Shown here: piece after piece, positions 1 through 64,000 of the stretch
How the letters are laid out: every line of letters starts with the position of its first letter
Numbering within the stretch: position 1 is the stretch's first letter
NCBI RefSeq assembly: GCF_003324485.1
Contig: NZ_QODK01000001.1
Location: forward strand, 186,001-250,000
DNA: 64,000 nucleotides
From: Cohaesibacter intestini
Lineage (GTDB): Bacteria; Pseudomonadota; Alphaproteobacteria; Rhizobiales; Cohaesibacteraceae
Direction: 5' to 3'
The notes under the pieces: generated by a model
Told to the model about the DNA's origin: nothing
The model's input: only the letters and a program-made list of their open reading frames with translations
Databases searched by the model: none
Made by a program: the position numbers and the translations under genes

Positions 1-1112
1 TTGAACCACAGGCCCTTGTGGGCCGGAGCGGCCCCTACCATGGGCAGCATGTCCGGCAGGCAAGGGCGATGGCCGAACCAGACATCGTCCGGTCTTTCCT
101 CTCCGACCTTCAGAATCTGTCTGGCGCTGTTCAAACCGTGGCGCAGCTGCTTGAGATTGACGCCTCGATCCCGTCTGGTCAGTTCCGCGCCGGTCACAAT
201 GCGCAAAGCGTCACCGATCGGGGCCAGTACAACGCCATTGGCAAAATCATGCAGGGGTCGGGTGGGAGCATCCGTCACGTCATACTGCTTGTGATAGCCC
301 CGTTTCCAGACCATTTTCAGTCGATAGCCGTGCCTTTCAAGAAGGTCCGGAGCCCATGGGCCCAGCGCGATGACAATATCGGATGCTGTGATTTTGCCTT
401 CGGCGGTGGTCACCGCCCATCCCGCCCCTTCCGGGGTCAGGCTCATCGCATCGCCCTGCAGCAGCTGTCCTCCACGCCGCACAAACAAGGCCTTGTAGGC
501 CATTGTCAACGCCAAAGGATCTGTGAGGCTCCAGCTGTCGCACCAATGGATCGCACCGGCCAGCTGTGTGGTGATTGCCGGTTCTTCCTTGGCCAGCGTC
601 TGGCCATCAATCACGCGCAACGGCACATCATAATGGGTCTGAAGATAGTCGGCCTCCAACGCCTTGGCATCCATCGCTTTCTGATCACGGCAGATCGAGA
701 AAAAGCCGTCGCGGCGGATCAGGTCTTGCGCCCCTGACGCATCAATGAAGGGGGCGTGATCACGCGTTGCCCGATAGGCAAGCTGGGCGTAGGTTTTGGA
801 GATTTCTGCATGCTTGCCAGCTTCAGAATAGCGATAATAGGTCGCCAACGCGGGCAACAGTCGGGGCAGATCGCGCCAATGATAGACAATGTCATTGGTC
901 AGCCCGAGGCCATAGCGCAGCAACGTCGGCAGATGATGGGTGATGTTGTAAGGCTCAACCGCCTCTCGCTGGATGATCCCTGCATTGCCATAACTGGTCT
1001 CCATACCGGCCTGTTGCCGGTCGAGCAGGGCAACGGAATGTCCACGCTCTTGCAGGGCGAGCGCGGAGCTGAGTCCGACGATGCCCGCTCCGAGGATAAG
1101 TGTCTCGGTCAT
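1..1112 (-). CDS. FAD-dependent D-amino acid dehydrogenase-like oxidoreductase (partial, C-terminus outside window)
   Basis: The reverse strand is open from an ATG at 1112 to the window edge, giving 370 codons without a stop. Residues 5-20 contain the Rossmann motif LGAGIVGLSSALAL and the C-terminal part includes a conserved DAO-type stretch (WFGHRPCLPDMLP). This is the DAO superfamily of DadA-like flavoproteins, which oxidise D-amino acids to 2-oxo acids. It lies downstream of dsdA on the same strand, separated by about 140 bases that contain a CCCCGATAACGGGG hairpin (1144-1157). A role in D-amino acid catabolism is inferred from that context; sarcosine or other amine oxidation is possible. 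The end of the gene is missing. Confidence 0.85.
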   Translation of the reverse strand, partial: MTETLILGAGIVGLSSALALQERGHSVALLDRQQAGMETSYGNAGIIQREAVEPYNITHHLPTLLRYGLGLTNDIVYHWRDLPRLLPALATYYRYSEAGKHAEISKTYAQLAYRATRDHAPFIDASGAQDLIRRDGFFSICRDQKAMDAKALEADYLQTHYDVPLRVIDGQTLAKEEPAITTQLAGAIHWCDSWSLTDPLALTMAYKALFVRRGGQLLQGDAMSLTPEGAGWAVTTAEGKITASDIVIALGPWAPDLLERHGYRLKMVWKRGYHKQYDVTDAPTRPLHDFANGVVLAPIGDALRIVTGAELTRRDRGVNLKQLRHGLNSARQILKVGEERPDDVWFGHRPCLPDMLPMVGAAPAHKGLWF

Positions 1113-1252
1113 AGCCTGTTCGTCTTTCTTCTTTCTTCCCGTTCCCCGATAACGGGGCTTTTCCCATTGGCGTCAATCATCAAGGCGCAACCGATTATCG
1201 GTCTCACTGACAATTGTTGGTCTCACTGGCAGCGCGTTGGCTGGATCGGAGC

Positions 1253-2602
1253 TCATGTCGCAGTCTCTTTTGAAAGACTGGTAGGGTGTCCCAATTCCAT
1301 ACCCCGGTCAACAAAGGCCTGAAATTTCAATTCCGGCACAAAGGTTCCTCCCGTTGCCCAGACCACATGAATGGCGTTCGAGAGGGGCTTACTGAGCAGA
1401 TGCCGATCAGCGAATGCCTGTCCCTCCAGACTGTTGGCAATGAAGTGCGGCCCCGCGAAGCCGATGGTCGCAGAAGGTTCCAATTGCAGCGAAGCGCCAT
1501 GATAGGCCGTGGCGACCCAGCGAAACAGATCTTCATCGCCAACCGTATAAACACCAGCCAGCCGGGTCTGCATGCGTTCAGCAACCAGATCCGACATGGT
1601 TGCCACTGCCATGCCATCGGCTTCTGTCCGATTGGTCAGGCCAACATCATAGACTGAGATCCGGGCGTCCCGGCCATGCATCATGCGCAGCATGGCTGAG
1701 GCAGATTGGCAAGGTTCGGCAAAAAAGCAATGAACATGCGCCCCGAACAGACCGCGCGCGCCGTAGGCAATGCCGCCGGGGGCTCCGCCGATGCCGCAGG
1801 GCAAATGAAGAAACAAGGGCCGATCAGGACCAACAACAATGCCCGCCTCGCGCAGCTGTATGTCCAGTTCGCCAGCCGCTGCCATATAGCCTTGGAACAA
1901 CAGCTCTGAATGCTCGTCATCGACAAAATAGGCCAGAGGATCATACCGGGCTGCATCCCTTGCCACGGCAACCGCATGATTATAGTCGCCGCGATGCTGC
2001 ATGACCTTGACACCATAGCGTCGCAGCCGTTCGATCTTCCACGTCTTGGCGTCGGATGACATATGCACGATGCTGTTATATCCGAGGGTCTTGGCGGCCA
2101 CACCGACACTCAGACCGAGATTGCCCGTTGAGCCCACGGCAATCGTGCGCTGCGAGAAGAAGGCGCGCGCAGCGTCTGACGCCAGTTTGCAGATGTCATC
2201 ATTTTCCGAAAGGAACCCTTCCGCAAGGGCTTGTCGGCGCGCGGTCATCAGGACTTCGAACAGGCCGCCACGCGCCTTCACCGACCCGGCGACCGGCAGA
2301 TTGTGGTCGCCCTTGACAAACAGGCGACCAAACTTTGGATCCTCATAGCAAAGTGGAGCCCTTAGGCTCTCCACTTCGATCAGCTCGGATTGGATCTGAC
2401 CTCCGCTCTGTTCAAGGACCGGGAACAGTTTTTGCAACAAGGGTGCCAGCATGGCCCAGTCTTTATGCACCTGTTCCAGCGTCTGGGCGGCTTCCCCGTC
2501 GCTGGAGGGTTGATAATTGGGATTGCACCAAAGCGTCGGCTCCGCCGCTTTGGCTTTGTCGAATGTCGACTGGTTGGCAAAAGGCGGCAGTTCGCTGGTC
2601 AT
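1253..2602 (-). CDS. dsdA: D-serine ammonia-lyase (D-serine dehydratase)
   Basis: A 449-residue PLP enzyme that would convert D-serine to pyruvate and ammonia in the cytoplasm. The PLP lysine motif SVKARGG lies near residue 110, the substrate/cofactor loop STGNLGLS near 155, and a glycine-rich phosphate loop (PCGIGGAPGG) near 270. Length matches DsdA (about 440), not threonine dehydratase. The start overlaps the stop of the upstream TSUP permease by four bases, so the two are translationally coupled. The downstream DadA-like oxidase suggests an operon for D-amino acids. No DsdC-type LysR regulator is adjacent, so regulation is unknown. The family assignment is secure; the preferred D-amino acid is inferred. 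Confidence 0.93.
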   Translation of the reverse strand: MTSELPPFANQSTFDKAKAAEPTLWCNPNYQPSSDGEAAQTLEQVHKDWAMLAPLLQKLFPVLEQSGGQIQSELIEVESLRAPLCYEDPKFGRLFVKGDHNLPVAGSVKARGGLFEVLMTARRQALAEGFLSENDDICKLASDAARAFFSQRTIAVGSTGNLGLSVGVAAKTLGYNSIVHMSSDAKTWKIERLRRYGVKVMQHRGDYNHAVAVARDAARYDPLAYFVDDEHSELLFQGYMAAAGELDIQLREAGIVVGPDRPLFLHLPCGIGGAPGGIAYGARGLFGAHVHCFFAEPCQSASAMLRMMHGRDARISVYDVGLTNRTEADGMAVATMSDLVAERMQTRLAGVYTVGDEDLFRWVATAYHGASLQLEPSATIGFAGPHFIANSLEGQAFADRHLLSKPLSNAIHVVWATGGTFVPELKFQAFVDRGMELGHPTSLSKETAT

Positions 2603-3414
2603 CCCATGATTGCCTTTCGAAGCATGTTACCCGCCAGCAGCAGAATGGTGCAGGCAAAAACCAGACGCAGTTGTCTGGGTGACAGGGCGTGGGCCATCTT
2701 GACGCCAATCGGAACGGTCAGCATCGTCGTGGCCACAATCATCACGACGGCGGGCAGATTGACATACCCAATGGTCATGGGCGGTTTGCCTGTAATCTGC
2801 CAGCCGGTGGCCAGAAAGGCGATGAAAGCGGGAATCGAGATCATCAGGCCAAAACCGGGGGATGTTGCAACAGCCTTGTGGGGCGGCACATTGTAGGCGC
2901 TGAGCAACGGCACAGTGAAGGAACCGCCGCCAATGCCCATCAGCGCCGAGAAAAATCCGATGATTGCCGCATAAAGAGAGCTGAGGATGCGACCGGGCAA
3001 TTGATCGGCCAGCCGCCAGTCCTTTTTGCCCAGCAACATGTAGAGCCCGATCAGAACACCGATGCACCCGAAGACAAACTGAAGTTCCTGTGACCGCAGA
3101 GAGGCCGCGGCAAAGACCCCAAGAATCGAACCGATCGCGATGAATGGCCCCCAGCTTCTGATCAGTGAGAAACTCACCGCCCCCCTCTTGTGGTGGGCCA
3201 TCACGGAGCGAAGGGACGTGAAGATGATGGTGCCAGTGGATGTCGCCACACAGATCTGCATCAGCTGGTCAGGCTGATATCCAAGGCTGGTAAAGGCATA
3301 AAAGAAGGCCGGGACGAGGATAATCCCGCCACCAACACCCAGCAAGCCGGAAATGATACCGGCAATGCCGCCGGCAAGGGCCAGAATGAGCACCAGCGGG
3401 AGCAATTGTGTCAT
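2599..3414 (-). CDS. TSUP (TauE/SafE) family membrane transporter
   Basis: A 271-residue inner-membrane protein with about eight hydrophobic segments and the two half-repeats of the TSUP family: GLLGVGGGIILVP near residue 24 and MGIGGGSFTVP near 160. Characterised family members move sulfite, sulfoacetate, taurine-derived or other small anions. Here the gene is coupled to dsdA (ATGA overlap at 2599-2602) and its own ATG overlaps the stop of the decayed M20 peptidase upstream. Transport of a D-serine-related compound or a product of its breakdown is an inference from position only; the sequence does not tell import from export. Confidence 0.88.
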   Translation of the reverse strand: MTQLLPLVLILALAGGIAGIISGLLGVGGGIILVPAFFYAFTSLGYQPDQLMQICVATSTGTIIFTSLRSVMAHHKRGAVSFSLIRSWGPFIAIGSILGVFAAASLRSQELQFVFGCIGVLIGLYMLLGKKDWRLADQLPGRILSSLYAAIIGFFSALMGIGGGSFTVPLLSAYNVPPHKAVATSPGFGLMISIPAFIAFLATGWQITGKPPMTIGYVNLPAVVMIVATTMLTVPIGVKMAHALSPRQLRLVFACTILLLAGNMLRKAIMG

Positions 3415-3812
3415 GAAGGCAGGTCCTCTTCGATTGTGTCGTTGCTGAGCGCGATATCCCAGAACAGTCCCTCACCGCCAGAAGGGCTTCGCGGAGCAGG
3501 GCTTGAGAATTGGCTCATTTGGCGCATGCTGGCCGCAGGCAGCATAGAGATGGGGACTCCAGACTGTAGGCAGTCCGAGCACGTTTGCAAACCAGTCATT
3601 GGCAAGAGAACCGCCCAGATCGGGCAACAGATGCGGCTCTTGGCCGGTTGTCTTTTCGATGGAGGTTTGTGCAAAGCGCACTGGGATGGGGTCTGGATCG
3701 AGGCGGCTCGCCGTGAGCATGCCCCGGCTGACCTCGATGAGGTCTAGCATGGCGACCCCATACGCGTCGAGATGGCGTCTGAGAGCAGGACCATAAAGTT
3801 TTTTTTGAAAAC
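3411..3812 (-). pseudogene. Remnant of an M20-family peptidase/amidohydrolase (C-terminal part, frameshifted)
   Basis: Reading the minus strand gives a clear M20 C-terminus: ALRRHLDAYG, then FAQTSIEKTTG, then LLPDLGGSLANDWFANVLG, then CGQHAPNEPILKP. After that the frame breaks. LLREALLAV is found one frame over and GLFWDIALSN back in another, ending in a TGA at 3411. At least two shifts are therefore needed, and the catalytic N-terminal two thirds are absent. The final TGA overlaps the TSUP start (ATGA), so this was probably the first gene of the D-serine operon. A sequencing error could explain one shift but not the missing N-terminus. Confidence 0.75.
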
Positions 3813-3823
3813 GATAGTGGCAG

Positions 3824-3967
3824 GTGATTCTGGAGGGCTATTTTGGCGGGCACTGCCGCGTGGGCAACGAAAGAATGCGCACACGCATCCGCGCAGCCGG
3901 CAATTGCTATCATTCGCACTTGGCCAGCCTGACGGGCATACCGGTGGATGAAATCAGAACCGGTTGA
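3824..3967 (+). other. Short unrecognised open frame in an otherwise gene-free stretch
   Basis: A GTG-started frame of 47 codons with protein-like composition (for example RIRAAGNCYHSHLAS, then TGIPVDEIRTG). There is no good ribosome binding site and I do not recognise the family. It may be the tail of another decayed gene beside the M20 remnant, or chance. The rest of 3813-4108 holds only the tandem repeat listed separately. Confidence 0.2.
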
Positions 3968-4026
3968 TAGGGGTCTTTACCCTTGACCCTGAGGCGATGG
4001 GGCGTCCAGGGCTGTTTTCTCCAGAT

Positions 4027-4080
4027 GCCTGACTGATACCTGACTGATACCTGACTGATGCCTGACTGATACCTGACCCT
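4027..4080. repeat. 11-bp tandem repeat, nearly five copies
   Basis: Four full units of (G/A)CCTGACTGAT follow each other at 4027, 4038, 4049 and 4060, and a partial fifth (ACCTGACCCT) ends at 4080. Units differ only at the first base. The array is in a non-coding stretch 3' of a small secreted protein gene. It is a slippage-type minisatellite; no function is visible. Confidence 0.85.
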
Positions 4081-4108
4081 GATCTCTGAAGCAATCGGGA
4101 GCTATCGG

Positions 4109-4423
4109 TTAAAAGCAACCTTTGATTTTGGCGCCGGATGCGGTCGTTTTGACCTTCACGCTCTGACCCGGAGGGCACTCAGCGCCATCACCATAGACAA
4201 CGGATGTTCCGTCATCCCGCGCGCAGACCTTTGCTTTGGCACAATATCCCTGCACGACCTTGCCCCCTGTTGAGAGATGGTCGCGCCCACCCATGGGGCT
4301 CATGCAGCAAATCTCGCCAGCAGAGCAATCATTTTTGTCCTTGCATGCATATGCATCGGACCACGAGATGGTCGAAACCACCGCGAGGCTTGCGACCAGA
4401 ATAAACCCAGACCGTATAAGCAT
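4109..4423 (-). CDS. Small secreted cysteine-rich protein, unknown function
   Basis: A 104-residue protein starting at the ATG at 4423, chosen because GGGAGGC lies just upstream; an in-frame start seven codons earlier has no such site. Residues 1-25 form a Sec signal peptide ending near WSDAYA. The mature part has about eight cysteines (ACKDKNDC, ICCMSP, GYCAKAKVC, AECPPG, KGCF), suggesting a disulfide-bonded periplasmic or secreted domain. I do not recognise the family. It is divergent from another small exported Cys-containing protein (4605-4949), about 180 bases apart, so the two may share a control region. Confidence 0.65.
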   Translation of the reverse strand: MLIRSGFILVASLAVVSTISWSDAYACKDKNDCSAGEICCMSPMGGRDHLSTGGKVVQGYCAKAKVCARDDGTSVVYGDGAECPPGQSVKVKTTASGAKIKGCF

Positions 4424-4604
4424 GAAATCGCCTCCCTTTGGCACTCAGTTGACAGTTGCTTCACATCGGGTTCGATTTTGCTCTGGCGGTGAGACTGCAA
4501 CAAGGCTGCAAATTGTCCCGCTTCATTTGTACCAGTTGCCCAGACTGCAGCACGAGCGCACACTTGGATGACCGTTGAGACAGACGACCAGCCGGGAGGC
4601 AATG

Positions 4605-4949
4605 ATGTGGATGATTCTTCGTAAATCCCTACTGTGGGGTCTGATTGCAGCCTTTATGCTGCCATTCCCATTCGTCCAACGGGCTATCGCTGGCGGCGAG
4701 AGCGCAGAAGTCGCCAAGCGGGCCCTGTGCGAAACCCAAATGTCGGTGTGTGAAGAAAGATTTGGCAGGTCTGACACCTGCGACACCGGATATCAGCATT
4801 GCATAGACAAAGGTGCCTTTCCCATGCCTGACATGCTGCTGGATCCGATAGAGGATGACGGATGCGAAAAGCAAATGAGGGAATGTCTGGATCCGGACTG
4901 GGAACCGCTGTCGACCCACAGTGACGGCACCCCGGTGCAAGGCGACTGA
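4605..4949 (+). CDS. Small exported protein with paired cysteines, unknown function
   Basis: About 114 residues from the ATG at 4605, five bases after GGGAGG; ATGs at 4602 and 4611 are alternatives. A hydrophobic signal (LLWGLIAAFMLPFPF) ends near QRAIAG. The mature part has six cysteines in a spaced pattern (LCETQMSVCEERFG, TCDTGYQHC, CEKQMRECLD), resembling small helical disulfide-bonded proteins, although no family is recognised. It is divergent from the other Cys-rich gene and convergent with the fasciclin gene. Two hairpins (4994-5052) lie between it and the fasciclin gene. Confidence 0.6.
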   Translation: MWMILRKSLLWGLIAAFMLPFPFVQRAIAGGESAEVAKRALCETQMSVCEERFGRSDTCDTGYQHCIDKGAFPMPDMLLDPIEDDGCEKQMRECLDPDWEPLSTHSDGTPVQGD

Positions 4950-4993
4950 TCTGTGAAGATGGCTGTGAGCTGTGCGTCAAGAGCACAGCCTGT

Positions 4994-5052
4994 GGTGCCG
5001 GGAATGGCACCAAGGCGAGCACCGACCGGAGATGCTCTGATATCCGGTCGGT
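4994..5052. terminator. Pair of hairpins between convergent genes
   Basis: GGTGCC/GGCACC (4994-5011) and a perfect 10-bp stem ACCGACCGGA/TCCGGTCGGT (5021-5052, loop of 12) fill the gap between the convergent small exported protein and fasciclin genes. Neither has a strong T-run, so they are weak terminators or transcript-end stabilisers on either strand. Confidence 0.45.
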
Positions 5053-5065
5053 TGATCCATGCAGA

Positions 5066-5638
5066 TTAGGATGCAGGCAGCAGGACTTTGTCGATGACGT
5101 GGATGACGCCATTGGACTGTTCCACATCCGCGATCGTCACGTTGGCGACGTTGCCCTTGCCATCCTTGAGCATGACCGTGCCGCCATCATACATGGCAGT
5201 GAAGGTGCAGCCACCCACGGTTTTGACCGGGTGGGCACCCTTGTCGTCATCCACCATCTTCATGATGGCATCAGACATGGCGTCGGCAGCCACGACGTGA
5301 CAGGTCAGGATCTTTGTCAATTGATCCTTGTTTTCCGGCTTCAGCAATGTCTCTACCGTGCCTGCGGGCAAAGCGGCAAAGGCGTCATCGGTTGGCGCAA
5401 AAACGGTAAACGGCCCCTTGCCGGACAGAGTATCGACCAGACCAGCTGCTTTCACCGCAGCGACAAGGGTTTCGTGATCCTTGGAGTTCACGGCGTTTTC
5501 GATGATATTCTTGGTTTCATACATAGCAGCACCACCGACCATCGGATTTTTGTGATCGTCCGCATAAGCGAGGCTTACGGCGGAGGTCATGGCGATGGCA
5601 GTGGCAGCAAGAAAGGTCGTCGTACGTGCAAAGGTCAT
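5066..5638 (-). CDS. Secreted fasciclin (FAS1) domain protein
   Basis: A 190-residue exported protein consisting of one FAS1 domain. The ATG at 5638 is preferred because GGAGAGAG lies just upstream; a start five codons earlier sits before that site. The signal peptide covers about residues 1-26 (ending SLAYA). FAS1 hallmarks are visible: FTVFAPTDDAFAALP near residue 75, and NGVIHVIDKVLLP at the C-terminus. FAS1 domains mediate adhesion or act at the cell surface. The gene follows an ECF sigma / RskA-like pair on the same strand, the arrangement known for SigK-RskA with MPT70/MPT83 in mycobacteria and seen in proteobacteria, so it is probably the regulon target. Confidence 0.9.
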   Translation of the reverse strand: MTFARTTTFLAATAIAMTSAVSLAYADDHKNPMVGGAAMYETKNIIENAVNSKDHETLVAAVKAAGLVDTLSGKGPFTVFAPTDDAFAALPAGTVETLLKPENKDQLTKILTCHVVAADAMSDAIMKMVDDDKGAHPVKTVGGCTFTAMYDGGTVMLKDGKGNVANVTIADVEQSNGVIHVIDKVLLPAS

Positions 5639-5692
5639 TGTGTCTCTCTCCAAAATGTTTTTTTCACGACCGCTTTTTTGCGGACATCAATA

Positions 5693-5720
5693 GACACGAG
5701 AGACCCGTCATATGAGTTTC
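5693..5720 (-). promoter_or_regulatory. Candidate ECF-type promoter for the fasciclin gene
   Basis: On the minus strand GAAAC (5716-5720) and CGTGTC (5693-5698) are separated by 17 bases, the layout of many ECF sigma promoters (GAAAC/GGAAC at -35, CGT at -10), about 55-80 bases upstream of the fasciclin ATG. A CCGC-AAAAAA-GCGG hairpin lies in the leader at 5670-5683. The assignment to the adjacent sigma factor is a guess; known SigK promoters have a different consensus. Confidence 0.35.
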
Positions 5721-5738
5721 AGCTTTTTTTAAAAATTT

Positions 5739-6446
5739 TCATATCTGAGAAATAGCACCGACCGCCAGAACCGGACCTGTTGCCTGACCAGTTGGGGATC
5801 CGCCTGCCGGTTCATCACTGATTGCCAGCACACCACCGGGCATTTTGGCGCGCAAGGCAGCGGGCACCTGTAGCGAGGCATGCGCCTCTCTTGGCAGCAC
5901 GCCAAGGGAAATGGGGGCGTTGTCCCCTTCGATCAGCCACAGCTCAAAATCCCGCTCAGCAGCCGCTTCCCCCTTTGTCCGGTTGAGCCGCAATTGCCCG
6001 GAACTGGCTTCATAGAGCGCAACCAGCTGGACCAGATTCGTCTCACCCGAAAGGTTGGCGACATAGGTTCCCTCCGGCGCATCCGTGGGACGCAATGTGG
6101 CAAATAACAAGGAGGCCATCACAGCAATGGCAACCAGTGAGGCAAAGGCCAGACCTCGCCAGAAACCGATGCTTGACCACAGCCCCTTGGGCGTGGCGGG
6201 TGTTGAGGACGCACCGAACAGGCGTTGCTCGATCAGACCATACATGGCCGGTGGAGGCGGGGTCGCTTCGATCTCGTTGGTCAGCGGTTCGAAATGGCCT
6301 TCCCAGACATCGACCTCTGCACGCAGATCCGGCTCCTGCTCCAGACGTGCGGAAAAGCGCTGACGCTCCGCATGGGGCAATACGCCAAGGGCATATTCCG
6401 CCGCGAGCAGCCGGTCATCGCGATCCATTTTCTTGTCCACCGTCAT
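5739..6446 (-). CDS. Anti-sigma factor, RskA type
   Basis: A 235-residue membrane protein. Residues 1-75 form a cytoplasmic sigma-binding part (LLAAEYALGVLPHAERQRF is typical), one transmembrane helix lies at about 88-112, and the rest is a periplasmic RskA-like domain ending near residue 235. It lacks the zinc-binding HxxxCxxC of ChrR/RsrA-type anti-sigmas. The start overlaps the sigma-factor stop (ATGA at 6443-6446). Such proteins hold the ECF sigma factor at the membrane until regulated proteolysis. The inducing signal is unknown; mycobacterial RskA responds to redox state. Confidence 0.88.
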   Translation of the reverse strand: MTVDKKMDRDDRLLAAEYALGVLPHAERQRFSARLEQEPDLRAEVDVWEGHFEPLTNEIEATPPPPAMYGLIEQRLFGASSTPATPKGLWSSIGFWRGLAFASLVAIAVMASLLFATLRPTDAPEGTYVANLSGETNLVQLVALYEASSGQLRLNRTKGEAAAERDFELWLIEGDNAPISLGVLPREAHASLQVPAALRAKMPGGVLAISDEPAGGSPTGQATGPVLAVGAISQI

Positions 6447-6979
6447 GCTTCAAGACACTTTCGCAAAGAGATGAGGCTGCGCCGCAGCCACGTCCGCATT
6501 GTATTCAGGGGCACACTGAATTGTTCTGCCAACTCCTGATAGCTGTATCCTTCCAGATAGGCCCCCCGCACCGCATCGGCGCGCCGGGTCTCAAGCTCTT
6601 CAAGGCAGGCAGTGATGCGTGCACCCGTTTCGGCACTGATCACCAATCGCTCCGGATCGGGGCTGTCATCTGCTCCGGCCAGTTCCTCATCAAGCTCGAC
6701 CGTCTCCGGGCGCCGTGCCCTGAGCCGGTCAATGGCATTGTTGCGCGCAATCGCAGCGAGCCAGGAAATCGGACTGTTGCCGGTCACAGTAAAGCGCGAG
6801 GCGTTGTTCCAGACCTTCACATAAGCTTCCTGCAACGCCTCTTCCGCCTCAGCCCTGTCTTTCAAGACACGCAGACAGATGCCAAAGAGTTTCGCACTGG
6901 TTGCCTCATAAAGCGCAGCAAAGGCAGACCGATCACGCAGGGCAACGCGAAAAATCAGTTCGGAGATCGGATCGGCCAT
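6443..6979 (-). CDS. ECF RNA polymerase sigma factor (SigK-like)
   Basis: 178 residues from the ATG at 6979, which has AAGGA upstream and matches usual ECF length; an earlier in-frame start adds 28 atypical residues. Sigma region 2 is at about 15-85 (ALRDRSAFAALYEATS, then EAEEALQEAYVKVW) and region 4 at about 120-175 (GYSYQELAEQFSVPLNTMRTW helix-turn-helix). It would direct RNA polymerase to the fasciclin promoter and perhaps its own. It is coupled to the anti-sigma gene. The 255 bases upstream (6980-7234) contain a CCCCG/CGGGG hairpin near 7172-7189 but no gene. Confidence 0.9.
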   Translation of the reverse strand: MADPISELIFRVALRDRSAFAALYEATSAKLFGICLRVLKDRAEAEEALQEAYVKVWNNASRFTVTGNSPISWLAAIARNNAIDRLRARRPETVELDEELAGADDSPDPERLVISAETGARITACLEELETRRADAVRGAYLEGYSYQELAEQFSVPLNTMRTWLRRSLISLRKCLEA

Positions 6980-7234
6980 GTCTATCCTTGGAACAGATTG
7001 TCTCTTTGTGGAAGGCACCAAGTCTTGGCATCCACACGTCAGATGCCACGCGCGGTCCCTCATAGCATTGCGGTCAGCCCGGTTTGAGCCTCTTCTCTTC
7101 GCCCTCGACTATGCAGGAACAATATGGAGGCGTCCAGCCGAATAAAGAGAGAGAGATCGCCATCGCTAATACCCCGGTAGAGAACGGGGCTTTGCGATAT
7201 CGTTGATGTGAAAGTTTGAATGCTGCCGGATTGA

Positions 7235-8266
7235 TCAGGTGCTGGATCGCACGATCAGCTCATAGCCGATGTCGATCTTTGCCTCATCAGCCGACAGGCT
7301 GGCGCCATTCATACATTCGACCAGCATGGTTGCCGCCTTGTGACCCATTTCATAACGCGGGGTGCGGATGGTGGTCAAAGGTGGATTGATGCAGCGCGAG
7401 GGTTCGAGATCGTTGAAACCGGCAATGGCGATCTGGTCAGGTACCGCAATCTGACGGCGCTGGCATTCAAAAATAGCCCCCATCGCCAAGTCATCATTGA
7501 TACAGAAAACCGCATCAAGGTCCGCTTGCTTGGAGAGCAGATCATGGAACAGGTCACCACCGATCTTGACTGAGGATGGTGCGTGAGAGATGGAGCGCCC
7601 CTCGATATTGTCCAGTCCGGCATCCTTCAGCGCCTGAAAGTGGCCCTGCATCCTTTTCTGGGTGCGAGGATCCATCTGGGCACCAATGAAGCCGATATGG
7701 CGGCGACCACGATCGATCAAATGGCGGGTGATGTCATAGCCCGCCTGATAATGTGACAAGCCGACATTCATGTCGATGGCCTGACCATCATAGTCCATGA
7801 TCTGGACGATGGGGACGCCAGCGGCCTCCAGTGTCTTGCGGCAGGTGTCTGTCTGATCAACCCCCGACAAGATCAGGCCATCGGGATTGTGTTCGAGAAA
7901 CTTGGAGACTAGCTTTTCCTCCTCAATCGGGGAATAGCGGGTGTTGCCAATCAGAACCTGATAGTTGGTGGCGGAAAAGACGTCATCAATCGCCCGCATG
8001 ACATCGGCGAAAACGATGTTGGTGATCGAAGGAATGATTGCGCAAACAGTGTAGCTTCTCGCCGAGGCCAACCGGCTGGCCGAGAGGTTCGGGATATATC
8101 CGAGTTTCGCCACGGCCTCCCTCACCCGCTCACGTGCCTTCTGCGAAACCTTGTCAGGTTGTCGAATGGCTCGGGATACAGTGATGGGACTGACGCCTGC
8201 ATGTTTGGCGACATCCTGCAATGTGGCTCTTCTCGTTGAACGCCTTGAACTTTCGTCAGCCATCAT
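7235..8266 (-). CDS. LacI-family repressor of the gluconate operon
   Basis: 343 residues from the ATG at 8266; the frame extends upstream to a TTG at 8335, but that would add 23 residues before a normal LacI N-terminus. The HTH is ATLQDVAKHAGVSPITVSRA, followed by a periplasmic-binding-like effector domain (CINDDLAMGAIFECQRR, AGFNDLE). It is divergent from gntK, and two identical palindromes centred on GCGC lie in the shared promoter region, as expected for its own operators. The effector is probably gluconate or 6-phosphogluconate, inferred from neighbours. Functionally it is a GntR (LacI type), but the symbol is left open. Confidence 0.88.
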   Translation of the reverse strand: MMADESSRRSTRRATLQDVAKHAGVSPITVSRAIRQPDKVSQKARERVREAVAKLGYIPNLSASRLASARSYTVCAIIPSITNIVFADVMRAIDDVFSATNYQVLIGNTRYSPIEEEKLVSKFLEHNPDGLILSGVDQTDTCRKTLEAAGVPIVQIMDYDGQAIDMNVGLSHYQAGYDITRHLIDRGRRHIGFIGAQMDPRTQKRMQGHFQALKDAGLDNIEGRSISHAPSSVKIGGDLFHDLLSKQADLDAVFCINDDLAMGAIFECQRRQIAVPDQIAIAGFNDLEPSRCINPPLTTIRTPRYEMGHKAATMLVECMNGASLSADEAKIDIGYELIVRSST

Positions 8267-8423
8267 GGTCTCTTGATCTGGTTCCAGCCCTGCGGCATCT
8301 TCGCTCGCTTCAGCGATAGAGAATTGAATCTGCAAGGCTTCTCACCCAATCTAACAGTAGCTCGGGGCTTAGGCAATATGCCTTCCATCCACAGGGAGAA
8401 AAGGGGCATGATAGATTGTCGTC

Positions 8424-8445
8424 AAAATGATAGCGCTATCATTTT
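8424..8445. promoter_or_regulatory. LacI-type operator 1 (gluconate regulator)
   Basis: A perfect 22-bp palindrome with core ATGATAGCGCTATCAT, AAAA to the left and TTTT to the right. It lies on the regulator side of the divergent promoter region. The even-length GC-centred form is typical of LacI-family operators, and the same core is repeated 72 bp away. Confidence 0.85.
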
Positions 8446-8493
8446 TCTTGGTGTATAGTTTCCGGTAGCCGAGGAAGCTCGGTTATTATGATC

Positions 8494-8519
8494 CCAAAAT
8501 GATAGCGCTATCATTTTGG
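8494..8519. promoter_or_regulatory. LacI-type operator 2 (gluconate regulator)
   Basis: The same core ATGATAGCGCTATCAT inside a perfect 26-bp palindrome (outer CCAAAA/TTTTGG), 37 bases upstream of the gntK ATG. The centre-to-centre distance to operator 1 is 72 bp, near seven helical turns, so looping by a tetramer or paired dimers is possible. Confidence 0.85.
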
Positions 8520-8556
8520 TGACGGGAGAGGAACGACTGCATTGCGCGGAGAAGGC

Positions 8557-9072
8557 ATGATCATCGTCGTTATGGGAGTGAGCGGGTCTGGCAAGACCAC
8601 GGTAGGAAGTGCGTTGGCCGATAAACTGGGCTGCGCCTTTCGGGATGCGGACGCCTTGCACCCGGCTGAGAATGTTCTCGCCATGGCCGAGGGAAAACCC
8701 TTGACCGACGCCATGCGAGAACCATGGCTGACGGTTCTGGAAAGCTTGCTGTTTGACCATCAAAGCCGAGGCGAGGCGCTGGTACTGGCCTGTTCCGCTT
8801 TGAAGCGGGCTTATCGGGATCGGCTGTTTGAGCGGATATCCGGCGGCCTGTTTGTTTATATCGCAGGGACCCGCGATCAGATCCTGCCACGTCTTATGCA
8901 ACGGCAGGGGCATTTTTTCCCATCCAGCCTGCTTGATAGCCAGTTCAGGGATCTGCAGGAACCCGCAGAAGATGAACCGGTCCTGACCGTGCCTGTGACT
9001 TTGTCTGTGGAACAGGCCGTTGCGGAAATCCTGCCTCATCTATCACATGACGCTCAGACACGGGAGGAATGA
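8557..9072 (+). CDS. gntK: Gluconokinase
   Basis: 171 residues, the usual GntK size, phosphorylating gluconate to 6-phosphogluconate with ATP. The P-loop GVSGSGKTT is at residues 7-15; the gluconate-binding segment FRDADALHPAENV follows near 29, and ACSALKRAYRD near 82. The ATG at 8557 has GGAGAAGG immediately upstream; an in-frame TTG at 8542 precedes this site. It is the first gene of a plus-strand operon with a TRAP transporter and gnd, and lies just after two operators of the divergent LacI regulator. Confidence 0.94.
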   Translation: MIIVVMGVSGSGKTTVGSALADKLGCAFRDADALHPAENVLAMAEGKPLTDAMREPWLTVLESLLFDHQSRGEALVLACSALKRAYRDRLFERISGGLFVYIAGTRDQILPRLMQRQGHFFPSSLLDSQFRDLQEPAEDEPVLTVPVTLSVEQAVAEILPHLSHDAQTREE

Positions 9073-9095
9073 GCTCCATAAAATCAGGTCAAGAC

Positions 9096-9110
9096 ATGGA
9101 CCGGGTCCAT
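9096..9110. promoter_or_regulatory. Perfect dyad between gntK and the TRAP genes
   Basis: ATGGACC-G-GGTCCAT is a perfect 7-1-7 inverted repeat in the 102-base gap between gntK and dctP; a second short palindrome GATCCGGATC follows at 9122-9131. It may be an RNA hairpin that sets the expression ratio of kinase and binding protein, or a second regulator site. Confidence 0.35.
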
Positions 9111-9174
9111 TGCATGATCCGATCCGGATCACACTGAATTCTATCTCAATCGAGAAACCTGGGAGGTTACTGAT

Positions 9175-10191
9175 ATGAAATTCTCTACTCTTGCACTGGC
9201 AGCCGCCTTTGCTGCCACTCTGGCTGCCCCTGTGGCGGCGGCCGACAGCTACAAGCTGAAATTCCAGTCGAGCGATAATTCGGGCAACCCGAACTATGTC
9301 ATCCAGCAGGAATGGGCCTCTCGCGTTGGCGTCATGACCAATGGCCGTGTTGAAATCGAAATGCTGCCGGTCGGTTCAATCGTCAAGCACACTGAAACCC
9401 TGACCGCAATCAAGGCGGGTGTGCTCAGTGGCCATGTGACCGCAACCGGCTATTTCTCCGGTAAAGACCCTGCCTTTGGCCTTCTTGGCAACACGGTTGG
9501 TGCGTGGAGCGATCCGAACGAAATGCTGCTCTTCATCGAGCATGGTGGCGGTCGCGAACTGTATGAAGAGCTGCTGGCTCCTTATGGTGTTCAGTTCATC
9601 GGTGCCTCTGCAACCGGTCTTGAAGCCTTTGTTTCCAAAGTGCCGCTTGATGGCGTTGACGATCTCAAGGGCCTGAAACTGCGTGCGCCTGAAGGTCTGG
9701 TCCAGTCGGTCTTTGCTGCAGCAGGTGCCGCTCCGGTGAACCTGCCCGGCTCCGAAGTCTACACCTCGCTTGACAAGGGTGTGATTGACGCCGCCGACTA
9801 TACCGTCTTCTCGACCAACCACCAGCAAGGCATGCATAAAGTGGCCAAGCATCCGGTCTATCCGGGCTTCCACTCCCTGCCGACCATCGAAGTCTCGATG
9901 AACAAGAAGACATGGGACTCCATGCCAGCAGATCTGCAGGAAATCCTGCGCGTTTCCGTGCGTGACTTTGCCCGTCAGATCACCTCGAAGCTGAAAATGC
10001 AAGATCTGGCAGCTGTGGCAGAAGCCCGCGCGTCTGGCGATATCACCATTCATGACTGGTCTGCGGAAGAGCGGGCAAAATTCCGCAAAATCGCGCAGGA
10101 GCAATGGAAAATCTTTGCACAGAAGTCTCCAAACGCTCAAAAAGTCTATGAAGTGATTTCCAAATATCTCAAGGAAACCGGCCTGATCTAA
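9175..10191 (+). CDS. TRAP transporter substrate-binding protein (DctP type), probably gluconate
   Basis: A 338-residue periplasmic binding protein with a Sec signal (residues 1-23, ending APVAAA). The DctP fold is supported by GRVEIEMLPVGSIVKHTE near 53 and by the family signature DLKGLKLRAPEGL near 163, where the arginine normally contacts the substrate carboxylate. GGGAGG precedes the ATG. It sits between gntK and the DctQ/DctM genes in a gluconate operon, so an aldonate such as gluconate is the likely ligand; this is inference. Other enteric-type gluconate systems use GntP permeases instead. Confidence 0.9.
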   Translation: MKFSTLALAAAFAATLAAPVAAADSYKLKFQSSDNSGNPNYVIQQEWASRVGVMTNGRVEIEMLPVGSIVKHTETLTAIKAGVLSGHVTATGYFSGKDPAFGLLGNTVGAWSDPNEMLLFIEHGGGRELYEELLAPYGVQFIGASATGLEAFVSKVPLDGVDDLKGLKLRAPEGLVQSVFAAAGAAPVNLPGSEVYTSLDKGVIDAADYTVFSTNHQQGMHKVAKHPVYPGFHSLPTIEVSMNKKTWDSMPADLQEILRVSVRDFARQITSKLKMQDLAAVAEARASGDITIHDWSAEERAKFRKIAQEQWKIFAQKSPNAQKVYEVISKYLKETGLI

Positions 10192-10260
10192 CAGGCGAGC
10201 GAGAGATTGCTGGCCGGACCTTGCGGGTTCGGCCAGTGAATTTGCGGCGGAGGAAGGCAA

Positions 10261-10833
10261 ATGGAACCAGAAAAAACATCATCAGACAATCAGCGGGACC
10301 CAGCATCCCCTGCCCCGGTTCAATCGCCGGTTCTGACCCTGCTGGATCGGGCCATCATTCGAGTCGGCCATACGCTCAGTTTGCTGTTTTTCGTCTCCTG
10401 CCTGATCATCATATTCGAGATTGTCGCGCGGTATGTGTTCAATTCGCCGACCTTCTGGGTGCATGAGACAACCACACTCCTGTGTGCCTTGCTGTTTGCC
10501 TATGGCGGTGTCCATTGCATGGCCAACAACAAGCATATCCGCATCGGACTGATCTATGACACCGTGTCCGCCAAGGTGCGGCGCTATCTCGACATCCTGA
10601 TTTCAACCCTGCTGCTGATCTATGCGCTCATTCTGGCCTATGCAGCGGGGCTGGTCGCCTATGAGGCCCTTTACACCCCTTGGGGCGCGTTCCGCATGGA
10701 GACCAGCGGCAGTGCGTGGGATCCGCCCTTCCCGGCAATTATCAAGAGTTTTCTCTTTCTGGTGCTGGCCCTGATGGTCGTCCAGACCGCCCTGCACCTG
10801 GTTCATCATATCCGGAGGAAAGTTGATGCCTGA
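10261..10833 (+). CDS. TRAP transporter small membrane subunit (DctQ type)
   Basis: 190 residues with four hydrophobic helices (about 42-62, 75-95, 115-138, 160-180) and a Pro-rich cytoplasmic N-terminus. HETTTLLCALLFAYGGVHCMA is a typical DctQ region. It forms the membrane complex with DctM, energised by a sodium gradient. GGAGGAAG precedes the ATG, and the 3' end overlaps the dctM start. Substrate specificity lies with the binding protein upstream. Confidence 0.88.
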   Translation: MEPEKTSSDNQRDPASPAPVQSPVLTLLDRAIIRVGHTLSLLFFVSCLIIIFEIVARYVFNSPTFWVHETTTLLCALLFAYGGVHCMANNKHIRIGLIYDTVSAKVRRYLDILISTLLLIYALILAYAAGLVAYEALYTPWGAFRMETSGSAWDPPFPAIIKSFLFLVLALMVVQTALHLVHHIRRKVDA

Positions 10834-12157
10834 ACTTTTCGATCTCAGTTCCATTGGCATCGCTTGGGGCAGCATTCTGTTGCTGGGCATGATGCTCACT
10901 CTGCTGGCCACCGGCATGCCACTGGCCTTTGTCACCGGTCTGGTTGCCGCCTTCTTCACCATCTTCTGGGTGGGACCGGAAACGGCGATGATCACTGCCA
11001 GCCGGGTCTTCAGTTTCACCACCTCTTACGTTTTTGTCGCCGTGCCGATGTTCGTGCTGATGGCGTCGATCCTTGACCGGTCAGGCATTGCACGGGATTT
11101 GTTCAACGCCATGCGGATGGTGGGCGGTAGCCTGCGCGGCGGTGTGGCAGTCCAGACCCTGATTGTCGCTGTCTTTCTGGCGGCCATGTCAGGCATCATT
11201 GGCGGGGAAACCGTGCTGTTGGGTCTGCTGGCCCTGCCGCAAATGCTGCGCCTTGGCTATGATCGCAATCTGGCGATCGGGACGGTTGCCGCAGGTGGGA
11301 CCCTTGGCACCATGGTGCCGCCATCGATCGTGTTGATCATTTATGGCCTGATTGCCAATGTCTCGATTTCCGATCTGTTCACGGCGGCTTTCCTGCCTGC
11401 CTTGATGTTGGCCTCCTTCTACGTGATCTATGTTCTGACCCGCTGTTATCTCAATCCGGCGATGGCTCCGATTGCCACCGGCGATGAGCTGGAAATGTCC
11501 ACCGCGGAGAAATTTGCCGCTCTCAAAGGCGTGGCTTTGCCAGTGGTCATTGCGATGTCCGTGCTGGGCAGCATCTATGCAGGCATCGCCTCGGTGACGG
11601 AAGCCTCAGGCATTGGTGCCTTCGGCATCGCGTTCTCGACATGGGTCCGTGGGGAATTGACTTGGAAGTTGCTCAAAGAGAGCGCCATCCAGACCCTGAA
11701 TACCTGCGGCATGATTATCTGGATCGGCATTGGTGCCAGCGTGCTGGTGGGTGTCTATAACCTGATGGGTGGCATTCACTTTGTCGAAACGCTGATCCTC
11801 AATTTCGGCGATGGGTCGCCGCTGGCGATCATCCTGTTGATGATGGCTATCCTGTTCATGCTGGGCATGTTTCTCGATTGGGTGGGCGTGGCCCTTCTGA
11901 CCATGCCGATATTCGTACCGATCGTGATGAAGCTGGGCTACGACCCGGTCTGGTTCGGGGTGGTCTTTGCGATGAACATGCAGGTCTCCTTCCTGTCACC
12001 TCCCTTTGGTCCTGCGGCCTTCTATCTGAAGTCCGTTGCACCGGAAGGCATCACGCTGAACGACATTTTCCGTTCGGTGTTGCCCTTCATCGCCATGCAA
12101 ATTCTGGCGGTTGCCCTGCTGATCGCCTTCCCGACACTCGCTCTTTGGTGGAAATAA
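10826..12157 (+). CDS. TRAP transporter large permease (DctM type)
   Basis: 443 residues with about twelve membrane helices. Family signatures include GVAVQTLIVAVFLAAMSG and GTLGTMVPPSIVLIIYG. The ATG at 10826 is chosen because GGAGGAAAG lies upstream inside the end of dctQ, giving an eight-base overlap. It is the ion-coupled translocation channel of the probable gluconate TRAP system and is followed one base later by gnd, so it is clearly in the operon. Confidence 0.92.
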   Translation: MPELFDLSSIGIAWGSILLLGMMLTLLATGMPLAFVTGLVAAFFTIFWVGPETAMITASRVFSFTTSYVFVAVPMFVLMASILDRSGIARDLFNAMRMVGGSLRGGVAVQTLIVAVFLAAMSGIIGGETVLLGLLALPQMLRLGYDRNLAIGTVAAGGTLGTMVPPSIVLIIYGLIANVSISDLFTAAFLPALMLASFYVIYVLTRCYLNPAMAPIATGDELEMSTAEKFAALKGVALPVVIAMSVLGSIYAGIASVTEASGIGAFGIAFSTWVRGELTWKLLKESAIQTLNTCGMIIWIGIGASVLVGVYNLMGGIHFVETLILNFGDGSPLAIILLMMAILFMLGMFLDWVGVALLTMPIFVPIVMKLGYDPVWFGVVFAMNMQVSFLSPPFGPAAFYLKSVAPEGITLNDIFRSVLPFIAMQILAVALLIAFPTLALWWK

Positions 12158-12158
12158 A

Positions 12159-13568
12159 ATGAAACATGCTGATTTTGCCGTTATCGGTCTTGGCGTCATG
12201 GGGCTGGGACTGGCGGAAAATCTCGCCCGCAATGGGGTACGCGTCGCCGGTTTTGATCTGGATGCGGACCGTCGGGCCACTCTGGCAAGGCTGGGTGAGC
12301 GGACGGACGGGATCACCACCGCCGCCACCTTGTCCGATCTGGTAGCGACCCTTTCGGTGCCGCGACAGATCTTGTTGATGGTGCCAGCCGGTATACCGGT
12401 TGACCGGGCCATTGCCGATCTCAAGCCGCTCCTGTCTGCTGGCGACTGCATCATCGACGGTGGCAACTCGCATTTCCTTGAGACCGAGCGACGACATCAG
12501 GGACTTGTAGCGGACAAGATCCACTTTTTCGGCATGGGCGTTTCCGGCGGCGAAGCCGGGGCGCGCAATGGCCCGGCCCTGATGCCCGGTGGCGACCGGG
12601 CTGCCTTTGACAAGATGGAGCCAATCCTCAAGAAAGTGGCAGCCAAGGCGGCAGAAGACGGGGAGCCATGCGTTAGTTATATCGGCGCAAAGGGCGCTGG
12701 CCACTTTGTCAAGATGGTCCATAACGGCATCGAATATGCCGAAATGCAGCTGCTTGCCGAGATCTATTACCTGCTCGCCCGCGTCTATGGCCAACCAGCC
12801 AGAACCATCGGTGAAATTTTCGAAGGCTGGAACCAGGGCGAGGATCGCTCATACCTGCTGGGCGTCAGTGCAGCTGTGTTGCAAAAGGACGATCCGGAAA
12901 CGGGCCTTGCGGCGGTCGATATCATTCTTGATCGGGCGGGTCAGAAAGGCACCGGTAAATGGACGACCCAGACAGCGCTGGATTTGGGTGTCGGAGTGCC
13001 TTCCATTACGGCGGCACTGGATGCCCGGATCCTTTCCTCCATGACGACGGCGCGGTCGGCTTTGTCTGCCAGTTTCGAAAGCCCCTCCCTTGATCCGCTT
13101 CCGCTTGATGCAGAGATACTGACCCGGATGCGGGACAGTTTGCTGGTTGGGCGGATCATCGGCTTTGCCCAAGGGCTGGAAATGATGAAGACGGCCTCTG
13201 AGGACCATCAGTTCGGACTTGATCTGCCGGCCATTGCACGCGGCTGGCGTGCGGGCTGCATTCTGGCCTCCCCGTTGCTCGATCATATTGCAGGTGCGAT
13301 TGAAGGGACGGACGACTTTGTTCATCTTCTGGCACTGCCATGGTTCAAAGCACAGCTCGAAGACAAACTGCCAAGCCTCAAGCAGATGATCCTTGCCGGT
13401 CTGGCTGCGGACCTTCCGCTGCCGGTGATGACCGCCTCCAAGGGCTATGTCGACAGTCTGCGCCAGACGCGTCTGCCAGCCAATCTCATTCAGGGGCAGC
13501 GGGACTATTTCGGTGCCCATGGCTTTGAGCGCACCGATCAGGCGGGGTCCCATCACCTCGCATGGTGA
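12159..13568 (+). CDS. gnd: 6-phosphogluconate dehydrogenase, decarboxylating
   Basis: 469 residues, matching the long homodimeric form. The NADP-binding motif GLGVMGLGLAENLARNG is at residues 10-26, the catalytic region GAGHFVKMVHNGIEYAEMQ at about 178-196, and the conserved end QRDYFGAHGFERTD near 446. It oxidises 6-phosphogluconate to ribulose 5-phosphate and CO2. With gntK and the TRAP genes it makes a complete gluconate-to-pentose-phosphate operon. It converges with the LysR gene, with six bases between stops, and no clear terminator is visible in that gap. Confidence 0.95.
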   Translation: MKHADFAVIGLGVMGLGLAENLARNGVRVAGFDLDADRRATLARLGERTDGITTAATLSDLVATLSVPRQILLMVPAGIPVDRAIADLKPLLSAGDCIIDGGNSHFLETERRHQGLVADKIHFFGMGVSGGEAGARNGPALMPGGDRAAFDKMEPILKKVAAKAAEDGEPCVSYIGAKGAGHFVKMVHNGIEYAEMQLLAEIYYLLARVYGQPARTIGEIFEGWNQGEDRSYLLGVSAAVLQKDDPETGLAAVDIILDRAGQKGTGKWTTQTALDLGVGVPSITAALDARILSSMTTARSALSASFESPSLDPLPLDAEILTRMRDSLLVGRIIGFAQGLEMMKTASEDHQFGLDLPAIARGWRAGCILASPLLDHIAGAIEGTDDFVHLLALPWFKAQLEDKLPSLKQMILAGLAADLPLPVMTASKGYVDSLRQTRLPANLIQGQRDYFGAHGFERTDQAGSHHLAW

Positions 13569-13574
13569 TGGGCT

Positions 13575-14513
13575 TCAATCGACCAAGCGCTCGCCCCCCG
13601 GTCCGACGGGAATGATCGAGCCTTCGGCGGCACGTGTCTCGATTTCGTCTCGCAGCAGAGACGTCAGGGCCTCGACCAGCGGGTCGGGGTCATCGCTGCG
13701 GTGACGGATCACCCCAAAGGCCACCCAGCGCGTCGGGTTCAGCGGACGGGTCGTCACCCGGCGGTCATCCATGGCCAGCATGCTGAGGCGATCGATGATG
13801 GTCAACCCCGCCCCATTGGCCACCAGATGCTGGGCCATTTGCGATGAGCCGGTCAGAATTTCCTGTTCTATTTTCACCTCATGGGCTTCAAACAAAGCGT
13901 CGGTCTGCTTGCGCAGCAGCATACCGGGAAATTGCTGGATCAGCGTCTCGCATCTCAGGTCTTCCGGCGCGATCACCTCTTTTTTGCAAAAGGGGTGATC
14001 GGTTGGCATCAACACTTCGAGTGCGGCGCGGGCCAGCGGCGTGCTGGTCGCCGCGCGATGGGCAATCGGCACATTGCCAAAACCCAAATCATATTCCCTG
14101 CCATTGATCCAGCTTTCGATATCCCGGTGGGAGCGAATATCGAGGGAGACCTTGACGCTTGGATGCTTCTTGGTGAATCGGGCCATGGCCGGGGCCATGA
14201 TCGAAAGCGCCGCGCGGGGCATGGTGACAACGCGCAAATGTTTGAGGCGGTGCGCACGGATTTCATCGGCAATACGCGGAATTTCCTGCAACCCGGCCAG
14301 AATGCGCCGCGCTTCGCGGTCAAAGGCCACGCCCTCATCGGTCAGATGCAGGCGCTGCCTTTCCCGCTTGAACAAGGTCAGCCGCAATTCCGCCTCCAGC
14401 ACCGCGATCAGACGGCTGACCGCTGGCTGGCTGAGATTGAGCAGCTTGGCGGCACTGCTGACCGTGCCTTCCTGAACCACCGCGTTGAATGCCTGAAGTG
14501 CTTTGATATTCAC
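13575..14513 (-). CDS. LysR-family transcriptional regulator
   Basis: 312 residues from a GTG at 14513, chosen because GGAGG lies six bases upstream and the protein then begins like a typical LysR (NIKALQAFNAV); upstream in-frame ATGs at 14546 and 14567 would add unusual residues. The N-terminal winged HTH contains GTVSSAAKLLNLSQPAVSRLI, followed by a LysR substrate domain. It is divergent from the alpha/beta hydrolase-DcuC pair and probably controls them; the inducer is unknown. The 121-base spacer is AT-rich but I see no convincing T-N11-A box. Confidence 0.88.
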   Translation of the reverse strand: MNIKALQAFNAVVQEGTVSSAAKLLNLSQPAVSRLIAVLEAELRLTLFKRERQRLHLTDEGVAFDREARRILAGLQEIPRIADEIRAHRLKHLRVVTMPRAALSIMAPAMARFTKKHPSVKVSLDIRSHRDIESWINGREYDLGFGNVPIAHRAATSTPLARAALEVLMPTDHPFCKKEVIAPEDLRCETLIQQFPGMLLRKQTDALFEAHEVKIEQEILTGSSQMAQHLVANGAGLTIIDRLSMLAMDDRRVTTRPLNPTRWVAFGVIRHRSDDPDPLVEALTSLLRDEIETRAAEGSIIPVGPGGERLVD

Positions 14514-14634
14514 CTTGCCCCTCCTCACCTTATCAGGAAATTGCATAATATCATTTAACCTATGCATTATCCATATGATGGGATCACACCTATAGTGATG
14601 GGCAGTTCAATATTCAATGCACAAGAGGCTCATC

Positions 14635-15495
14635 ATGTCGCCAGACGCGACCCTTTCATGGTCCCCTTCTGTCACGGACCTGATGCAACAGCTGCCAGAG
14701 CGGCGCTGCATCGATGTCAACGGCCTGCCGATCTCCTACCGCGACAAGGGGACAGGCCAGCCCATCTTGTTTCTCCATGGCCTGCTTGGCAGTGCGGATA
14801 GCTGGGTGCTTCAGATGCTTGGCCTCAGCGCCAAGGCGCGCGTGATTGCGTGGGATGCGCCGGGCTATGGCCAGTCGGCAGACATGGAACCGGATCTTGA
14901 GATGTTTGCAGAGCAATTGCGCGGCTTCATCAAGGCGCTGGCGCTGCCGTCTCTGACCCTTGTCGGCCATTCGATGGGCGGCACTTTGGCAGCCCGGATT
15001 GCGGCGGATCCGGTGCCTTTGCTCGACCGGCTGGTCATTTCCTGCAGCCATGCTGGCTATGGTGAACCCGCAGACACGCCTCCAAGCGAGAAGCTGGTCG
15101 AGCGGATCCACATTCTCAAACAACAGGGGGCCGAGGCCTATGGACGCAGCCGCGCGACCCATATGGTCGCCCATCCGGTTGATCCCTTCGCACTGGAGCT
15201 CGCCGCCTATGTTGCCGCAGGCACCCGCGCGGATGGGCTATATTCAGCAACCCGGATGCTACAATTTGCCGATTTACGCCCTTTCTACAAACAGATCCGC
15301 CTTCCGACATGGATTTTGTTTGGCGGTGCGGACCCGGTGGTGCGCTCCGATCTGTCAGCTGAGCTCAAATCCCTGACCCCACAGGCCACCCATATCACGT
15401 TGCCCAATGTGGGCCACGCCCCTTATCTGGAAGATGCGGAAGGCTATGAGGCCGTTCTTGCTCCGATTCTGGAGACATCGCTTCCGTCCCGCTGA
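14635..15495 (+). CDS. Alpha/beta hydrolase
   Basis: 286 residues from the ATG at 14635 (AGAGG upstream); an ATG six codons earlier is possible. The oxyanion-hole motif LFLHGLLGS is near residue 45, the nucleophile elbow VGHSMGG near 108, the acid in FGGADPVV near 228 and the histidine in NVGHAPYLE near 256: a complete Ser-Asp-His triad. The family covers esterases, lactonases and C-C hydrolases. Immediately downstream is a DcuC-type dicarboxylate carrier and divergently a LysR regulator, so I infer hydrolysis of an ester or lactone that yields an imported organic acid. The substrate is not known. Confidence 0.85.
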   Translation: MSPDATLSWSPSVTDLMQQLPERRCIDVNGLPISYRDKGTGQPILFLHGLLGSADSWVLQMLGLSAKARVIAWDAPGYGQSADMEPDLEMFAEQLRGFIKALALPSLTLVGHSMGGTLAARIAADPVPLLDRLVISCSHAGYGEPADTPPSEKLVERIHILKQQGAEAYGRSRATHMVAHPVDPFALELAAYVAAGTRADGLYSATRMLQFADLRPFYKQIRLPTWILFGGADPVVRSDLSAELKSLTPQATHITLPNVGHAPYLEDAEGYEAVLAPILETSLPSR

Positions 15496-15548
15496 CGCCC
15501 AATTGATTTCTGGCAATCAACGAACCTGAATTATTCTGGGAGGATTAT

Positions 15549-16925
15549 ATGTTAGGTTTCCTCATCGGCCTCGTGGTCACCATCGGCGTGGCCTGGCTCA
15601 TCATCAAGAAATATCAGGCCCACACGGTCCTGCTGCTGGCGGGTCTGTTGCTGCTCACTCTGACCCTGTTTGTGGCCCCGGACACATCCATCCTGTTCAA
15701 GAAGGCAAAGTCGACCGGGCTGTCGCTGTTTGATATATTCGACTATGTCCGGGGGTCTCTGGCTTATCGGGCCGCAGGCCTTGGCATGATCATCATGGCG
15801 GCGGGTGGCTTTGCCAAATATATGGATCATATCGGGGCGACCGATGCGATGGTCAATGTGGCCATTCGCCCTTTGGGCTTGCTCAATGCGCCCTATATGG
15901 TTTTGGCGTTGGGCTATGCGGTGGGTCAGTTTCTCAACATCTTCATTCCCAGTGCAGCGGGCCTTGCCATGCTGTTGCTGGTCACCTTTTTCCCCACCTT
16001 GGTGCGCCTTGGGGTCAGCCGGGCTGCTGCCGCTGCGATGATCGGCACGACCGCCGTGCTCGATCTGGGGCCAGCGTCCGGGGCGTCCAACCTTGCGGCC
16101 AAAACCGCCGAGCTGGATGTGGCGGTCTATTTCGCCCAGCATCAGTTGCCAGTCGGTCTCGCTGCCATCGCTGTCATCACCATTCTGACTTATGTCAGCG
16201 GACGCTATTTTGATGGCAAAGCCGGGCATGTGGTTGCCGCAGATGGTCCACGCTTGCAGGCAGAGGGCGCAACGGACAAGCCAGCAGCGCCTGCCTTTTA
16301 TGCGCTTTTGCCAATGATCCCGCTCACCCTGATCCTGATCTTCTCCAAGCTGGTCATCAGCTCGGTCAAGCTGAATGTGGTCACGGCAATGCTGATCGGC
16401 GCGCTGATCGCGCTTGTTTGTGAGATCATCCGCCATCGCGACGGCAAGGCGGTCAGCAAGGGCTTCATGGCCTTCTTTGACGGTATGGGGCAGATGTTTG
16501 CCCGCATCGTGTCGCTGGTGGTCTGTGCCGAGATCTTTGCCGCTGGCCTCAGAACCATCGGCATGGTCGACTTCCTGATCCAGAGTGCCCAGGGGGCTGG
16601 CTTTGGCATCACCGCGATGACCTTGGTCATGTGTGCGATGGTGACGGTAATCGCGGTGATTACCGGATCGGGCAATGCGGCCTTCTTTTCCTTTGGCCAT
16701 CTGGCGCCGAATATCGCATCGAGCTTTGGCGCAACCTCGGTTGCCATGCTGCTGCCGATGCAGTTGACCGCCGGTCTCGCCCGCTCCATGTCACCGGTTG
16801 CAGGCGTCATCATCGCGGTGAGCGACGCGGGCCAATGCAGCCCGATCGAGATTGTCCGCCGGACGGCCTTGCCAGTGCTGGGCGGCATCGTAACGGTGGT
16901 GCTGACCAGTGTGATCTTTGCCTGA
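15549..16925 (+). CDS. DcuC-family C4-dicarboxylate carrier
   Basis: A 458-residue polytopic membrane protein with about twelve helices and the DcuC/DcuD layout: IIMAAGGFAKYMDHIGATDAM near residue 80, FIPSAAGLAMLLLVTFFPTL near 135, and ITGSGNAAFFSFGHLAP near 375. Known members exchange or export succinate, mainly in anaerobic growth. It lies 53 bases after the hydrolase gene and is preceded by GGGAGGA. A strong terminator follows, so hydrolase and carrier form a two-gene unit. Confidence 0.88.
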   Translation: MLGFLIGLVVTIGVAWLIIKKYQAHTVLLLAGLLLLTLTLFVAPDTSILFKKAKSTGLSLFDIFDYVRGSLAYRAAGLGMIIMAAGGFAKYMDHIGATDAMVNVAIRPLGLLNAPYMVLALGYAVGQFLNIFIPSAAGLAMLLLVTFFPTLVRLGVSRAAAAAMIGTTAVLDLGPASGASNLAAKTAELDVAVYFAQHQLPVGLAAIAVITILTYVSGRYFDGKAGHVVAADGPRLQAEGATDKPAAPAFYALLPMIPLTLILIFSKLVISSVKLNVVTAMLIGALIALVCEIIRHRDGKAVSKGFMAFFDGMGQMFARIVSLVVCAEIFAAGLRTIGMVDFLIQSAQGAGFGITAMTLVMCAMVTVIAVITGSGNAAFFSFGHLAPNIASSFGATSVAMLLPMQLTAGLARSMSPVAGVIIAVSDAGQCSPIEIVRRTALPVLGGIVTVVLTSVIFA

Positions 16926-16940
16926 TGCAAAGGCAAGAAA

Positions 16941-16963
16941 AGGGGGCACAGAGCCCCCTTTTT
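16941..16963 (+). terminator. Rho-independent terminator after the DcuC gene
   Basis: AGGGGGC-ACAGA-GCCCCCT followed by TTTT: a seven-pair GC-rich stem, five-base loop and T-run, 16 bases after the stop codon. Confidence 0.92.
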
Positions 16964-17029
16964 GTTCGACATTCACTCTGGTCGAGCTGCGTTTCGCAAC
17001 AAATCCCGGCAAGGCATAAACACGAAAAA

Positions 17030-17743
17030 TCAGCCAAATTTGAGGAACAATTTGGCATAGGCGGGCTTCAAGCTCTTGATGGCCTTGGCGACCGCCATCG
17101 GGTCATTGTCGTCAAGCGCAGCACGCAAGCCATTGATTGATTGATGCAGGCCATTCAGCAGCGCCTTGAATGCGTCCTGATCCTGATAGGCCACAGGAAC
17201 ATGCGCGGTGATGTCCTTGGCGAGATAGGCCAGCACACCCAGTTGCTCGTGGATGTCTCCCGCCAGTTTCGGGCTCCAGCTCTCCTTGGAAAGCTTCACA
17301 TTGAGGAGATGTTCCATCTCGCTGTGATAGGCATTGATGTAACTTGAGAAAACACGAATGCCGTTGCGGTCCCGCAAGCCGTCCAGCTCATCGCGGATCG
17401 CTTCGAGAATTTCGTGGGCTTCGGCCACCTTGCCCTCTTTGGTGGCGGCGTCTGCCTTCACCGCAATCGCTTTGATATCGGTGAGGGTCTTTGACCAGTT
17501 GGCCTCCCCTTCATAGCGGGCGGGGGCCGTGGTGTAACTGGTCAGGATGGTGCCATCCCAGATTTTCAGGAACTTGCCAATGGCCATCTTCGTGGCTTCG
17601 GCATCGTTCTGATTGCTTTTGAATAGCGCGACCCGATAAGGAGCATAGGCCTTGTCGACATCCTCATCAAAACCTGCCATGGCAGGCAGGCTGCTGGCGG
17701 TCAGAAGCAGGACGCCAAAGAGCGGTTTGGTCCAGTTTTGCAT
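17030..17743 (-). CDS. Periplasmic helical protein of unknown function
   Basis: 237 residues from the ATG at 17743 (GGGGAT upstream; a TTG two codons earlier is possible). The signal peptide covers about residues 1-23 (ending SLPAMA). The mature part is predicted from composition to be almost all alpha-helical, with segments about 25-30 residues long that suggest a four-helix bundle (EGKVAEAHEILEAIRDELDG; VFSSYINAYHSEMEHLL). Cytochrome c-prime or b562-like folds come to mind, but there is no CxxCH haem site. I do not recognise the family. It stands alone between the DcuC terminator and an ABC transporter. Confidence 0.7.
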   Translation of the reverse strand: MQNWTKPLFGVLLLTASSLPAMAGFDEDVDKAYAPYRVALFKSNQNDAEATKMAIGKFLKIWDGTILTSYTTAPARYEGEANWSKTLTDIKAIAVKADAATKEGKVAEAHEILEAIRDELDGLRDRNGIRVFSSYINAYHSEMEHLLNVKLSKESWSPKLAGDIHEQLGVLAYLAKDITAHVPVAYQDQDAFKALLNGLHQSINGLRAALDDNDPMAVAKAIKSLKPAYAKLFLKFG

Positions 17744-18094
17744 GATCAATCCCCATAATTAGTTATATTCGAAACCATGATATCATTGCCTTCATACTAT
17801 GGGAACAGAGCCGCTTTTGCCCGTATCAAAGTGTCTCGGATTGTATCTTTGTTTGTCTGCTCAACTTGCCTAATTCAGCCATGGATATATCGCTACACAT
17901 AATTCGGGGATGCATGACCCCAATCCTTCCTCCATGTTTGGTGCAATCGCTACGTCTTCCTGCGCATAAGGCAGGCAATCACTTGTGCAAAAGACCATTT
18001 TCGCCCTTCTGGCGGTATTTTGATCAAAGAATTCCGACAGCAAACGAAATTTATTGCCATCAACTTCTCATGATCCAATCGGGAGACACCAAAT
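17744..18094. other. Gene-free spacer before the amino acid ABC transporter
   Basis: About 350 bases with no credible frame on either strand. It must hold the promoters of the periplasmic protein (minus) and the ABC operon (plus). GGGAGACACC precedes the binding-protein ATG. I see no long dyad or terminator. Confidence 0.5.
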
Positions 18095-18913
18095 ATGAAA
18101 ATGAAGTTTCTTGGCATTGTTGCCGCTGCTGCCGTCAGCTTTGGCTTTGCCTCTGTCGCTCAGGCCGACCTGTTGGCCGACATCAAGGCAAAAGGCAAAA
18201 TCACTGCTGCCACTGAAATGCACTATGCCCCTTATGACATGCTCAAGGATGGCGAATATCAGGGTATTTGCCGCGACATGTTTGATGAAGTGGCCAAGGA
18301 ACTGGGCGTCGAAGTGGAATATCTCGATTTGCCATGGCAGTCGATCCTGCCGGGACTGGAAGCAGGCAAATTCGACTTTGTCCATGCCCCCGTCACCATG
18401 ACCGCTGAACGGATGAAGCGCTATGCCTTCACCCTGCCAATGGGCAACGCCACTGTGGCTCTGGCCAAGAAAGCAGGCGACGACAGTATCTCGAAGGCTG
18501 AAGACATTGCTGGCAAGAAAGTCGGCTCGCAGAAAGGCTCCGCCGAGCTGGCTGAGTTGGAAAAGCTGGCTGGCAGCGTTTCTCCTGCGGCTGATGTGCG
18601 CGGCTATGTCAATATCGACGAAGCCCTGGCCGATCTGGCGGCAGGCCGCATTCAGGGCGTTGCCAATGCGGTGGGCCTGATGGGTTATGCCGCAACCCAG
18701 CGTCCGGGTCTGTTTGAACTGGTGTTGCCCCCCTTTGGTGAGCCAGCCTATTTTGGCTGGGTGGCCCGTCATGGCGAAGACAGCGCGACGCTGGTTGCCG
18801 CCATCAATGAGGCTCTGTTGAAAATGCACAAGGATGGCCGCCTCAAGGCAATCAACGAAAAGTGGCTCGGAGCCAATCCGGAGTTGCCAACCGAGATGCC
18901 GGTCGTTAAATAA
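18095..18913 (+). CDS. Amino acid ABC transporter, periplasmic binding protein
   Basis: 272 residues; Sec signal at about 1-24 (ending SVAQA). The SBP_bac_3 fold is supported by GKITAATEMHYAPYDML, then GICRDMFDEVAKELG, then TMTAERMKRYAFTLP. The C-terminus has the usual AINEALLKMHKDGRLKAINEKW. It is the first of four genes of a polar amino acid uptake system, with two permeases and an ATPase following. The precise amino acid cannot be told from sequence. Confidence 0.92.
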   Translation: MKMKFLGIVAAAAVSFGFASVAQADLLADIKAKGKITAATEMHYAPYDMLKDGEYQGICRDMFDEVAKELGVEVEYLDLPWQSILPGLEAGKFDFVHAPVTMTAERMKRYAFTLPMGNATVALAKKAGDDSISKAEDIAGKKVGSQKGSAELAELEKLAGSVSPAADVRGYVNIDEALADLAAGRIQGVANAVGLMGYAATQRPGLFELVLPPFGEPAYFGWVARHGEDSATLVAAINEALLKMHKDGRLKAINEKWLGANPELPTEMPVVK

Positions 18914-18996
18914 GCACGCGCATGCATCCGGCAAATCTCTGTCGGATGCTTCTTTCCTTTTGCCTTTTTGCGAGCAACGATGCGGAGTCCGAACAA

Positions 18997-19650
18997 TTGA
19001 GCTTTTCGTTCGACACGATATTGCACAATTTTCCCTATTTGCTGGCAGCCGCCAGATGGACTCTGCTGATCTCGCTGTCCGGTATGGCCATCTCTCTGGT
19101 CTGGGGCATTTTCCTGTGCGCCGGCCGAATGTCTAAAGGGCACCTTCTGTCAAATGGTGCCGCCCTCTATATCAGCTTCTTTCGCGGCGTGCCTTTGCTC
19201 GTCCAGCTGCTGATGTTCTATTATATGCTTCCCTATATCGGCATTGATCTGCCCGCCGTGCAGGCGGCCATTTTGGCGGTTGGCATGTGTTCGGCAGCCT
19301 ATACGGCAGAGATTTTGCGTGGTGCGCTGATGGCGATCCCGGCGGGGCAAAGCGAAGCGGCCCATGCCCTTGGCATGTCGAGCCTGTCCCTTTGGAAACG
19401 TATTCTGGTGCCGCAAGCCATCCGCATCAGCATGCCCAGTCTGGTCAATGAACTGATCCTGTTGGTCAAGGTATCGTCGCTGGCCAGCGTGGTCGGCATT
19501 GGTGAATTGACCCGTATTTCGCAGAATATCGCTGGCGAGACCTATCGCCCGCTGGAAATCTATCTGGCGGCAGCGGTCATTTATTTTGTCATCAATTGGA
19601 TCCTGTCAATCGGTGGTCGTCTGATTGAGCGCAAATTGCAGGTCGGATAG
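18997..19650 (+). CDS. Amino acid ABC transporter permease 1 (HisM/HisQ type)
   Basis: About 217 residues if started at the TTG at 18997, which has GGAG nine bases upstream and gives the normal N-terminus (SFSFDTILHNFPYLLAAARWT); an ATG at 18922 would add 25 unusual residues and has no binding site. Five membrane segments are present. The EAA loop GQSEAAHALGMSSLSLWKRI near residue 125 contacts the ATPase. Together with the next gene it forms a heterodimeric channel. Confidence 0.88.
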   Translation: MSFSFDTILHNFPYLLAAARWTLLISLSGMAISLVWGIFLCAGRMSKGHLLSNGAALYISFFRGVPLLVQLLMFYYMLPYIGIDLPAVQAAILAVGMCSAAYTAEILRGALMAIPAGQSEAAHALGMSSLSLWKRILVPQAIRISMPSLVNELILLVKVSSLASVVGIGELTRISQNIAGETYRPLEIYLAAAVIYFVINWILSIGGRLIERKLQVG

Positions 19651-19658
19651 GAGCGGAT

Positions 19659-20318
19659 ATGGAGCTTGATCTTTTTGTCCGCTATGGCCCGGCCTTGTTG
19701 TCCGGCTTCGGGGTGACCATTCTGTGCTGGTTGGTGGGCTCGCTTGGCGGGTTGGTGTTTGGCTTTTCGCTCGCCTGCCTCAATCGTTGGGGGCCGCGGC
19801 CACTGGGCTGGCTGATCTATGCCTATGTCGAGGTGATCCGCGGCACCCCCTTCATGATCCAGCTGTTCATCCTCTATTATGGCGGGCCTTATATCGGGCT
19901 GGTGCTGGAGCCGGTGGAAGCGGGGATCCTGAGCTTCATCCTCTATGGCAGCCCCTATTTTGCCGAAATTTTCCGCTCCGGCTTCAATGCGGTGCCGCAA
20001 GGCCAGATCGAGGCGGCGCGCTGTGTTGGCCTGTCGGAAAAGCGCATCCTCTGGCGGATCATCCTGCCGCAAATGCTGGTGCCGATCACTGCGCCGCTGA
20101 CCAATTTCTTCATTATCCTGACCAAGGAAACCGCCATCCTGTCCGTGGTGACCGTGCCTGAGCTGCTCTATGAGACCCAGACCATGGCAGCGGAAACCTT
20201 TTCCTTTGTCGAGCCGTTCCTTGCGCTGTCGCTGTTTTATTGGCTGATGGTGCTGGGGGCCAACTGGCTGGGCAAAAGGGTGGAAGCGCGCGTGACCCGT
20301 CACCTGCGCCGCGCCTGA
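19659..20318 (+). CDS. Amino acid ABC transporter permease 2 (HisM/HisQ type)
   Basis: 219 residues with about five transmembrane helices and the family start GPALLSGFGVTILCWLVGSL. The EAA motif GQIEAARCVGLSEKRILWRI is near residue 115. It lies eight bases after permease 1, with GGAGCGG before the ATG, and is followed by the ATPase. It is the second half of the membrane channel. Confidence 0.92.
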   Translation: MELDLFVRYGPALLSGFGVTILCWLVGSLGGLVFGFSLACLNRWGPRPLGWLIYAYVEVIRGTPFMIQLFILYYGGPYIGLVLEPVEAGILSFILYGSPYFAEIFRSGFNAVPQGQIEAARCVGLSEKRILWRIILPQMLVPITAPLTNFFIILTKETAILSVVTVPELLYETQTMAAETFSFVEPFLALSLFYWLMVLGANWLGKRVEARVTRHLRRA

Positions 20319-20330
20319 TTGGAGAGAGAT

Positions 20331-21149
20331 TTGACCGAGACATCCATGCCCTATTCCTCCCCGTCCGACGATGTGATCATCGCGGTGCGTCAGCTGTCGA
20401 AACATTTCGATGATTTCGCCGCACTGAGCGAGATTTCGCTTGATGTGCATCGCTCCGAGGTCCTGTGCCTGATCGGTCCGTCCGGGTCGGGCAAGTCGAC
20501 CTTGCTGCGCTGTCTCAATTTTCTTGAGGAATATGACCAAGGCGAAGTGCGGCTGGATGGCGATCTTATTGGCTGGAAAGAGGGAGGCGCATCCCCGCGC
20601 AAGGCCCTGACGGGCGAGGCGTTGCGCAGCCAGCGCCAGCAGATCGGCATGGTGTTCCAGCATTTTCATCTCTGGCCGCATATGTCGGCACTCGACAATG
20701 TGGCCGAGGCGCTCGTCAGCGTCAAAGGCCTCAGCCGAGCCAAGGCCCGCACCAAAGCCCATGAAGCCCTGACCAAGGTGCATTTGTCCGACAAGGCAGA
20801 GAGCTATCCGGCCAATCTCTCCGGCGGGCAGCAGCAGCGCGTGGCCATTGCCCGGGCCATTGCGATGGAACCAAGGGTGATGCTGTTTGATGAACCGACC
20901 TCGGCGCTCGACCCGGAGCTGGTCGGCGAAGTCTTGAGCGTGATGAAGGAAATGGCATCGGAAGGCATGACCATGGTGGTGGTGACCCACGAAATGGGCT
21001 TTGCCGCCCATGTGGCCGACAGGGTGGCCTTTCTTGATGCAGGCCGTTTGGTGACCTGTGTGCCACCAAAAGAAATTTTTGCGCAAGAACCGGAAGACCA
21101 AAGGGTGCGCGATTTTCTCCAGACCTATCGCGACCGCAACGTGGTCTAG
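20331..21149 (+). CDS. Amino acid ABC transporter ATP-binding protein
   Basis: 272 residues from a TTG at 20331, with GGAGAG a few bases upstream; an ATG at 20346 is an alternative. Walker A is GPSGSGKST, the signature [14 protein letters not shown] and Walker [14 protein letters not shown], with VTHEMGFA as the H-loop region. This is the GlnQ/HisP type. It ends the four-gene operon and converges with the M42 peptidase gene; no T-rich terminator is visible in the 118-base gap. Confidence 0.92.
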
Positions 21150-21267
21150 AGACAGAGCGAACGAACGCGCACAGCAGAGCAAGCCTCCCCACTCACTCCC
21201 TGCGCACGCCTTCCCGCTTCAGCCTTCACGCCCCGCCTCAGTCGTCTCGCTTTGGCGGGCACCTCGT

Positions 21268-22440
21268 TCAGGCTTGCGGTCCGAGTTCCTCATTGTCTAC
21301 ATCACGGGTCAGATCCTGCTCGGCGTCGTCGGTCTTCTGTTTGGTGAAGCCGGTGATGCCTTCGGCATATTGCTCGAAATCCCGCTTGATCTCCACCGGA
21401 CTGCCGACATAGGCGGTGATCAGTTCTGACAACGACCTTAAGGCATGCATGTGGATCCGCTCGTATCCGTGGGAGGCATCAACGCCAAAAGTGATCAAAG
21501 CGGTGCGGACATCGGCCCCGGCCTCCACGGCACTGGCGGAATCCGAACGGTAATAACGGAAGATGTCCTTCTGGAACCGGATGTCATTTTCCTTGCAAAG
21601 GTCAACCAGCTTCTTGGTCAGATGATAGTCGAACGGTCCGGTCTGGTCGGCCATGCCGATGGTGACGCCAAACTCGTCGGAATTCTGCCCCGGAGCCGAG
21701 GTGCCGTTATCGACAGAGATCATCGACGCGACCTCCGGCGTGAGCACGGAAGACGCGCCGACGCCGACCTCCTCGGCAATGGTGAACAGAAAATGGATGT
21801 CGACCGGCGTTCGCAATTCGGCATCCTGCATGGCCTTGAGGGCCGTCAAGGCCACAGCGACACCAGCCTTGTTGTCAAGATGGCGAGAAACAATGAACCC
21901 GTTGTCGATGAATTCGGCCTGCGGATCGATGGAAACAATGTCGCCGACATCGATGGTCAGCTTTTCCAGATCATCCCGGTTGCGGGCCAGCGCATCGATA
22001 CGCAATTCCACATGGTCCCAGCCGATCGGAGCCTGATCGATTTCCTCATTGAAGGTGTGACCGGACGCCTTCAACGGCAGGATGGTACCGCGATAGGCTC
22101 CGTCTTCGGAAAAGATTGTAGCACGAGCGCCTTCGGCAAACCGGGCTGACCAGTGGCCAACCGGCACCAGCGCCAGACGGCCATTGTCCTGCAGCATCTT
22201 GACCTGCGCACCCAGCGTATCAAGATGGGTGACAATCGCGCGGGCACCCTTGCGGCGCGATCCCTGTCGGATGGCGCAGATGGCACCGCGCCGGGTCAGT
22301 TCGGCCTCAAGGCCCAGTGCCTCCAGTTCCTTGGTTACAAAGCGGACGATGGTGTCGGTATAGCCGGTCGGGCTCGGGATTTCCAATAACTGTGACAGGA
22401 TGGATTGCAGATAGCCGGTATCAATTGCCAGCAATGTCAT
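21268..22440 (-). CDS. M42-family peptidase of the NAGGN osmolyte system
   Basis: 390 residues with the di-zinc M42/M20-like pattern: THLDTLG near 72, SRHLDNKAG near 187, the catalytic pair IAEEVG near 223, VDNG near 243, and DASHGYER near 330. It is the third gene after asnO and ngg on the minus strand, which is the conserved three-gene cluster for N-acetylglutaminylglutamine amide. The peptidase is presumed to degrade or trim the dipeptide osmolyte, although its role has not, to my knowledge, been firmly shown. Confidence 0.88.
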   Translation of the reverse strand: MTLLAIDTGYLQSILSQLLEIPSPTGYTDTIVRFVTKELEALGLEAELTRRGAICAIRQGSRRKGARAIVTHLDTLGAQVKMLQDNGRLALVPVGHWSARFAEGARATIFSEDGAYRGTILPLKASGHTFNEEIDQAPIGWDHVELRIDALARNRDDLEKLTIDVGDIVSIDPQAEFIDNGFIVSRHLDNKAGVAVALTALKAMQDAELRTPVDIHFLFTIAEEVGVGASSVLTPEVASMISVDNGTSAPGQNSDEFGVTIGMADQTGPFDYHLTKKLVDLCKENDIRFQKDIFRYYRSDSASAVEAGADVRTALITFGVDASHGYERIHMHALRSLSELITAYVGSPVEIKRDFEQYAEGITGFTKQKTDDAEQDLTRDVDNEELGPQA

Positions 22441-22452
22441 GACTTTCAGGCC

Positions 22453-24252
22453 TTATTCGGTTGCGTCTCGGTTCTGTTGCTGCTGCCGGACTGCGGCGGG
22501 CATCGAGCGCGGAAAGAGGAGATCGACAAAGCGTTCCGCAGTCGGCTGGGGCTCGTGATTGGCAAGGCCCGGCCGCTCATTGGCCTCGATGAAGACATAG
22601 TCCGGTTGACGATGATCCTTTACCATAAAATCGATCCCGGTGACAGGGATGTCAATCGCCTTGGCAGCCTTAACCGCGGCATCAATCAATCGCGGATGCA
22701 CTTCTTCTGTGACATCGACAATGGTGCCGCCCGTATGGAGATTGGCGGTCTTGCGGACGGTGATTTCCCGGCCCCGTTCAGGACAGTCATCCATGCCCAG
22801 ACCCGCTTCGATGACGCATCGTTCGGTTTCGGCATCGATCGGGATGGTGCTTTCGCCCCCGGTCGCCGCAGCGCGCCTGCGACTCTGGCTTTCGATCAAT
22901 TGGCGGACGGTCTTTTTGCCATCACCAATGACCTTGGCTGGCAGGCGCAGGGCGGCGGCAACCACCCTGTCATCGATGACAACAAGACGTAGGTCATGGC
23001 CCTCATAGCAATCTTCCAGCAGCACATCGGGGCAGACTTTGCGGGCACGCTCGATGGCGGCCAAAACCGCGTCATAATTGCTGACACCAACTGCAATGCC
23101 CTGCCCCTGCTCACCGCGCGAGGGCTTGACGACCACGGAATCGTGATTGCGCAAAAAGCTCGAAATATCGGCCCCTTCGGCAAGATCCAGTTGCGCGGGA
23201 ACCGCAACACCGGCCTGTTCAACCAGCTTGCGGGTCATCCGCTTGTCGTCGCAAATGGACAAGGTGACAGCGCTGGTCAGGTCGGTCAGTGACTCGCGGC
23301 ACCGCACCGAACGGCCGCCATAGGTCAGACGGAAGAGGCCATAGGCCGCATCGAGAATCTCGACATGAATGCCGCGTCTGAGCGCCTCATCAACGATGAT
23401 CTGGGCATAGGGATTGAGGCCCGTCTTCTGCTGATCGCCGACAAACAGCTTTTCGTTGATCTGGTTCTTGCGTTTGATGGCAAAGACATTGACCCTGCGA
23501 AAACCGAGCTTCTCGTAAAGGGCAATGGCCTGTTCGTTGTCATGCAGCACCGACAGATCCATATAGGAAGAGCCACGGGCCTTGAATTGTTCGGCCAGAC
23601 GGCGCAGCAGGGATTCCCCCAGGCCCGCATGGGGCGCGGTGGGAGAGACCGCAAGGCACCAGAGGGACGAGCCCTTGTCCGGATCGTCAAAGGCCTTTTC
23701 GTGATCAATTCCCATCACCGATCCCAGAATGTCGCCGGTCTGGGCATCTTCAGCCACCAGCATGGTAACCGTGCCAGCATCCCTGTGTGACCAGAAAAAT
23801 TCCGGCGGGATGGTAATCATTCCCCTTTCTGCGAGGATGACGTTTGTGGCATCGGCGTCGGCTTGGGTGGATATCCGACGAATATGGAAGGTCTGCCGCC
23901 GATCGCGGGCTGGGCGATAATTGGCCAGATCCAGGCGATAGGTATGGGACGGGTCAAGGAAAAACTCCTGTGGGGCTTGGGCCAAAACAACATGCGGATC
24001 GCGGACATAGAAGGCGATGTCTCTCTGCTCAGACTTCTCTTCTCGCATCACCTCGATCAGCTCCTCGGCATTTTCAAAGGTGTTGCCGAAGATCAGGCGA
24101 CCCCAGCCGCAATCCAACGCCACGTTGGTGCGTCTGATTTCGTGGGAGGCATGGAGCGAGCTCATGCCTTCCTGCCTGATGCGCTGCAGCCGGTGTTGAG
24201 CCACGTGACGCTGTTGAGGCGTTTGCTTCTGTTTTTCCCGGTCGGTGCTCAT
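22453..24252 (-). CDS. ngg: N-acetylglutaminylglutamine synthetase (GNAT plus ATP-grasp)
   Basis: 599 residues from the ATG at 24252, where GGAGG lies nine bases upstream; the frame runs further upstream but inside asnO. A GNAT acetyltransferase domain occupies about residues 110-290 (GLGESLLRRLAEQFKARGS is its acetyl-CoA loop) and an ATP-grasp ligase about 325-580 (VVKPSRGEQGQGIAVGV; FIEANERPGL). It joins and acetylates two glutamines to give N-acetylglutaminylglutamine, the precursor of the compatible solute NAGGN. It lies four bases from asnO, which amidates the product. Osmotic induction is expected from the family. Confidence 0.93.
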   Translation of the reverse strand: MSTDREKQKQTPQQRHVAQHRLQRIRQEGMSSLHASHEIRRTNVALDCGWGRLIFGNTFENAEELIEVMREEKSEQRDIAFYVRDPHVVLAQAPQEFFLDPSHTYRLDLANYRPARDRRQTFHIRRISTQADADATNVILAERGMITIPPEFFWSHRDAGTVTMLVAEDAQTGDILGSVMGIDHEKAFDDPDKGSSLWCLAVSPTAPHAGLGESLLRRLAEQFKARGSSYMDLSVLHDNEQAIALYEKLGFRRVNVFAIKRKNQINEKLFVGDQQKTGLNPYAQIIVDEALRRGIHVEILDAAYGLFRLTYGGRSVRCRESLTDLTSAVTLSICDDKRMTRKLVEQAGVAVPAQLDLAEGADISSFLRNHDSVVVKPSRGEQGQGIAVGVSNYDAVLAAIERARKVCPDVLLEDCYEGHDLRLVVIDDRVVAAALRLPAKVIGDGKKTVRQLIESQSRRRAAATGGESTIPIDAETERCVIEAGLGMDDCPERGREITVRKTANLHTGGTIVDVTEEVHPRLIDAAVKAAKAIDIPVTGIDFMVKDHRQPDYVFIEANERPGLANHEPQPTAERFVDLLFPRSMPAAVRQQQQNRDATE

Positions 24253-24256
24253 TGCA

Positions 24257-26032
24257 TCAGACCTCCTGCGCTTGCAGCCACAATTCCAGCAAAGCAACCT
24301 GCCACAGCTCGGAGCCGCGCAGGGGCGTAATGTGATCCGAAGGCGCATCAAACAGCCGATCCAGATAGGATTGCTGGAACAGACCGCGATCCTTGGCAGC
24401 TTGCGAGCCAAGTGCATCCTTGACCATTTCAAGATAGGGGCCTTCGATATATTTCAGCGCCGGCACCGGGAAATAGCCCTTGGGTCGATCAATGACCGCC
24501 GACGGGATCACCTGTCTGGACGCCTCCTTCAACACACCCTTGCCGCCATGGGCCAGTTTGTGCCTGCTGGGAATCCGCCCGGCCAGTTCCACCACCTCAT
24601 GATCGAGGAACGGCACGCGGGCCTCAAGGCCCCAGGCCATGGTCATATTGTCGACCCGTTTGACCGGATCATCGACCAGCATGACGTTGGTGTCGAGGCG
24701 CAGGGCCTTGTCGACCGGATCCGATGCACCCGGACGGCAAAAATGCTCGGCAAGAAAGGCAAGGCTCTCATTGCGGTCGGCGAGATAATCGGGATTGAGA
24801 TGGCGGGCCATGCGCTTCTGATCGCGGTCGAAAAAGGCCAGCGCGTAGCTTTCAATCGGGTTCGGAGCGCTCTGCAGCGGCTTGTACCAGTGATAGCCGC
24901 CAAAGACCTCGTCAGCCCCCTGACCCGACTGCACCACCTTGATGGTTTTGGAGACTTCACGGCTGAGCAGATAGAAACCGATATTGTCATAGGAGACCAT
25001 CGGCTCAGACATCGCCTTGATGGCGTGAGGCAGATTCTCCATCATTTCGGCGGACGGAATGTGGATCTTGTGATGGTTGGTGCCATAGTGATTGGCGATG
25101 AGGTCGGAATATTCGAACTCGTTGCCTTTCTCATTGTTGGCATCTTCAAAGCCGATGGAATAGGTCGCCAGACCCTCCTGCCCCTGCTCAGCCAGCAGGC
25201 CGACAATCAGCGAACTGTCCACCCCACCGGATAGCAGCACGCCAACAGGCACATCACAGACCATGCGGCGGCGAACGGACTTGCGCAATTCTTCGAGCAG
25301 CAAATCACACCACTCGCCTTCCGAGCGGGCTTCATCTTCCGCACTGCGCTCGAAGGTTGGCTGCCAGTAGGTCTTCTCAGTCGAGTTGCCTTTCGCATCA
25401 ATAATGCGCAGGGTCGCTGCAGGCAGTTTGCGCACACCATTCAGGATCGTGCGGGGTGCAGGCACCACCGCGTGCCATGTCATGTAATTGTGCAAGGCTG
25501 CGCGGTCGATAGACGTATCGACATCGCCTCCGGCAAGGATCGATTGCAGGCTGGAGGCAAAGCGGATATGTCCGGGGCCTTCATTCAGATAGAGCGGTTT
25601 GATGCCAAACCGGTCGCGGGCCATGATGATCCGGCCAGTACGCTTTTCATGAATGACGAAGGCGAACATGCCTTGCAGGCGCGGCAGGGCGTCTTCTCCC
25701 CATTGAGCCCAGGCCTTGAGAATGACTTCCGTATCCCCATGCGACTTGAAGCGATGACCGGCCTTTTGCAGCTCGGCGCGCAGTTCGGGATAATTGTAGA
25801 TGCAGCCATTGAAGACCATGACTTGCTCATTGTCTTCATCAATGAAGGGCTGGCTGGACGCATCGGACAAGTCAATGATCTTCAGGCGCCGATGTCCCAT
25901 ACCCAACGGGCCTTCGACATGGGTCCCTGACGCATCGGGGCCACGCGAGGCGAGGCGGTCTGTCATGGTCTGGATTTTTTCGAGGGGAACGTGAGTGCCA
26001 TCGAACCTGACTTCGCCGCAAATTCCACACAT
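24257..26032 (-). CDS. asnO: N-acetylglutaminylglutamine amidotransferase (asparagine synthetase-like)
   Basis: 591 residues from the ATG at 26032, which puts the catalytic Cys at position 2 (MCGICGEV) of a class II glutamine amidotransferase domain; earlier in-frame starts would bury it. The synthetase domain begins with the PP-loop VLLSGGVDSSLIVG near residue 260. It transfers glutamine-derived ammonia to N-acetylglutaminylglutamine. It is the first gene of the asnO-ngg-M42 operon. The same family includes AsnB; the neighbours decide the assignment. The start is preceded by an AT-rich leader (26033-26100). Confidence 0.92.
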   Translation of the reverse strand: MCGICGEVRFDGTHVPLEKIQTMTDRLASRGPDASGTHVEGPLGMGHRRLKIIDLSDASSQPFIDEDNEQVMVFNGCIYNYPELRAELQKAGHRFKSHGDTEVILKAWAQWGEDALPRLQGMFAFVIHEKRTGRIIMARDRFGIKPLYLNEGPGHIRFASSLQSILAGGDVDTSIDRAALHNYMTWHAVVPAPRTILNGVRKLPAATLRIIDAKGNSTEKTYWQPTFERSAEDEARSEGEWCDLLLEELRKSVRRRMVCDVPVGVLLSGGVDSSLIVGLLAEQGQEGLATYSIGFEDANNEKGNEFEYSDLIANHYGTNHHKIHIPSAEMMENLPHAIKAMSEPMVSYDNIGFYLLSREVSKTIKVVQSGQGADEVFGGYHWYKPLQSAPNPIESYALAFFDRDQKRMARHLNPDYLADRNESLAFLAEHFCRPGASDPVDKALRLDTNVMLVDDPVKRVDNMTMAWGLEARVPFLDHEVVELAGRIPSRHKLAHGGKGVLKEASRQVIPSAVIDRPKGYFPVPALKYIEGPYLEMVKDALGSQAAKDRGLFQQSYLDRLFDAPSDHITPLRGSELWQVALLELWLQAQEV

Positions 26033-26400
26033 ATTAAAATAGAGTCTCCTGCTGTTGATTTCAACTCTAATAATTAGTGTCGTAATGGTTACTATACAAG
26101 CCTTATGGCGAAAGCATGTCATTTTTGACGTGGAAGACTTGTGTGAACGCGCATAGCCGCATCCGTTGCCCGACCCCATGGGTGGACGGATATCCCGACG
26201 GCATCAGGGCAAGATCCTGACCTTGGATCTTGAGCTGCATGTGGGGCGGTCACTGGGCTAGAGGGTACGCAACTGCGCCCACGCAAGGCACAGGCAAAGG
26301 TTACCATGCCCCCATCAGGGTCAGGGTCAGGGTCAGGGTGCCCCAAACCATGTCCGTGCAGTGGTCAAGCGCTTGTCGCTTAACGCTAAATGCCTTGTTG
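26033..26400. other. Non-coding spacer between asnO and nikR
   Basis: 368 bases without a convincing gene on either strand. The part next to asnO is AT-rich and should hold its promoter. The rest contains the TCAGGG hexamer array listed separately. No terminator with a T-run is evident. Confidence 0.5.
26315..26338. repeat. Four tandem TCAGGG hexamers
   Basis: TCAGGG is repeated four times without a change at 26315-26338, followed by TGCCCC. It lies beyond the 3' end of nikR in the asnO-nikR gap. It looks like a simple-sequence slippage tract. Confidence 0.85.
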
Positions 26401-26898
26401 CTATTTGCCTTGCTGCGATTTCTGAAAGGCTTGCTGCACATGTATATGACGATGGGGAGACGCTTCCTCTTCATCTTCATGGACGTGATGCTTGCCGTTG
26501 GCACTGATTGGCACCAGAGACAGGGCTCCGTGGGCCACTCCGCGCTCCAGAAACAGCGTTTCGGCGGCAGAGGCAATGTCACCGAGCTTGCCTTGCGTGA
26601 CCTCGATTTCCAGCGCGGTGGAATGATCCAGCGGTACAGACAGAGAGGTCAAATGACGGTCATGGGCATCAAGCCGCCGCTTGGCCAGCCGGGCACCCAG
26701 ATTGCGCTTTGTCTGATCGACAGTATAGGAAACAATTCCCAAGCAATCCGCATCATCCGGGCCGTCATGGCGGTCAAGCATTGCCCGGCGAACCAGATCG
26801 CGAATGGCTTCTGACCGATTTTTTGCACCGCTATCCCCCATATATTGGTCTAGGTCTGCGGCAATTTCATCGGAAAGCGTAATCGTGATGCGCTTCAT
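26401..26898 (-). CDS. nikR: NikR-type metal-responsive regulator with altered ligand residues
   Basis: 165 residues: a ribbon-helix-helix domain (1-45) with the NikR DNA-contact residues Arg3, Thr5 and Thr7 (MKRITITL), then an ACT-like metal domain, then a His/Glu-rich tail (HHVHEDEEEASPHRHIHV). By hand alignment to E. coli NikR, its four high-affinity nickel ligands His76, His87, His89 and Cys95 are Leu, Ser, Pro and Ala here; His92 is kept. The fold markers ERGVAHGALSLVP are intact. It is divergent from nikK across a perfect NikR operator. DNA specificity seems conserved while metal sensing must differ, perhaps through the His tail. Confidence 0.87.
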   Translation of the reverse strand: MKRITITLSDEIAADLDQYMGDSGAKNRSEAIRDLVRRAMLDRHDGPDDADCLGIVSYTVDQTKRNLGARLAKRRLDAHDRHLTSLSVPLDHSTALEIEVTQGKLGDIASAAETLFLERGVAHGALSLVPISANGKHHVHEDEEEASPHRHIHVQQAFQKSQQGK

Positions 26899-27011
26899 CT
26901 CTTCCCCGGTCCTTTCGCTGTTTTCTTGGCTTTTCAGCCGGTGGTGAGCTTACCAGTAAAGAGCCTGGATCAGAAGAAGCAAAAAAACTACGTATTGTGC
27001 AGAAAGGGTCC

Positions 27012-27039
27012 GTATGATTTATCTGCCGATAATTCATAC
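27012..27039. promoter_or_regulatory. NikR operator
   Basis: GTATGA (27012-27017), 16 bases, TCATAC (27034-27039): an exact match to the established E. coli NikR consensus GTATGA-N16-TCATAC. It lies between divergent nikR and nikK, 35 bases before the nikK ATG, where a bound repressor would block nikK transcription. Confidence 0.92.
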
Positions 27040-27073
27040 CCACTTTCCTCCTCCCACAAAGGATCCTCTCTGC

Positions 27074-27841
27074 ATGACCTCTTCTGCCCGCGCCCTCACG
27101 TTGGCTTTGCTCCTTGCTCCTGTTGCTTTCCCGGCATCCGCTCATTTTCAGGAAATCATTCCATCGGCAGACATTTTGGCCGATGGCGGTACAGTGGATG
27201 TGAGCCTCGTCTTCACCCATCCCTTCGAAGGCGGCCCGGTGATGACCATGGCCAAGCCGACTGCGGTGGGCATTTTGAAAGACGGGGAGAAGCGCGATCT
27301 GAGCGGCAAGCTTGTGGAAAAACCAGTCGGCAAAGCAATGACTTACAGCTTTACCCACGAGTTGGCAGAGCCCGGGGCCTCGATCTTTTATATCGAGCCT
27401 GCCCCTTATTGGGAGCCCGCGGAAGGCAAATATATCATCCATTACTCGAAGGTCGTCGTCGACAGCTACGCCTCGGGTGATGGCTGGGATGCGAGCGTTG
27501 GCTTCCCTGTCGAGATCGTGCCCCTGAGCAATCCGACCGGCCTTTGGACCGGCAATCTGTTCACCGGCATTGTTACCAAGGGCGGTGAACCGGTACCCTT
27601 TGCCGAAATCGAGGTGGAAGTGATCAATGATCAGGGCATCAAGGCACCGAATGATGCCTATATCACGCAGGTAATCAAGGCCGATGCCAATGGCACCTTC
27701 TCCTATGCCATGCCGTTTGCCGGCTGGTGGGGCTTTGCCGCGCTGATCGATGGCGACAAGCCGATGACGTCTCCAGACGGCAAGAGCGTACCGGTCGAGC
27801 TTGGCGCCCTGATCTGGGTGAATGCCAAATCCGCACAATGA
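27074..27841 (+). CDS. nikK: NikK-like DUF4198 periplasmic protein
   Basis: 255 residues from the ATG at 27074 (AAGGA upstream); an upstream in-frame ATG lies inside the NikR operator. The signal peptide is about 1-24, with the mature protein starting at or near HFQEIIP. DUF4198 features: FTHPFEGGPVMTMAKP near 60, IEPAPYWEP near 110, GFPVEIVPLSNP near 147. DUF4198 proteins accompany NikMNQO-type nickel importers as the accessory subunit NikK. It is probably repressed through the NikR box. The mature N-terminal His could bind metal, as an inference. A paralogue lies at 63464-64000. Confidence 0.87.
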   Translation: MTSSARALTLALLLAPVAFPASAHFQEIIPSADILADGGTVDVSLVFTHPFEGGPVMTMAKPTAVGILKDGEKRDLSGKLVEKPVGKAMTYSFTHELAEPGASIFYIEPAPYWEPAEGKYIIHYSKVVVDSYASGDGWDASVGFPVEIVPLSNPTGLWTGNLFTGIVTKGGEPVPFAEIEVEVINDQGIKAPNDAYITQVIKADANGTFSYAMPFAGWWGFAALIDGDKPMTSPDGKSVPVELGALIWVNAKSAQ

Positions 27842-27865
27842 TCCGGGCTTTCCGATAAACCAGCC

Positions 27866-27895
27866 AGCGGCTTCCGGCTTCGGCCGGGGGCGGCT
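27866..27895 (+). promoter_or_regulatory. Hairpin with UUCG loop between nikK and nikL
   Basis: CCGGC-TTCG-GCCGG extends outward through T-G, T-G, C-G and G-C pairs, one mismatch, and three more pairs, giving 12 of 13 paired positions with an extra-stable UUCG tetraloop. There is no T-run. It starts 25 bases after the nikK stop, so it may stabilise nikK mRNA or lower nikL expression. Confidence 0.6.
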
Positions 27896-27991
27896 ATGCG
27901 CCATTGGTGCTTCTTGTCTGTCCGCCTTCACCATTGTAAAAGCGCGCAGTCATAGAGGTGATCCAGCCACCGACCAACCGATCAAACCGGG

Positions 27992-28600
27992 ATGATCCTT
28001 TTGATGTTCCGCCCTTCAATCCTGCCACTTGTCCGCCTGATCTGCCTGCTGTTGATGTGCCTTGGCGCGTCCGCTCCCGCCATTGCCCATAGCCTTAAAC
28101 TGTTCGCGACTGTCGAGGGCGACGTGGTGCGCGGCTATGGCTTTTTTGTTGGCGGAGGTCGCCCTCAAAATGTGCGCTGGTTGGCCAGAATGGAGGGCAA
28201 GATTGTTGCCGAGGGCAAGACCGATGATCAGGGCGCTTTCCGCTTCCCTGTGCCTCACACCGTCACGGCTCCCTTGACGGTCACGATCAATAGCGGTGAC
28301 GGCCATGTTTCCTCTCGCGCCTTGAAGGCGGAACGGTTTGGAGCCGAGGGAGTACCCTCCCATGTGCCACAATCCTCCCTTCATCCAGCACCACAAGAAA
28401 CGGCTGCGTCGGGCACCGGGAACGGCCTCACGGAAGCGCAGATCCGCACAGCGGTCGCACGGGAGATCACCCCTTTGCTCGAACGCATCGAAGAGATGGA
28501 TGCAAGGGTGCGACTTGCCGATATCATTGCAGGCATCTGTTTGATTTTCGGTCTCGCAGGCCTCACCCTGTGGGTCAAGGCAAAGCGATCGGTTGATTAA
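27992..28600 (+). CDS. nikL: NikL-like membrane-anchored periplasmic protein
   Basis: 202 residues with an N-terminal signal or anchor (about 10-30, ending APAIAHS), a beta-rich periplasmic domain (VVRGYGFFVGGGRP; GKTDDQGAFRFP), a helical stretch likely to form a coiled coil (LTEAQIRTAVAREITPLLER), and a C-terminal transmembrane helix (ADIIAGICLIFGLAGLTLWV). This matches NikL, the second accessory subunit of NikMNQO nickel transporters. It follows nikK on the same strand after 150 bases. Translation could also begin at 28004. No NikM, NikQ or NikO gene follows, which is unusual. Confidence 0.78.
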   Translation: MILLMFRPSILPLVRLICLLLMCLGASAPAIAHSLKLFATVEGDVVRGYGFFVGGGRPQNVRWLARMEGKIVAEGKTDDQGAFRFPVPHTVTAPLTVTINSGDGHVSSRALKAERFGAEGVPSHVPQSSLHPAPQETAASGTGNGLTEAQIRTAVAREITPLLERIEEMDARVRLADIIAGICLIFGLAGLTLWVKAKRSVD

Positions 28601-28831
28601 CACACTGTGCGAGAGCCCCTTCTTCTGGCACCCAGCCAGAGCGTGAGATGTGGCTCCAGATCGCCGTCAGATCGCAGCAAGGCAACGGCGGTTTTGGCCA
28701 CGGAGCTTTAATTGTTTTCGCCTTGTTAACCAACAAGAAAGCCCGCCCGCCACATCTACGCAGTTTAACACAAAAGGAACCTATGCTCCTTATCCTTGGG
28801 TGGAGATACATCCAGCGGACAAAGAAAAATC

Positions 28832-30415
28832 ATGTGGCGGAAACTGCTCTCATCCAAACATCTCGAGCCTGCACTGGTCTCCCTCCTCGCCGTTATGGTG
28901 TGGATCTATGGAGAACAACATGATGCCTTTGAATCGCTTGTGACCCTCATGGAAACCCATGAAGGATGGGAGCTGGATGAACTGTTTCTGGCAGCCGTGG
29001 TTTTTGGTTTGGCCGGCGCCTTCAATTATTACCGCTATCTTTATAAACAGTCCGAGGAAGGCAAGCGCCGTGCCCGCGCCGAGAGCGATCTTGACTGGTT
29101 GTCTCGCCATGACAGCCTGACCGGTCTTCCCAACCGCCATTATCTCAAAAGCTTTATCGACAAGACCGATCGTGGGATTGGCAGGAAGAAAAAACAAAGC
29201 GAAGCCAAATCCTATGGCCTGATCGCCCTTGACCTGGATGGGTTCAAGAAAATAAACGATCTGACAGGCCATGCAGGCGGCGACCGCCTGCTCAAGCAAG
29301 TGGCAGAACGCATCACCTCGAATGAGGCGATCAAACTGGCCTTCCGTTTGGGCGGTGATGAATTTCTCGCAGTTGTCAATCTTGCTGAAACGCCAGATCT
29401 TGAGGCCGTCGCCGAGAATCTGAGAAACAGCATTCTCAAACCCATTGTCATTGACGGCATCACCAACCATATTGGCGTGTCGGTCGGTTTGGCCAAATAT
29501 CCGCAAGACAGCCGCGACCTTACCGGTGCGATCAACAATGCTGACATCGCCATGTATCACGCCAAGCGGTCGGGCAAGAATTGCGTTGCCACGTTTGAAC
29601 CAGAGATGCTGGAATTGAAACTTCAGCGTTCACAATTCGAGCAGGATTTGCTGGCAGCCATGGCCCGCAACGAGATCAAGCCGCATTATCAGCCGCTGTT
29701 TGACCTGAAAGCCGGCGAATTGCGCGGGTTTGAAGCCTTGGCTCGCTGGACCCGCAATGGGCACGGTCCGGTTTCGCCTGAAAAGTTCATTGCGCTTGCC
29801 GAAGATATGGGTGTGATCACCGAATTGTCGGACCAATTGCTGTTGCAGGCTTGTAAGGATGCCAAGACATGGCCCGCGGATCTGACCTTGTCCTTCAACC
29901 TGTCTCTGCTGCAGCTGTCAGACCGTCTGGTCGGTCTGCGCATCCTGTCGGTTTTGGGGGAGGCCGGACTTCCGCCGCATCGTCTGGAAGTGGAAATCAC
30001 GGAATCCTCGCTGGTCAACGATATGGAGACCGCAAGCTTCGTGCTTAAGAGCCTGCACAATGCCGGTGTCCGGATTGCCCTTGATGATTTTGGCACAGGC
30101 TATTCGAACCTGTTGCAGCTCTCCAATCTTTACTTCGATCGCATCAAGATTGACCGCAGCTTCATCGCCAGCGTCAATACCGACGAAAAGCAGATGCGGA
30201 TCGTCAAGACCATCCTATCGCTGGGAGAAGGCCTTGGTCTGCACACCACCGCTGAAGGCATCGAGGAAATGGAACAGATGTCGATCCTGAAGGATCTGGG
30301 TTGTGATTATGGACAGGGCTTTCATCTGGGCAAGCCAGTTGATGCCGCGCAGACAACCGATTTTATCGTCGCTCATTTCGAGAAAAAGGCATCAAAGCTT
30401 CGGGTCAGCGCCTGA
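28832..30415 (+). CDS. Membrane-bound GGDEF-EAL cyclic di-GMP protein
   Basis: About 527 residues from the ATG at 28832; a start 12 codons earlier is possible. Two hydrophobic segments lie near residues 15-30 and 50-70 and no sensor domain is obvious. The GGDEF domain (about 90-250) has an intact RLGGDEF, and the EAL domain (about 270-515) has FEALARW and DDFGTGYSNL, so both synthesis and hydrolysis of c-di-GMP are possible on sequence grounds. It follows nikL by 230 bases but is probably its own unit, ending at a terminator. The link to metal genes is likely accidental. Confidence 0.92.
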   Translation: MWRKLLSSKHLEPALVSLLAVMVWIYGEQHDAFESLVTLMETHEGWELDELFLAAVVFGLAGAFNYYRYLYKQSEEGKRRARAESDLDWLSRHDSLTGLPNRHYLKSFIDKTDRGIGRKKKQSEAKSYGLIALDLDGFKKINDLTGHAGGDRLLKQVAERITSNEAIKLAFRLGGDEFLAVVNLAETPDLEAVAENLRNSILKPIVIDGITNHIGVSVGLAKYPQDSRDLTGAINNADIAMYHAKRSGKNCVATFEPEMLELKLQRSQFEQDLLAAMARNEIKPHYQPLFDLKAGELRGFEALARWTRNGHGPVSPEKFIALAEDMGVITELSDQLLLQACKDAKTWPADLTLSFNLSLLQLSDRLVGLRILSVLGEAGLPPHRLEVEITESSLVNDMETASFVLKSLHNAGVRIALDDFGTGYSNLLQLSNLYFDRIKIDRSFIASVNTDEKQMRIVKTILSLGEGLGLHTTAEGIEEMEQMSILKDLGCDYGQGFHLGKPVDAAQTTDFIVAHFEKKASKLRVSA

Positions 30416-30467
30416 GCGCAGATTTATCAAAGCGTTTCAGCCACCATCGTACGACAGATACCAAATA

Positions 30468-30497
30468 GAGCAGTCGCCCGCGCGATTGCTCTTTTTC
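30468..30497 (+). terminator. Rho-independent terminator after the GGDEF-EAL gene
   Basis: GAGCAGTCGC-CCGC-GCGATTGCTC, a ten-pair stem with one G-T wobble and a four-base loop, followed by TTTTT, 52 bases after the stop. Confidence 0.88.
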
Positions 30498-30600
30498 GTT
30501 CAATGGCTGGTGAAGTTATGGCCCGCGTTTTTGTGGCCTGTGAGACGTCTCGTCGCCCCGTCACGCCGGTCACTGGCGGCAACAAACCGCACGCCTGCCG

Positions 30601-30632
30601 CAAAACAAAAAGACCTCTCTGAAACAGAGAGG
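30601..30632 (-). terminator. Rho-independent terminator of the polyol operon
   Basis: On the minus strand CCTCTCTG-TTT-CAGAGAGG is followed by TCTTTTTGTTTTG. It lies about 35 bases beyond the mtlK stop and ends the smo/mtl transcript. Confidence 0.9.
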
Positions 30633-30667
30633 CCCAGTTTGCTTGATCAACAGGGGTCGTCTTGACC

Positions 30668-32152
30668 TCAGGCGGTCCCACCACCATAGGCATCCAACGT
30701 TTCTTTTATGCCTTTGTCTTCCAGCATGCTCACCCATTTGACAAAACTGTCCTTGAATGGGGTGTTTTTGGCAATGTCGCCATAATATTGCTGCTGTTCG
30801 ATCCAGAGAACCGGGTTCTTTTCGGCTTCTCTGGCCACTGCTTGCAGAGCGTCCCAATTCGGATCATTGGGCTCTATGATGCTGCCATCGTCTCGTTTGG
30901 CGAGGCAGTAACGCAGCCACAAGGCACTCATCAGAGCCAATCCGTCGGTTGGCTGTCCATTCTGAAGGGCGGAATGGATCGACGGAATGATGAAGCCCGG
31001 CTGACGGCTGGAGCCGTCAAAGGCCACGCGTTTGGTGGTGTCCACGATCTCCGGATTGGAGAAGCGCGTCACGATCAGGTCGAGATAGCTTGCCGGATCC
31101 ATGCCGGGAACCGGCTTGACATTGGCAAGAACCTCTTCTTGCATCGCCTTTTTGAAGAAGCGATGGATGGAAGGATGTTCCATGCAGCCCGAAATGGTGA
31201 TGATGCTGAGCAGATCGCCCGGCATGGAGATCATCTGATGACCGCCATTCAGGATGCGCAGTTTCATCACCTCGAAATCATGCACGGCGTTGGAGAAGGT
31301 TGCTCCGGCCTTGTCATAATCCGGACGGCCTGCACAGAAGTCATCCTCGATCACCCACTGGCGGAAATTCTCATGGGTCACAGGCGCGGCATCCTTGATG
31401 CCGAAGGACTGTGCCATGGCCATTTCTTTTGGACCGGTGGCGGGCACGATGCAATCCACCATCGAGTTGGGGAAGCTGCAATTGGCATCGATCCACGCGG
31501 CGAGATCCGGGTCTGACATGCGGGCAAGGGACACGATTGTGCGGCGCAGAATGGCCCCGTTGCCCTGCAGATTGTCACAGCATTGACCGGTGAAGGGCCC
31601 TGCCCCGGAAGCTCGGCGCAGTTTCAAAGCCGCGATGATGGCCCCAAAGGCGGTTTTCGGTGTGGCCGGATTCTCCGCATCATGGACAATGTCCGGGTGA
31701 TTGCAGTCAAACTCGCCGGTGGCCGGATCGAAATAGTAGCCCCCTTCGGTCACGGTCAAGGACACAATGCGGATATCAGGCTCCGCCATCCGGGCGATCA
31801 GAGCGGCATTGTCCGGCTCGACGGGAATAAAGTCGATCATCGCGCCGGTGATTTCAGCTGACTTGCCCGAAGGGTCAAGCTCAACGAGGGTGGTCAGGCA
31901 ATCCTGCGCCAGCAACCGCTCGCGCTGGGCGGCATCGGCCGGGCGCACGCCTGCGCCAATGATCGCCCAGTCATGGGCCAGCCCCTGCTCCATCAGCCGG
32001 TGTAAATACCAGGCCTGATGGGCGCGATGGAAGTTGCCAAGACCGATATGGACAATCCCCGGCGTCAGCTTCGAGCGATCATAGCTGGGAACCGCAACGC
32101 CGTTTGGCACTTGCTCAAGCGTATCGTTGCTAAGGGAAACTAGCTCATCCAT
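30668..32152 (-). CDS. mtlK: Mannitol 2-dehydrogenase (long-chain polyol dehydrogenase)
   Basis: 494 residues, the normal length for the mannitol dehydrogenase family, oxidising D-mannitol (and D-arabitol or sorbitol in some relatives) to the ketose with NAD. Visible hallmarks are the N-terminal HIGLGNFHRAHQA (nucleotide-binding) near 35, MDFIPVEP-like and SLTVTEGGYY near 130, and the catalytic lysine region VMKLRILNGGHQMI near 295. It is the last gene of the LacI-smoEFGK-smoS-mtlK order known from Rhodobacter sphaeroides and overlaps smoS by 13 bases. Confidence 0.93.
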   Translation of the reverse strand: MDELVSLSNDTLEQVPNGVAVPSYDRSKLTPGIVHIGLGNFHRAHQAWYLHRLMEQGLAHDWAIIGAGVRPADAAQRERLLAQDCLTTLVELDPSGKSAEITGAMIDFIPVEPDNAALIARMAEPDIRIVSLTVTEGGYYFDPATGEFDCNHPDIVHDAENPATPKTAFGAIIAALKLRRASGAGPFTGQCCDNLQGNGAILRRTIVSLARMSDPDLAAWIDANCSFPNSMVDCIVPATGPKEMAMAQSFGIKDAAPVTHENFRQWVIEDDFCAGRPDYDKAGATFSNAVHDFEVMKLRILNGGHQMISMPGDLLSIITISGCMEHPSIHRFFKKAMQEEVLANVKPVPGMDPASYLDLIVTRFSNPEIVDTTKRVAFDGSSRQPGFIIPSIHSALQNGQPTDGLALMSALWLRYCLAKRDDGSIIEPNDPNWDALQAVAREAEKNPVLWIEQQQYYGDIAKNTPFKDSFVKWVSMLEDKGIKETLDAYGGGTA

Positions 32153-32913
32153 TGTCCACCATCCACATTATAGGTTTGCGAGACAATGTAATCGGCGTCA
32201 TCGCTCGCCAGGAAAATAGCCATGCCCGTCAGATCCTCTGCGGTGCCCATACGCCCATATGGCACGCTCAATCCGACTTCGCGTTTTTTCTGACCCGGTT
32301 CCTTATTCTCGTATTTGGCAAAGAAGGCATCGACACCATCCCAATGCTCGCCATCGACGACACCGGGAGATATGGCATTGACGTTGATGCCGTGCTGGAT
32401 GAGATTGAGACCGGCCGACTGGGTCAGGGAAATGATGGCCGCCTTGGTTGCGCAATAGACGGCAACCAAAGCTTCGCCGCGGCGTCCCGCCTGGCTGGCC
32501 ATATTGATGATCTTGCCCTTGATGCCCTTGTCGATCATGTGGCGGGCGACGGCCTGCAGCGTGAACAGTGTGCCGCTGACATTGATGTCAAAAACCCGTT
32601 GGAAGTCGTCCCGGTCGATTTCGACGATCGGGGCGGCGGTGAATATTGCGGCATTGTTGATCAGGATATCGATCTGGCCGAAGGCATCGATGGCCTGGGC
32701 AACGCCCGCATCGATGCTTTCCTGACTGGTGACATCCATTTTGATGGCAATCGCATTGTCGCCCAGTTCGGCGGCGGAGCGCTGCGCTCTTTCCAGGTCA
32801 ATGTCCGCGATGGCGACCTTTGCGCCTTCGCGAATATAGGCCTCGGCAAAGCTGCGACCGATGCCGCGCGCTGCACCCGTAATTAACGCATTTTTGCCTG
32901 CAAGACGTTTCAT
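32140..32913 (-). CDS. smoS: Sorbitol (L-iditol) dehydrogenase, SDR family
   Basis: 257 residues. The Rossmann motif TGAARGIG is near residue 12, NNAA near 87, and the catalytic YCATK near 153, so a complete short-chain dehydrogenase. It closely resembles R. sphaeroides SmoS, oxidising D-glucitol to D-fructose and galactitol to tagatose. The start overlaps the smoK stop by four bases and the 3' end overlaps mtlK, giving tight coupling between uptake and oxidation. Confidence 0.9.
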
Positions 32914-33920
32914 TGGACCCGCATCCCTTCTTTATCGAACTTGTGAATCTGGCCTGCTTCAGGCGTCAGATAGACTTTGTCACCATTGTTGATTTCCATA
33001 TCACCGCCCATGCGAACGGTCATGGGGTCACAGCCGGGCACGTCATGCACGTGGATGAAGGTGTCCGAGCCGAGATGTTCTGCCACACCGACCGTGCCTT
33101 TCCAGCAGCCTTCGCTCGGTTCAGACGCAACACGAATATGCTCAGGACGAACGCCGATCGTATGGGCTCCCATCTTGGCTGCCACCTCGCCTTCGAGAAA
33201 GTTCATCTTTGGCGATCCGATGAAGCCGGCAACGAACTTGTTGCGTGGGGTGCGATAAAGCTCAAGCGGTGAGCCGACCTGCTCGATGACACCGGCCTGC
33301 AACACGACGATCTTGTCTGCCATGGTCATGGCTTCAACCTGATCGTGGGTCACATAAATCATCGTGGTGCCCAGACGATTGTGCATCTCGCTGATCTCAA
33401 GGCGCATGCCAACACGCAGAGCGGCATCGAGGTTGGAGAGTGGCTCGTCGAACAGGAAGGCGGTCGGGTCGCGCACGATGGCTCGACCGATGGCGACACG
33501 CTGCCGCTGGCCACCGGACAACTGGCCCGGCTTGCGATCGAGATAGTCGGTCAGGTTGAGCGCCTTGGCAGCCGCCTCGATACGCTTTTCCTGCTCGGCT
33601 TCACTCATGCCGGACATACGCAACGGAAAGGCGATATTCTTGCGCACGGTCATGTGCGGATAGAGGGCATATGTCTGGAACACCATCGCCAGACCGCGCT
33701 TGGAAGGGGGGATCTCGGTGACATCCTCCCCATCGATCAGCACCCGGCCGGCCGTGACATCCTCCAGACCGGCAATCAGGCGCAGAAGGGTCGACTTGCC
33801 ACAGCCCGATGGGCCGACAAAGACCGTGAATTCCCCATCTTCGATGGTCAGGTTGAGTTCTGGAATGACCGCGAGATCGCCGAACTTCTTGGTCACGTTT
33901 TCAAGTTTAATACGTCCCAT
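32910..33920 (-). CDS. smoK: Polyol ABC transporter ATP-binding protein
   Basis: 336 residues of the MalK/UgpC type: Walker [10 protein letters not shown] near 40, signature [14 protein letters not shown] near 135, Walker [12 protein letters not shown], and a C-terminal TOBE domain (about 240-336) with TIGVRPEHI. It powers sorbitol/mannitol import. It sits between the permease smoG and smoS; its start is nine bases from the smoG stop. Confidence 0.93.
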
Positions 33921-33929
33921 GATCTTTTC

Positions 33930-34766
33930 CTACTTCACAGCGCCAAAGGTCAAACCCTGGACCAATTGTTTCTGACAGAACCAGCCGAGCACGATGATCG
34001 GACCCACGGCTGCCGCGGATACCGCCGACAGGCGACCGAAGAACAAGCCTTCGGGGGCACGGTTGCCTTCAATGAGTTTGGACAGGGTGGCCGCGTCCGT
34101 CGTCGTCAGGCGGACGGTCCAATAAGCTTCGTTCCAGCAAAAGATGAAACAGAGAAGGGCCGTTGAAGCGATGCCCCCCCATGCAAGTGGCACAAGGATT
34201 TCCTTGATTTCGCCCCATGTATCAACACCGTCCATCTTGCCCGCTTCGATGATCTCTTTGGGGATCTCCTTGAAATAGGTGAAGAGCATCCAGACCACAA
34301 TTGGCAGGTTGATCAGACTGAGCACGATGATCAGCAGGAAGTGTGTATCGAAAATCCCGAGGAAGTTTTTCGTCAGGAAGGTCATCGGATAGAGCACGGC
34401 AGCCGCTGGCAGCATCTTGGTCGAGAGCATCCACATCAAGACATCCTTGGTGTGGCGGCTCGGATTGAATGCCATTGCATAGGCTGCGGGAATCCCCACC
34501 GTGAGGGTGAAGAGGGTCGCAAAGACAGAGGTGATGACCGAGTTGGCGGCAAAGCGCCAATAGTCGTAATTCTCGGTCATGTTGGTGTAGTTTTCGAGCG
34601 TTGGCGTGAAGTAGAACAGATATTCAGGCTTCACAGCGTCGGCGTCGGTCTTGAAGCTGGTCAGGACCATCCAGAAGATCGGAAAGAAGAAGGTCAGTCC
34701 CACGCCCCAAGCCAGCAGCATGCGGCTTGAGCGTCCCAGTGTCGAGGATTGTGCAACAATAGCCAT
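33930..34766 (-). CDS. smoG: Polyol ABC transporter permease (MalG type)
   Basis: 278 residues from the ATG at 34766, with GGAG seven bases upstream; an earlier start at 34781 overlaps smoF. Six membrane helices. The EAA motif EIIEAGKMDGVDTWGEIKEI lies near residue 180. It pairs with SmoF to form the channel. The order smoE-F-G-K supports the assignment. Confidence 0.92.
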   Translation of the reverse strand: MAIVAQSSTLGRSSRMLLAWGVGLTFFFPIFWMVLTSFKTDADAVKPEYLFYFTPTLENYTNMTENYDYWRFAANSVITSVFATLFTLTVGIPAAYAMAFNPSRHTKDVLMWMLSTKMLPAAAVLYPMTFLTKNFLGIFDTHFLLIIVLSLINLPIVVWMLFTYFKEIPKEIIEAGKMDGVDTWGEIKEILVPLAWGGIASTALLCFIFCWNEAYWTVRLTTTDAATLSKLIEGNRAPEGLFFGRLSAVSAAAVGPIIVLGWFCQKQLVQGLTFGAVK

Positions 34767-34777
34767 TGATCCGCTCC

Positions 34778-35716
34778 TCATTCCATCAGAGTTTTGCCAA
34801 CCATGCGCAGAAGGAAAATCGCGACAATGTTGGCGAGAATGACCGCAAAGATGCCCGTAGCGCTGGCAGCGCCAATGTTGTTGTTGGCAAATTCACCGAT
34901 CAGATAGGGAAGATTTTTGTTCCCGTTGCCGCGACTGACAATCTCGATCTCGGCATAGAGGGACAGGTGGAAAATGGCCTGAATCATCACCACGATGGCA
35001 ATCGGTCGACCCAGATGCGGCAGGGTCAGGAACCGGAATTGCGACCATGGACCAGCACCATCCAGAACTGCAGCTTCCTTCTGCTGCTGGTCTTCAGACT
35101 GCAAGGAGGTCATGAAGATCAGGACGGCAAAGGGCGTCCACTGCCAGGTCACCATGATGATCACGGCATAGGCGGAGGTTTGCGTTGCGCGGAAGGAAAT
35201 CGGCTCCAATGTCGGCCATAGCGAGAAGAACCAGCCAACGATGGGCGCATCCTTCAAACTCATGATCACGCCATTGATGCCTTCGATGGCGATCCCCTGC
35301 AAACCCAGCACAGGATCCAAAATCATGTTGATCCAGAGCACTGCATTCACGGCAGGCATGACGAAGAATGGCGAAATCAAAAGCACGCGAACGATGCCGC
35401 GGCCCGGAAAGGCATTGTTGATCAGGATCGCGATCAGGACACCCAGAATCACCGTCAGAAACAGGATGCTGCCAACGATGAACAGGCTGTTCTGAATGGC
35501 GAACAGGAAGTCTTTCGAATGCAGCACGAAATCATAGTTGCCAAAGCCGCGCCAGTTGTCGATTGAAGGCGAGGTCCATTCGGGGCGACGCAGATTGTTC
35601 AGAACATAACGAATGAACGAGAAGAACAGCGTCATGCTCAAAGGCACCAACATCCAGACAAGCAACAGCAATACGGCCGGCGTCTGAAGAAGGCGTGGTA
35701 GTTTTCGATTATTCAT
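34778..35716 (-). CDS. smoF: Polyol ABC transporter permease (MalF type)
   Basis: 312 residues from the ATG at 35716 (AGGAG ten bases upstream). Six hydrophobic segments. The cytoplasmic loop QQQKEAAVLDGAGPWSQFRF near residue 213 is the ATPase contact. It is separated from smoE by 170 bases that hold two hairpins, which may explain lower permease than binding-protein expression. Confidence 0.92.
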   Translation of the reverse strand: MNNRKLPRLLQTPAVLLLLVWMLVPLSMTLFFSFIRYVLNNLRRPEWTSPSIDNWRGFGNYDFVLHSKDFLFAIQNSLFIVGSILFLTVILGVLIAILINNAFPGRGIVRVLLISPFFVMPAVNAVLWINMILDPVLGLQGIAIEGINGVIMSLKDAPIVGWFFSLWPTLEPISFRATQTSAYAVIIMVTWQWTPFAVLIFMTSLQSEDQQQKEAAVLDGAGPWSQFRFLTLPHLGRPIAIVVMIQAIFHLSLYAEIEIVSRGNGNKNLPYLIGEFANNNIGAASATGIFAVILANIVAIFLLRMVGKTLME

Positions 35717-35824
35717 ATCGGTAACGCTCCTGCGACCTGTTTCAGTCACCGTCCACGTTGCGGTATACTTGTGGGGTGTCAAGCTCTCGTCCCATGACGA
35801 GACGTGGCCAACGGGGCCAATCAC

Positions 35825-35865
35825 CTACCCGATTTGGGTAGAGGCCCGGCATAGAGCCGAGCCTC
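35825..35865 (-). promoter_or_regulatory. Two intercistronic hairpins between smoE and smoF
   Basis: GAGGCTCGGC-TCTAT-GCCGGGCCTC (35841-35865, one mismatch) and CTACCC-GATTT-GGGTAG (35825-35841) follow the smoE stop on the minus strand. No T-run is present. Such structures often protect the binding-protein mRNA end and reduce read-through into permease genes. Confidence 0.6.
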
Positions 35866-35886
35866 TTGTCTGGGAGTTGGGAGAGC

Positions 35887-37176
35887 TTACTCGAAGTAGC
35901 CAGCTTCTTTCATGATCGCTTCAGCAGCTTCCTGCGAAGCTTCAAGGGCTTCTTCGACAGATTTTGCGCCGGACAAAGCAGCAGCCATTTCCTGAGCCAC
36001 AGCGGAGCCAACTTCCGGGAATTCCGGAATAGCAGCGAACTGAACACCGACATATGGCTTCAGATCGGTTGCTTCTGGTGCAGCCGTTTCGATGGCTTTC
36101 AGCTCAGCTGCTGCAAATTTGGCAGCTTTCTGGAATTCTGGCTGAGCATAAGTCGACTTGCGGGTGCCGGTTGGAACAGATCCCCAGCCGAAGTCCGGAT
36201 GGCTGGCAACAGCCTGGATGTAATCCTTGGAGGTTGCCCATTCGATAAAGGCTTTTGCTTCTTCGCTCTGTGGGGTGCCGGCAGGAACCGCCATTGCCCA
36301 AGCCCAGAGCCAGTTGGCGCCAACCGGGTTGCCGGCATTTGGAGCCTGAGCATAGTCAACACCATCGACCTTCAGGAAGGACGCTGCAATCGTGGCGTCA
36401 ATCCACATGCCGCATTTGCCTTCATTGTAAAGGGCGAGGATTTCGTTGAAGGAGTTGCCTTCGGAGCCTGGAGGGCCATAGGTGCCGAGCAGATCAACAT
36501 AGAAGCTGATGGCTTTTTTCCACTCTTCGGTGTTGATGGTCGGACGGAAATCCTTGTCGAACCATGCGCCGCCGAAAGAGTTGATCATGGCGGTCAGGAA
36601 CGCCATGTTGTCACCCCAACCCGGCTTGCCGCGCAAGCAGACGCCATAGACACCCTTGTCCGGATTGTGGATCGCAGCAGCAGCCTTCTTGATGTTCTCC
36701 CAGCTGTCGTTGTCCTTGATGGTCACGCCAGCAGCATCGGTCAGATCCTTGCGATACATGACCATCGAAGACTCGCCATAGAAAGGCGCAGCATAGAGCT
36801 GACCTTCATGGGACAGGCCGTTGCGAATGGCAGGCAGCATGTCGTCGACATCGTAGTCTGCCCCAAATTTCAGAGGCTCGATCCACCCAGCGGCACCCCA
36901 GACAGGGGTTTCCTGCATACCAATATTGATCACGTCATACTGACCGCCACCGGTGGCGGTATCAGATGCGACCTGCTCACGCAGGACACCCTCTTCGAGG
37001 GAGACCCAGTTGAGTTTTACGCCGGTTTTCTCGGTGTAAGCTTCTGCAACTTTCTGCATGTTGATCATGTGACCGTTGTTCACAATCGCGATGGTCAAGG
37101 TGGTATCAGCCGCCATTGCACCAGTTGCAAGCATGGTCAGGGCCGTGGTCAGGCCCAGGACGTTTTTGTAAAGCAT
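35887..37176 (-). CDS. smoE: Polyol ABC transporter, periplasmic binding protein
   Basis: 429 residues with a Sec signal (1-22, ending GAMAA) and the SBP_bac_1 fold: TTLTIAIVNNGHMINMQKVAEAY at the start, then GWGDNMAFLTAMINSFGGAW, then FIEWATSKDYIQAV. This type binds sorbitol and mannitol in R. sphaeroides SmoE. It is the first structural gene after the LacI regulator; a perfect TTTACGCGCGTAAA operator lies 75 bases upstream. GGGAGGAAG precedes the ATG. Confidence 0.92.
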   Translation of the reverse strand: MLYKNVLGLTTALTMLATGAMAADTTLTIAIVNNGHMINMQKVAEAYTEKTGVKLNWVSLEEGVLREQVASDTATGGGQYDVINIGMQETPVWGAAGWIEPLKFGADYDVDDMLPAIRNGLSHEGQLYAAPFYGESSMVMYRKDLTDAAGVTIKDNDSWENIKKAAAAIHNPDKGVYGVCLRGKPGWGDNMAFLTAMINSFGGAWFDKDFRPTINTEEWKKAISFYVDLLGTYGPPGSEGNSFNEILALYNEGKCGMWIDATIAASFLKVDGVDYAQAPNAGNPVGANWLWAWAMAVPAGTPQSEEAKAFIEWATSKDYIQAVASHPDFGWGSVPTGTRKSTYAQPEFQKAAKFAAAELKAIETAAPEATDLKPYVGVQFAAIPEFPEVGSAVAQEMAAALSGAKSVEEALEASQEAAEAIMKEAGYFE

Positions 37177-37250
37177 CTATTCTTCCTCCCTAGATTGCTT
37201 TTCGTCTGGGGGAAATGAAAACACATCCATATCGCGCGGTCAACTATTTT

Positions 37251-37264
37251 TTTACGCGCGTAAA
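37251..37264. promoter_or_regulatory. LacI-type operator upstream of smoE
   Basis: TTTACGCGCGTAAA is a perfect 14-bp palindrome with the CG-centred core usual for LacI-family sites, within a T-rich/A-rich frame (CTAT to ATAG). It lies between the regulator stop and smoE. A near-copy precedes the regulator gene. Confidence 0.82.
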
Positions 37265-37275
37265 TTTTATAGAGA

Positions 37276-38310
37276 TTACGCCGATTTGCGCATGATCAGT
37301 TTGCCTTCAAAAAAGATATCTGGCCGCTCGGTCGGAACCTGCTCCTCCTTCACAGCATCGAGCAGCGCCTCAACTGCGCGCTTGGAAATCGACTCATAAT
37401 CCTGAGCGATCGTCGTCAAGGGCGGGTAGGTGAAGCGCGAGAAGGGATGATCATCCTGCCCGGCAACACGAATGTCCACATCGGGACCAATGCCCACTTT
37501 GAGACCCTTTTCATGGCAGGCGGCCAGGAAGCCAATGGCCAGGCGATCGTTGGAACAGAGCACGGTTCGGGACTTGAACGCCTTGTCGGCAAAGGCCTTC
37601 ATACCACCCGCATAGCCGATATCTTCCAGCCGCCAGCCCTCACCATCAATCTGGACGATCTCCGGCGCCAGACGATGATATTCCATCGCCGAGACATAGC
37701 CCTGACGGCGTTTTCGCGCGTTCGGGTTTGGTGGCGTTTTCATTTCCAACAAGGCCGGAGGTTCGCCGGTTCGATGCAGATACTCAACCATCAGCGCGGT
37801 GAACTGGGTATTGTCTGAGCCAACAAAAGAAAGACCCAAATCTCTGATATTACTATCAAAAAGAACAGTAGGCACATCCTTGCAGAAGGCTGCAACCGCG
37901 CTTTGATCAGACAGCCGTCCAAGGGGCGCAAGCAACACGCCTGTCGGCTTCATGGAGCGCAAATTGTCGAAGATTTCACATTCCTGCTCCGCAGTGCCGT
38001 TCGAGCTGAACATCGAGGGCGAATAGCCTTCGGCCACACATTTGGCGGCCAGCATACGGGCAATTTCGCCGAAGAAGGGGTCCGTCAAATAGGGTACGAC
38101 AATGCCAATTGTCTTGGTCAGACGGCGGTTCTGATTAATGGCATAAATGTTCGGTCGATAATCGAAGCGCTCCAGAGCTTCTTCAATCTTCTTGCGCGTT
38201 GAGGGCCGCACACTGTCCGGATTGTTGAAGAATTTGGAGACCGTCGGGCGGGACAAACCACTCGCCTCGGCGAATTGTTCCATGTTGCGGATTTTCGGTG
38301 TTCTGATCAT
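37276..38310 (-). CDS. LacI-family regulator of the polyol operon
   Basis: 344 residues from the ATG at 38310 (GAAGG upstream). The HTH is NMEQFAEASGLSRPTVSKFFN, and the effector domain includes GIVVPYLTDPFFGEIARML and VAGQDDHPFSRFTYPPLTTI. It is transcribed in the same direction as smoE and ends 99 bases before that ATG. Matching palindromes before its own gene and before smoE imply autoregulation and control of the operon. Sorbitol or mannitol is the likely effector, by context. Confidence 0.9.
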   Translation of the reverse strand: MIRTPKIRNMEQFAEASGLSRPTVSKFFNNPDSVRPSTRKKIEEALERFDYRPNIYAINQNRRLTKTIGIVVPYLTDPFFGEIARMLAAKCVAEGYSPSMFSSNGTAEQECEIFDNLRSMKPTGVLLAPLGRLSDQSAVAAFCKDVPTVLFDSNIRDLGLSFVGSDNTQFTALMVEYLHRTGEPPALLEMKTPPNPNARKRRQGYVSAMEYHRLAPEIVQIDGEGWRLEDIGYAGGMKAFADKAFKSRTVLCSNDRLAIGFLAACHEKGLKVGIGPDVDIRVAGQDDHPFSRFTYPPLTTIAQDYESISKRAVEALLDAVKEEQVPTERPDIFFEGKLIMRKSA

Positions 38311-38355
38311 GGTGCCTTCGTCGTGTTGGTAACCTATGCAGGTAACCATATTTTT

Positions 38356-38369
38356 TTTACGCGCGCAAT
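38356..38369. promoter_or_regulatory. LacI-type operator upstream of the polyol regulator
   Basis: TTTACGCGCGCAAT shares the left half and CGCG core of the smoE operator; the right half differs at three positions. It is 46 bases upstream of the regulator ATG, consistent with weaker autoregulation. Confidence 0.65.
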
Positions 38370-38709
38370 TTTTAAAATTCACAAATTTTCGTTCAAACTT
38401 TCTAGAAATGCGCAAATTCGCTGATAGCAAGACAAGTTTGCGTTAAGATTGAGATATTTCCATCTAGTAATTCGCATGAGTGTCAAGCGGACCATCGGTG
38501 AGGATCCGTTCGAGCGGGCCTGATGCGCGTCACATATCCTTGCACTTGATAGGGAGATTGGCGGCTCCCTCAGCCTTGCGGGTCTATCGGTGTTGTCATC
38601 AATGTGATTGGCGGTTGATTGCCGGGATCCCTATCTTTGGAACAGTGGCCGTTTCCTCCATGACAAGTCTGGGAGACGGCAACACTCGAAATCAACAAAG
38701 GAGATCATC
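38370..38709. other. Gene-free spacer between the polyol regulator and msrB
   Basis: About 340 bases. The left part is AT-rich and should carry the regulator promoter; the right part lies before msrB. I see no convincing gene, structure or repeat apart from the operator at its left edge. Confidence 0.5.
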
Positions 38710-39207
38710 ATGAAGAGACGGACCTTTCTTCTGTCCGGTGCGGCAGCCCTATTAGGCGCAGGCGCGTCAGGTCTGTTGATAAGAAGTCAGTCTCACGCGA
38801 CTGAAGCCGGCAGCTTTCCCCTGACCTTGAGCGACGCGGAGTGGCGCAAGCGCCTGTCTGATGAGCAATATCGCGTGTTGCGTGATCACGGCACTGAGCG
38901 CGCCTTTACCAGTCCACTCAACGACGAGAAACGCACTGGCCTGTTCCATTGCGCCGGCTGCGATCAGGCGCTCTATTCCTCCAAGACCAAATATGACAGT
39001 GGCACCGGCTGGCCGAGTTTTTACGAAGCCCTGCCCGATGCAGTCGGCACCAGCGTCGACAAAAGCTTTTTTATGACCCGGACAGAGGTCCATTGCAGCA
39101 ATTGCGGCGGCCATCTGGGGCATATCTTTGACGATGGACCCCAGCCGACAGGCAAACGCCATTGCATCAACGGGGTCGCCATGACCTTTACACCGGAAAG
39201 TGCCTGA
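38710..39207 (+). CDS. msrB: Exported peptide-methionine (R)-S-oxide reductase MsrB
   Basis: 165 residues from the ATG at 38710 (AAAGGAGATC upstream). A twin-arginine-like signal (KRRTFLLSGAAALLGAG) occupies about residues 2-30, so the enzyme probably acts in the periplasm after Tat export. Zinc Cys pairs are CAGC and CSNC, and the catalytic cysteine is in KRHCINGVAM; the motif YDSGTGWPSF is intact. It reduces methionine-R-sulfoxide in oxidised envelope proteins. It is alone, not fused to MsrA. Cytoplasmic MsrB proteins lack the leader. Confidence 0.92.
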   Translation: MKRRTFLLSGAAALLGAGASGLLIRSQSHATEAGSFPLTLSDAEWRKRLSDEQYRVLRDHGTERAFTSPLNDEKRTGLFHCAGCDQALYSSKTKYDSGTGWPSFYEALPDAVGTSVDKSFFMTRTEVHCSNCGGHLGHIFDDGPQPTGKRHCINGVAMTFTPESA

Positions 39208-39260
39208 TCCGGGTCCGAGACATCTTTCACCCAGCAGCCTCTCCATCTTTGCTGCTTCAA

Positions 39261-39286
39261 AACAGGCGGCTTTCGGGCCGCCTGTT
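39261..39286 (+). terminator. Perfect 10-bp hairpin after msrB
   Basis: AACAGGCGGC-TTTCGG-GCCGCCTGTT, 54 bases after the stop. The stem is strong but there is no T-run, so it is at best a weak or factor-assisted terminator. Confidence 0.5.
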
Positions 39287-39389
39287 GCTGTCTGCGGCGA
39301 ATCGTCAGCCATTTGTCTTTGCAACGATATCAAGGCATGTTAGGCGGTAAGATAAGGCGGGAAACGCCACGAATGGAGGGGGACTTATA

Positions 39390-39998
39390 ATGACCGATCA
39401 AGATCAAAAGCTGACAAGCCCGTCGGCCCTGCGCAACCGCGAGCCGATCCTGCAGGTTTTGCGGGACCACCTGCCCGCATCTGGCACTGTACTGGAAATT
39501 GCCAGCGGATCCGGGGAGCATGTGGTGCATTTTGCCAGCCATTTGCCCGACTTGATCTGGCAACCCTCGGACCCCTCCCCCGAGGCCCGGTCTTCCATCT
39601 CAGCCCGCATTGCAGAAGAAAAACTCGAGACCATCCTGCCACCACTTGATCTGGACGCATCGACTGATACCTGGCCTCTGGACAAAGCAGACGCCATTCT
39701 GGCCATCAATATGGTGCATATCAGTCCATGGGCTGCAACCGAAGGCTTGCTGGCAGGAGCCGGGCTGTTGCTCAGCTCCGGTGCTCCACTGGTCCTCTAC
39801 GGCCCCTATCGGCAGCAAGGCGTGTCGTTCGTGGAAAGCAATGTGGCATTTGATGCGAGCCTGAAGGCCCGCAATCCCCTTTGGGGCATTCGGCAACTGG
39901 ACGACGTCATTGCCTGCGCCAAGGCCAACGACCTTGCGCTTGATGCCGTGATCGAGATGCCCGCCAACAATCTGAGCGTGATTTTTCGCCGTGCGTGA
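39390..39998 (+). CDS. DUF938 SAM-dependent methyltransferase-like protein
   Basis: 202 residues with a class I methyltransferase fold: VLEIASGSGEHVVHFA near residue 35 binds SAM, and INMVHISPW near 107 follows strand 4. The whole length matches the DUF938 family, whose substrate is unknown. GAGGGGGAC precedes the ATG. It is between msrB and a long gap and appears to be a single gene. Confidence 0.85.
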   Translation: MTDQDQKLTSPSALRNREPILQVLRDHLPASGTVLEIASGSGEHVVHFASHLPDLIWQPSDPSPEARSSISARIAEEKLETILPPLDLDASTDTWPLDKADAILAINMVHISPWAATEGLLAGAGLLLSSGAPLVLYGPYRQQGVSFVESNVAFDASLKARNPLWGIRQLDDVIACAKANDLALDAVIEMPANNLSVIFRRA

Positions 39999-40881
39999 GC
40001 CCCACCACACACAGCTCTCTATATATAATAAAGTGTGCGCCGTCATTGGGCCCCCGATCCGGTGCCGATATCATGGCATTTTAACACGTTTCAAACGGGC
40101 TTCATGGGCGGTCTGCGTCAGGCCCCTATATTATAATGTCTATGGCGCTGAGCTGCATCGGAGGCTCTTCGGTCCGAAGGTGTATTTTGTGCCCTGCAAC
40201 AGCCCTTCAAACGCCCTTTCCGGCGTCGGCAAGATCGTCCTGCCATCTCTTCACCTCCTCGCGGTCTCTGGACAGGGGTGACAAAGGCCAATCATCTCGT
40301 CTTTCAAGCGTGAAAAAGTCGCCCTGATCCGGTTTGATCTGTTCCGCCAGTTGGCGATCCGATCGCCCTTGGTGCAATTTGGTTCAATCGACGCCAACAC
40401 GACGAAAGGATGCAGGCAAAGCCGGTCGGTCGCACCTACGCATTAATCCACATATAATTGCCCGGACGCTATAACACTCTGACTTGTCGCGATGTTTGCG
40501 CTGCCATCCGATCCGGGCAAAGTGGATTGCCGAGGCAAGACTCACACTGCGTGAATGGAAGCGAATTCACGAAAATATGGACAAAATGACGCAGTTCAAT
40601 CGTTACAAACAGCGCTTCCATAGCAGTTTTTGCACAATTTGATATGCGGCTAAGGTATAACAGGCATGATTGACGCTTACGGAGGCTGAATCTGCGTTTT
40701 ATAGGGTTCATACGCTTGTCGTGGGGGGTGAAGAAGAGTAGTTTTCGATCAGTTTCTGAGCAGGATGAGATACATCAAGGGGAGGTTATCTCTAACATGC
40801 TAGAAGCGGGGTAACGTCCTCTTCCCCGCTGTTTCAATGGGGCAGCGGAGTGGTCCACAATCAACGACATCGAGGTAATTC
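39999..40881. other. 880-base non-coding region before pckG
   Basis: No gene of normal size is supported on either strand. The region should contain the pckG promoter and a long leader. A 56-codon minus-strand frame near 40207-40377 is listed separately. I found no tRNA-like fold, no clear terminator for the methyltransferase gene, and no long direct or inverted repeat. Confidence 0.5.
40207..40377 (-). CDS. Possible 56-residue protein or gene remnant
   Basis: A TTG-started frame with protein-like composition (LAEQIKPDQGDFFTLERRDD; DREEVKRWQDDLADAGKGV). An in-frame stop lies just upstream and there is no clear ribosome binding site. It could be the tail of a decayed gene or a small antitoxin-like protein without its partner; I do not recognise it. 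Confidence 0.25.
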   Translation of the reverse strand: MHQGRSDRQLAEQIKPDQGDFFTLERRDDWPLSPLSRDREEVKRWQDDLADAGKGV

Positions 40882-42708
40882 ATGAGCAATACCAAGAACG
40901 CAAAGCTGCTTGCTTGGGTCGACGAAATGGCTGCGCTTTGCAAGCCGGATCAGGTTCACTGGTGTGATGGTTCTGACGAAGAATATGATCGTTTGTGTCA
41001 GAAACTGGTTGACGCCGGCGTCTTTACCAGATTGAACCCAGAGAAGCGCCCGAACAGCTATCTTGCTCGCTCCCACCCGAGTGACGTAGCGCGTGTTGAA
41101 GAACGTACCTTCATTTGCTCCGAGAAAGAAATCGACGCAGGCCCAACCAACAACTGGATGGACCCCAATGAGATGCGCCCGATCCTGAAAGACCGTTTCG
41201 ACGGTTGCATGAAGGGCCGCACCATGTATGTCATTCCATTCTCCATGGGTCCACTTGGCTCCCCAATCGCTGAGATTGGCGTACAGGTCACCGACTCCGA
41301 ATATGTGGTGGTCAACCAGAAAATCATGACCCGTATGGGTCAGCCGGTACTCGACGTTCTTGGCGAAGACAACTTCATCCCTTGCGTCCATTCCGTTGGC
41401 GCTCCGCTCGAGCCAGGCCAGGAAGATGTGCCATGGCCTTGTGAAGGCGAAATCAAGAACAAATATATCGTTCACTACCCAGAAACCCGCGAAATCTGGT
41501 CTTATGGCTCCGGTTATGGCGGCAACGCTCTGCTCGGCAAGAAATGTCTTGCTCTGCGTATCGCTTCCACCATGGCGCGTGACGAAGGCTGGCTCGCTGA
41601 GCATATGCTGATCCTTGGCCTGGAAAGCCCAGAAGGCAAAAAAGACTATCTGGCAGCTGCTTTCCCATCTGCCTGCGGCAAGACCAACCTCGCCATGCTG
41701 ACGCCTCCAGAAGAAATGAACGACTGGAAAGTCTCCACCGTTGGTGACGATATTGCATGGATCAAGCCTGCTGCTGATGGCACCCTGCGTGCAATCAACC
41801 CAGAACGCGGCTTCTTCGGCGTGGCTCCGGGTACCTCCTACGATTCCAACCCAATGGCGATGAAGAGCCTGGAACCAGGCAATGCCATCTATACCAACGT
41901 TGTTTTGACCGATGACGGCGACGTATGGTGGGAAGGCATGGACGGCGAGCCACCTGCACATGGCATCGACTGGAAAGGCAACGACTGGACCCCAGAGTCC
42001 GGCGAAAAAGGCGCTCATCCAAACAGCCGCTTCTGCGTCCCTGCTGATCAGTGCCCAATCATCGACCCTGCTTGGGAAGATCCGAATGGCGTGCCAATCT
42101 CTGCATTCCTGTTCGGCGGCCGTCTGGCCAAGACCTTCCCACTGGTCTATGAATCCTTCGATTGGAACCATGGCGTCTTCTGTGCTGCCACCATCGGCTC
42201 TGAAGCCACCGCTGCCGCCATCGGCGTGTCCGGTATCCGTCGCGACCCATTCGCCATGTTGCCATTCATGGCCTACCACATGGGCGACTACTGGAACCAC
42301 TGGATCGAAATGGGCAAACGCGGCGATCTGAAACTGCCAAAAATCTTCCGGACCAACTGGTTCCGCAAAGACGAAAACGGCAAGTTCATCTGGCCTGGCT
42401 TCGGCGACAATATGCGCGTCCTGAAATGGGTTATTGATCGTGTCGAAGGCAAAGTGGATGCCGTCGAAAGCCCATTCGGTTACATGCCAACCTATGACGA
42501 TCTGGAATGGGCTGGTCTGGACTTCTCCAAAGAGCAGTATGCTTCCATCACCGACGTTGAAAAAGCCGGTGGCCTGGAAGAAGCAGCTGAGCTGAAAGAA
42601 TACTTCAAGAAGTATGGCGACCGTTTGCCAGTGGCAATCTCGGAAGAACTGGCCAAGTTCGAAGCCCGCTTCGAAGCAGCTCCGGATGTCTGGAAACTGC
42701 CTTCCTAA
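40882..42708 (+). CDS. pckG: Phosphoenolpyruvate carboxykinase (GTP)
   Basis: 608 residues, the size of GTP-type PEPCK and unrelated in length and motifs to ATP-type PckA (about 530). The P-loop region [13 protein letters not shown] with the hyper-reactive Cys is near residue 270, and [17 protein letters not shown] near 410. It converts oxaloacetate and GTP to PEP and CO2 for gluconeogenesis. Codon use differs visibly from neighbours (CCA dominates for Pro, GCT and TCC are frequent), which may reflect high expression or foreign origin. A strong terminator follows. Confidence 0.95.
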
Positions 42709-42738
42709 TCCCTAACCGGATTGGACTGAATTCATGCT

Positions 42739-42770
42739 GCCTCTTCCCCACCGGGGGAGAGGCTTTTTTT
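42739..42770 (+). terminator. Rho-independent terminator after pckG
   Basis: GCCTCTTCCCC-ACC-GGGGGAGAGGC followed by seven T. Eleven pairs, one of them a T-G wobble, 31 bases after the stop. Confidence 0.94.
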
Positions 42771-42799
42771 GTTGCGCGGTACCGTGCCATGGATGCGCG

Positions 42800-43711
42800 T
42801 CAGATGGTCACCGTGAGAGACCGCATTACCTTACCTTGGCCACCAGCCATCAGACTGGTGATTTTGCCGCCCTTGGTCTCCAGTTCGACATGAATAAGGC
42901 TGGGCGATGCCGGTGTCATGAACGTGCCTTGCTCGATATCGTAAATCTCTTTGGCATTCGGGCCGAAATCATGCAGCAGGCAGGCCAGAGGCCCGGCAGC
43001 CATCCCGGTGGCGGCTTCTTCCTCGATCGCATAACGTGGAGCGAACATTCGCGCCGTGGCGTCGCGCTTGGTCGCGCTCTGGTCGGTGGTAAAAATATAG
43101 TAGCCGATCAGATCCAGCCGCTCGCTGATATCGGAAATCGCCGCGAAGTCAGGCTTCAGGCTCGCAAGCTGTTTTCCGCTTTTGACCGCAAGGACAATGA
43201 AGCTGTTGCCCGTGTTGACCAGCACCGAGGGGAAAGTCGGGTCCAGCGCGCCTTCCTCAAGGCCCAGAGAAGCGAGGACAGCCTCAAGGCTCACGCCAGC
43301 CTCTTTCCAGTCCGTCGGCTTTTGATATTTCGGTGCAAGCTGCTCCATATAGGCGGCCCCTGCCTTCATGCGGATGCGGCGCGGTCCATCAATCGTTTCT
43401 TTCGAGGTCTCGGGATTGCCGATGCGGTTCAGGGCATCAAGATGAGAAAAGGCTGCGATGGTCGCGTGCCCACAATGGGCGATGCGGCGGTTTGGCGTGA
43501 AGAAGTCGAACTTGAACCCTTCGCTCGCAGATTGCGACACAAAGGCGGTCTCTGACAGACCGACACTGGCGGCGATGGCCAGCATATCGGGCTCGGTCAG
43601 GTCGTCAGCATCAAGAACAACGCCAGCCGGGTTGCCGCCTTTGTCGCCATCAACAAATCCATGGACGATTTCAACCGCGATATCGCGGGGATTGGTTGCG
43701 GTATTGGTCAT
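42800..43711 (-). CDS. PhzF-family protein
   Basis: 303 residues of the PhzF/DapF-like fold. The N-terminal GNPAGVVLDADDL near 22, SVGLSETAFV with the catalytic Glu near 52, and the C-terminal half repeat EEEAATGMAAGPLACLL near 217 are conserved. PhzF itself isomerises a phenazine precursor; most bacterial members have unknown substrates and there are no other phenazine genes here. It is convergent with pckG. A small frame of 57 codons (43741-43914) lies immediately upstream on the same strand. Confidence 0.88.
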   Translation of the reverse strand: MTNTATNPRDIAVEIVHGFVDGDKGGNPAGVVLDADDLTEPDMLAIAASVGLSETAFVSQSASEGFKFDFFTPNRRIAHCGHATIAAFSHLDALNRIGNPETSKETIDGPRRIRMKAGAAYMEQLAPKYQKPTDWKEAGVSLEAVLASLGLEEGALDPTFPSVLVNTGNSFIVLAVKSGKQLASLKPDFAAISDISERLDLIGYYIFTTDQSATKRDATARMFAPRYAIEEEAATGMAAGPLACLLHDFGPNAKEIYDIEQGTFMTPASPSLIHVELETKGGKITSLMAGGQGKVMRSLTVTI

Positions 43712-43740
43712 TGAAAAGCTCCTTGTCAGTAAGATTGCTT

Positions 43741-43914
43741 TCAGATTAATTGGCTCTCTGCCGCCTCGATATGCGTATGGTCCGTGCCGAAGAAAAGGAT
43801 TGAAGGGTCAAGCTCACGCAAAGGTGTGGCGACGTGATCGAGGGGCGATGGCCCCGGTGCGTCCCTGCTTGCACCAAGATTGCAAAGCCATTGATGAAAG
43901 CGCAGCTTGTTCAT
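43741..43914 (-). CDS. Possible 57-residue protein upstream of the PhzF gene
   Basis: A minus-strand frame starting ATG-AAC-AAG and ending 29 bases before the PhzF start, with codon use like the neighbours (NKLRFHQWLCNLGASRDA; DPSILFFGTDHTHIEAAES). The ribosome binding site is weak. No family is recognised. The rest of the 43712-44138 gap shows no feature except GAAGGA just before the binding-protein start. Confidence 0.35.
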   Translation of the reverse strand: MNKLRFHQWLCNLGASRDAPGPSPLDHVATPLRELDPSILFFGTDHTHIEAAESQLI

Positions 43915-44138
43915 ATCTTTGCTTCGCACCACGGCCAAACGGCGTACCGGTTACTTATCAAGTCAAAAGCTGGATTCGAGGCTGGACAGAAGCAGGAAAA
44001 TTGGGTCATCTAGCGGCTGAAACTTGTCCCCCGGACGTCACCATGCCTTGCTTGCAGACAAGACAGTGCGGACCGGGCCAGAAAGCCCTTCCGACAGTCA
44101 TTTCGGGCTTGCCTCACCAACGAATGAAGGACGTTTTC

Positions 44139-44978
44139 ATGACCTTGCCCTTGCACTCCACCGCTCTAGTTCCTGCGCTGGCGCTCACCTTTGCGGTGGC
44201 CAGCCTGCCAGCCTTGGCCGCCAATGAGTGCGCCAGCGGCAAAACCCTCGTCGACGGCAAGCTCACCATTGCGACCGGCAACCCGGCCTATTTCCCCTGG
44301 GTGATTGATAACGCGCCGGAAAGCGGCAAGGGCTTTGAGCCAGCGGTCGCTTATGCGGTGGCGGACAAAATGGGCTTCGCGCGGGAAGATGTGGTCTGGG
44401 TGCGCACCAGTTTTGATGAATCGATCCAACCGGGACCGAAAGATTTCGACGTCAACATGCAGCAATATTCAATCACTGCCGACCGCGACAAAACCGTCGA
44501 TTTCTCCGCCCCCTATTACACTTCGGCCATGGCGGTGCTGACCACCAAGCCGGTGGTCGAGAAAGGCGCAAAGCCAACCCTTGAATCGCTGAAAAAGCTG
44601 CAATGGGGCGCCCATGCGACAACCACCGCCGTGCCGATGCTGGCACAGCTGGTTGGACCGGAAAGCGACCCGCTGCTTTATAATGACAATGCGGATGTGA
44701 CCGCAGCCATTCAGGCCGGTCAGATCGACGCGGCTCTGTTCGATTTGCCGACCGCGCTGTATCTCTCCGCCGTTGTGGTCAATGACGGATTGTTGCTTGG
44801 GCAGTTTCCGGCAGACCGCAGCACCAACCCCGATCAGTTCGGCATGCTGATGGAAGAAGGCAACCCGCTGAAGGCCTGCCTTGATGATGCCATCAAGGCA
44901 CTGACCGAGGATGGCACTCTGGCCAATCTGGAAGCCACCTGGCTGGCTGAAACCACGGGCGTGCCGGTCATCAAATAA
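44139..44978 (+). CDS. Amino acid ABC transporter, periplasmic binding protein
   Basis: 279 residues from the ATG at 44139 (GAAGGA eight bases upstream); the frame is open far upstream but that part is not protein-like. The signal peptide is about 1-27 (ending LPALAA). SBP_bac_3 features: GKLTIATGNPAYFPWVIDN, FDVNMQQYSITADRDKTVDF and AAIQAGQIDAALFDLPTALY. It starts a three-gene operon with one permease and an ATPase, each overlapping the next. Specificity for a polar amino acid is likely; the exact ligand is unknown. Confidence 0.9.
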   Translation: MTLPLHSTALVPALALTFAVASLPALAANECASGKTLVDGKLTIATGNPAYFPWVIDNAPESGKGFEPAVAYAVADKMGFAREDVVWVRTSFDESIQPGPKDFDVNMQQYSITADRDKTVDFSAPYYTSAMAVLTTKPVVEKGAKPTLESLKKLQWGAHATTTAVPMLAQLVGPESDPLLYNDNADVTAAIQAGQIDAALFDLPTALYLSAVVVNDGLLLGQFPADRSTNPDQFGMLMEEGNPLKACLDDAIKALTEDGTLANLEATWLAETTGVPVIK

Positions 44979-45808
44979 TGGCAGATACCGTTTCGGGACT
45001 GACCCGCCGACAGGCGTTTGAACGTAAGCTCAGACGCCGCTCGTTGCTTCTTGCGGCTTTGTCGACCTTCGCCGTGCTGGCCGCGATCATTCTGCTCGTC
45101 CCGTTGACGCCGGGATGGGAGCGGGTCAAGCAGAGCTTTTTCAATTGGGATGTGGTGGTACGCAGCTTTCCCAAGCTGCTGGACGCCTTCATGCTGGACG
45201 TGGCGATCTTTGCCTGGTCGGTGCCCTTGATTGCCATGCTGGGGCTGGCCATTGCGCTGGCGCGCGATGTGCGCGATCCGGTTCTGTATCCGCTCAGGAT
45301 GTTTGCCGCGCTTTATACGGACATCTTTCGCGGCGTGCCGGTGGTGCTGGTGGTCTATCTGATCGGCTTTGGCATTCCCGGGCTTGGCCTGACCCGTCCG
45401 TTCAACTCGCCCTATATCTGGGGCACGGTGGCTCTGGTGTTGACTTATGCTGCCTATGTAGCCGAGATTTTCCGATCCGGCATTGAAAGCATCCACCAGT
45501 CCCAGCGCAGCGCTGCCCTATCCCTTGGCCTGTCAAAGGCCGATGTGATGCGCGATGTGGTGTTGCCGCAAGCCATCCGACGGGTGATCCCGGCGCAGAT
45601 GAATATCTTGATCGCGCTGCAAAAGGATGTGGCTTTGCTGTCCTTCATCGGACCGGTGGAGATTTTCCGGCAGGCGGGGGTCTTTAAGTCGCTGCTGGCC
45701 AACTTCACGCCTTATGTGGTGGCCGCCGCCATTTTCCTGGTTGTCACAATCCCGGCTACACGACTGGCCGATCATCTGATTGCCAAGCAAAATCGGGCAC
45801 GCTCATGA
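44978..45808 (+). CDS. Amino acid ABC transporter permease
   Basis: 276 residues; the ATG shares a base with the preceding stop (TAATG). A basic N-terminus, then about five membrane segments, with the EAA loop [20 protein letters not shown] near 175. The single permease would act as a homodimer, unlike the two-permease system at 18997-20318. It overlaps the ATPase start by four bases. Confidence 0.92.
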
Positions 45809-46539
45809 AATTGCGACTGAACAATCTGCATAAATCCTTCGGCCCGGCCAAGGTGCTCAATGGCATCTCGCTGGAGGTGGATGAAGGCGAGATGGTCTGC
45901 CTGATCGGCGCTTCCGGCTCGGGCAAGTCGACCTTGCTGCGCTGTATCAATCTGCTTGAACCGGTCGATGATGGCGAAATCTGGCTGGAGGGCGAGGAGA
46001 TCGGCGATCCGGCCCTTGACCCGCAGCCCATTCGCCAGCGGATCGGCATTGTCTTCCAGTCGTTCAATCTCTTCCCGCATATGACCGCGGAAGAGAATGT
46101 GATGCTGGCCCCAAGGCGGGTGTTCAAGGCTTCCCGCGACGCCTTTCGGCCCGAGATCGAAACGCTGTTTGACCGCTTTGGGCTCAAAGACCGGATGGGG
46201 CACTATCCGGATCAGCTGTCCGGCGGTCAGCAGCAAAGGGTGGCGATTGTCCGGGCGCTGGCGATGCATCCGGAAATCATGCTGTTTGACGAGATCACCT
46301 CGGCGCTCGATCCGGAACTGGTCGGCGAAGTGCTCGAAGTGCTCAAATCCCTCAAGCAGGACGGCATGACAATGATCCTTGCCACCCATGAAATGGCCTT
46401 CGCACGGGATGTGGCCGACCGGGTCTGCTTCCTTGAAAAGGGGCGCATTCTGGAGCAAGGCACGCCGGAAGAGATATTCTCCCATCCGAAAGAAGAGCGC
46501 ACGCGCGATTTTCTGGCCCGTGTCTTGCGCGCAAGTTAA
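45805..46539 (+). CDS. Amino acid ABC transporter ATP-binding protein
   Basis: 244 residues with Walker [10 protein letters not shown], signature [14 protein letters not shown], Walker [14 protein letters not shown] (Ile replacing the usual Pro after DE) and ATHEMAFA. It is of GlnQ/HisP type. It ends the operon; a GC-rich hairpin follows. Confidence 0.92.
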
Positions 46540-46562
46540 GCGCCAACCGCTGCCCATTTAAA

Positions 46563-46598
46563 TCCCCGCCCTCCTGTCGGATGGCGGGGGTCTTGTTT
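46563..46598 (+). terminator. Terminator after the amino acid ABC operon
   Basis: CCCCGCC (46564-46570) pairs with GGCGGGG (46583-46589), followed by GTCTTGTTTCTTGG. The T-run is broken; it could also serve the convergent kinase gene weakly. Confidence 0.65.
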
Positions 46599-46660
46599 CT
46601 TGGCTCGCGCCCGTCAATGGCGATCAGGATCCACAAGAGGGGATAGATCCTCGGTCAAGT

Positions 46661-48118
46661 TTACTCCTCCTCGCCATGAAAAATGGCGTGTGAGCGCTTG
46701 AGCAAGCCATCGGTCTCGGCTGCCAGATGTTGATAGACCTCCTGATTGATCCTCTGGTAGAGCGCCACATTGCTTGGCACCGGTTCAAAGGTATCTTTGC
46801 GGCGGACCATCTTGTCTATGGCTTCCTGTCGGTCGGCATAGATGCCCAGCGCCAAAGCGGTGCAGATGGCCGCGCCCATGCTGGCCGATCCATTGACCTC
46901 GTTGCGAAAGGCGGGGACACCAAACACATCGGCAAAGATCTGCATGAAGAGATCGCCGTTCGAGCCGCCACCACTGACAATAATCCGGGTGGGGGCAACG
47001 CCGCGTTCGTCGCACATGGCCTGAACATTGTTCTTCATGGTCAGCGCAATGCCTTCGAGCACCGAGCGGAACATATGCGGGCCTTTGTGATTGCCGTTAA
47101 AGCCGATCATCACGCCGCGCTCATGCAAGTGACTGGGCCGGGCAAGCCAATGCAACAGGGTGTAAAGGCCATCGCAGCCGGGGGAGACCTCTTCGGCTGC
47201 CCGCTTGTTGAGATAGGCTTCCGGGCTCAGCCCTTGCGCTTCGGCCTCAGAGACAATGTCGCCGCCGAGCAGATCCTTGATCCAGGTAACCGTCGACATG
47301 CCCCGGCGGATGCCGGCGCTTTCATAGAGAAATTCGCCGGGCACCGCGCCGGGATTGGCAAAGAAACTGGCCGCATCCTGACGGTTTTCATCGCCCACCA
47401 TCATCGAGGTGATGTAGGTGCCGAGCGAAATCAACACGGTGCCATCATTGACGAGGCCTGCGCCCAAGCCTTCAACGGCCTTGTCATTGGCGGTGGCAAC
47501 GACCGGCAGACCTTGCGGCAGCCCCAAGACGTCTGAAGCAAAGCCATTGACATGGCCAAGGATGGTGGCCGGGTCAACGAGATCAAACAGCATGTCGCGC
47601 GGGGTGGTGTAGCTGTCGAATGTCTCCTGATCTTCGAACCAGTCAAGGGTGATCGGATCAATTGGCCATGGCCCGACATAATTGCTGCGCGTGTCTCTGG
47701 TCTCTCCGGTCAGACGATGGGTGAGATAGCCGGTGGTGGTGGTCACATATTTCACCGTGTCGTCTTCGTGCTGATAGGGGCGAGAGAGACGCAAATCCAT
47801 CCAGCTCTGCACCGGCGAGGCCAGCGACCCATCGGCGCGGATCAGAGTGCGGCAGCAGCGGATCGAACCAAGACCGACGCCTGCAATGGCCCCCTTGTCG
47901 CCATCGAACTTGGCGAACAGGGCCTGACAGGCCTCGATCAGGCTGTCCCAAAGATCGTCATCGGGATGCTCGGCACGCTCGTTGCCATAAAGATGGATCG
48001 GCTGCAGCTTGACCGTGTGGGAGCAGAGTTCATGGCCGGTCAGATCGAAGATCGCCACTTTGGTGCTTTGCGTGCCACCATCAATGGACAGGATGTATTG
48101 TTTGTCTTTTTGCATCAT
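46661..48118 (-). CDS. FGGY-family carbohydrate kinase
   Basis: 485 residues from the ATG at 48118 (GGAG upstream). N-terminal ILSIDGGTQSTKVAIFD binds the phosphates of ATP; ATANDKAVEGLGAG near 210 and IIVSGGGSNGDLFMQIFADV near 400 are the FGGY signature regions. Members phosphorylate sugars or polyols such as xylulose, ribulose, erythritol or glycerol; specificity is not readable. It is the last gene of the operon of FAD oxidase, MFS, etfB, etfA, SDR and kinase, so the pathway probably ends in a phosphorylated ketose. Confidence 0.9.
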   Translation of the reverse strand: MMQKDKQYILSIDGGTQSTKVAIFDLTGHELCSHTVKLQPIHLYGNERAEHPDDDLWDSLIEACQALFAKFDGDKGAIAGVGLGSIRCCRTLIRADGSLASPVQSWMDLRLSRPYQHEDDTVKYVTTTTGYLTHRLTGETRDTRSNYVGPWPIDPITLDWFEDQETFDSYTTPRDMLFDLVDPATILGHVNGFASDVLGLPQGLPVVATANDKAVEGLGAGLVNDGTVLISLGTYITSMMVGDENRQDAASFFANPGAVPGEFLYESAGIRRGMSTVTWIKDLLGGDIVSEAEAQGLSPEAYLNKRAAEEVSPGCDGLYTLLHWLARPSHLHERGVMIGFNGNHKGPHMFRSVLEGIALTMKNNVQAMCDERGVAPTRIIVSGGGSNGDLFMQIFADVFGVPAFRNEVNGSASMGAAICTALALGIYADRQEAIDKMVRRKDTFEPVPSNVALYQRINQEVYQHLAAETDGLLKRSHAIFHGEEE

Positions 48119-48280
48119 TGTGTCTCCACCCAAAGAGAAAGGACAGACCTCGCCCGCGTCTGGGCGCTATTCGGGGATGGACGAGGTCTGTCAGCGGGCC
48201 ACCCTGCTTGCAGCCACCATGCAGTCGCCTGCCAGCAGGGGGCGATCCGACCGGACAAGAGCCCTTCCGGTCGGACATCA

Positions 48281-49060
48281 TCATCGCATCAAATAGCCAC
48301 CATCGACGGTCAGCACCGTGCCATTGACATAGTTCGAGGCCGGACTGGCCAGAAAGACAGTCGCACCCATCAAGTCAGTGGTCCAGCCCCAACGGTTGGC
48401 CGGAATATGGGAGAGAATTTCTGCATTGCGCTTTTCATCCTTGCGGGTCATTTCAGTCAGCGGCGTTGCATAATAGCCCGGAGCGATGGCATTGACCTGA
48501 ATGTTGAACTGGGCCAGTTCATCGCACATGGCCTTGGTCAGGCCGACAATGCCATGCTTGGTCGAGGCATAAGCCGGAGACCATTGCCCGCCCAAAAAGG
48601 AAAAGAGCGAGGCGATGTTGATGATCTTGCCGCTTTTTTGCGCGATCATGTGGATGCAGGCTTCGTGGATCATTTCAAAGGCGGCGGTCAGGTTGACCGA
48701 GACCATCTTGTCCCACTGGGTGCGGCAAAATTTGGTGACGTCTTTTTCGTTGATCGAAATGCCCGCGCAATTGATCAGAATATCGACGCTGCCCCATTGC
48801 TCCATGCAGGCGTCGACGACACGCTTGCATTCGCCTTCCTTGGTGATGTCGGCTTCGATGAAGCGATATTCCACTCCGCATGCCTCGACGAGAGAACGGG
48901 TGGTGCCATCATCTTCCATCAGGCTGGGCACCATGATGTTGGCGCCCGCCTTGGCCAAGGCGGTCGAGAAGGCCTGTCCGAGACCACCATTGCCGCCGGT
49001 GACAATGGCATTCTTGCCCTTGCAAGAGAAGAAATCCATATTGAAGTCAGACGGTTCCAT
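48281..49060 (-). CDS. Short-chain dehydrogenase/reductase
   Basis: 259 residues from the ATG at 49060 (GGAGGAG upstream, inside the end of etfA). TGGNGGLGQAF is near residue 16, NCAG near 95, and the catalytic YASTKHG near 162. It resembles gluconate 5-dehydrogenase/KduD-like SDRs, oxidising or reducing a hydroxyl of a sugar acid or polyol with NAD(P). It overlaps etfA by 14 bases and is followed by the FGGY kinase. Confidence 0.9.
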   Translation of the reverse strand: MEPSDFNMDFFSCKGKNAIVTGGNGGLGQAFSTALAKAGANIMVPSLMEDDGTTRSLVEACGVEYRFIEADITKEGECKRVVDACMEQWGSVDILINCAGISINEKDVTKFCRTQWDKMVSVNLTAAFEMIHEACIHMIAQKSGKIINIASLFSFLGGQWSPAYASTKHGIVGLTKAMCDELAQFNIQVNAIAPGYYATPLTEMTRKDEKRNAEILSHIPANRWGWTTDLMGATVFLASPASNYVNGTVLTVDGGYLMR

Positions 49061-50000
49061 TGCTTTGCTCCTCCTTGATCTTATTGAGCAACTTGTCGAC
49101 GAATGTGAGTGCATCGCCTTTGACGACGATGTCGGAAAGGCTGCAAATTGGTGCATCCACATTGGTATTCACTGAGATGATATGCTCGGCATCCGCAAGC
49201 CCCAGCACATGCTGGATGGCACCGTTGATGCCAAGCGCCAAATAGAGACGAGGGCTTACCCTTTTGCCCGACTGGCCGACCTGTTGGCTGCGATCAGCAA
49301 AGCCCGCATCAACCATTGCACGGCTGGCAGAAACCGCACCGCCCAACGCAACGGCCAGCGGCTGAAGGGCAGCAAAATCACGCGCAACGCCGCGGCCACC
49401 GGAAATCAGGATATCACTGTCAAGGATGTCGGGCCGATCGATCTCTTGCCGGGCAATCCGTCGAATATCGCTGGCAGCAAGGTTCGGAAGCTGGGGGCGA
49501 AGGATTGCGGTTGGGCGCTCCGCTTGGTCAATGGGCACAAACCGGCGCGGCTGGATGGTCAGGACCAACGGGCGTGCTGGATCGGCTTCAAAGCGGCCAA
49601 TCGCTTGACCATCATGGGTTGGGCGCTCGATGATTGCCTTGCCCTGCTCGTTGCCAATGGCCGAGACAGAGGTGACGATTGCAGCCTCGATCCTGACCGC
49701 GAGACGCGGGGCGCAGTCACGACCCAACAGATCATCTGCCATCAGAATGGCGTCATAGGCGTGGGTCTGGTGCAAAGCCGCCATCACCCCGCACATTTGT
49801 CGTGCATCCGATCCATCGATGTGGTGATCACGCAGGTCGAGGATCGCATCGACTTTGCCCTTGAGGGCATCGCAGGTGCCGTGGATCAGCAGGACATGCA
49901 GCTGACGGCCTGCATCGGGGAACAGCGCATCGGCTGCAGCGAGCAGCTCCTGTTGTTCCCGATCCCGTTCCGGGTCCATATGGATGAGTATCCGGCGCAT
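49047..50000 (-). CDS. etfA: Electron transfer flavoprotein alpha subunit
   Basis: 317 residues. The C-terminal FAD domain is clear: LISGGRGVARDFAAL near 200, VDAGFADRSQQVGQSGKRVSP near 235, LALGINGAIQHVLGL, and ISVNTNVDAPICSLSDIVV. The N-terminal domain pairs with EtfB. ETFs carry electrons from flavin dehydrogenases to the quinone pool via ETF-QO, or bifurcate them. Being co-transcribed with an FAD-linked oxidase, it probably takes electrons from that enzyme. It lies one base after etfB. Confidence 0.92.
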   Translation of the reverse strand: MRRILIHMDPERDREQQELLAAADALFPDAGRQLHVLLIHGTCDALKGKVDAILDLRDHHIDGSDARQMCGVMAALHQTHAYDAILMADDLLGRDCAPRLAVRIEAAIVTSVSAIGNEQGKAIIERPTHDGQAIGRFEADPARPLVLTIQPRRFVPIDQAERPTAILRPQLPNLAASDIRRIARQEIDRPDILDSDILISGGRGVARDFAALQPLAVALGGAVSASRAMVDAGFADRSQQVGQSGKRVSPRLYLALGINGAIQHVLGLADAEHIISVNTNVDAPICSLSDIVVKGDALTFVDKLLNKIKEEQSNGTV

Positions 50001-50001
50001 G

Positions 50002-50814
50002 TCAGATCAGTCTCTCTTCGCACAGATAGTGATAGACCTGCGCGATACCTTCATCATTCAGGTCAACCTTGCGTGGGTTTTTGCGTCGTTTTTGCCGTTT
50101 CATGAGACCTGTCAAACGGATGACAGCGTCGCATGGCTGTGTGTTTGCCTCTTCAGGCCCTTCAATCATGTCGCCCGGACAGCGCAATCTGTGCGAGACA
50201 TCCTTGGCCCGATCCTTGATGCGCAGATAGGGCATGGCATAGTCACTGCGTGCGTCAAAGCCAAGAATGGCAGGCCCACGCACCGCGTAACGTGTCACAA
50301 AGCGCCCTTCCCGCCGCTCCAACTCGCCGTGATGCTTGGTGAAACGGGTGTCATCAATCCGGCAGATGCCGGAGAGATGGTCGATCCCGAGGACGCCCGC
50401 CAGAGCCGGGGCCAAAGGGGCCGCCGCGTGGCCATGGGTATCACTTCCGGTGAGGATCCAGTCATAGTCGGCAGCGGGAAGAGTGCTACCGACCATCTTT
50501 GCCAGAGTGACCGTGTCGCTTGTTGCCATTATCATCTCTGGCAGCAGGGTCGCCCTGTCCACCCCCAGCCGCAGGATATCCTCGATCTGGAGTATCGCAG
50601 CAGGAGTGGCCAGAGCCAACAGGTGAAGAGACAGATCCGGTATCTGTTGGCGCAGAGACAAAGCGAAGCCTAGGGCTGCCGCATCGTCTGGACACAGCCT
50701 TCTGCGGCAGCCATCCCGGATGGTGATCTCACCCGGGATGGTGGAGTGGCTGTTTCCAAAAGGATCCATCCAGTCACCATCCGGGACAAAGCGGGCGACA
50801 CAGACAAGCTTCAT
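50002..50814 (-). CDS. etfB: Electron transfer flavoprotein beta subunit
   Basis: 270 residues with the EtfB fold: KLVCVARFVPD at the N-terminus, CPDDAAALGFALSLRQQ near 40, LTGSDTHGHAAAPLAPALAG near 122. The start shares bases with the stop of the MFS gene (TGATG). It has a basic C-terminal extension (KRQKRRKNPRKVDL) that may shield or position the cofactor. I cannot tell from sequence alone whether it binds AMP (electron carrier type) or a second FAD (bifurcating type). Confidence 0.9.
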   Translation of the reverse strand: MKLVCVARFVPDGDWMDPFGNSHSTIPGEITIRDGCRRRLCPDDAAALGFALSLRQQIPDLSLHLLALATPAAILQIEDILRLGVDRATLLPEMIMATSDTVTLAKMVGSTLPAADYDWILTGSDTHGHAAAPLAPALAGVLGIDHLSGICRIDDTRFTKHHGELERREGRFVTRYAVRGPAILGFDARSDYAMPYLRIKDRAKDVSHRLRCPGDMIEGPEEANTQPCDAVIRLTGLMKRQKRRKNPRKVDLNDEGIAQVYHYLCEERLI

Positions 50815-52133
50815 CAGCCTTGCACCACCACGCCGCTCGGAGCCTTTGCCGCAGCGGTGGCGAGCTTCGCGTCGACCTTGTTCAGGCGTTCATAGATGAT
50901 GGCCAGAAGGATGCCGATGACCCCAAGCGCCGCCGAGACGAGGAAGTAGGCCGTGTAGCCGCCCTGATCGCCATAGGTGGTCCAGAGATAGGAGTTGAGC
51001 TGCGGCAGGATGATATCCGGCAAATAGCCGATCAGCGAGATAAGGCCGATGGCGGTGCCCATCATCACGGCTTCGATCTGTGACTGGCCGAGCAGTGACC
51101 AATAGGTGCCACGCACCGCATAGAGGAAGGCCCCCAGCAGGATGATCAGAGCCGAGAAGAGCGTGGCCGACAAGCTTGTGGGCATCATGACAAGGATCAC
51201 AAGCAGAGACACGGCACCCGTGATGGCCACAGCGTTGGTATAGGCCCGGCCAATACGGTCCGCCATGAAGCCCCCAATGAAGCCGCCGATCGGGCGCATC
51301 CAGAGGACGATGGCCGTCACGGTTGCCACACTGACCGCATCCATGCCGACATTGGTCTGCAGGAAGCCACCCAGATAATAGACAGTCCAGAAGACTGTAT
51401 AGCCCATGAAGATGATGGCGCCCATCAGATAGACATACTTGTTGGTCAGCAGCTTGCCGCAATCAGCAAGGCGGAACTTGTCATCGTCGCTATGTTGACC
51501 GGAGGCAACGGCATGCTCTTTGAGCTGTTCGTCGCTCTCGACAAAGAAGGCAATCAGAACGGCAGCTGCCAGCACAATGACGGAGAAGATATTGATGACA
51601 GCGACCAGCGCCTCGCGCTTGTCGGCAATCTCGATGCTGTTGCCAAGGATCCAGGCAAAAGCAGCCAGACCGATGGTGCCCATCAAGGCTTCGACCACGC
51701 CGCGGCCACCATCAAGCACCCCAAAGAAACGGCCAACCTCTTCCGGTTTGGCCAGCATCTTGACCAGTTTCATATGGGAAGACCAGAAGGTGAAGACCGA
51801 AAAGAAGCCCCAGAGGAAGAAGACAATCTTGACCGAGCCTTCCGATGGCACTGTGCCGAACCAGAAGCCACACAGGGCAACCCCGGCCAGCGACGTGGAA
51901 ATCAGCCATTTGGCAGAGAATTTGTCTGCCAGATAGCCCGAGGGCAGATAGCCGATGATATAGGCGGTGCCAAGCACGGAATAGAAGTCATTGAGGCTGG
52001 TCAGCGGCAGATTAAAGACTTCGAGGATCGTTTCCTGATAGTTGGTGCGCAGATAGATCACCGGATAGATGGCACCGGCGGCTAGCAAAACCAGAAAGAA
52101 CTGGAAGTAACGCCGTAGATTTTCCTTGGGCAT
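50814..52133 (-). CDS. MFS transporter
   Basis: 439 residues from the ATG at 52133 (GGGAGGAC upstream), with twelve hydrophobic helices and a central cytoplasmic loop near 205-235 (HAVASGQHSDDDKF). The N-terminal half has YLPSGYLADKFSAKW and the C-terminal half GGFMADRIGRA, the MFS A-motif regions. Within the FAD-oxidase/ETF/kinase operon it is the likely importer of the substrate, which is unknown. Confidence 0.9.
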   Translation of the reverse strand: MPKENLRRYFQFFLVLLAAGAIYPVIYLRTNYQETILEVFNLPLTSLNDFYSVLGTAYIIGYLPSGYLADKFSAKWLISTSLAGVALCGFWFGTVPSEGSVKIVFFLWGFFSVFTFWSSHMKLVKMLAKPEEVGRFFGVLDGGRGVVEALMGTIGLAAFAWILGNSIEIADKREALVAVINIFSVIVLAAAVLIAFFVESDEQLKEHAVASGQHSDDDKFRLADCGKLLTNKYVYLMGAIIFMGYTVFWTVYYLGGFLQTNVGMDAVSVATVTAIVLWMRPIGGFIGGFMADRIGRAYTNAVAITGAVSLLVILVMMPTSLSATLFSALIILLGAFLYAVRGTYWSLLGQSQIEAVMMGTAIGLISLIGYLPDIILPQLNSYLWTTYGDQGGYTAYFLVSAALGVIGILLAIIYERLNKVDAKLATAAAKAPSGVVVQG

Positions 52134-52347
52134 GAATGTCCTCCCGACATAGAGACAATGAACACAAGCGACGCGAAGCAATGCCTCCCATTCTTCTCGT
52201 CGCTGTTGGTTTGATCAATGTTGGCTTGGTCGGGGGATCCTGCCCTTGGCAAGGTGATGGCCTTGTCGGTGTCAGGGAAGCGTCGCCCCCGATCCGGTTG
52301 GGCAGGCGTGCGGGATATCGCCCCGAACGCCCACCCTTTGATGTGAC

Positions 52348-53832
52348 TTAGTTTTCGTCCTGATAGATGTATTTGTTGACTTCATCCTGCGGGAAAATGG
52401 TCCCGTGGTTCATGATGCCGTTTGGATCAAAGGCCTGTTTGAGCTTTTCGAGCATGTAATAGGCCGAGCCATGTTCATCTCTGGTCCACTCGGAGCGATA
52501 CTTGCCGATGCCGTGATGGTGGCACATGGAGCCGCCATGCTTGATGGTCTCTTCCACGATGATCTTCTGGATCGGATGGTGATAGGCAAGCAACTCATCT
52601 TCCGGCGCACAATGGATGTCATAATTGTAGACGAAATACATGTTGGTGCCGTTGATGTAGGAGTGGGAGGAATGCCCGCCCAACATGGTGAGATCTGCGG
52701 CCCGTTCGAATTCGTCGCGGATGCGAGCGATGACCCGGTCGTAGATGATGGGAATAGTTTCCCAATCCGCCGAGATCTCGGTGGTGTAACCGGCATGACT
52801 GTCGCTTTTGCGCATCTCTTCAAACTCGTCGTCAATATCCTGCTGCGACCAGTTGAGACGATTGAACCAGTTGGCAATCAACGCGCTGTCCACCTGCTTG
52901 ATGATACCATCCTTGAAGGTCTCGACGGCGGCTTCGATGCCTGTGCCGGTTGCCTCGACAATGCCTTTGGGGCCTTCTGCCATGAAGAGCAGGACGCATT
53001 TGTTATCGTGGAAGTGATAGAAATGCTGGGCGGCATCCTCCTCGGAATAGACGCGGGCGACGGAGGGCCGGAAGCCGTTGACCATCACTTCACGCAGGAT
53101 CTTGATACCGGTCTCCACATCCTTGACCAGATAACCGTAGAATTTGTTGTTGTCCGGATAATATTTGAAAATCTTGATGGTGACTTCGGTGATGTAGCAG
53201 AGCGCGCCTTCATTGCCGATGACGATATGACGAATGTCCGGGCCACCAGCGCGCCGGGAGACATTCTTGATGCGCGAAATGGTGCCATCAGGAAAAACCG
53301 CTTCCAGACCGACCACCATATCCTCGATGCCGCCATAAAGGGTCGAGAACTGACCGATCGAGCGGGTGGCGACCAGACCGCCATATTTGGCCACTGGTTT
53401 GGATTGGGGCGAATGACCGGTGGTGAAGCCAATCTTGCGCAGCTCGTCTTCCAGCTGCTGCAGAGGCACACCGGCCTGCACGGTGGCCTGGCTGTTATAA
53501 GGGTCAAGCTTGATGATCTTGTCGAGCTTCAACGTGTCGACCACGAGGGTGACGTCTTTCCAGTTTTCCAGCCCGCCTTCGGTTGCGGTCATGCCGGCGC
53601 GTGGAATGACATTGATATTGTTGGCGTTGCAGAATGACAGGATTTTTGCGACTTCCTCGGTATCGCCCGGATAGACGATGGCAATGGGGGCCGGAACGTC
53701 GAGAACCTTGCGCGCCTTGGCGTATTTCTTGTAGCGGTCCGCAGACGCGTCATACAAGGCATCCGGATCGGTGTTGATCTGTTCGGCGGGTATGATGGTT
53801 GCAAGTTGGTCCAGAAGCGTGGCGGCGTCCAA
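52348..53832 (-). CDS. FAD-binding oxidase (GlcD / alkylglycerone-phosphate synthase-like)
   Basis: 494 residues. The FAD_binding_4 domain (about 50-230) includes VIPRAGMTATEGG and GGLVATRSIGQFSTLYGG; the C-terminal domain ends with MCHHHGIGKYRSEW and AFDPNGIMNHGTIFP, close to the SHHHG pattern of AGPS and related 2-hydroxyacid dehydrogenases. It is the first gene of the minus-strand operon, with the RpiR regulator divergent. I infer that it oxidises a hydroxy acid or polyol and passes electrons to the ETF encoded downstream. The substrate is unknown; true AGPS activity is unlikely in this setting. Confidence 0.88.
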   Translation of the reverse strand: MDAATLLDQLATIIPAEQINTDPDALYDASADRYKKYAKARKVLDVPAPIAIVYPGDTEEVAKILSFCNANNINVIPRAGMTATEGGLENWKDVTLVVDTLKLDKIIKLDPYNSQATVQAGVPLQQLEDELRKIGFTTGHSPQSKPVAKYGGLVATRSIGQFSTLYGGIEDMVVGLEAVFPDGTISRIKNVSRRAGGPDIRHIVIGNEGALCYITEVTIKIFKYYPDNNKFYGYLVKDVETGIKILREVMVNGFRPSVARVYSEEDAAQHFYHFHDNKCVLLFMAEGPKGIVEATGTGIEAAVETFKDGIIKQVDSALIANWFNRLNWSQQDIDDEFEEMRKSDSHAGYTTEISADWETIPIIYDRVIARIRDEFERAADLTMLGGHSSHSYINGTNMYFVYNYDIHCAPEDELLAYHHPIQKIIVEETIKHGGSMCHHHGIGKYRSEWTRDEHGSAYYMLEKLKQAFDPNGIMNHGTIFPQDEVNKYIYQDEN

Positions 53833-53987
53833 TGTAATTCTCCTGTTAGAACCATCCGTGCGGGAAATTTGCAGCGCGGATGGAGGTCAGTTCCTGCTCG
53901 CTCAAGGTCTGGCCTGTGGAGAAGCGGCCATGTCACTCAAGCAAACTGAAAAGTTTCCTTTGCTCTGGCTGGAGGGTAGGACTCAAT

Positions 53988-53999
53988 GGAAAATTATTC
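53988..53999. promoter_or_regulatory. Possible partial RpiR site (GGAAAATTATTC)
   Basis: The left half GGAAAATT matches the two perfect palindromes at 54050 and 54073; the right half has diverged. A further similar element, TGAAAAGTTTCC, is at 53947-53958, closer to the oxidase gene. Confidence 0.4.
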
Positions 54000-54049
54000 A
54001 AAATATATTGGGATATTTTCTATTATTATGCACTATTTGGCGCTTTTAT

Positions 54050-54061
54050 GGAAAATTTTCC
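54050..54061. promoter_or_regulatory. Palindromic operator 1 of the RpiR-controlled region
   Basis: GGAAAATTTTCC, a perfect 12-bp palindrome in the AT-rich spacer between the divergent FAD-oxidase operon and the RpiR gene. The same sequence recurs with its centre 23 bp away. Short AT-rich palindromes of this kind are usual RpiR targets. Confidence 0.75.
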
Positions 54062-54072
54062 GAAACAATCAC

Positions 54073-54084
54073 GGAAAATTTTCC
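54073..54084. promoter_or_regulatory. Palindromic operator 2 of the RpiR-controlled region
   Basis: An identical GGAAAATTTTCC, 57 bases upstream of the RpiR ATG. The 23-bp centre spacing puts both sites on nearly the same helical face, allowing cooperative binding of dimers. Confidence 0.75.
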
Positions 54085-54141
54085 ATTTTGCCTGTCCTTT
54101 CTCGTCGAGACTTGCTACGATAGCCGGACAATACAGACAGG

Positions 54142-54855
54142 ATGGCGCGTATGATCAATATCGACTTTGGCATTCTCAATCCTCTCGAGAAGAAAATCCA
54201 TGCGGCTCTGACCGATCAGAGCAAGTATGTCGATACGATCCGCATCACCGACGCCGCCGCTTTGTGCAATTGTTCGGTGTCAAAAATCTCGAAATTCACC
54301 AAGAAGCTCGGCTTCACGAACTATAAGCAGTATCTGGATTTTCTCTATGGCCGCACCCAATTGCGCGCCGATCATTCCTCCGAACTTGATCGGCTGGAAA
54401 GCTTCATTCAGACCTTTGACAGCCAGAAGGTGCGCGACGTTGCCAAGCTGATTGCCGAGAAGGACAAACTGGTGTTGCTAGGCTATGGCCCGTCCTATGT
54501 CTGCGCCCAATATTTTGAATATCGCCTCAAGACCTGCAGCAACAAGGCAACCATTGCGGTGCCGGACGAATGGTCGGCCCGCACGATGATCGATGACAAC
54601 AGCCTGCTTCTGATCCTGACTGTCACCGGCAGCTTCAAGAGCTTTGCCGATATCTACAAGGACAGCGAAGAAAAGGGAGGCAGCGTTGCGCTGATCGTCG
54701 AGGAGTATACTCCCAACCTGATCCGGCAATATGACAAGATCTTCTGCCTAACGCGGGAGGTCCAGTCGCGCGGCCTCAAACCCTATGAGAAGAACCGCAC
54801 CCTGTTTTTCATTTTCATGGAAGAAGTGATCCGGAAATTGACCCGGATGCCTTGA
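54142..54855 (+). CDS. MurR/RpiR-family regulator
   Basis: 237 residues: an HTH_6 domain (about 1-75, with CNCSVSKISKFTKKLGFTNY as the recognition region) and a SIS domain (about 90-225, KLVLLGYGPSYVCAQYFEYRL) that binds phosphosugars. It is divergent from the FAD oxidase-MFS-ETF-SDR-kinase operon and probably controls it in response to the phosphorylated product of the FGGY kinase. An alternative start is the ATG at 54151. Confidence 0.9.
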   Translation: MARMINIDFGILNPLEKKIHAALTDQSKYVDTIRITDAAALCNCSVSKISKFTKKLGFTNYKQYLDFLYGRTQLRADHSSELDRLESFIQTFDSQKVRDVAKLIAEKDKLVLLGYGPSYVCAQYFEYRLKTCSNKATIAVPDEWSARTMIDDNSLLLILTVTGSFKSFADIYKDSEEKGGSVALIVEEYTPNLIRQYDKIFCLTREVQSRGLKPYEKNRTLFFIFMEEVIRKLTRMP

Positions 54856-54885
54856 TCCGTGCCCTTTCACGTTTGATCTTGCGGC

Positions 54886-55692
54886 CTATCTCAGGGCGCA
54901 GTGATCGGTGACCACGGTCATGAACCGATGCTTGCCCTGATGCCAATGCAAGCAGGTCAATGGACCACCGCCCACCGCCTTGGTGTCGATGCCTATGCGA
55001 CCCTTGCCCATCCGCGGCATCGGCGCGGGGCTGTGGCCATGAATGACCAACCGGTCGGAGGCCTGCTCCTTAACGAGAAACGCGTCCCGGATCCAGAGCA
55101 TATCCGTTTCATCTTGCGCTTCTATTGGTACGCCAATGCGCAAACCGGCATGAACGAAATGGGCTTCGGGAATGGTCAGCGACAACGGCAAGGCTTCAAG
55201 GTAGGCGATATGTTCTGGCGGAATGCGCGCTTCCAATTCAGCCTTCAAGTCAGCCTTGGATCCTCCCTTCGCAACCAGCTTTTCGACATCAATGCCATAG
55301 GACATCAGCGTTTCACGACCGCCCCAGTCGAGCCAGTGGGCATCTACGTCGGGCTGATTGATGAAATCGAGAAAAGCCTGATCATGGTTGCCGCACAGGC
55401 TGAGCCGCTCGATGCCATCGGGCAATTCTGACAGGCAGTGGTCAAGCACGCCCTTGCTGTCCATCCCACGATCCACCAGATCCCCGAGATAAAGGATCAA
55501 CTTGGCCCCTTTCAAATCGGCACCGATTTCAAGGATACGCGCTTCCATTTTTTGCTGGACATCGAGACAGCCATGAACATCGCCGATGGCAAAAATGTGG
55601 TCCGGCGCAACGGGCAGCGACAGGCGTGCGCGCCCACCCATCTCTTCAGCCAGATTGGTGGCCTGGTCTGCCAGAAACGATCTCATTGTCAT
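54886..55692 (-). CDS. PPP-family metallophosphatase
   Basis: 268 residues with the full phosphoprotein phosphatase metal motif set: GDVHGCLDV near 38, GDLVDRG near 70, CGNHDQ near 98, HAGL near 177 and HGHSP near 218. Related bacterial enzymes act as serine/threonine protein phosphatases or ApaH-like dinucleotide hydrolases. GGGGGAG precedes the ATG. It is convergent with the RpiR gene and not in an operon. Confidence 0.9.
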   Translation of the reverse strand: MTMRSFLADQATNLAEEMGGRARLSLPVAPDHIFAIGDVHGCLDVQQKMEARILEIGADLKGAKLILYLGDLVDRGMDSKGVLDHCLSELPDGIERLSLCGNHDQAFLDFINQPDVDAHWLDWGGRETLMSYGIDVEKLVAKGGSKADLKAELEARIPPEHIAYLEALPLSLTIPEAHFVHAGLRIGVPIEAQDETDMLWIRDAFLVKEQASDRLVIHGHSPAPMPRMGKGRIGIDTKAVGGGPLTCLHWHQGKHRFMTVVTDHCALR

Positions 55693-55913
55693 GTGGCTCC
55701 CCCACGCCTGAAGTGTATTTGCCAGATCAAGCCTTGTAACCGGATTTGGTACTGAAAGCCAACCGGCTTGTCATCGGATCAGACGGTCTGACGGTTTCAA
55801 GCCGTGGCCGACAGCTTCATTTCCCTGTCACAAAACGGATACACAATTGTCATTTACACATTTTAGAACGCACTGACTCTTTTCCAATCCAACTTTGATC
55901 AAGCCATTTTTGC

Positions 55914-56996
55914 ATGTCCCTATCCTCCGCCTCTCCCTTGGCCCTTTGCATTCGGGCGCTTTCCATGAGCTATGGCGAAAGCCAGGTGCTGTTCGACATA
56001 GATGTCGATCTGGCACCGGGGCAGGTGCTGGGACTGTTGGGACCGTCCGGCTGTGGCAAGACAACCTTGCTGCGGCTGATTGCCGGTTTGCTGATGCCCG
56101 ATGCCGGACAGATCGACATTGCCGGACGGATTGTTGCCGACCGCAACGGGGGCATTGCCCATCCACCAGAAAAGCGTGGTCTTGGCATGGTGTTTCAGGA
56201 TTATGCCCTCTGGCCGCATCTCTCGGTCGCTCGCAATGTGGCCTTTCCGCTCGAAATGCAAAAGGTGCCAGCCGCCGACTGCAAGCGACGCGTGATGGCT
56301 GCCCTTGACCGGGTTGGTCTTGGCGCCATGGCCGAACGCCGCCCGTCGGATCTGTCTGGCGGTCAGCAACAAAGGGTGGCGATTGCCCGGGCGATTGTCG
56401 CCGAACCGCCGTTGGTGCTGTTTGATGAGCCTTTGTCAAACCTCGACCGTGAACTGCGCGAGACGATGATTGATGAGCTGGGTGATCTGGTGGCCGATCT
56501 CAATCTCAGTGCGGTCTATGTCACGCATGATCATTCCGAAGCGCTGACCCTGTCAAACAAGGTCGCAGTGATGCAGGACGGACGGATCGAACAACTGGCA
56601 TCGCCTGATGTGCTGATCCATGCGCCCGCGACCGCCGGAGTGGCTGATTTCTTGAGGCTCGGTAGCCTGTTGCCCGCCCGGCGGACTGTCGATGGCTGGG
56701 TTCTCGACCCATCGAACATCACCCTGCCCGCCAACGGGTTTGCAGCAATGACCGGCGAGCGGGCCCAAGTGTTGCTGCCCGAACAAGCCCTGCGGCTGGA
56801 CGGTTCGGGCGCGCAAAGCCTGAAAGCCGAAGTGGTGCGCAGCCAGACCCGGACCACGGGCAGCGCACTCACCTTGAAGATCTGTGGCACGGATCACCTG
56901 ATCCGCTTGCTCAGCCCGACCAAAGCAAATCCCGGCGCCATGCTGGACCTGACCTATTCCCCGAACGACCTGCGCTGGTTCCCGGCCGCGCCTTAA
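55914..56996 (+). CDS. ABC transporter ATP-binding protein, ferric/FbpC type
   Basis: 360 residues. Walker A GPSGCGKTT near 44, FQDYALWPHLSV as the Q-loop area, signature [14 protein letters not shown] near 143, Walker [13 protein letters not shown], and a C-terminal regulatory domain (about 245-360) of the TOBE/FbpC sort. It precedes a binding protein and a double-length permease, making an FbpABC-like importer in the order C-A-B. Iron is a common but not certain substrate. Upstream, 55693-55913 holds only promoter-like AT-rich DNA. Confidence 0.88.
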   Translation: MSLSSASPLALCIRALSMSYGESQVLFDIDVDLAPGQVLGLLGPSGCGKTTLLRLIAGLLMPDAGQIDIAGRIVADRNGGIAHPPEKRGLGMVFQDYALWPHLSVARNVAFPLEMQKVPAADCKRRVMAALDRVGLGAMAERRPSDLSGGQQQRVAIARAIVAEPPLVLFDEPLSNLDRELRETMIDELGDLVADLNLSAVYVTHDHSEALTLSNKVAVMQDGRIEQLASPDVLIHAPATAGVADFLRLGSLLPARRTVDGWVLDPSNITLPANGFAAMTGERAQVLLPEQALRLDGSGAQSLKAEVVRSQTRTTGSALTLKICGTDHLIRLLSPTKANPGAMLDLTYSPNDLRWFPAAP

Positions 56997-57016
56997 CTTA
57001 CAGATTGGAGACTGAC

Positions 57017-57949
57017 ATGCGTAACCTGATCCTCGCCCTGACCGCCGGCCTGATGGCAACCACTGCCGCTCATGCGGACATCACCGTTTATTCCGCAGGC
57101 CCCGGTTCTCTGGCCAAAAACCTGATCAAGGGTTTCACCGCCAAGACCGGTATCAAGGCCAACCTGTTTCAGGCAACAACCGGCAAGGTGATGGCCCGTC
57201 TGGAAGCCGAAAGCGCCAATCCGGTGGCTGACGTGGTTGTTTCTGCCAGCTGGGGCACCGCCACCGACTTTGAAGCCAAGGGTCTGTTGCTGCCTTATGC
57301 CAGCCCGAATGCTGAAACCGTGCCTGACTTTCTGAAAACCAAAGGCGCTGTCGCGCAGGGTGTTGCCGGTATCATCATTGGTTGGAACTCGAAGTCCGGC
57401 ACTCCGAAACCGGCCGACTGGTCCGATCTGGCCAAGCCAGAATACAAGGATCTTGTCACCTTGCCGGATCCGGCAGCGTCCGGTGGCACCTATACGCTGG
57501 TTGAAGCCTTCACCGCCAACGGCATGACCGATGTGCTCGAGGGCCTCAAAGCCAATGGCGCGATTGTTGCCGGTGCCAACAAAGCAGCTCTGAACCCGGT
57601 TCTGCAGGGCGCAAAAGCGGCTGTCTTCGCTGGTGTTGATTACATCACCATGGGAGCTGCGGCCAAAGGCGAGAGCGTGGAAGCCATCTTCCCGACCTCC
57701 GGCACCGTGGTCGCTCCACGGCCGATGATGATCCTCAAATCCTCCAAACAGCAGGAAGAAGCCAAAAAATTCATCGACTATGTTCTGTCTGCGGAAGGTC
57801 AGAACGAAGTGGCCAAGGTCTATCTGATGCCATCACGCACCGACATCAAGGTTGATCGCCCGCTGATCGGTGACTTGAAGCTTCTGTCCAAGGATGGTGC
57901 GCCATCCCGTGAAGACGTTCTGGCTGGCTTCAAGGGCATCTTCAACTGA
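57017..57949 (+). CDS. ABC transporter binding protein, ferric-iron/FbpA superfamily
   Basis: 310 residues from the ATG at 57017 (GGAGACTG upstream); signal peptide 1-20 (ending TAAHA). The start ITVYSAGPGSLAKNLIKGFTAK and PVADVVVSASWGT are typical of the SBP_bac_6/FbpA group. The paired tyrosines that bind iron in FbpA (a YY before the C-terminal third) are not seen; the equivalent area reads DYITMGAAAKGES. The ligand could therefore be something other than ferric iron, for example a phosphonate or polyol. It lies 20 bases after the ATPase. Confidence 0.85.
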   Translation: MRNLILALTAGLMATTAAHADITVYSAGPGSLAKNLIKGFTAKTGIKANLFQATTGKVMARLEAESANPVADVVVSASWGTATDFEAKGLLLPYASPNAETVPDFLKTKGAVAQGVAGIIIGWNSKSGTPKPADWSDLAKPEYKDLVTLPDPAASGGTYTLVEAFTANGMTDVLEGLKANGAIVAGANKAALNPVLQGAKAAVFAGVDYITMGAAAKGESVEAIFPTSGTVVAPRPMMILKSSKQQEEAKKFIDYVLSAEGQNEVAKVYLMPSRTDIKVDRPLIGDLKLLSKDGAPSREDVLAGFKGIFN

Positions 57950-59652
57950 TGGCACGGGGGGCAATGACAACAGGGGCCGAAGGCAGTGCACTGCTAAGAT
58001 GGATCGCCACCATCGGTCTAATGGTGATTGTTGCCATCCCCGTCCTCTTCATCGTCATTCAGGCGATTTTTCCCAACATCGGGAGCGGCTCTTTTGCCGC
58101 TCCTTTCTCGCTCTTTCTCAAGACGCTCGCGGATCCCGAGTTGATCGGGCTTGGTCGCAATACATTGTTTTTGGGGGTTGGCACCCTCTTTTGCGCGGCC
58201 CTGCTGGCAGTGCCACTGGCAGCCTTGCGGGCGCTTTATCGCATTCCCGGCGCGCTGATCTGGGACGCGATCCTGCTGATCCCCTTCATGATTCCCCCCT
58301 ATATTGCTGCCCTTGGCTGGATCATGACCTTGCAGCCGCGGGGGTATCTGGAACAACTGACAGGCATCAATCTGGCCCCTCTGCTCTTCTCGGTGCCCGG
58401 CATCATGATCATCATGGGACTGAATACCTTCTCAGTCGTCTATTTCGTGCTGTCGCGGACTTTCGAGACCATTGGCGCACGCTATAGCGATGTGGGGCGG
58501 GTGTTCGGGGCGGGCCAGTGGCGGTCCTTCTGGCGCATCACCTTCCCACTGGCGATGCCGGGGCTTGCGGCAAGTTTGCTGCTGGTCTTTGCCATGTCGA
58601 TCGAGGAATATGGCACCCCTGCCGCCCTTGGTCGCCGGATCGGCTTTGAAGTGCTGGTGACGGGCATTGAAAACCGGATATCCGAATGGCCAATCGATCT
58701 GCCCGGAGCGGCAACCCTGTCTCTGGTTCTTGTGCTGCTGGCGCTGGCTGCCTTTATGGTGCAACGCTGGCTTTTGACCCGGCGGGACTATCGCATCGTT
58801 GGTGGCAAGCCACAGGCCAATGACAAGCGTGATCTGGGTGTCTGGCGCTGGCCGGTGACCTTGTGGTTCGCCTTTGTCGCCTTTCTCGCCACCGGCTTGC
58901 CAATCCTTGCCATTTTGGCAACGGCCCTGTCGCGCACCATTTCCGGTGGGCTCGCCTTGTCGAATCTCGGACTTGACAATTTCCAGCAGTTGCTCGGTGT
59001 CGGCAGTGATGGGCTGGTGGCCCTTGGCAATTCGCTGGCGCTGGGCGCAGTCACGGCGCTTTTTGCGGGGCTTCTGGGGGCAATCACCGCCTATTCGGTG
59101 GTCAAGGGGCGTGGGCGCTTGCGCATTGTTCTCGATGGGTTGTCGATCACACCCAATGCCCTGCCCGGCGTCGTGGTGGCCGTTGGCATCATTCTGGCAT
59201 GGAATCAACCATGGCTGCCAATCACCCCTTACAACACGCCGTTCATTCTGTTGCTGGCCTATATCTGTATCCTGTTGCCGCAGCCGGTGCGCTATGCGAC
59301 TGCCTCATTGCATCAGTTGGGTGACAATCTGGAAGCCGCAGCGCGGGTCTCCGGCTCGGGGCCTTTGCGAGCCTTCTGGCGGATCATCCTGCCGCTGATC
59401 CTGCCCAGCATGATCACCGCGATGATCCTCGTCTTTGCAGTGGCCTCGCGCGAACTGGTTGCGTCTCTGCTGGTGGCTCCGGTCGGTTTTCAGACCATCG
59501 CCGTTTTCATCTGGCAACAATTTGATCAGGGGTCGATGGGGCTTGGGATGGCAATGGCCTTCTCGGCGGTTGTCATCACCACCCTGATCCCGCTGGCATT
59601 GATTTCCTTATTAAAGCGGCTATCCCATGGCAACGTGGCGGGCCTCAACTGA
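57949..59652 (+). CDS. ABC transporter permease, fused double-domain FbpB type
   Basis: 567 residues with two BPD_transp_1 domains in tandem and about twelve helices. The EAA-like loops are YSDVGRVFGAGQWRSFWRI near 185 and LEAAARVSGSGPLRAFWRI near 465. One polypeptide thus supplies both channel halves. The ATG overlaps the stop of the binding protein gene (TGATG). It converges with the feo operon, with 26 bases between stops. Confidence 0.9.
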   Translation: MARGAMTTGAEGSALLRWIATIGLMVIVAIPVLFIVIQAIFPNIGSGSFAAPFSLFLKTLADPELIGLGRNTLFLGVGTLFCAALLAVPLAALRALYRIPGALIWDAILLIPFMIPPYIAALGWIMTLQPRGYLEQLTGINLAPLLFSVPGIMIIMGLNTFSVVYFVLSRTFETIGARYSDVGRVFGAGQWRSFWRITFPLAMPGLAASLLLVFAMSIEEYGTPAALGRRIGFEVLVTGIENRISEWPIDLPGAATLSLVLVLLALAAFMVQRWLLTRRDYRIVGGKPQANDKRDLGVWRWPVTLWFAFVAFLATGLPILAILATALSRTISGGLALSNLGLDNFQQLLGVGSDGLVALGNSLALGAVTALFAGLLGAITAYSVVKGRGRLRIVLDGLSITPNALPGVVVAVGIILAWNQPWLPITPYNTPFILLLAYICILLPQPVRYATASLHQLGDNLEAAARVSGSGPLRAFWRIILPLILPSMITAMILVFAVASRELVASLLVAPVGFQTIAVFIWQQFDQGSMGLGMAMAFSAVVITTLIPLALISLLKRLSHGNVAGLN

Positions 59653-59678
59653 GACCTTTCTGTTGCCCGGCTCAGCGA

Positions 59679-59939
59679 TTATGCGTCGGTTTTGCCAACG
59701 GGTCTTTTAAGGGGCGTTTTGGTGTCGAACTCGATCTCACCGGGCACGCAGGCCGAGCAGGTCGGACCGCCAGAGGTGCAATCGGAACAGGCTCCGCGTT
59801 TGGCCCAGAGTTTGCGATAGAGATAGAAGAGCGCCACGGCCACAATCAGAGCGACGGGCAACAGATCCCAGAGGCTGCCTCTGCTGCTCTCAAGCAAGGT
59901 GGAGGTGGTGCTCTCAGCCGCATGTGCCATCATCATCAT
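59679..59939 (-). CDS. FeoB-associated Cys-rich membrane protein
   Basis: 86 residues: a short periplasmic N-terminus, one membrane helix (LLPVALIVAVALFYLY) and a cytoplasmic CSDC-x7-CSAC motif (ACSDCTSGGPTCSAC). This matches the small Cys-rich partners found after feoB. The motif could bind iron or an Fe-S cluster. Four ATG codons in a row leave the exact start open; the first overlaps the feoB stop by four bases. Confidence 0.85.
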   Translation of the reverse strand: MMMMAHAAESTTSTLLESSRGSLWDLLPVALIVAVALFYLYRKLWAKRGACSDCTSGGPTCSACVPGEIEFDTKTPLKRPVGKTDA

Positions 59940-62431
59940 TGTCCCATCCTCCCGCGTCGCGCTTCATTGCGCCCACTGACAAGTCCCACAAGGATCAGTA
60001 AGGCCAGTGCCGACAGATAAACCATGGTCATCATCTGAATACCGGTCACCCCGGTCATGTGACCAATGGTGAAGACAAGACTTGAAACCGTCAGCCCCAG
60101 CATGGTGGGAAACAGAATGGCAAACAGCATCCATTTGTAGGATCCGGTCTGGACCTTGACCATGACGGTGGTCGCCAGACAAGGCGGATAAAGCGCAAAA
60201 AACAGGATCATCGAAACGGCCAGCAGGGCAGTGGCTCCGGCAGCTTCGGTCTCGGCTCCCATGCGTTGTTCCAGCGTGGCATTCTGATCTTCATCCTGCT
60301 GGAACAGCACCCCCAGGGTGGCAACCGAGCTTTCGCGAGCGGCAAAAGAAGACAACAAAGCCACATTGATCTTCCAGTCGAAGCCGGCAAATTGCGTCAC
60401 AGGTTCCATCGACCGACCGACCATGCCGAGAACGGAGTTGGTAATCCGTGCCTCTTTCATGACCCGGCGGATCGACTTGCGGGTCTTGACCAGTTTTTTC
60501 AGAGCCTTCCCGGCTGCCTTGGCCTGCTTGTCGCCTTTCGGTGCTTTGACCAACGCGAAGTAATCCGGGTTGCGGGCCTGAAAGGTGTCATTCACGGCCT
60601 TTGAGGCCTCAGCGCCGGAGGCATTCAGCTTGGCCCGCTTGAAGTCGGTGTAATAATTGACCAATCCAACAATGTGGGCGTTGCCGGCAAATTCTTCATA
60701 GGCATTGCCGCTCATCTTGGCCTGAAACGCCTCGATGGCAGCCATCCCTTGGGCCTTGAAGTCATCCATGCGCTCATCCGACAGGCCGGGAAATTGCAGC
60801 AGGGTGAAGACGACCACGGCAACGGCAACGACGATGGTGCCAACCTTCTTGAGATAGATCCATGTGCGCTCGAAAGAGCGGCGCAATACTGCGGTGAGTG
60901 TTGGCATATGGTAGGCGGGCAACTCCATCACGAAGGGGGAGGTTTCCTGCCCTCTGAGCACGGTAACGGTGAGCAGTTTCGAAACCAGCAGCGCAAAAAT
61001 GATGGTCATGGTCGAGATGTAGAACATCATCAGCGACTTGTCTTCGACGAAGAAGATGCCGAGCAGCAGGGTATAAAGCGGCACTTTGGCCAAACAATTC
61101 ATGAAGGGCACGGCAAAGATTGTCGCCATGCGGGCACGGTTGTCCGGGATGCCCTTGGTCGACATGATGCCCGGCACCGCGCAGCCCCCGGCAAATACAC
61201 CACCAAGGATCAGCGGCAGCGTGCTCTGGCCATGCAGGCCGAACCGATGGAGGATCTTGTCCAGAATGAAGGCAATCCGGGCCATATAGCCGGAATCTTC
61301 CAGAATCGCGATCAGCGCAAACAGGATGATGAAGATCGGTACATAATTGAGTAGGGTGTTGGCCGAATCCACCAGCCACAACCCCATGGAGCGGCTGTAG
61401 GGGTCTTCCAGAAAACCCGCATCGGGCAACAGGCCCGCCATGATTTCGCGCAAGCTGGCAAGGAATGGCCATGTATGATTGGTCAGCTCATATCCCCAGA
61501 CAATGGAAATCTGATAGATCATGAAAACGGTGAAGACCAGAAAGACCGGTGCCGCCCAGCGATTGAGGACCACCCGGTCGATCTTGTTGGAAACGGATTC
61601 CCCGGCATTCTGGCCGCCCTCCACATGGGCATCGAGCAGCCTTTGTACCTGTTGATCGCGCATCGCTATGACATGATCGGATGCCGAGAGACCTTCAGCC
61701 ACTTCAAAAGACGCCGCCATGCTTCTGGCCGCTTCAAGGATCGGAGCAGCCTCGGCCGTGCCAATCGTTTCAGCCAACAGAGTCTGGGCCTGACTGTCCT
61801 GTTCAAGGAGTTTGATGGCCAGCCAGCGTGCAGGCAAATTCCAACTGGTGGCACAACTGGCTACAGACTCTTCAAGCTGCTCGATCCGGGCTTCAAGTGC
61901 CCCATAATCGATGGCGCAGTCGGGCTGTGGTCCACTTTGGGCCGTGTGGGAGATGGCTTCGCGCAGGGCATCCCGCCCCACAGCTTTTGACCCGATGGTT
62001 TCCACCACCGCCAGTCCCAGTGTCCTGGAGAGCCCTGCCAGATCGACAGAAATGCCTCGCCTTTTGGCCATGTCCATCATGTTGAGGGCCAGCACCGCTT
62101 TCAGCCCCATTTCCAGCAACTGGAACGTCAAATGCAGCGACCGGCGCAAATTGGAGGCATCCACAACATTGACTGCGACATCTGGTCGCTCCCGGATCAG
62201 AAAGTCTCTGGCGACCCGTTCTTCGAGCGAAAAGGAGGTCAAACTGTAGGTGCCCGGCAGGTCCACAGCTGTGACTGAGAGGCCTTCGAAATTGTAGCAG
62301 CCATACTTCTTGTCGACCGTCACCCCCGGATAATTGGCGACATGCTGTCTGGCACCGGTCAAGACATTGAACAGGGTTGATTTTCCCGCATTCTGCTGGC
62401 CTGCCAGGGCGACCTTGATTTGCTTGGTCAT
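59936..62431 (-). CDS. feoB: Ferrous iron transport protein B
   Basis: 831 residues. The N-terminal G domain has G1 GQQNAGKST near 10, VANYPGVTV, G3 DLPGTYSLTS near 57 and NMMD near 120. The membrane part carries two Gate-like regions (GGVFAGGCAVPGIMSTKG near 410 and FAARESSVATLGVLF near 700), in which the Cys is conserved in the first. An insert of about 120 residues with a lysine-rich stretch (KAAGKALKKLVKTRKS) separates the helices. It imports Fe(II) in a GTP-dependent manner. It overlaps feoA by four bases. Confidence 0.96.
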   Translation of the reverse strand: MTKQIKVALAGQQNAGKSTLFNVLTGARQHVANYPGVTVDKKYGCYNFEGLSVTAVDLPGTYSLTSFSLEERVARDFLIRERPDVAVNVVDASNLRRSLHLTFQLLEMGLKAVLALNMMDMAKRRGISVDLAGLSRTLGLAVVETIGSKAVGRDALREAISHTAQSGPQPDCAIDYGALEARIEQLEESVASCATSWNLPARWLAIKLLEQDSQAQTLLAETIGTAEAAPILEAARSMAASFEVAEGLSASDHVIAMRDQQVQRLLDAHVEGGQNAGESVSNKIDRVVLNRWAAPVFLVFTVFMIYQISIVWGYELTNHTWPFLASLREIMAGLLPDAGFLEDPYSRSMGLWLVDSANTLLNYVPIFIILFALIAILEDSGYMARIAFILDKILHRFGLHGQSTLPLILGGVFAGGCAVPGIMSTKGIPDNRARMATIFAVPFMNCLAKVPLYTLLLGIFFVEDKSLMMFYISTMTIIFALLVSKLLTVTVLRGQETSPFVMELPAYHMPTLTAVLRRSFERTWIYLKKVGTIVVAVAVVVFTLLQFPGLSDERMDDFKAQGMAAIEAFQAKMSGNAYEEFAGNAHIVGLVNYYTDFKRAKLNASGAEASKAVNDTFQARNPDYFALVKAPKGDKQAKAAGKALKKLVKTRKSIRRVMKEARITNSVLGMVGRSMEPVTQFAGFDWKINVALLSSFAARESSVATLGVLFQQDEDQNATLEQRMGAETEAAGATALLAVSMILFFALYPPCLATTVMVKVQTGSYKWMLFAILFPTMLGLTVSSLVFTIGHMTGVTGIQMMTMVYLSALALLILVGLVSGRNEARRGRMGQ

Positions 62432-62697
62432 GATAGCTCCCTGATCACCTCTATTGTCCCGGCTTCCCGGCGGCGCAAGGTGATGTCTGTCGCGTCCAAC
62501 CTCAGCTCTATGGGATCATTCAAGGGAGCCGCTCTGACCACCTCAACACAGCTGTTGGGCATCAAGCCCAAATCCAGAAGCCGCTGCCGCACCGCTCCGA
62601 CCGCATTATGCTTGCGGATACGCACCCGAGTTCCGGGCAAGGTATCGTTTAAAGTCAGAGGCTTAGTCAGCTCTTCCTGCATTGGGATCTTGGTCAT
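62428..62697 (-). CDS. feoA: Ferrous iron transport protein A
   Basis: 89 residues with the SH3-like FeoA fold: LPGTRVRIRKHN, RQRLLDLGLMPNSCVEVVRAAPL and LRLDATDITLRRREA. It is required for FeoB function and starts the feoA-feoB-Cys-rich operon. The upstream 250 bases are AT-rich with dyads that may bind an iron regulator and are shared with a divergent small exported protein. Confidence 0.93.
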   Translation of the reverse strand: MTKIPMQEELTKPLTLNDTLPGTRVRIRKHNAVGAVRQRLLDLGLMPNSCVEVVRAAPLNDPIELRLDATDITLRRREAGTIEVIRELS

Positions 62698-62771
62698 GAA
62701 AGCACCGGGTCACTAGAGGCTATCTCATATGGCCATCCGATAGGAGAGGTCGGGACGATCAGTATGAGAAT

Positions 62772-62790
62772 GCGAATGATTACTATTTAC
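62772..62790. promoter_or_regulatory. Possible iron-regulator site near feoA
   Basis: GCGAATGATTACTATTTAC contains an imperfect dyad (AAT..T..ATT) that resembles a Fur-type box. It lies about 75 bases upstream of the feoA start. The match is only approximate. Confidence 0.35.
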
Positions 62791-62906
62791 AACAAACGGA
62801 ACCGAGAATAAAGTAAAAGTTGAGGAGAAGGTTCAAATTTACACCTCTCTGAAAGTAGAAGATGTCTTTTGGAATGATTCTTAAAAGTAACTTTCGTTCC
62901 CTTGGA

Positions 62907-62925
62907 TACTTTTACTATAAGTATT
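62907..62925. promoter_or_regulatory. 19-bp dyad upstream of the NikL-like gene
   Basis: ATACTT, seven bases, AAGTAT: a perfect 6-7-6 inverted repeat, 25 bases before the ATG at 62950. Fur-family sites have this size and AT-richness, and its position would block transcription. Assignment to an iron regulator is inferred from the adjacent feo genes. Confidence 0.45.
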
Positions 62926-62949
62926 TCTACTATTCGGGATAAAACGCAA

Positions 62950-63264
62950 ATGAAACAACTGATCGCCCTTTCGATGTTTGGCTTGATGACACTTGGTGGT
63001 CCTGCCCTCGCCCATACCCCCGTTTGCGCCTGCTACGACAATGGCGACGGCACCGTCCTGTGCGAAGGCGGCTTCTCCGACGGCTCCTCGGCATCCGGCG
63101 TCGGGCTGCTTGTCTATGATGGCGACGACAAGCTGATCCTTGAAGGCAAAATGAATGAAGACAGCGAGTTCGAGTTCAACAAGCCCGATGGGGACTATCA
63201 TGTCATCTTTGACGCAGGCCCCGGCCATGAAGTGACAATTGACGGCAGCGAAATCGTCGAGTAG
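62950..63264 (+). CDS. Small exported NikL-like protein beside feo
   Basis: 104 residues from the ATG at 62950; the ribosome binding site is weak (GGGAT). The signal peptide is about 1-20 (ending GPALA), and the mature protein starts HTPVCACYDNGDG. By eye the rest follows the NikL periplasmic domain at 27992-28600 (pattern GxFxDG, then LEGKxxxDxEFxF, then AGPGHE) but lacks its coiled coil and C-terminal anchor. It is divergent from feoA and is followed by a DUF4198 gene, so this is a second NikL/NikK-like pair, here linked to iron. Confidence 0.7.
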   Translation: MKQLIALSMFGLMTLGGPALAHTPVCACYDNGDGTVLCEGGFSDGSSASGVGLLVYDGDDKLILEGKMNEDSEFEFNKPDGDYHVIFDAGPGHEVTIDGSEIVE

Positions 63265-63463
63265 CTGCCAAGGCAGCCACGATCCATCGATGTGATGGCC
63301 CGGTTGACTGACATTTGTCCACCAGCCACGCCAACGCGTCGCTTCCCTTCTCCAACCCGTTTCACACTCCGAAATCAGATCAACGCCGACAGACTGCTGT
63401 TCGGCGAACGGGAAGCCTTTGGCTTTTCGCGGTCTGATGGAGGCGCAAACAAGGAATGAATGC

Positions 63464-64000
63464 ATGAAATCCCTCCTTTCCGGCGTGGCCATTGCTGCCA
63501 TTGCCATGACATCTCAGGCGAACGCCCATTTTCAGTTGCTCTATACACCGCACGTGATGCTGGACAAGGCGCAGGAGATTCCGCTCAAACTGATGTTTGG
63601 CCATCCGATGGAAAATGGCCATGCGATGGATATGGGCAAGCCAGTCGCCTTTGATGTCTATTTCAAGGGCAAGAAGAAAGATCTTCTTCCCACCCTCAAG
63701 CCGATCATGTGGACGGGCGCCCACAACGAAGCGCACGCCTTCGAGACGAGCTACAAAGTCAAGCGCAATGGAGACTATATCTTTGCCCTGACCCCTGCCC
63801 CCTATTATGAAGGCAGCGAAGACATCTATATCCAGCAGATCACCAAAAGCTACGTCAACAAGGCGATGCCAACCGATTGGAATGAGCCGCTTGGCCTGCC
63901 AACCGAAATCGTTCCGCTCAACAAACCCTATCAGAATTTTGTTGGCGGCACCTTCACCGGTCAATTGCTGTCCGGAGGCAAGCCGGCGGCGGGCGTTGAA
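63464..64000 (+). CDS. DUF4198 (NikK-like) periplasmic protein, partial at window end
   Basis: 179 codons are visible from the ATG at 63464 (AAGGAATG upstream); the C-terminus lies outside. Signal peptide about 1-21, mature N-terminus HFQLLYTP. It aligns along its length with the protein at 27074-27841: FGHPMENGHAMDMGKP, ALTPAPYYEG, GLPTEIVPLNKP and GGTFTGQLLSGGKP correspond to like positions. It has more His and Met in its N-terminal part (HPMENGHAMDM), which may suit metal binding. About 200 bases without a feature separate it from the NikL-like gene. Confidence 0.85.
   Translation, partial: MKSLLSGVAIAAIAMTSQANAHFQLLYTPHVMLDKAQEIPLKLMFGHPMENGHAMDMGKPVAFDVYFKGKKKDLLPTLKPIMWTGAHNEAHAFETSYKVKRNGDYIFALTPAPYYEGSEDIYIQQITKSYVNKAMPTDWNEPLGLPTEIVPLNKPYQNFVGGTFTGQLLSGGKPAAGVE

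Follow-up and report, generated by a model that had tools for sequence, protein, structure and literature searches.

A ygc/yqc-type operon of Cohaesibacter intestini with an AGPS-like flavoenzyme: a possible catabolic route for a betaine-lipid head group

Which compound would a bacterium oxidise with a flavoenzyme encoded together with its own electron transfer flavoprotein (ETF) and a kinase of the sugar type? The question is raised by a locus of Cohaesibacter intestini lying in the window, that is, the whole stretch of 64,000 nucleotides analysed here. The original prediction described one operon, FAD enzyme-MFS-EtfB-EtfA-SDR-FGGY kinase, with a divergent RpiR regulator. The seven open reading frames are confirmed and Pfam backs each of them:

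52348..53832, minus strand: FAD enzyme of 494 aa, AGPS-like, YgcU homologue, first gene of the operon (Pfam FAD_binding_4 and FAD-oxidase_C)
50814..52181, minus strand: MFS transporter, YqcE-like (Pfam MFS_1; 26% identity to YqcE)
50002..50814, minus strand: EtfB-like subunit, nucleotide loop degenerate (Pfam ETF)
49047..50000, minus strand: EtfA-like subunit, FAD-binding motif kept in the alignment (Pfam ETF and ETF_alpha; 24% identity to YgcQ)
48281..49060, minus strand: SDR, YgcW homologue, KduD-like, 259 aa from its likely start (Pfam adh_short / adh_short_C2; 64% identity to YgcW)
46661..48133, minus strand: FGGY kinase, YgcE homologue (Pfam FGGY_N and FGGY_C; 50% identity to YgcE)
54142..54855, plus strand: divergent RpiR-type regulator with a SIS domain (Pfam SIS above its cut-off, HTH_6 below)
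49119..52335, no strand: segment mfs-etfB-etfA, absent at the same site of the closest relative locus, L104 (blastn, window against L104)

Inspection of the starts places that of the MFS gene probably at 52133, preceded by GGGAGGA, and that of the SDR, whose reading frame opens at 49162, probably at 49060, preceded by AGGAGGAG.

Conservation was followed in 80 fetched loci, the best 80 of 298 relatives, which are not mutually independent; 55 of the 80 possess full flanks (2.5 kb or more upstream, 8 kb or more downstream). SDR and kinase lie beside the FAD gene in all 55 full-flank loci. The gene-neighbourhood survey called for by the original prediction gave an association beyond chance, since etfA, etfB, SDR and kinase accompany the FAD gene in 48 of the 55; 39 of these 48 loci also carry MFS/YqcE, and 38 RpiR as well. 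Considered separately, MFS/YqcE is found in 41/55, and in 47/55 an RpiR relative lies on the other strand from the FAD gene. The genes of the operon are real and conserved. According to record titles, relatives of the cluster occur in Firmicutes, spirochaetes, Desulfotignum, Chloroflexi, marine Alphaproteobacteria and E. coli K-12. A scan at arbitrary coordinates (L018:18000-19000) found nothing.

Homologues of YgcU (57% blastp identity), YgcW and YgcE are all united in one operon in the window, and these identities indicate that it is homologous to the E. coli ygc/yqc cluster. The match of EtfA to YgcQ is more distant (E 3e-13), and EtfB carries the Pfam ETF domain without a blastp match to YgcR at 1e-3; YgcN, YgcO, YgcP and YgcS gave no tblastn match in the window at the same threshold. 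The view of a single uncharacterised operon with linked ETF is borne out: in the literature excerpts retrieved, no substrate is assigned to the operon or to its E. coli ygc homologue, nor does one emerge from the excerpts on AGPS chemistry or betaine-lipid breakdown. An excerpt of one study reports ygcU 1.69-fold up with D-serine, its deletion not restoring the trait studied (PMC13012123).

The dedicated ETF is only in part as predicted. Its linkage holds (48/55), its universality does not: ETF was not found in seven of the 55 full-flank loci, all Bacillales, nor in loci L101, L114 and L104. In L104, mfs-etfB-etfA are absent and the remaining operon genes are kept; blastn gives two matching blocks, one ending at 49118 in the window and 8723 in L104, the other beginning at 52336 and 8881, respectively, and 157 L104 bases between the two are unaligned. 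The window genome contains a second EtfBA pair and encodes an ETF-quinone oxidoreductase domain outside the window. EtfA scores 94 bits with PF00766 (cut-off 27). In the alignment, window EtfB reads GHAA where many homologues have DGDT; among 67 EtfB relatives, 29 display DGDT, 30 DGG(S/T) and 8 other sequences. We take the DGDT-type nucleotide loop to be the mark of bifurcating-type EtfB. The window protein, examined because the original prediction had asked for a check of EtfB, has neither DGDT nor DGG(S/T) and does not match the bifurcating type at this loop. Nor is the association with such an oxidase a novelty in itself: an ETF working with a PF01565/PF02913 flavoenzyme is not new, given that the Acetobacterium LDH-EtfAB complex (PDB 7QH2) is among the matches and that the greater part of the gene set is present in E. 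coli.

What the FAD enzyme resembles also bears on the substrate. AGPS, which replaces the acyl group of acyl-DHAP by an alkyl group, is an enzyme of glycerol-ether chemistry. Among solved structures compared by sequence, AGPS is the best match of the FAD enzyme (177.7 bits; the next family scores 119.2 and LctD 81.1), and in these alignments the enzyme is nearest to this ether-lipid synthase; a structure search did not separate AGPS from D-lactate dehydrogenases as its fold match. Residues H140, R260, Y399 and H438-440 are invariant in 93/93 aligned sequences. R260 and Y399 align with R352 and Y508 of Dictyostelium AGPS (chain numbering offset of 3), both named as catalytically important in the excerpt available (PMC3509576); two of the three listed AGPS catalytic residues are thereby kept, and R447 falls in an unaligned stretch. 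From the predicted ‘GlcD/AGPS-like’ oxidase, the AGPS part survives and the GlcD part does not: with 140.6 bits against a cut-off of 567.9 for NCBIfam GlcD, a GlcD-type 2-hydroxyacid (glycolate) oxidase was discarded. Likewise, the SDR is below both KduD cut-offs (320.8 for 369 in NF005390, 273.5 for 338.85 in TIGR01832) and was not retained as a KduD equivalog, and the kinase, matched by 12 NCBIfam kinase models, stays far under the curated cut-offs of all 12, which does not support assignment to a named FGGY type such as xylulokinase, LsrK or GlpK.

The neighbours of the cluster point in another direction than sugars. A BCCT or OpuC-type betaine/choline transporter is present in 35/55 full-flank loci, and because of this a plain sugar or polyol substrate is unlikely. 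BCCT genes occur in 15/55 for about 0.44 expected by chance, i.e. an approximately 34-fold excess, and share the strand of the FAD gene in 14 of these 15 loci and in 17 of the 18 loci with a BCCT in the whole set. Four genomes (G695, G697, G900, G901) yielded no BCCT besides that of the cluster, and in the same-genus loci L102 and L105 a BCCT is the next operon gene. Cluster BCCTs keep FYWxNWxxW in 21/22 and an HW.....AIY-type motif in 18/22 cases. An OpuAC-type binding protein is encoded in 20/55 loci; motif regular expressions matched only part of 24 such proteins, most being identified by BLAST similarity alone. The one from Enterococcus pallens retains the tyrosines of the aligned motifs, and its nearest PDB match is 3PPN (313.9 bits), titled glycine betaine/carnitine/choline-binding protein.

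In Bacillales loci, and outside the window, genes for an aspartase-like lyase, an aldehyde dehydrogenase (ALDH) and an alcohol dehydrogenase (ADH) are observed. The ALDH was considered as a candidate betaine-aldehyde dehydrogenase. Six such lyase loci were found among 193 genomes: five adjoin the cluster and the sixth adjoins genes for a YgcS-like MFS and an OpuC-type ABC transporter. A further one, L125, adjoins a BCCT and a binding protein, the cluster being on another contig of the same genome. In 7/7 lyases T101, N142 and H188 (1J3U chain numbering) are replaced by I, S or A, and C, respectively, and the window genome's own fumarase-like protein retains T, N and H. The amine pocket of these lyases is altered in the alignment.

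Several substrates could be envisaged. Another quaternary-ammonium or betaine compound (carnitine, glycerophosphocholine, a choline-linked sugar or a DGTA-type head group), its hydroxyls oxidised by FAD enzyme and SDR and the product trapped by the kinase, would agree with the title of the binding protein's PDB match and with the SurE phosphatase encoded in 7/55 full-flank loci. We consider it unlikely: carnitine or choline would leave the polyol-type kinase, the AGPS-type flavoenzyme and the ADH-ALDH-lyase set unexplained, and glycerophosphocholine has no ether bond. More unlikely still is an ordinary sugar, sugar-acid or polyol pathway (import, flavin oxidation to ETF, SDR step, phosphorylation), in which betaine transporters would be neighbours for osmotic reasons. 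FGGY kinase, KduD-like SDR, RpiR/SIS regulator, the frequency of MFS/YqcE and an E. coli cluster devoid of betaine transporter are in its favour, whereas the excess of BCCT, its orientation, its status as sole BCCT in four genomes and the AGPS-type catalytic residues of the FAD enzyme contradict it. The plain-carbohydrate reading of the original prediction is thus probably wrong. Finally, an ETF-coupled D-2-hydroxyacid dehydrogenase like Acetobacterium LctBCD, SDR and kinase acting on a later hydroxyacid product, seems very improbable, as the FAD enzyme is far nearer to AGPS than to LctD, does not reach the GlcD cut-off and has an AGPS-like HHHG motif.

DGTS is a common membrane betaine lipid whose deacylated head group is glyceryl-N,N,N-trimethylhomoserine. 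Catabolism of this head group fits the transporter link, the AGPS likeness and the altered-pocket lyase beside the cluster. We tentatively favour a ygc-type catabolic operon for a zwitterionic glycerol-ether quaternary-ammonium compound, this one being the leading candidate. A review states that no enzyme is known to cleave the DGTS ether bond, and the part of PMC10132767 at hand treats DGTS only as a replacement lipid. With greater reserve, we suggest that ygc-type operons might be the missing betaine-lipid ether cleavage, through a reversed ether-lipid synthesis by kinase, SDR, AGPS-type etherase and ETF re-oxidant, a new lyase freeing trimethylamine from trimethylaspartate in some Bacillales.

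Substrate, mechanism, order of steps and role of the ETF are what we infer. The compound would enter by the MFS in the window and by BCCT or OpuC-type ABC transporters in other loci; the FGGY kinase would phosphorylate the glycerol end and the SDR would oxidise the central hydroxyl group, the resulting ketone being a compound like alkyl-DHAP. On the AGPS-like enzyme, a flavin N5-C1 adduct would form, homoserine betaine would be expelled and triose phosphate released. Flavin remaining in the reduced state would pass its electrons through EtfBA to NAD or the quinone pool; loci without ETF would rely on another acceptor. Alcohol and aldehyde dehydrogenases of some Bacillales could turn homoserine betaine into trimethylaspartate, which the aspartase-like lyase would split into fumarate and trimethylamine. 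Two other schemes were set aside: corrinoid demethylation of the quaternary amine, the MttB family having no match in 15/15 cluster-bearing genomes searched, and a host making and recycling its own DGTS, DUF3419/BtaA having no match in the window genome (it has one in 6/19 genomes searched).

If true, the proposal would explain what the orphan gene cluster of E. coli K-12 and related clusters do, tie algal and fungal lipid turnover to the use of carbon by bacteria and to a potential trimethylamine source, and have ether-lipid enzymes operate in reverse. Even with the exact substrate wrong, the evidence still argues for a ‘betaine-type compound’ over a ‘sugar’ in this family and reduces the candidates to a few that can be tested in a laboratory strain.

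Compared with known systems, E. coli K-12 ygcNOP/ygcQRSUW/yqcE-ygcE resembles the window in its FAD enzyme, SDR, kinase, YqcE-type MFS and EtfA-like subunit. It differs by its three units in alternating directions and by YgcN, YgcO, YgcP and YgcS, four genes without a tblastn match in the window, where RpiR takes the place of YgcP. In LctBCD of Acetobacterium woodii, a flavoenzyme of the same superfamily works with EtfB and EtfA, but LctD is only a distant relative of the FAD enzyme and the window EtfB is devoid of a DGDT-type loop. The lyases share with the aspartase/fumarase superfamily their membership and the GSSxxPGKVNP loop (6/7, GST in the seventh), and depart from it by the three replaced residues and by the ALDH and ADH adjoining them in 7/7 loci. 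In AGPS/ADPS (alkyl-DHAP synthase), R352/R419, Y508/Y578 and an HHHG motif have counterparts that the FAD enzyme keeps; unlike AGPS, the FAD enzyme is bacterial and belongs to an operon with a kinase, an SDR, a transporter and an ETF.

All seven genes of the original prediction lie at the positions it gave, each an open reading frame whose domain content Pfam confirmed; its GlcD label for the FAD oxidase is withdrawn, the score lying far under the GlcD cut-off. Two starts are corrected, the SDR likely beginning at 49060 and the MFS at 52133. A scan of GTDB genomes returned 298 relatives, and the best 80 of these, which were fetched, belong by title to Clostridia, Erysipelotrichaceae, spirochaetes, Desulfotignum, Chloroflexi, Enterococcus, Bacillales and Pseudovibrio. 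Fifty-five of these 80 loci have full flanks: SDR and kinase are present in 55/55, RpiR in 52/55, etfA with etfB in 48/55 and MFS/YqcE in 41/55, counts that are not independent events because the loci are related to one another.

The neighbours of the cluster point to betaines. When unexplained neighbour proteins were clustered and representatives scanned, BCCT and ProV/ProW/OpuAC-type ABC transporters emerged. At 9 kb or less from the FAD gene, a BCCT is found in 15 of the 55 full-flank loci (same strand in 14, opposite in L015), an OpuAC-type binding protein in 20, and one or the other in 35; the OpuAC-type count leans on Enterococcus, 15 of its 20 positives being Enterococcus or Vagococcus. 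Chance would place a BCCT in 0.44 of 55 loci, against the 15 observed; this expectation rests on 20 of the cluster genomes (82.4 Mb), which gave 37 BCCT matches, with one gene, in two pieces, counted twice. In four genomes (G695, G697, G900 and G901) the sole BCCT match sits within the fetched locus. In two loci of the same genus as the window, L102 and L105, a BCCT directly follows the kinase and is 67-69% identical to a clostridial BCCT. In L103, also of this genus, the post-kinase stretch after 15542 starts BCCT-like and then becomes transposase-like by eye, which suggests an IS insertion.

Cluster BCCTs keep FYWxNWxxW in 21/22 cases and the HW.....AIY-type motif in 18/22. Against OpuC-type carnitine/choline/betaine-binding proteins, the binding protein of Enterococcus pallens scores 313.9 bits and retains the tyrosines of the aligned motifs. 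We take the residues kept in these motifs to cage trimethylammonium. The window itself gave no match to the BCCT and OpuAC-type queries, and the two BCCTs of its genome are both on a different contig; neither MFS/YqcE nor a betaine transporter was detected in 11/55 full-flank loci. Other arrangements were also seen: an ABC ATPase and a fused permease-OpuAC binding protein after the cluster (L076:8093-10644); a flavocytochrome-c-type FAD_binding_2 protein with OpuC-type ABC genes adjoining the cluster (L025, L046, L037 and L044, scanned in L044); a second YgcW-like and a YgcP-like protein within an ABC-transporter unit adjoining the main cluster in Enterococcus (L059, L062, L063, L067, L070, L071 and L078); and a SurE-type phosphatase near the kinase in 10/80 loci (e.g. 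L048:16949-17803).

Two Bacillales loci, L069 and L091, carry three further genes next to the cluster; these encode an aspartase-like lyase, an aldehyde dehydrogenase and a zinc alcohol dehydrogenase. A search of 193 genomes of the Bacillales family concerned (E up to 1e-120) found six lyase matches, five of them adjoining FAD-SDR-kinase genes and the sixth neighboured by a YgcS-like MFS (58%) and OpuC-type ABC genes. A further genome, G705, carries lyase, both dehydrogenases, BCCT and binding protein together, and the cluster on a separate contig. Aspartase-type enzymes convert a 2-substituted succinate to fumarate. Compared with aspartase 1J3U, all seven lyases (7/7) replace T101 by I, N142 by S (A in L117) and H188 by C; T, N and H all stand unchanged in the window genome's fumarase-like protein. 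Six lyases retain the GSSxxPGKVNP loop, and that of L069 has GST there. The lyases of L069, L091, L114-L117 and L125 also share GPEAG, whereas aspartases and the fumarase-like L118 display GPR(A/S)G, an arginine-to-glutamate change.

A betaine holding glycerol and an ether, and releasing homoserine betaine, would be glyceryl-trimethylhomoserine, the head group of DGTS, and we infer this to be the cluster substrate, although carnitine, glycerophosphocholine or another, unspecified betaine is possible. With glyceryl-trimethylhomoserine, kinase, SDR and AGPS-like enzyme would run ether-lipid synthesis in reverse; the alcohol and aldehyde dehydrogenases would then take homoserine betaine to trimethylaspartate, and the lyase would split this into fumarate and trimethylamine. 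The three genes beside betaine transporters would fit such a breakdown, the identity of the aldehyde dehydrogenase not being diagnostic. At this search level the lyase occurs in 3/28 cluster-bearing genomes; the others would therefore excrete or keep homoserine betaine, or take another route. A partial match to DUF3419, a DGTS-synthesis family, lies about 23 kb from the FAD gene of G004 (G004:C1:438516-439460; 141.8 bits versus ~350 for fuller matches).

The ETF genes stand beside the FAD enzyme in most full-flank loci but were not found in seven, each of them from Bacillales, or in three other loci (L101, L104 and L114). L104 (6366-10400 in genome G012) is the closest relative (FAD enzyme 91-92%), with the cluster at the same site; it is without the ~3.2 kb of window 49119-52335 (mfs-etfB-etfA), its SDR adjoining the FAD gene. 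The window EtfB (50002-50814) is without the DGDT or DGG(S/T) loop, kept by 59/67 relatives. ETF is thus a common yet replaceable partner. This EtfB looks degenerate against its relatives, same-genus ones among them, which may reflect relaxed selection. Were water to release the flavin adduct, the flavin could remain reduced and require re-oxidation. The ETF-quinone oxidoreductase domain present in the window genome, and YgcN and YgcO of E. coli, suggest routes to quinone.

Distribution is patchy. Genomes of the window's genus, most likely Cohaesibacter, match at 83-92%; the FAD gene is sporadic across this genus (6/18 genomes, the window genome counted in). YgcU occurs in 4/295 genomes of the order to which G222 belongs (G222 itself has a 93% YgcU) and in 3/398 of a phylum sample, one member of which is the window genome. 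E. coli K-12 has in addition YgcN, YgcO, YgcP and YgcS, for which tblastn gave no match in the window. No EtfB-YgcR similarity was detected at 1e-3, and the MFS and EtfA are weaker homologues of YqcE (26%) and YgcQ (24%). The FAD enzyme, SDR and kinase are homologous to YgcU (57%), YgcW (64%) and YgcE (50%) and, judged by these similarities, the ygc-type operon of the window is not an isolated case.
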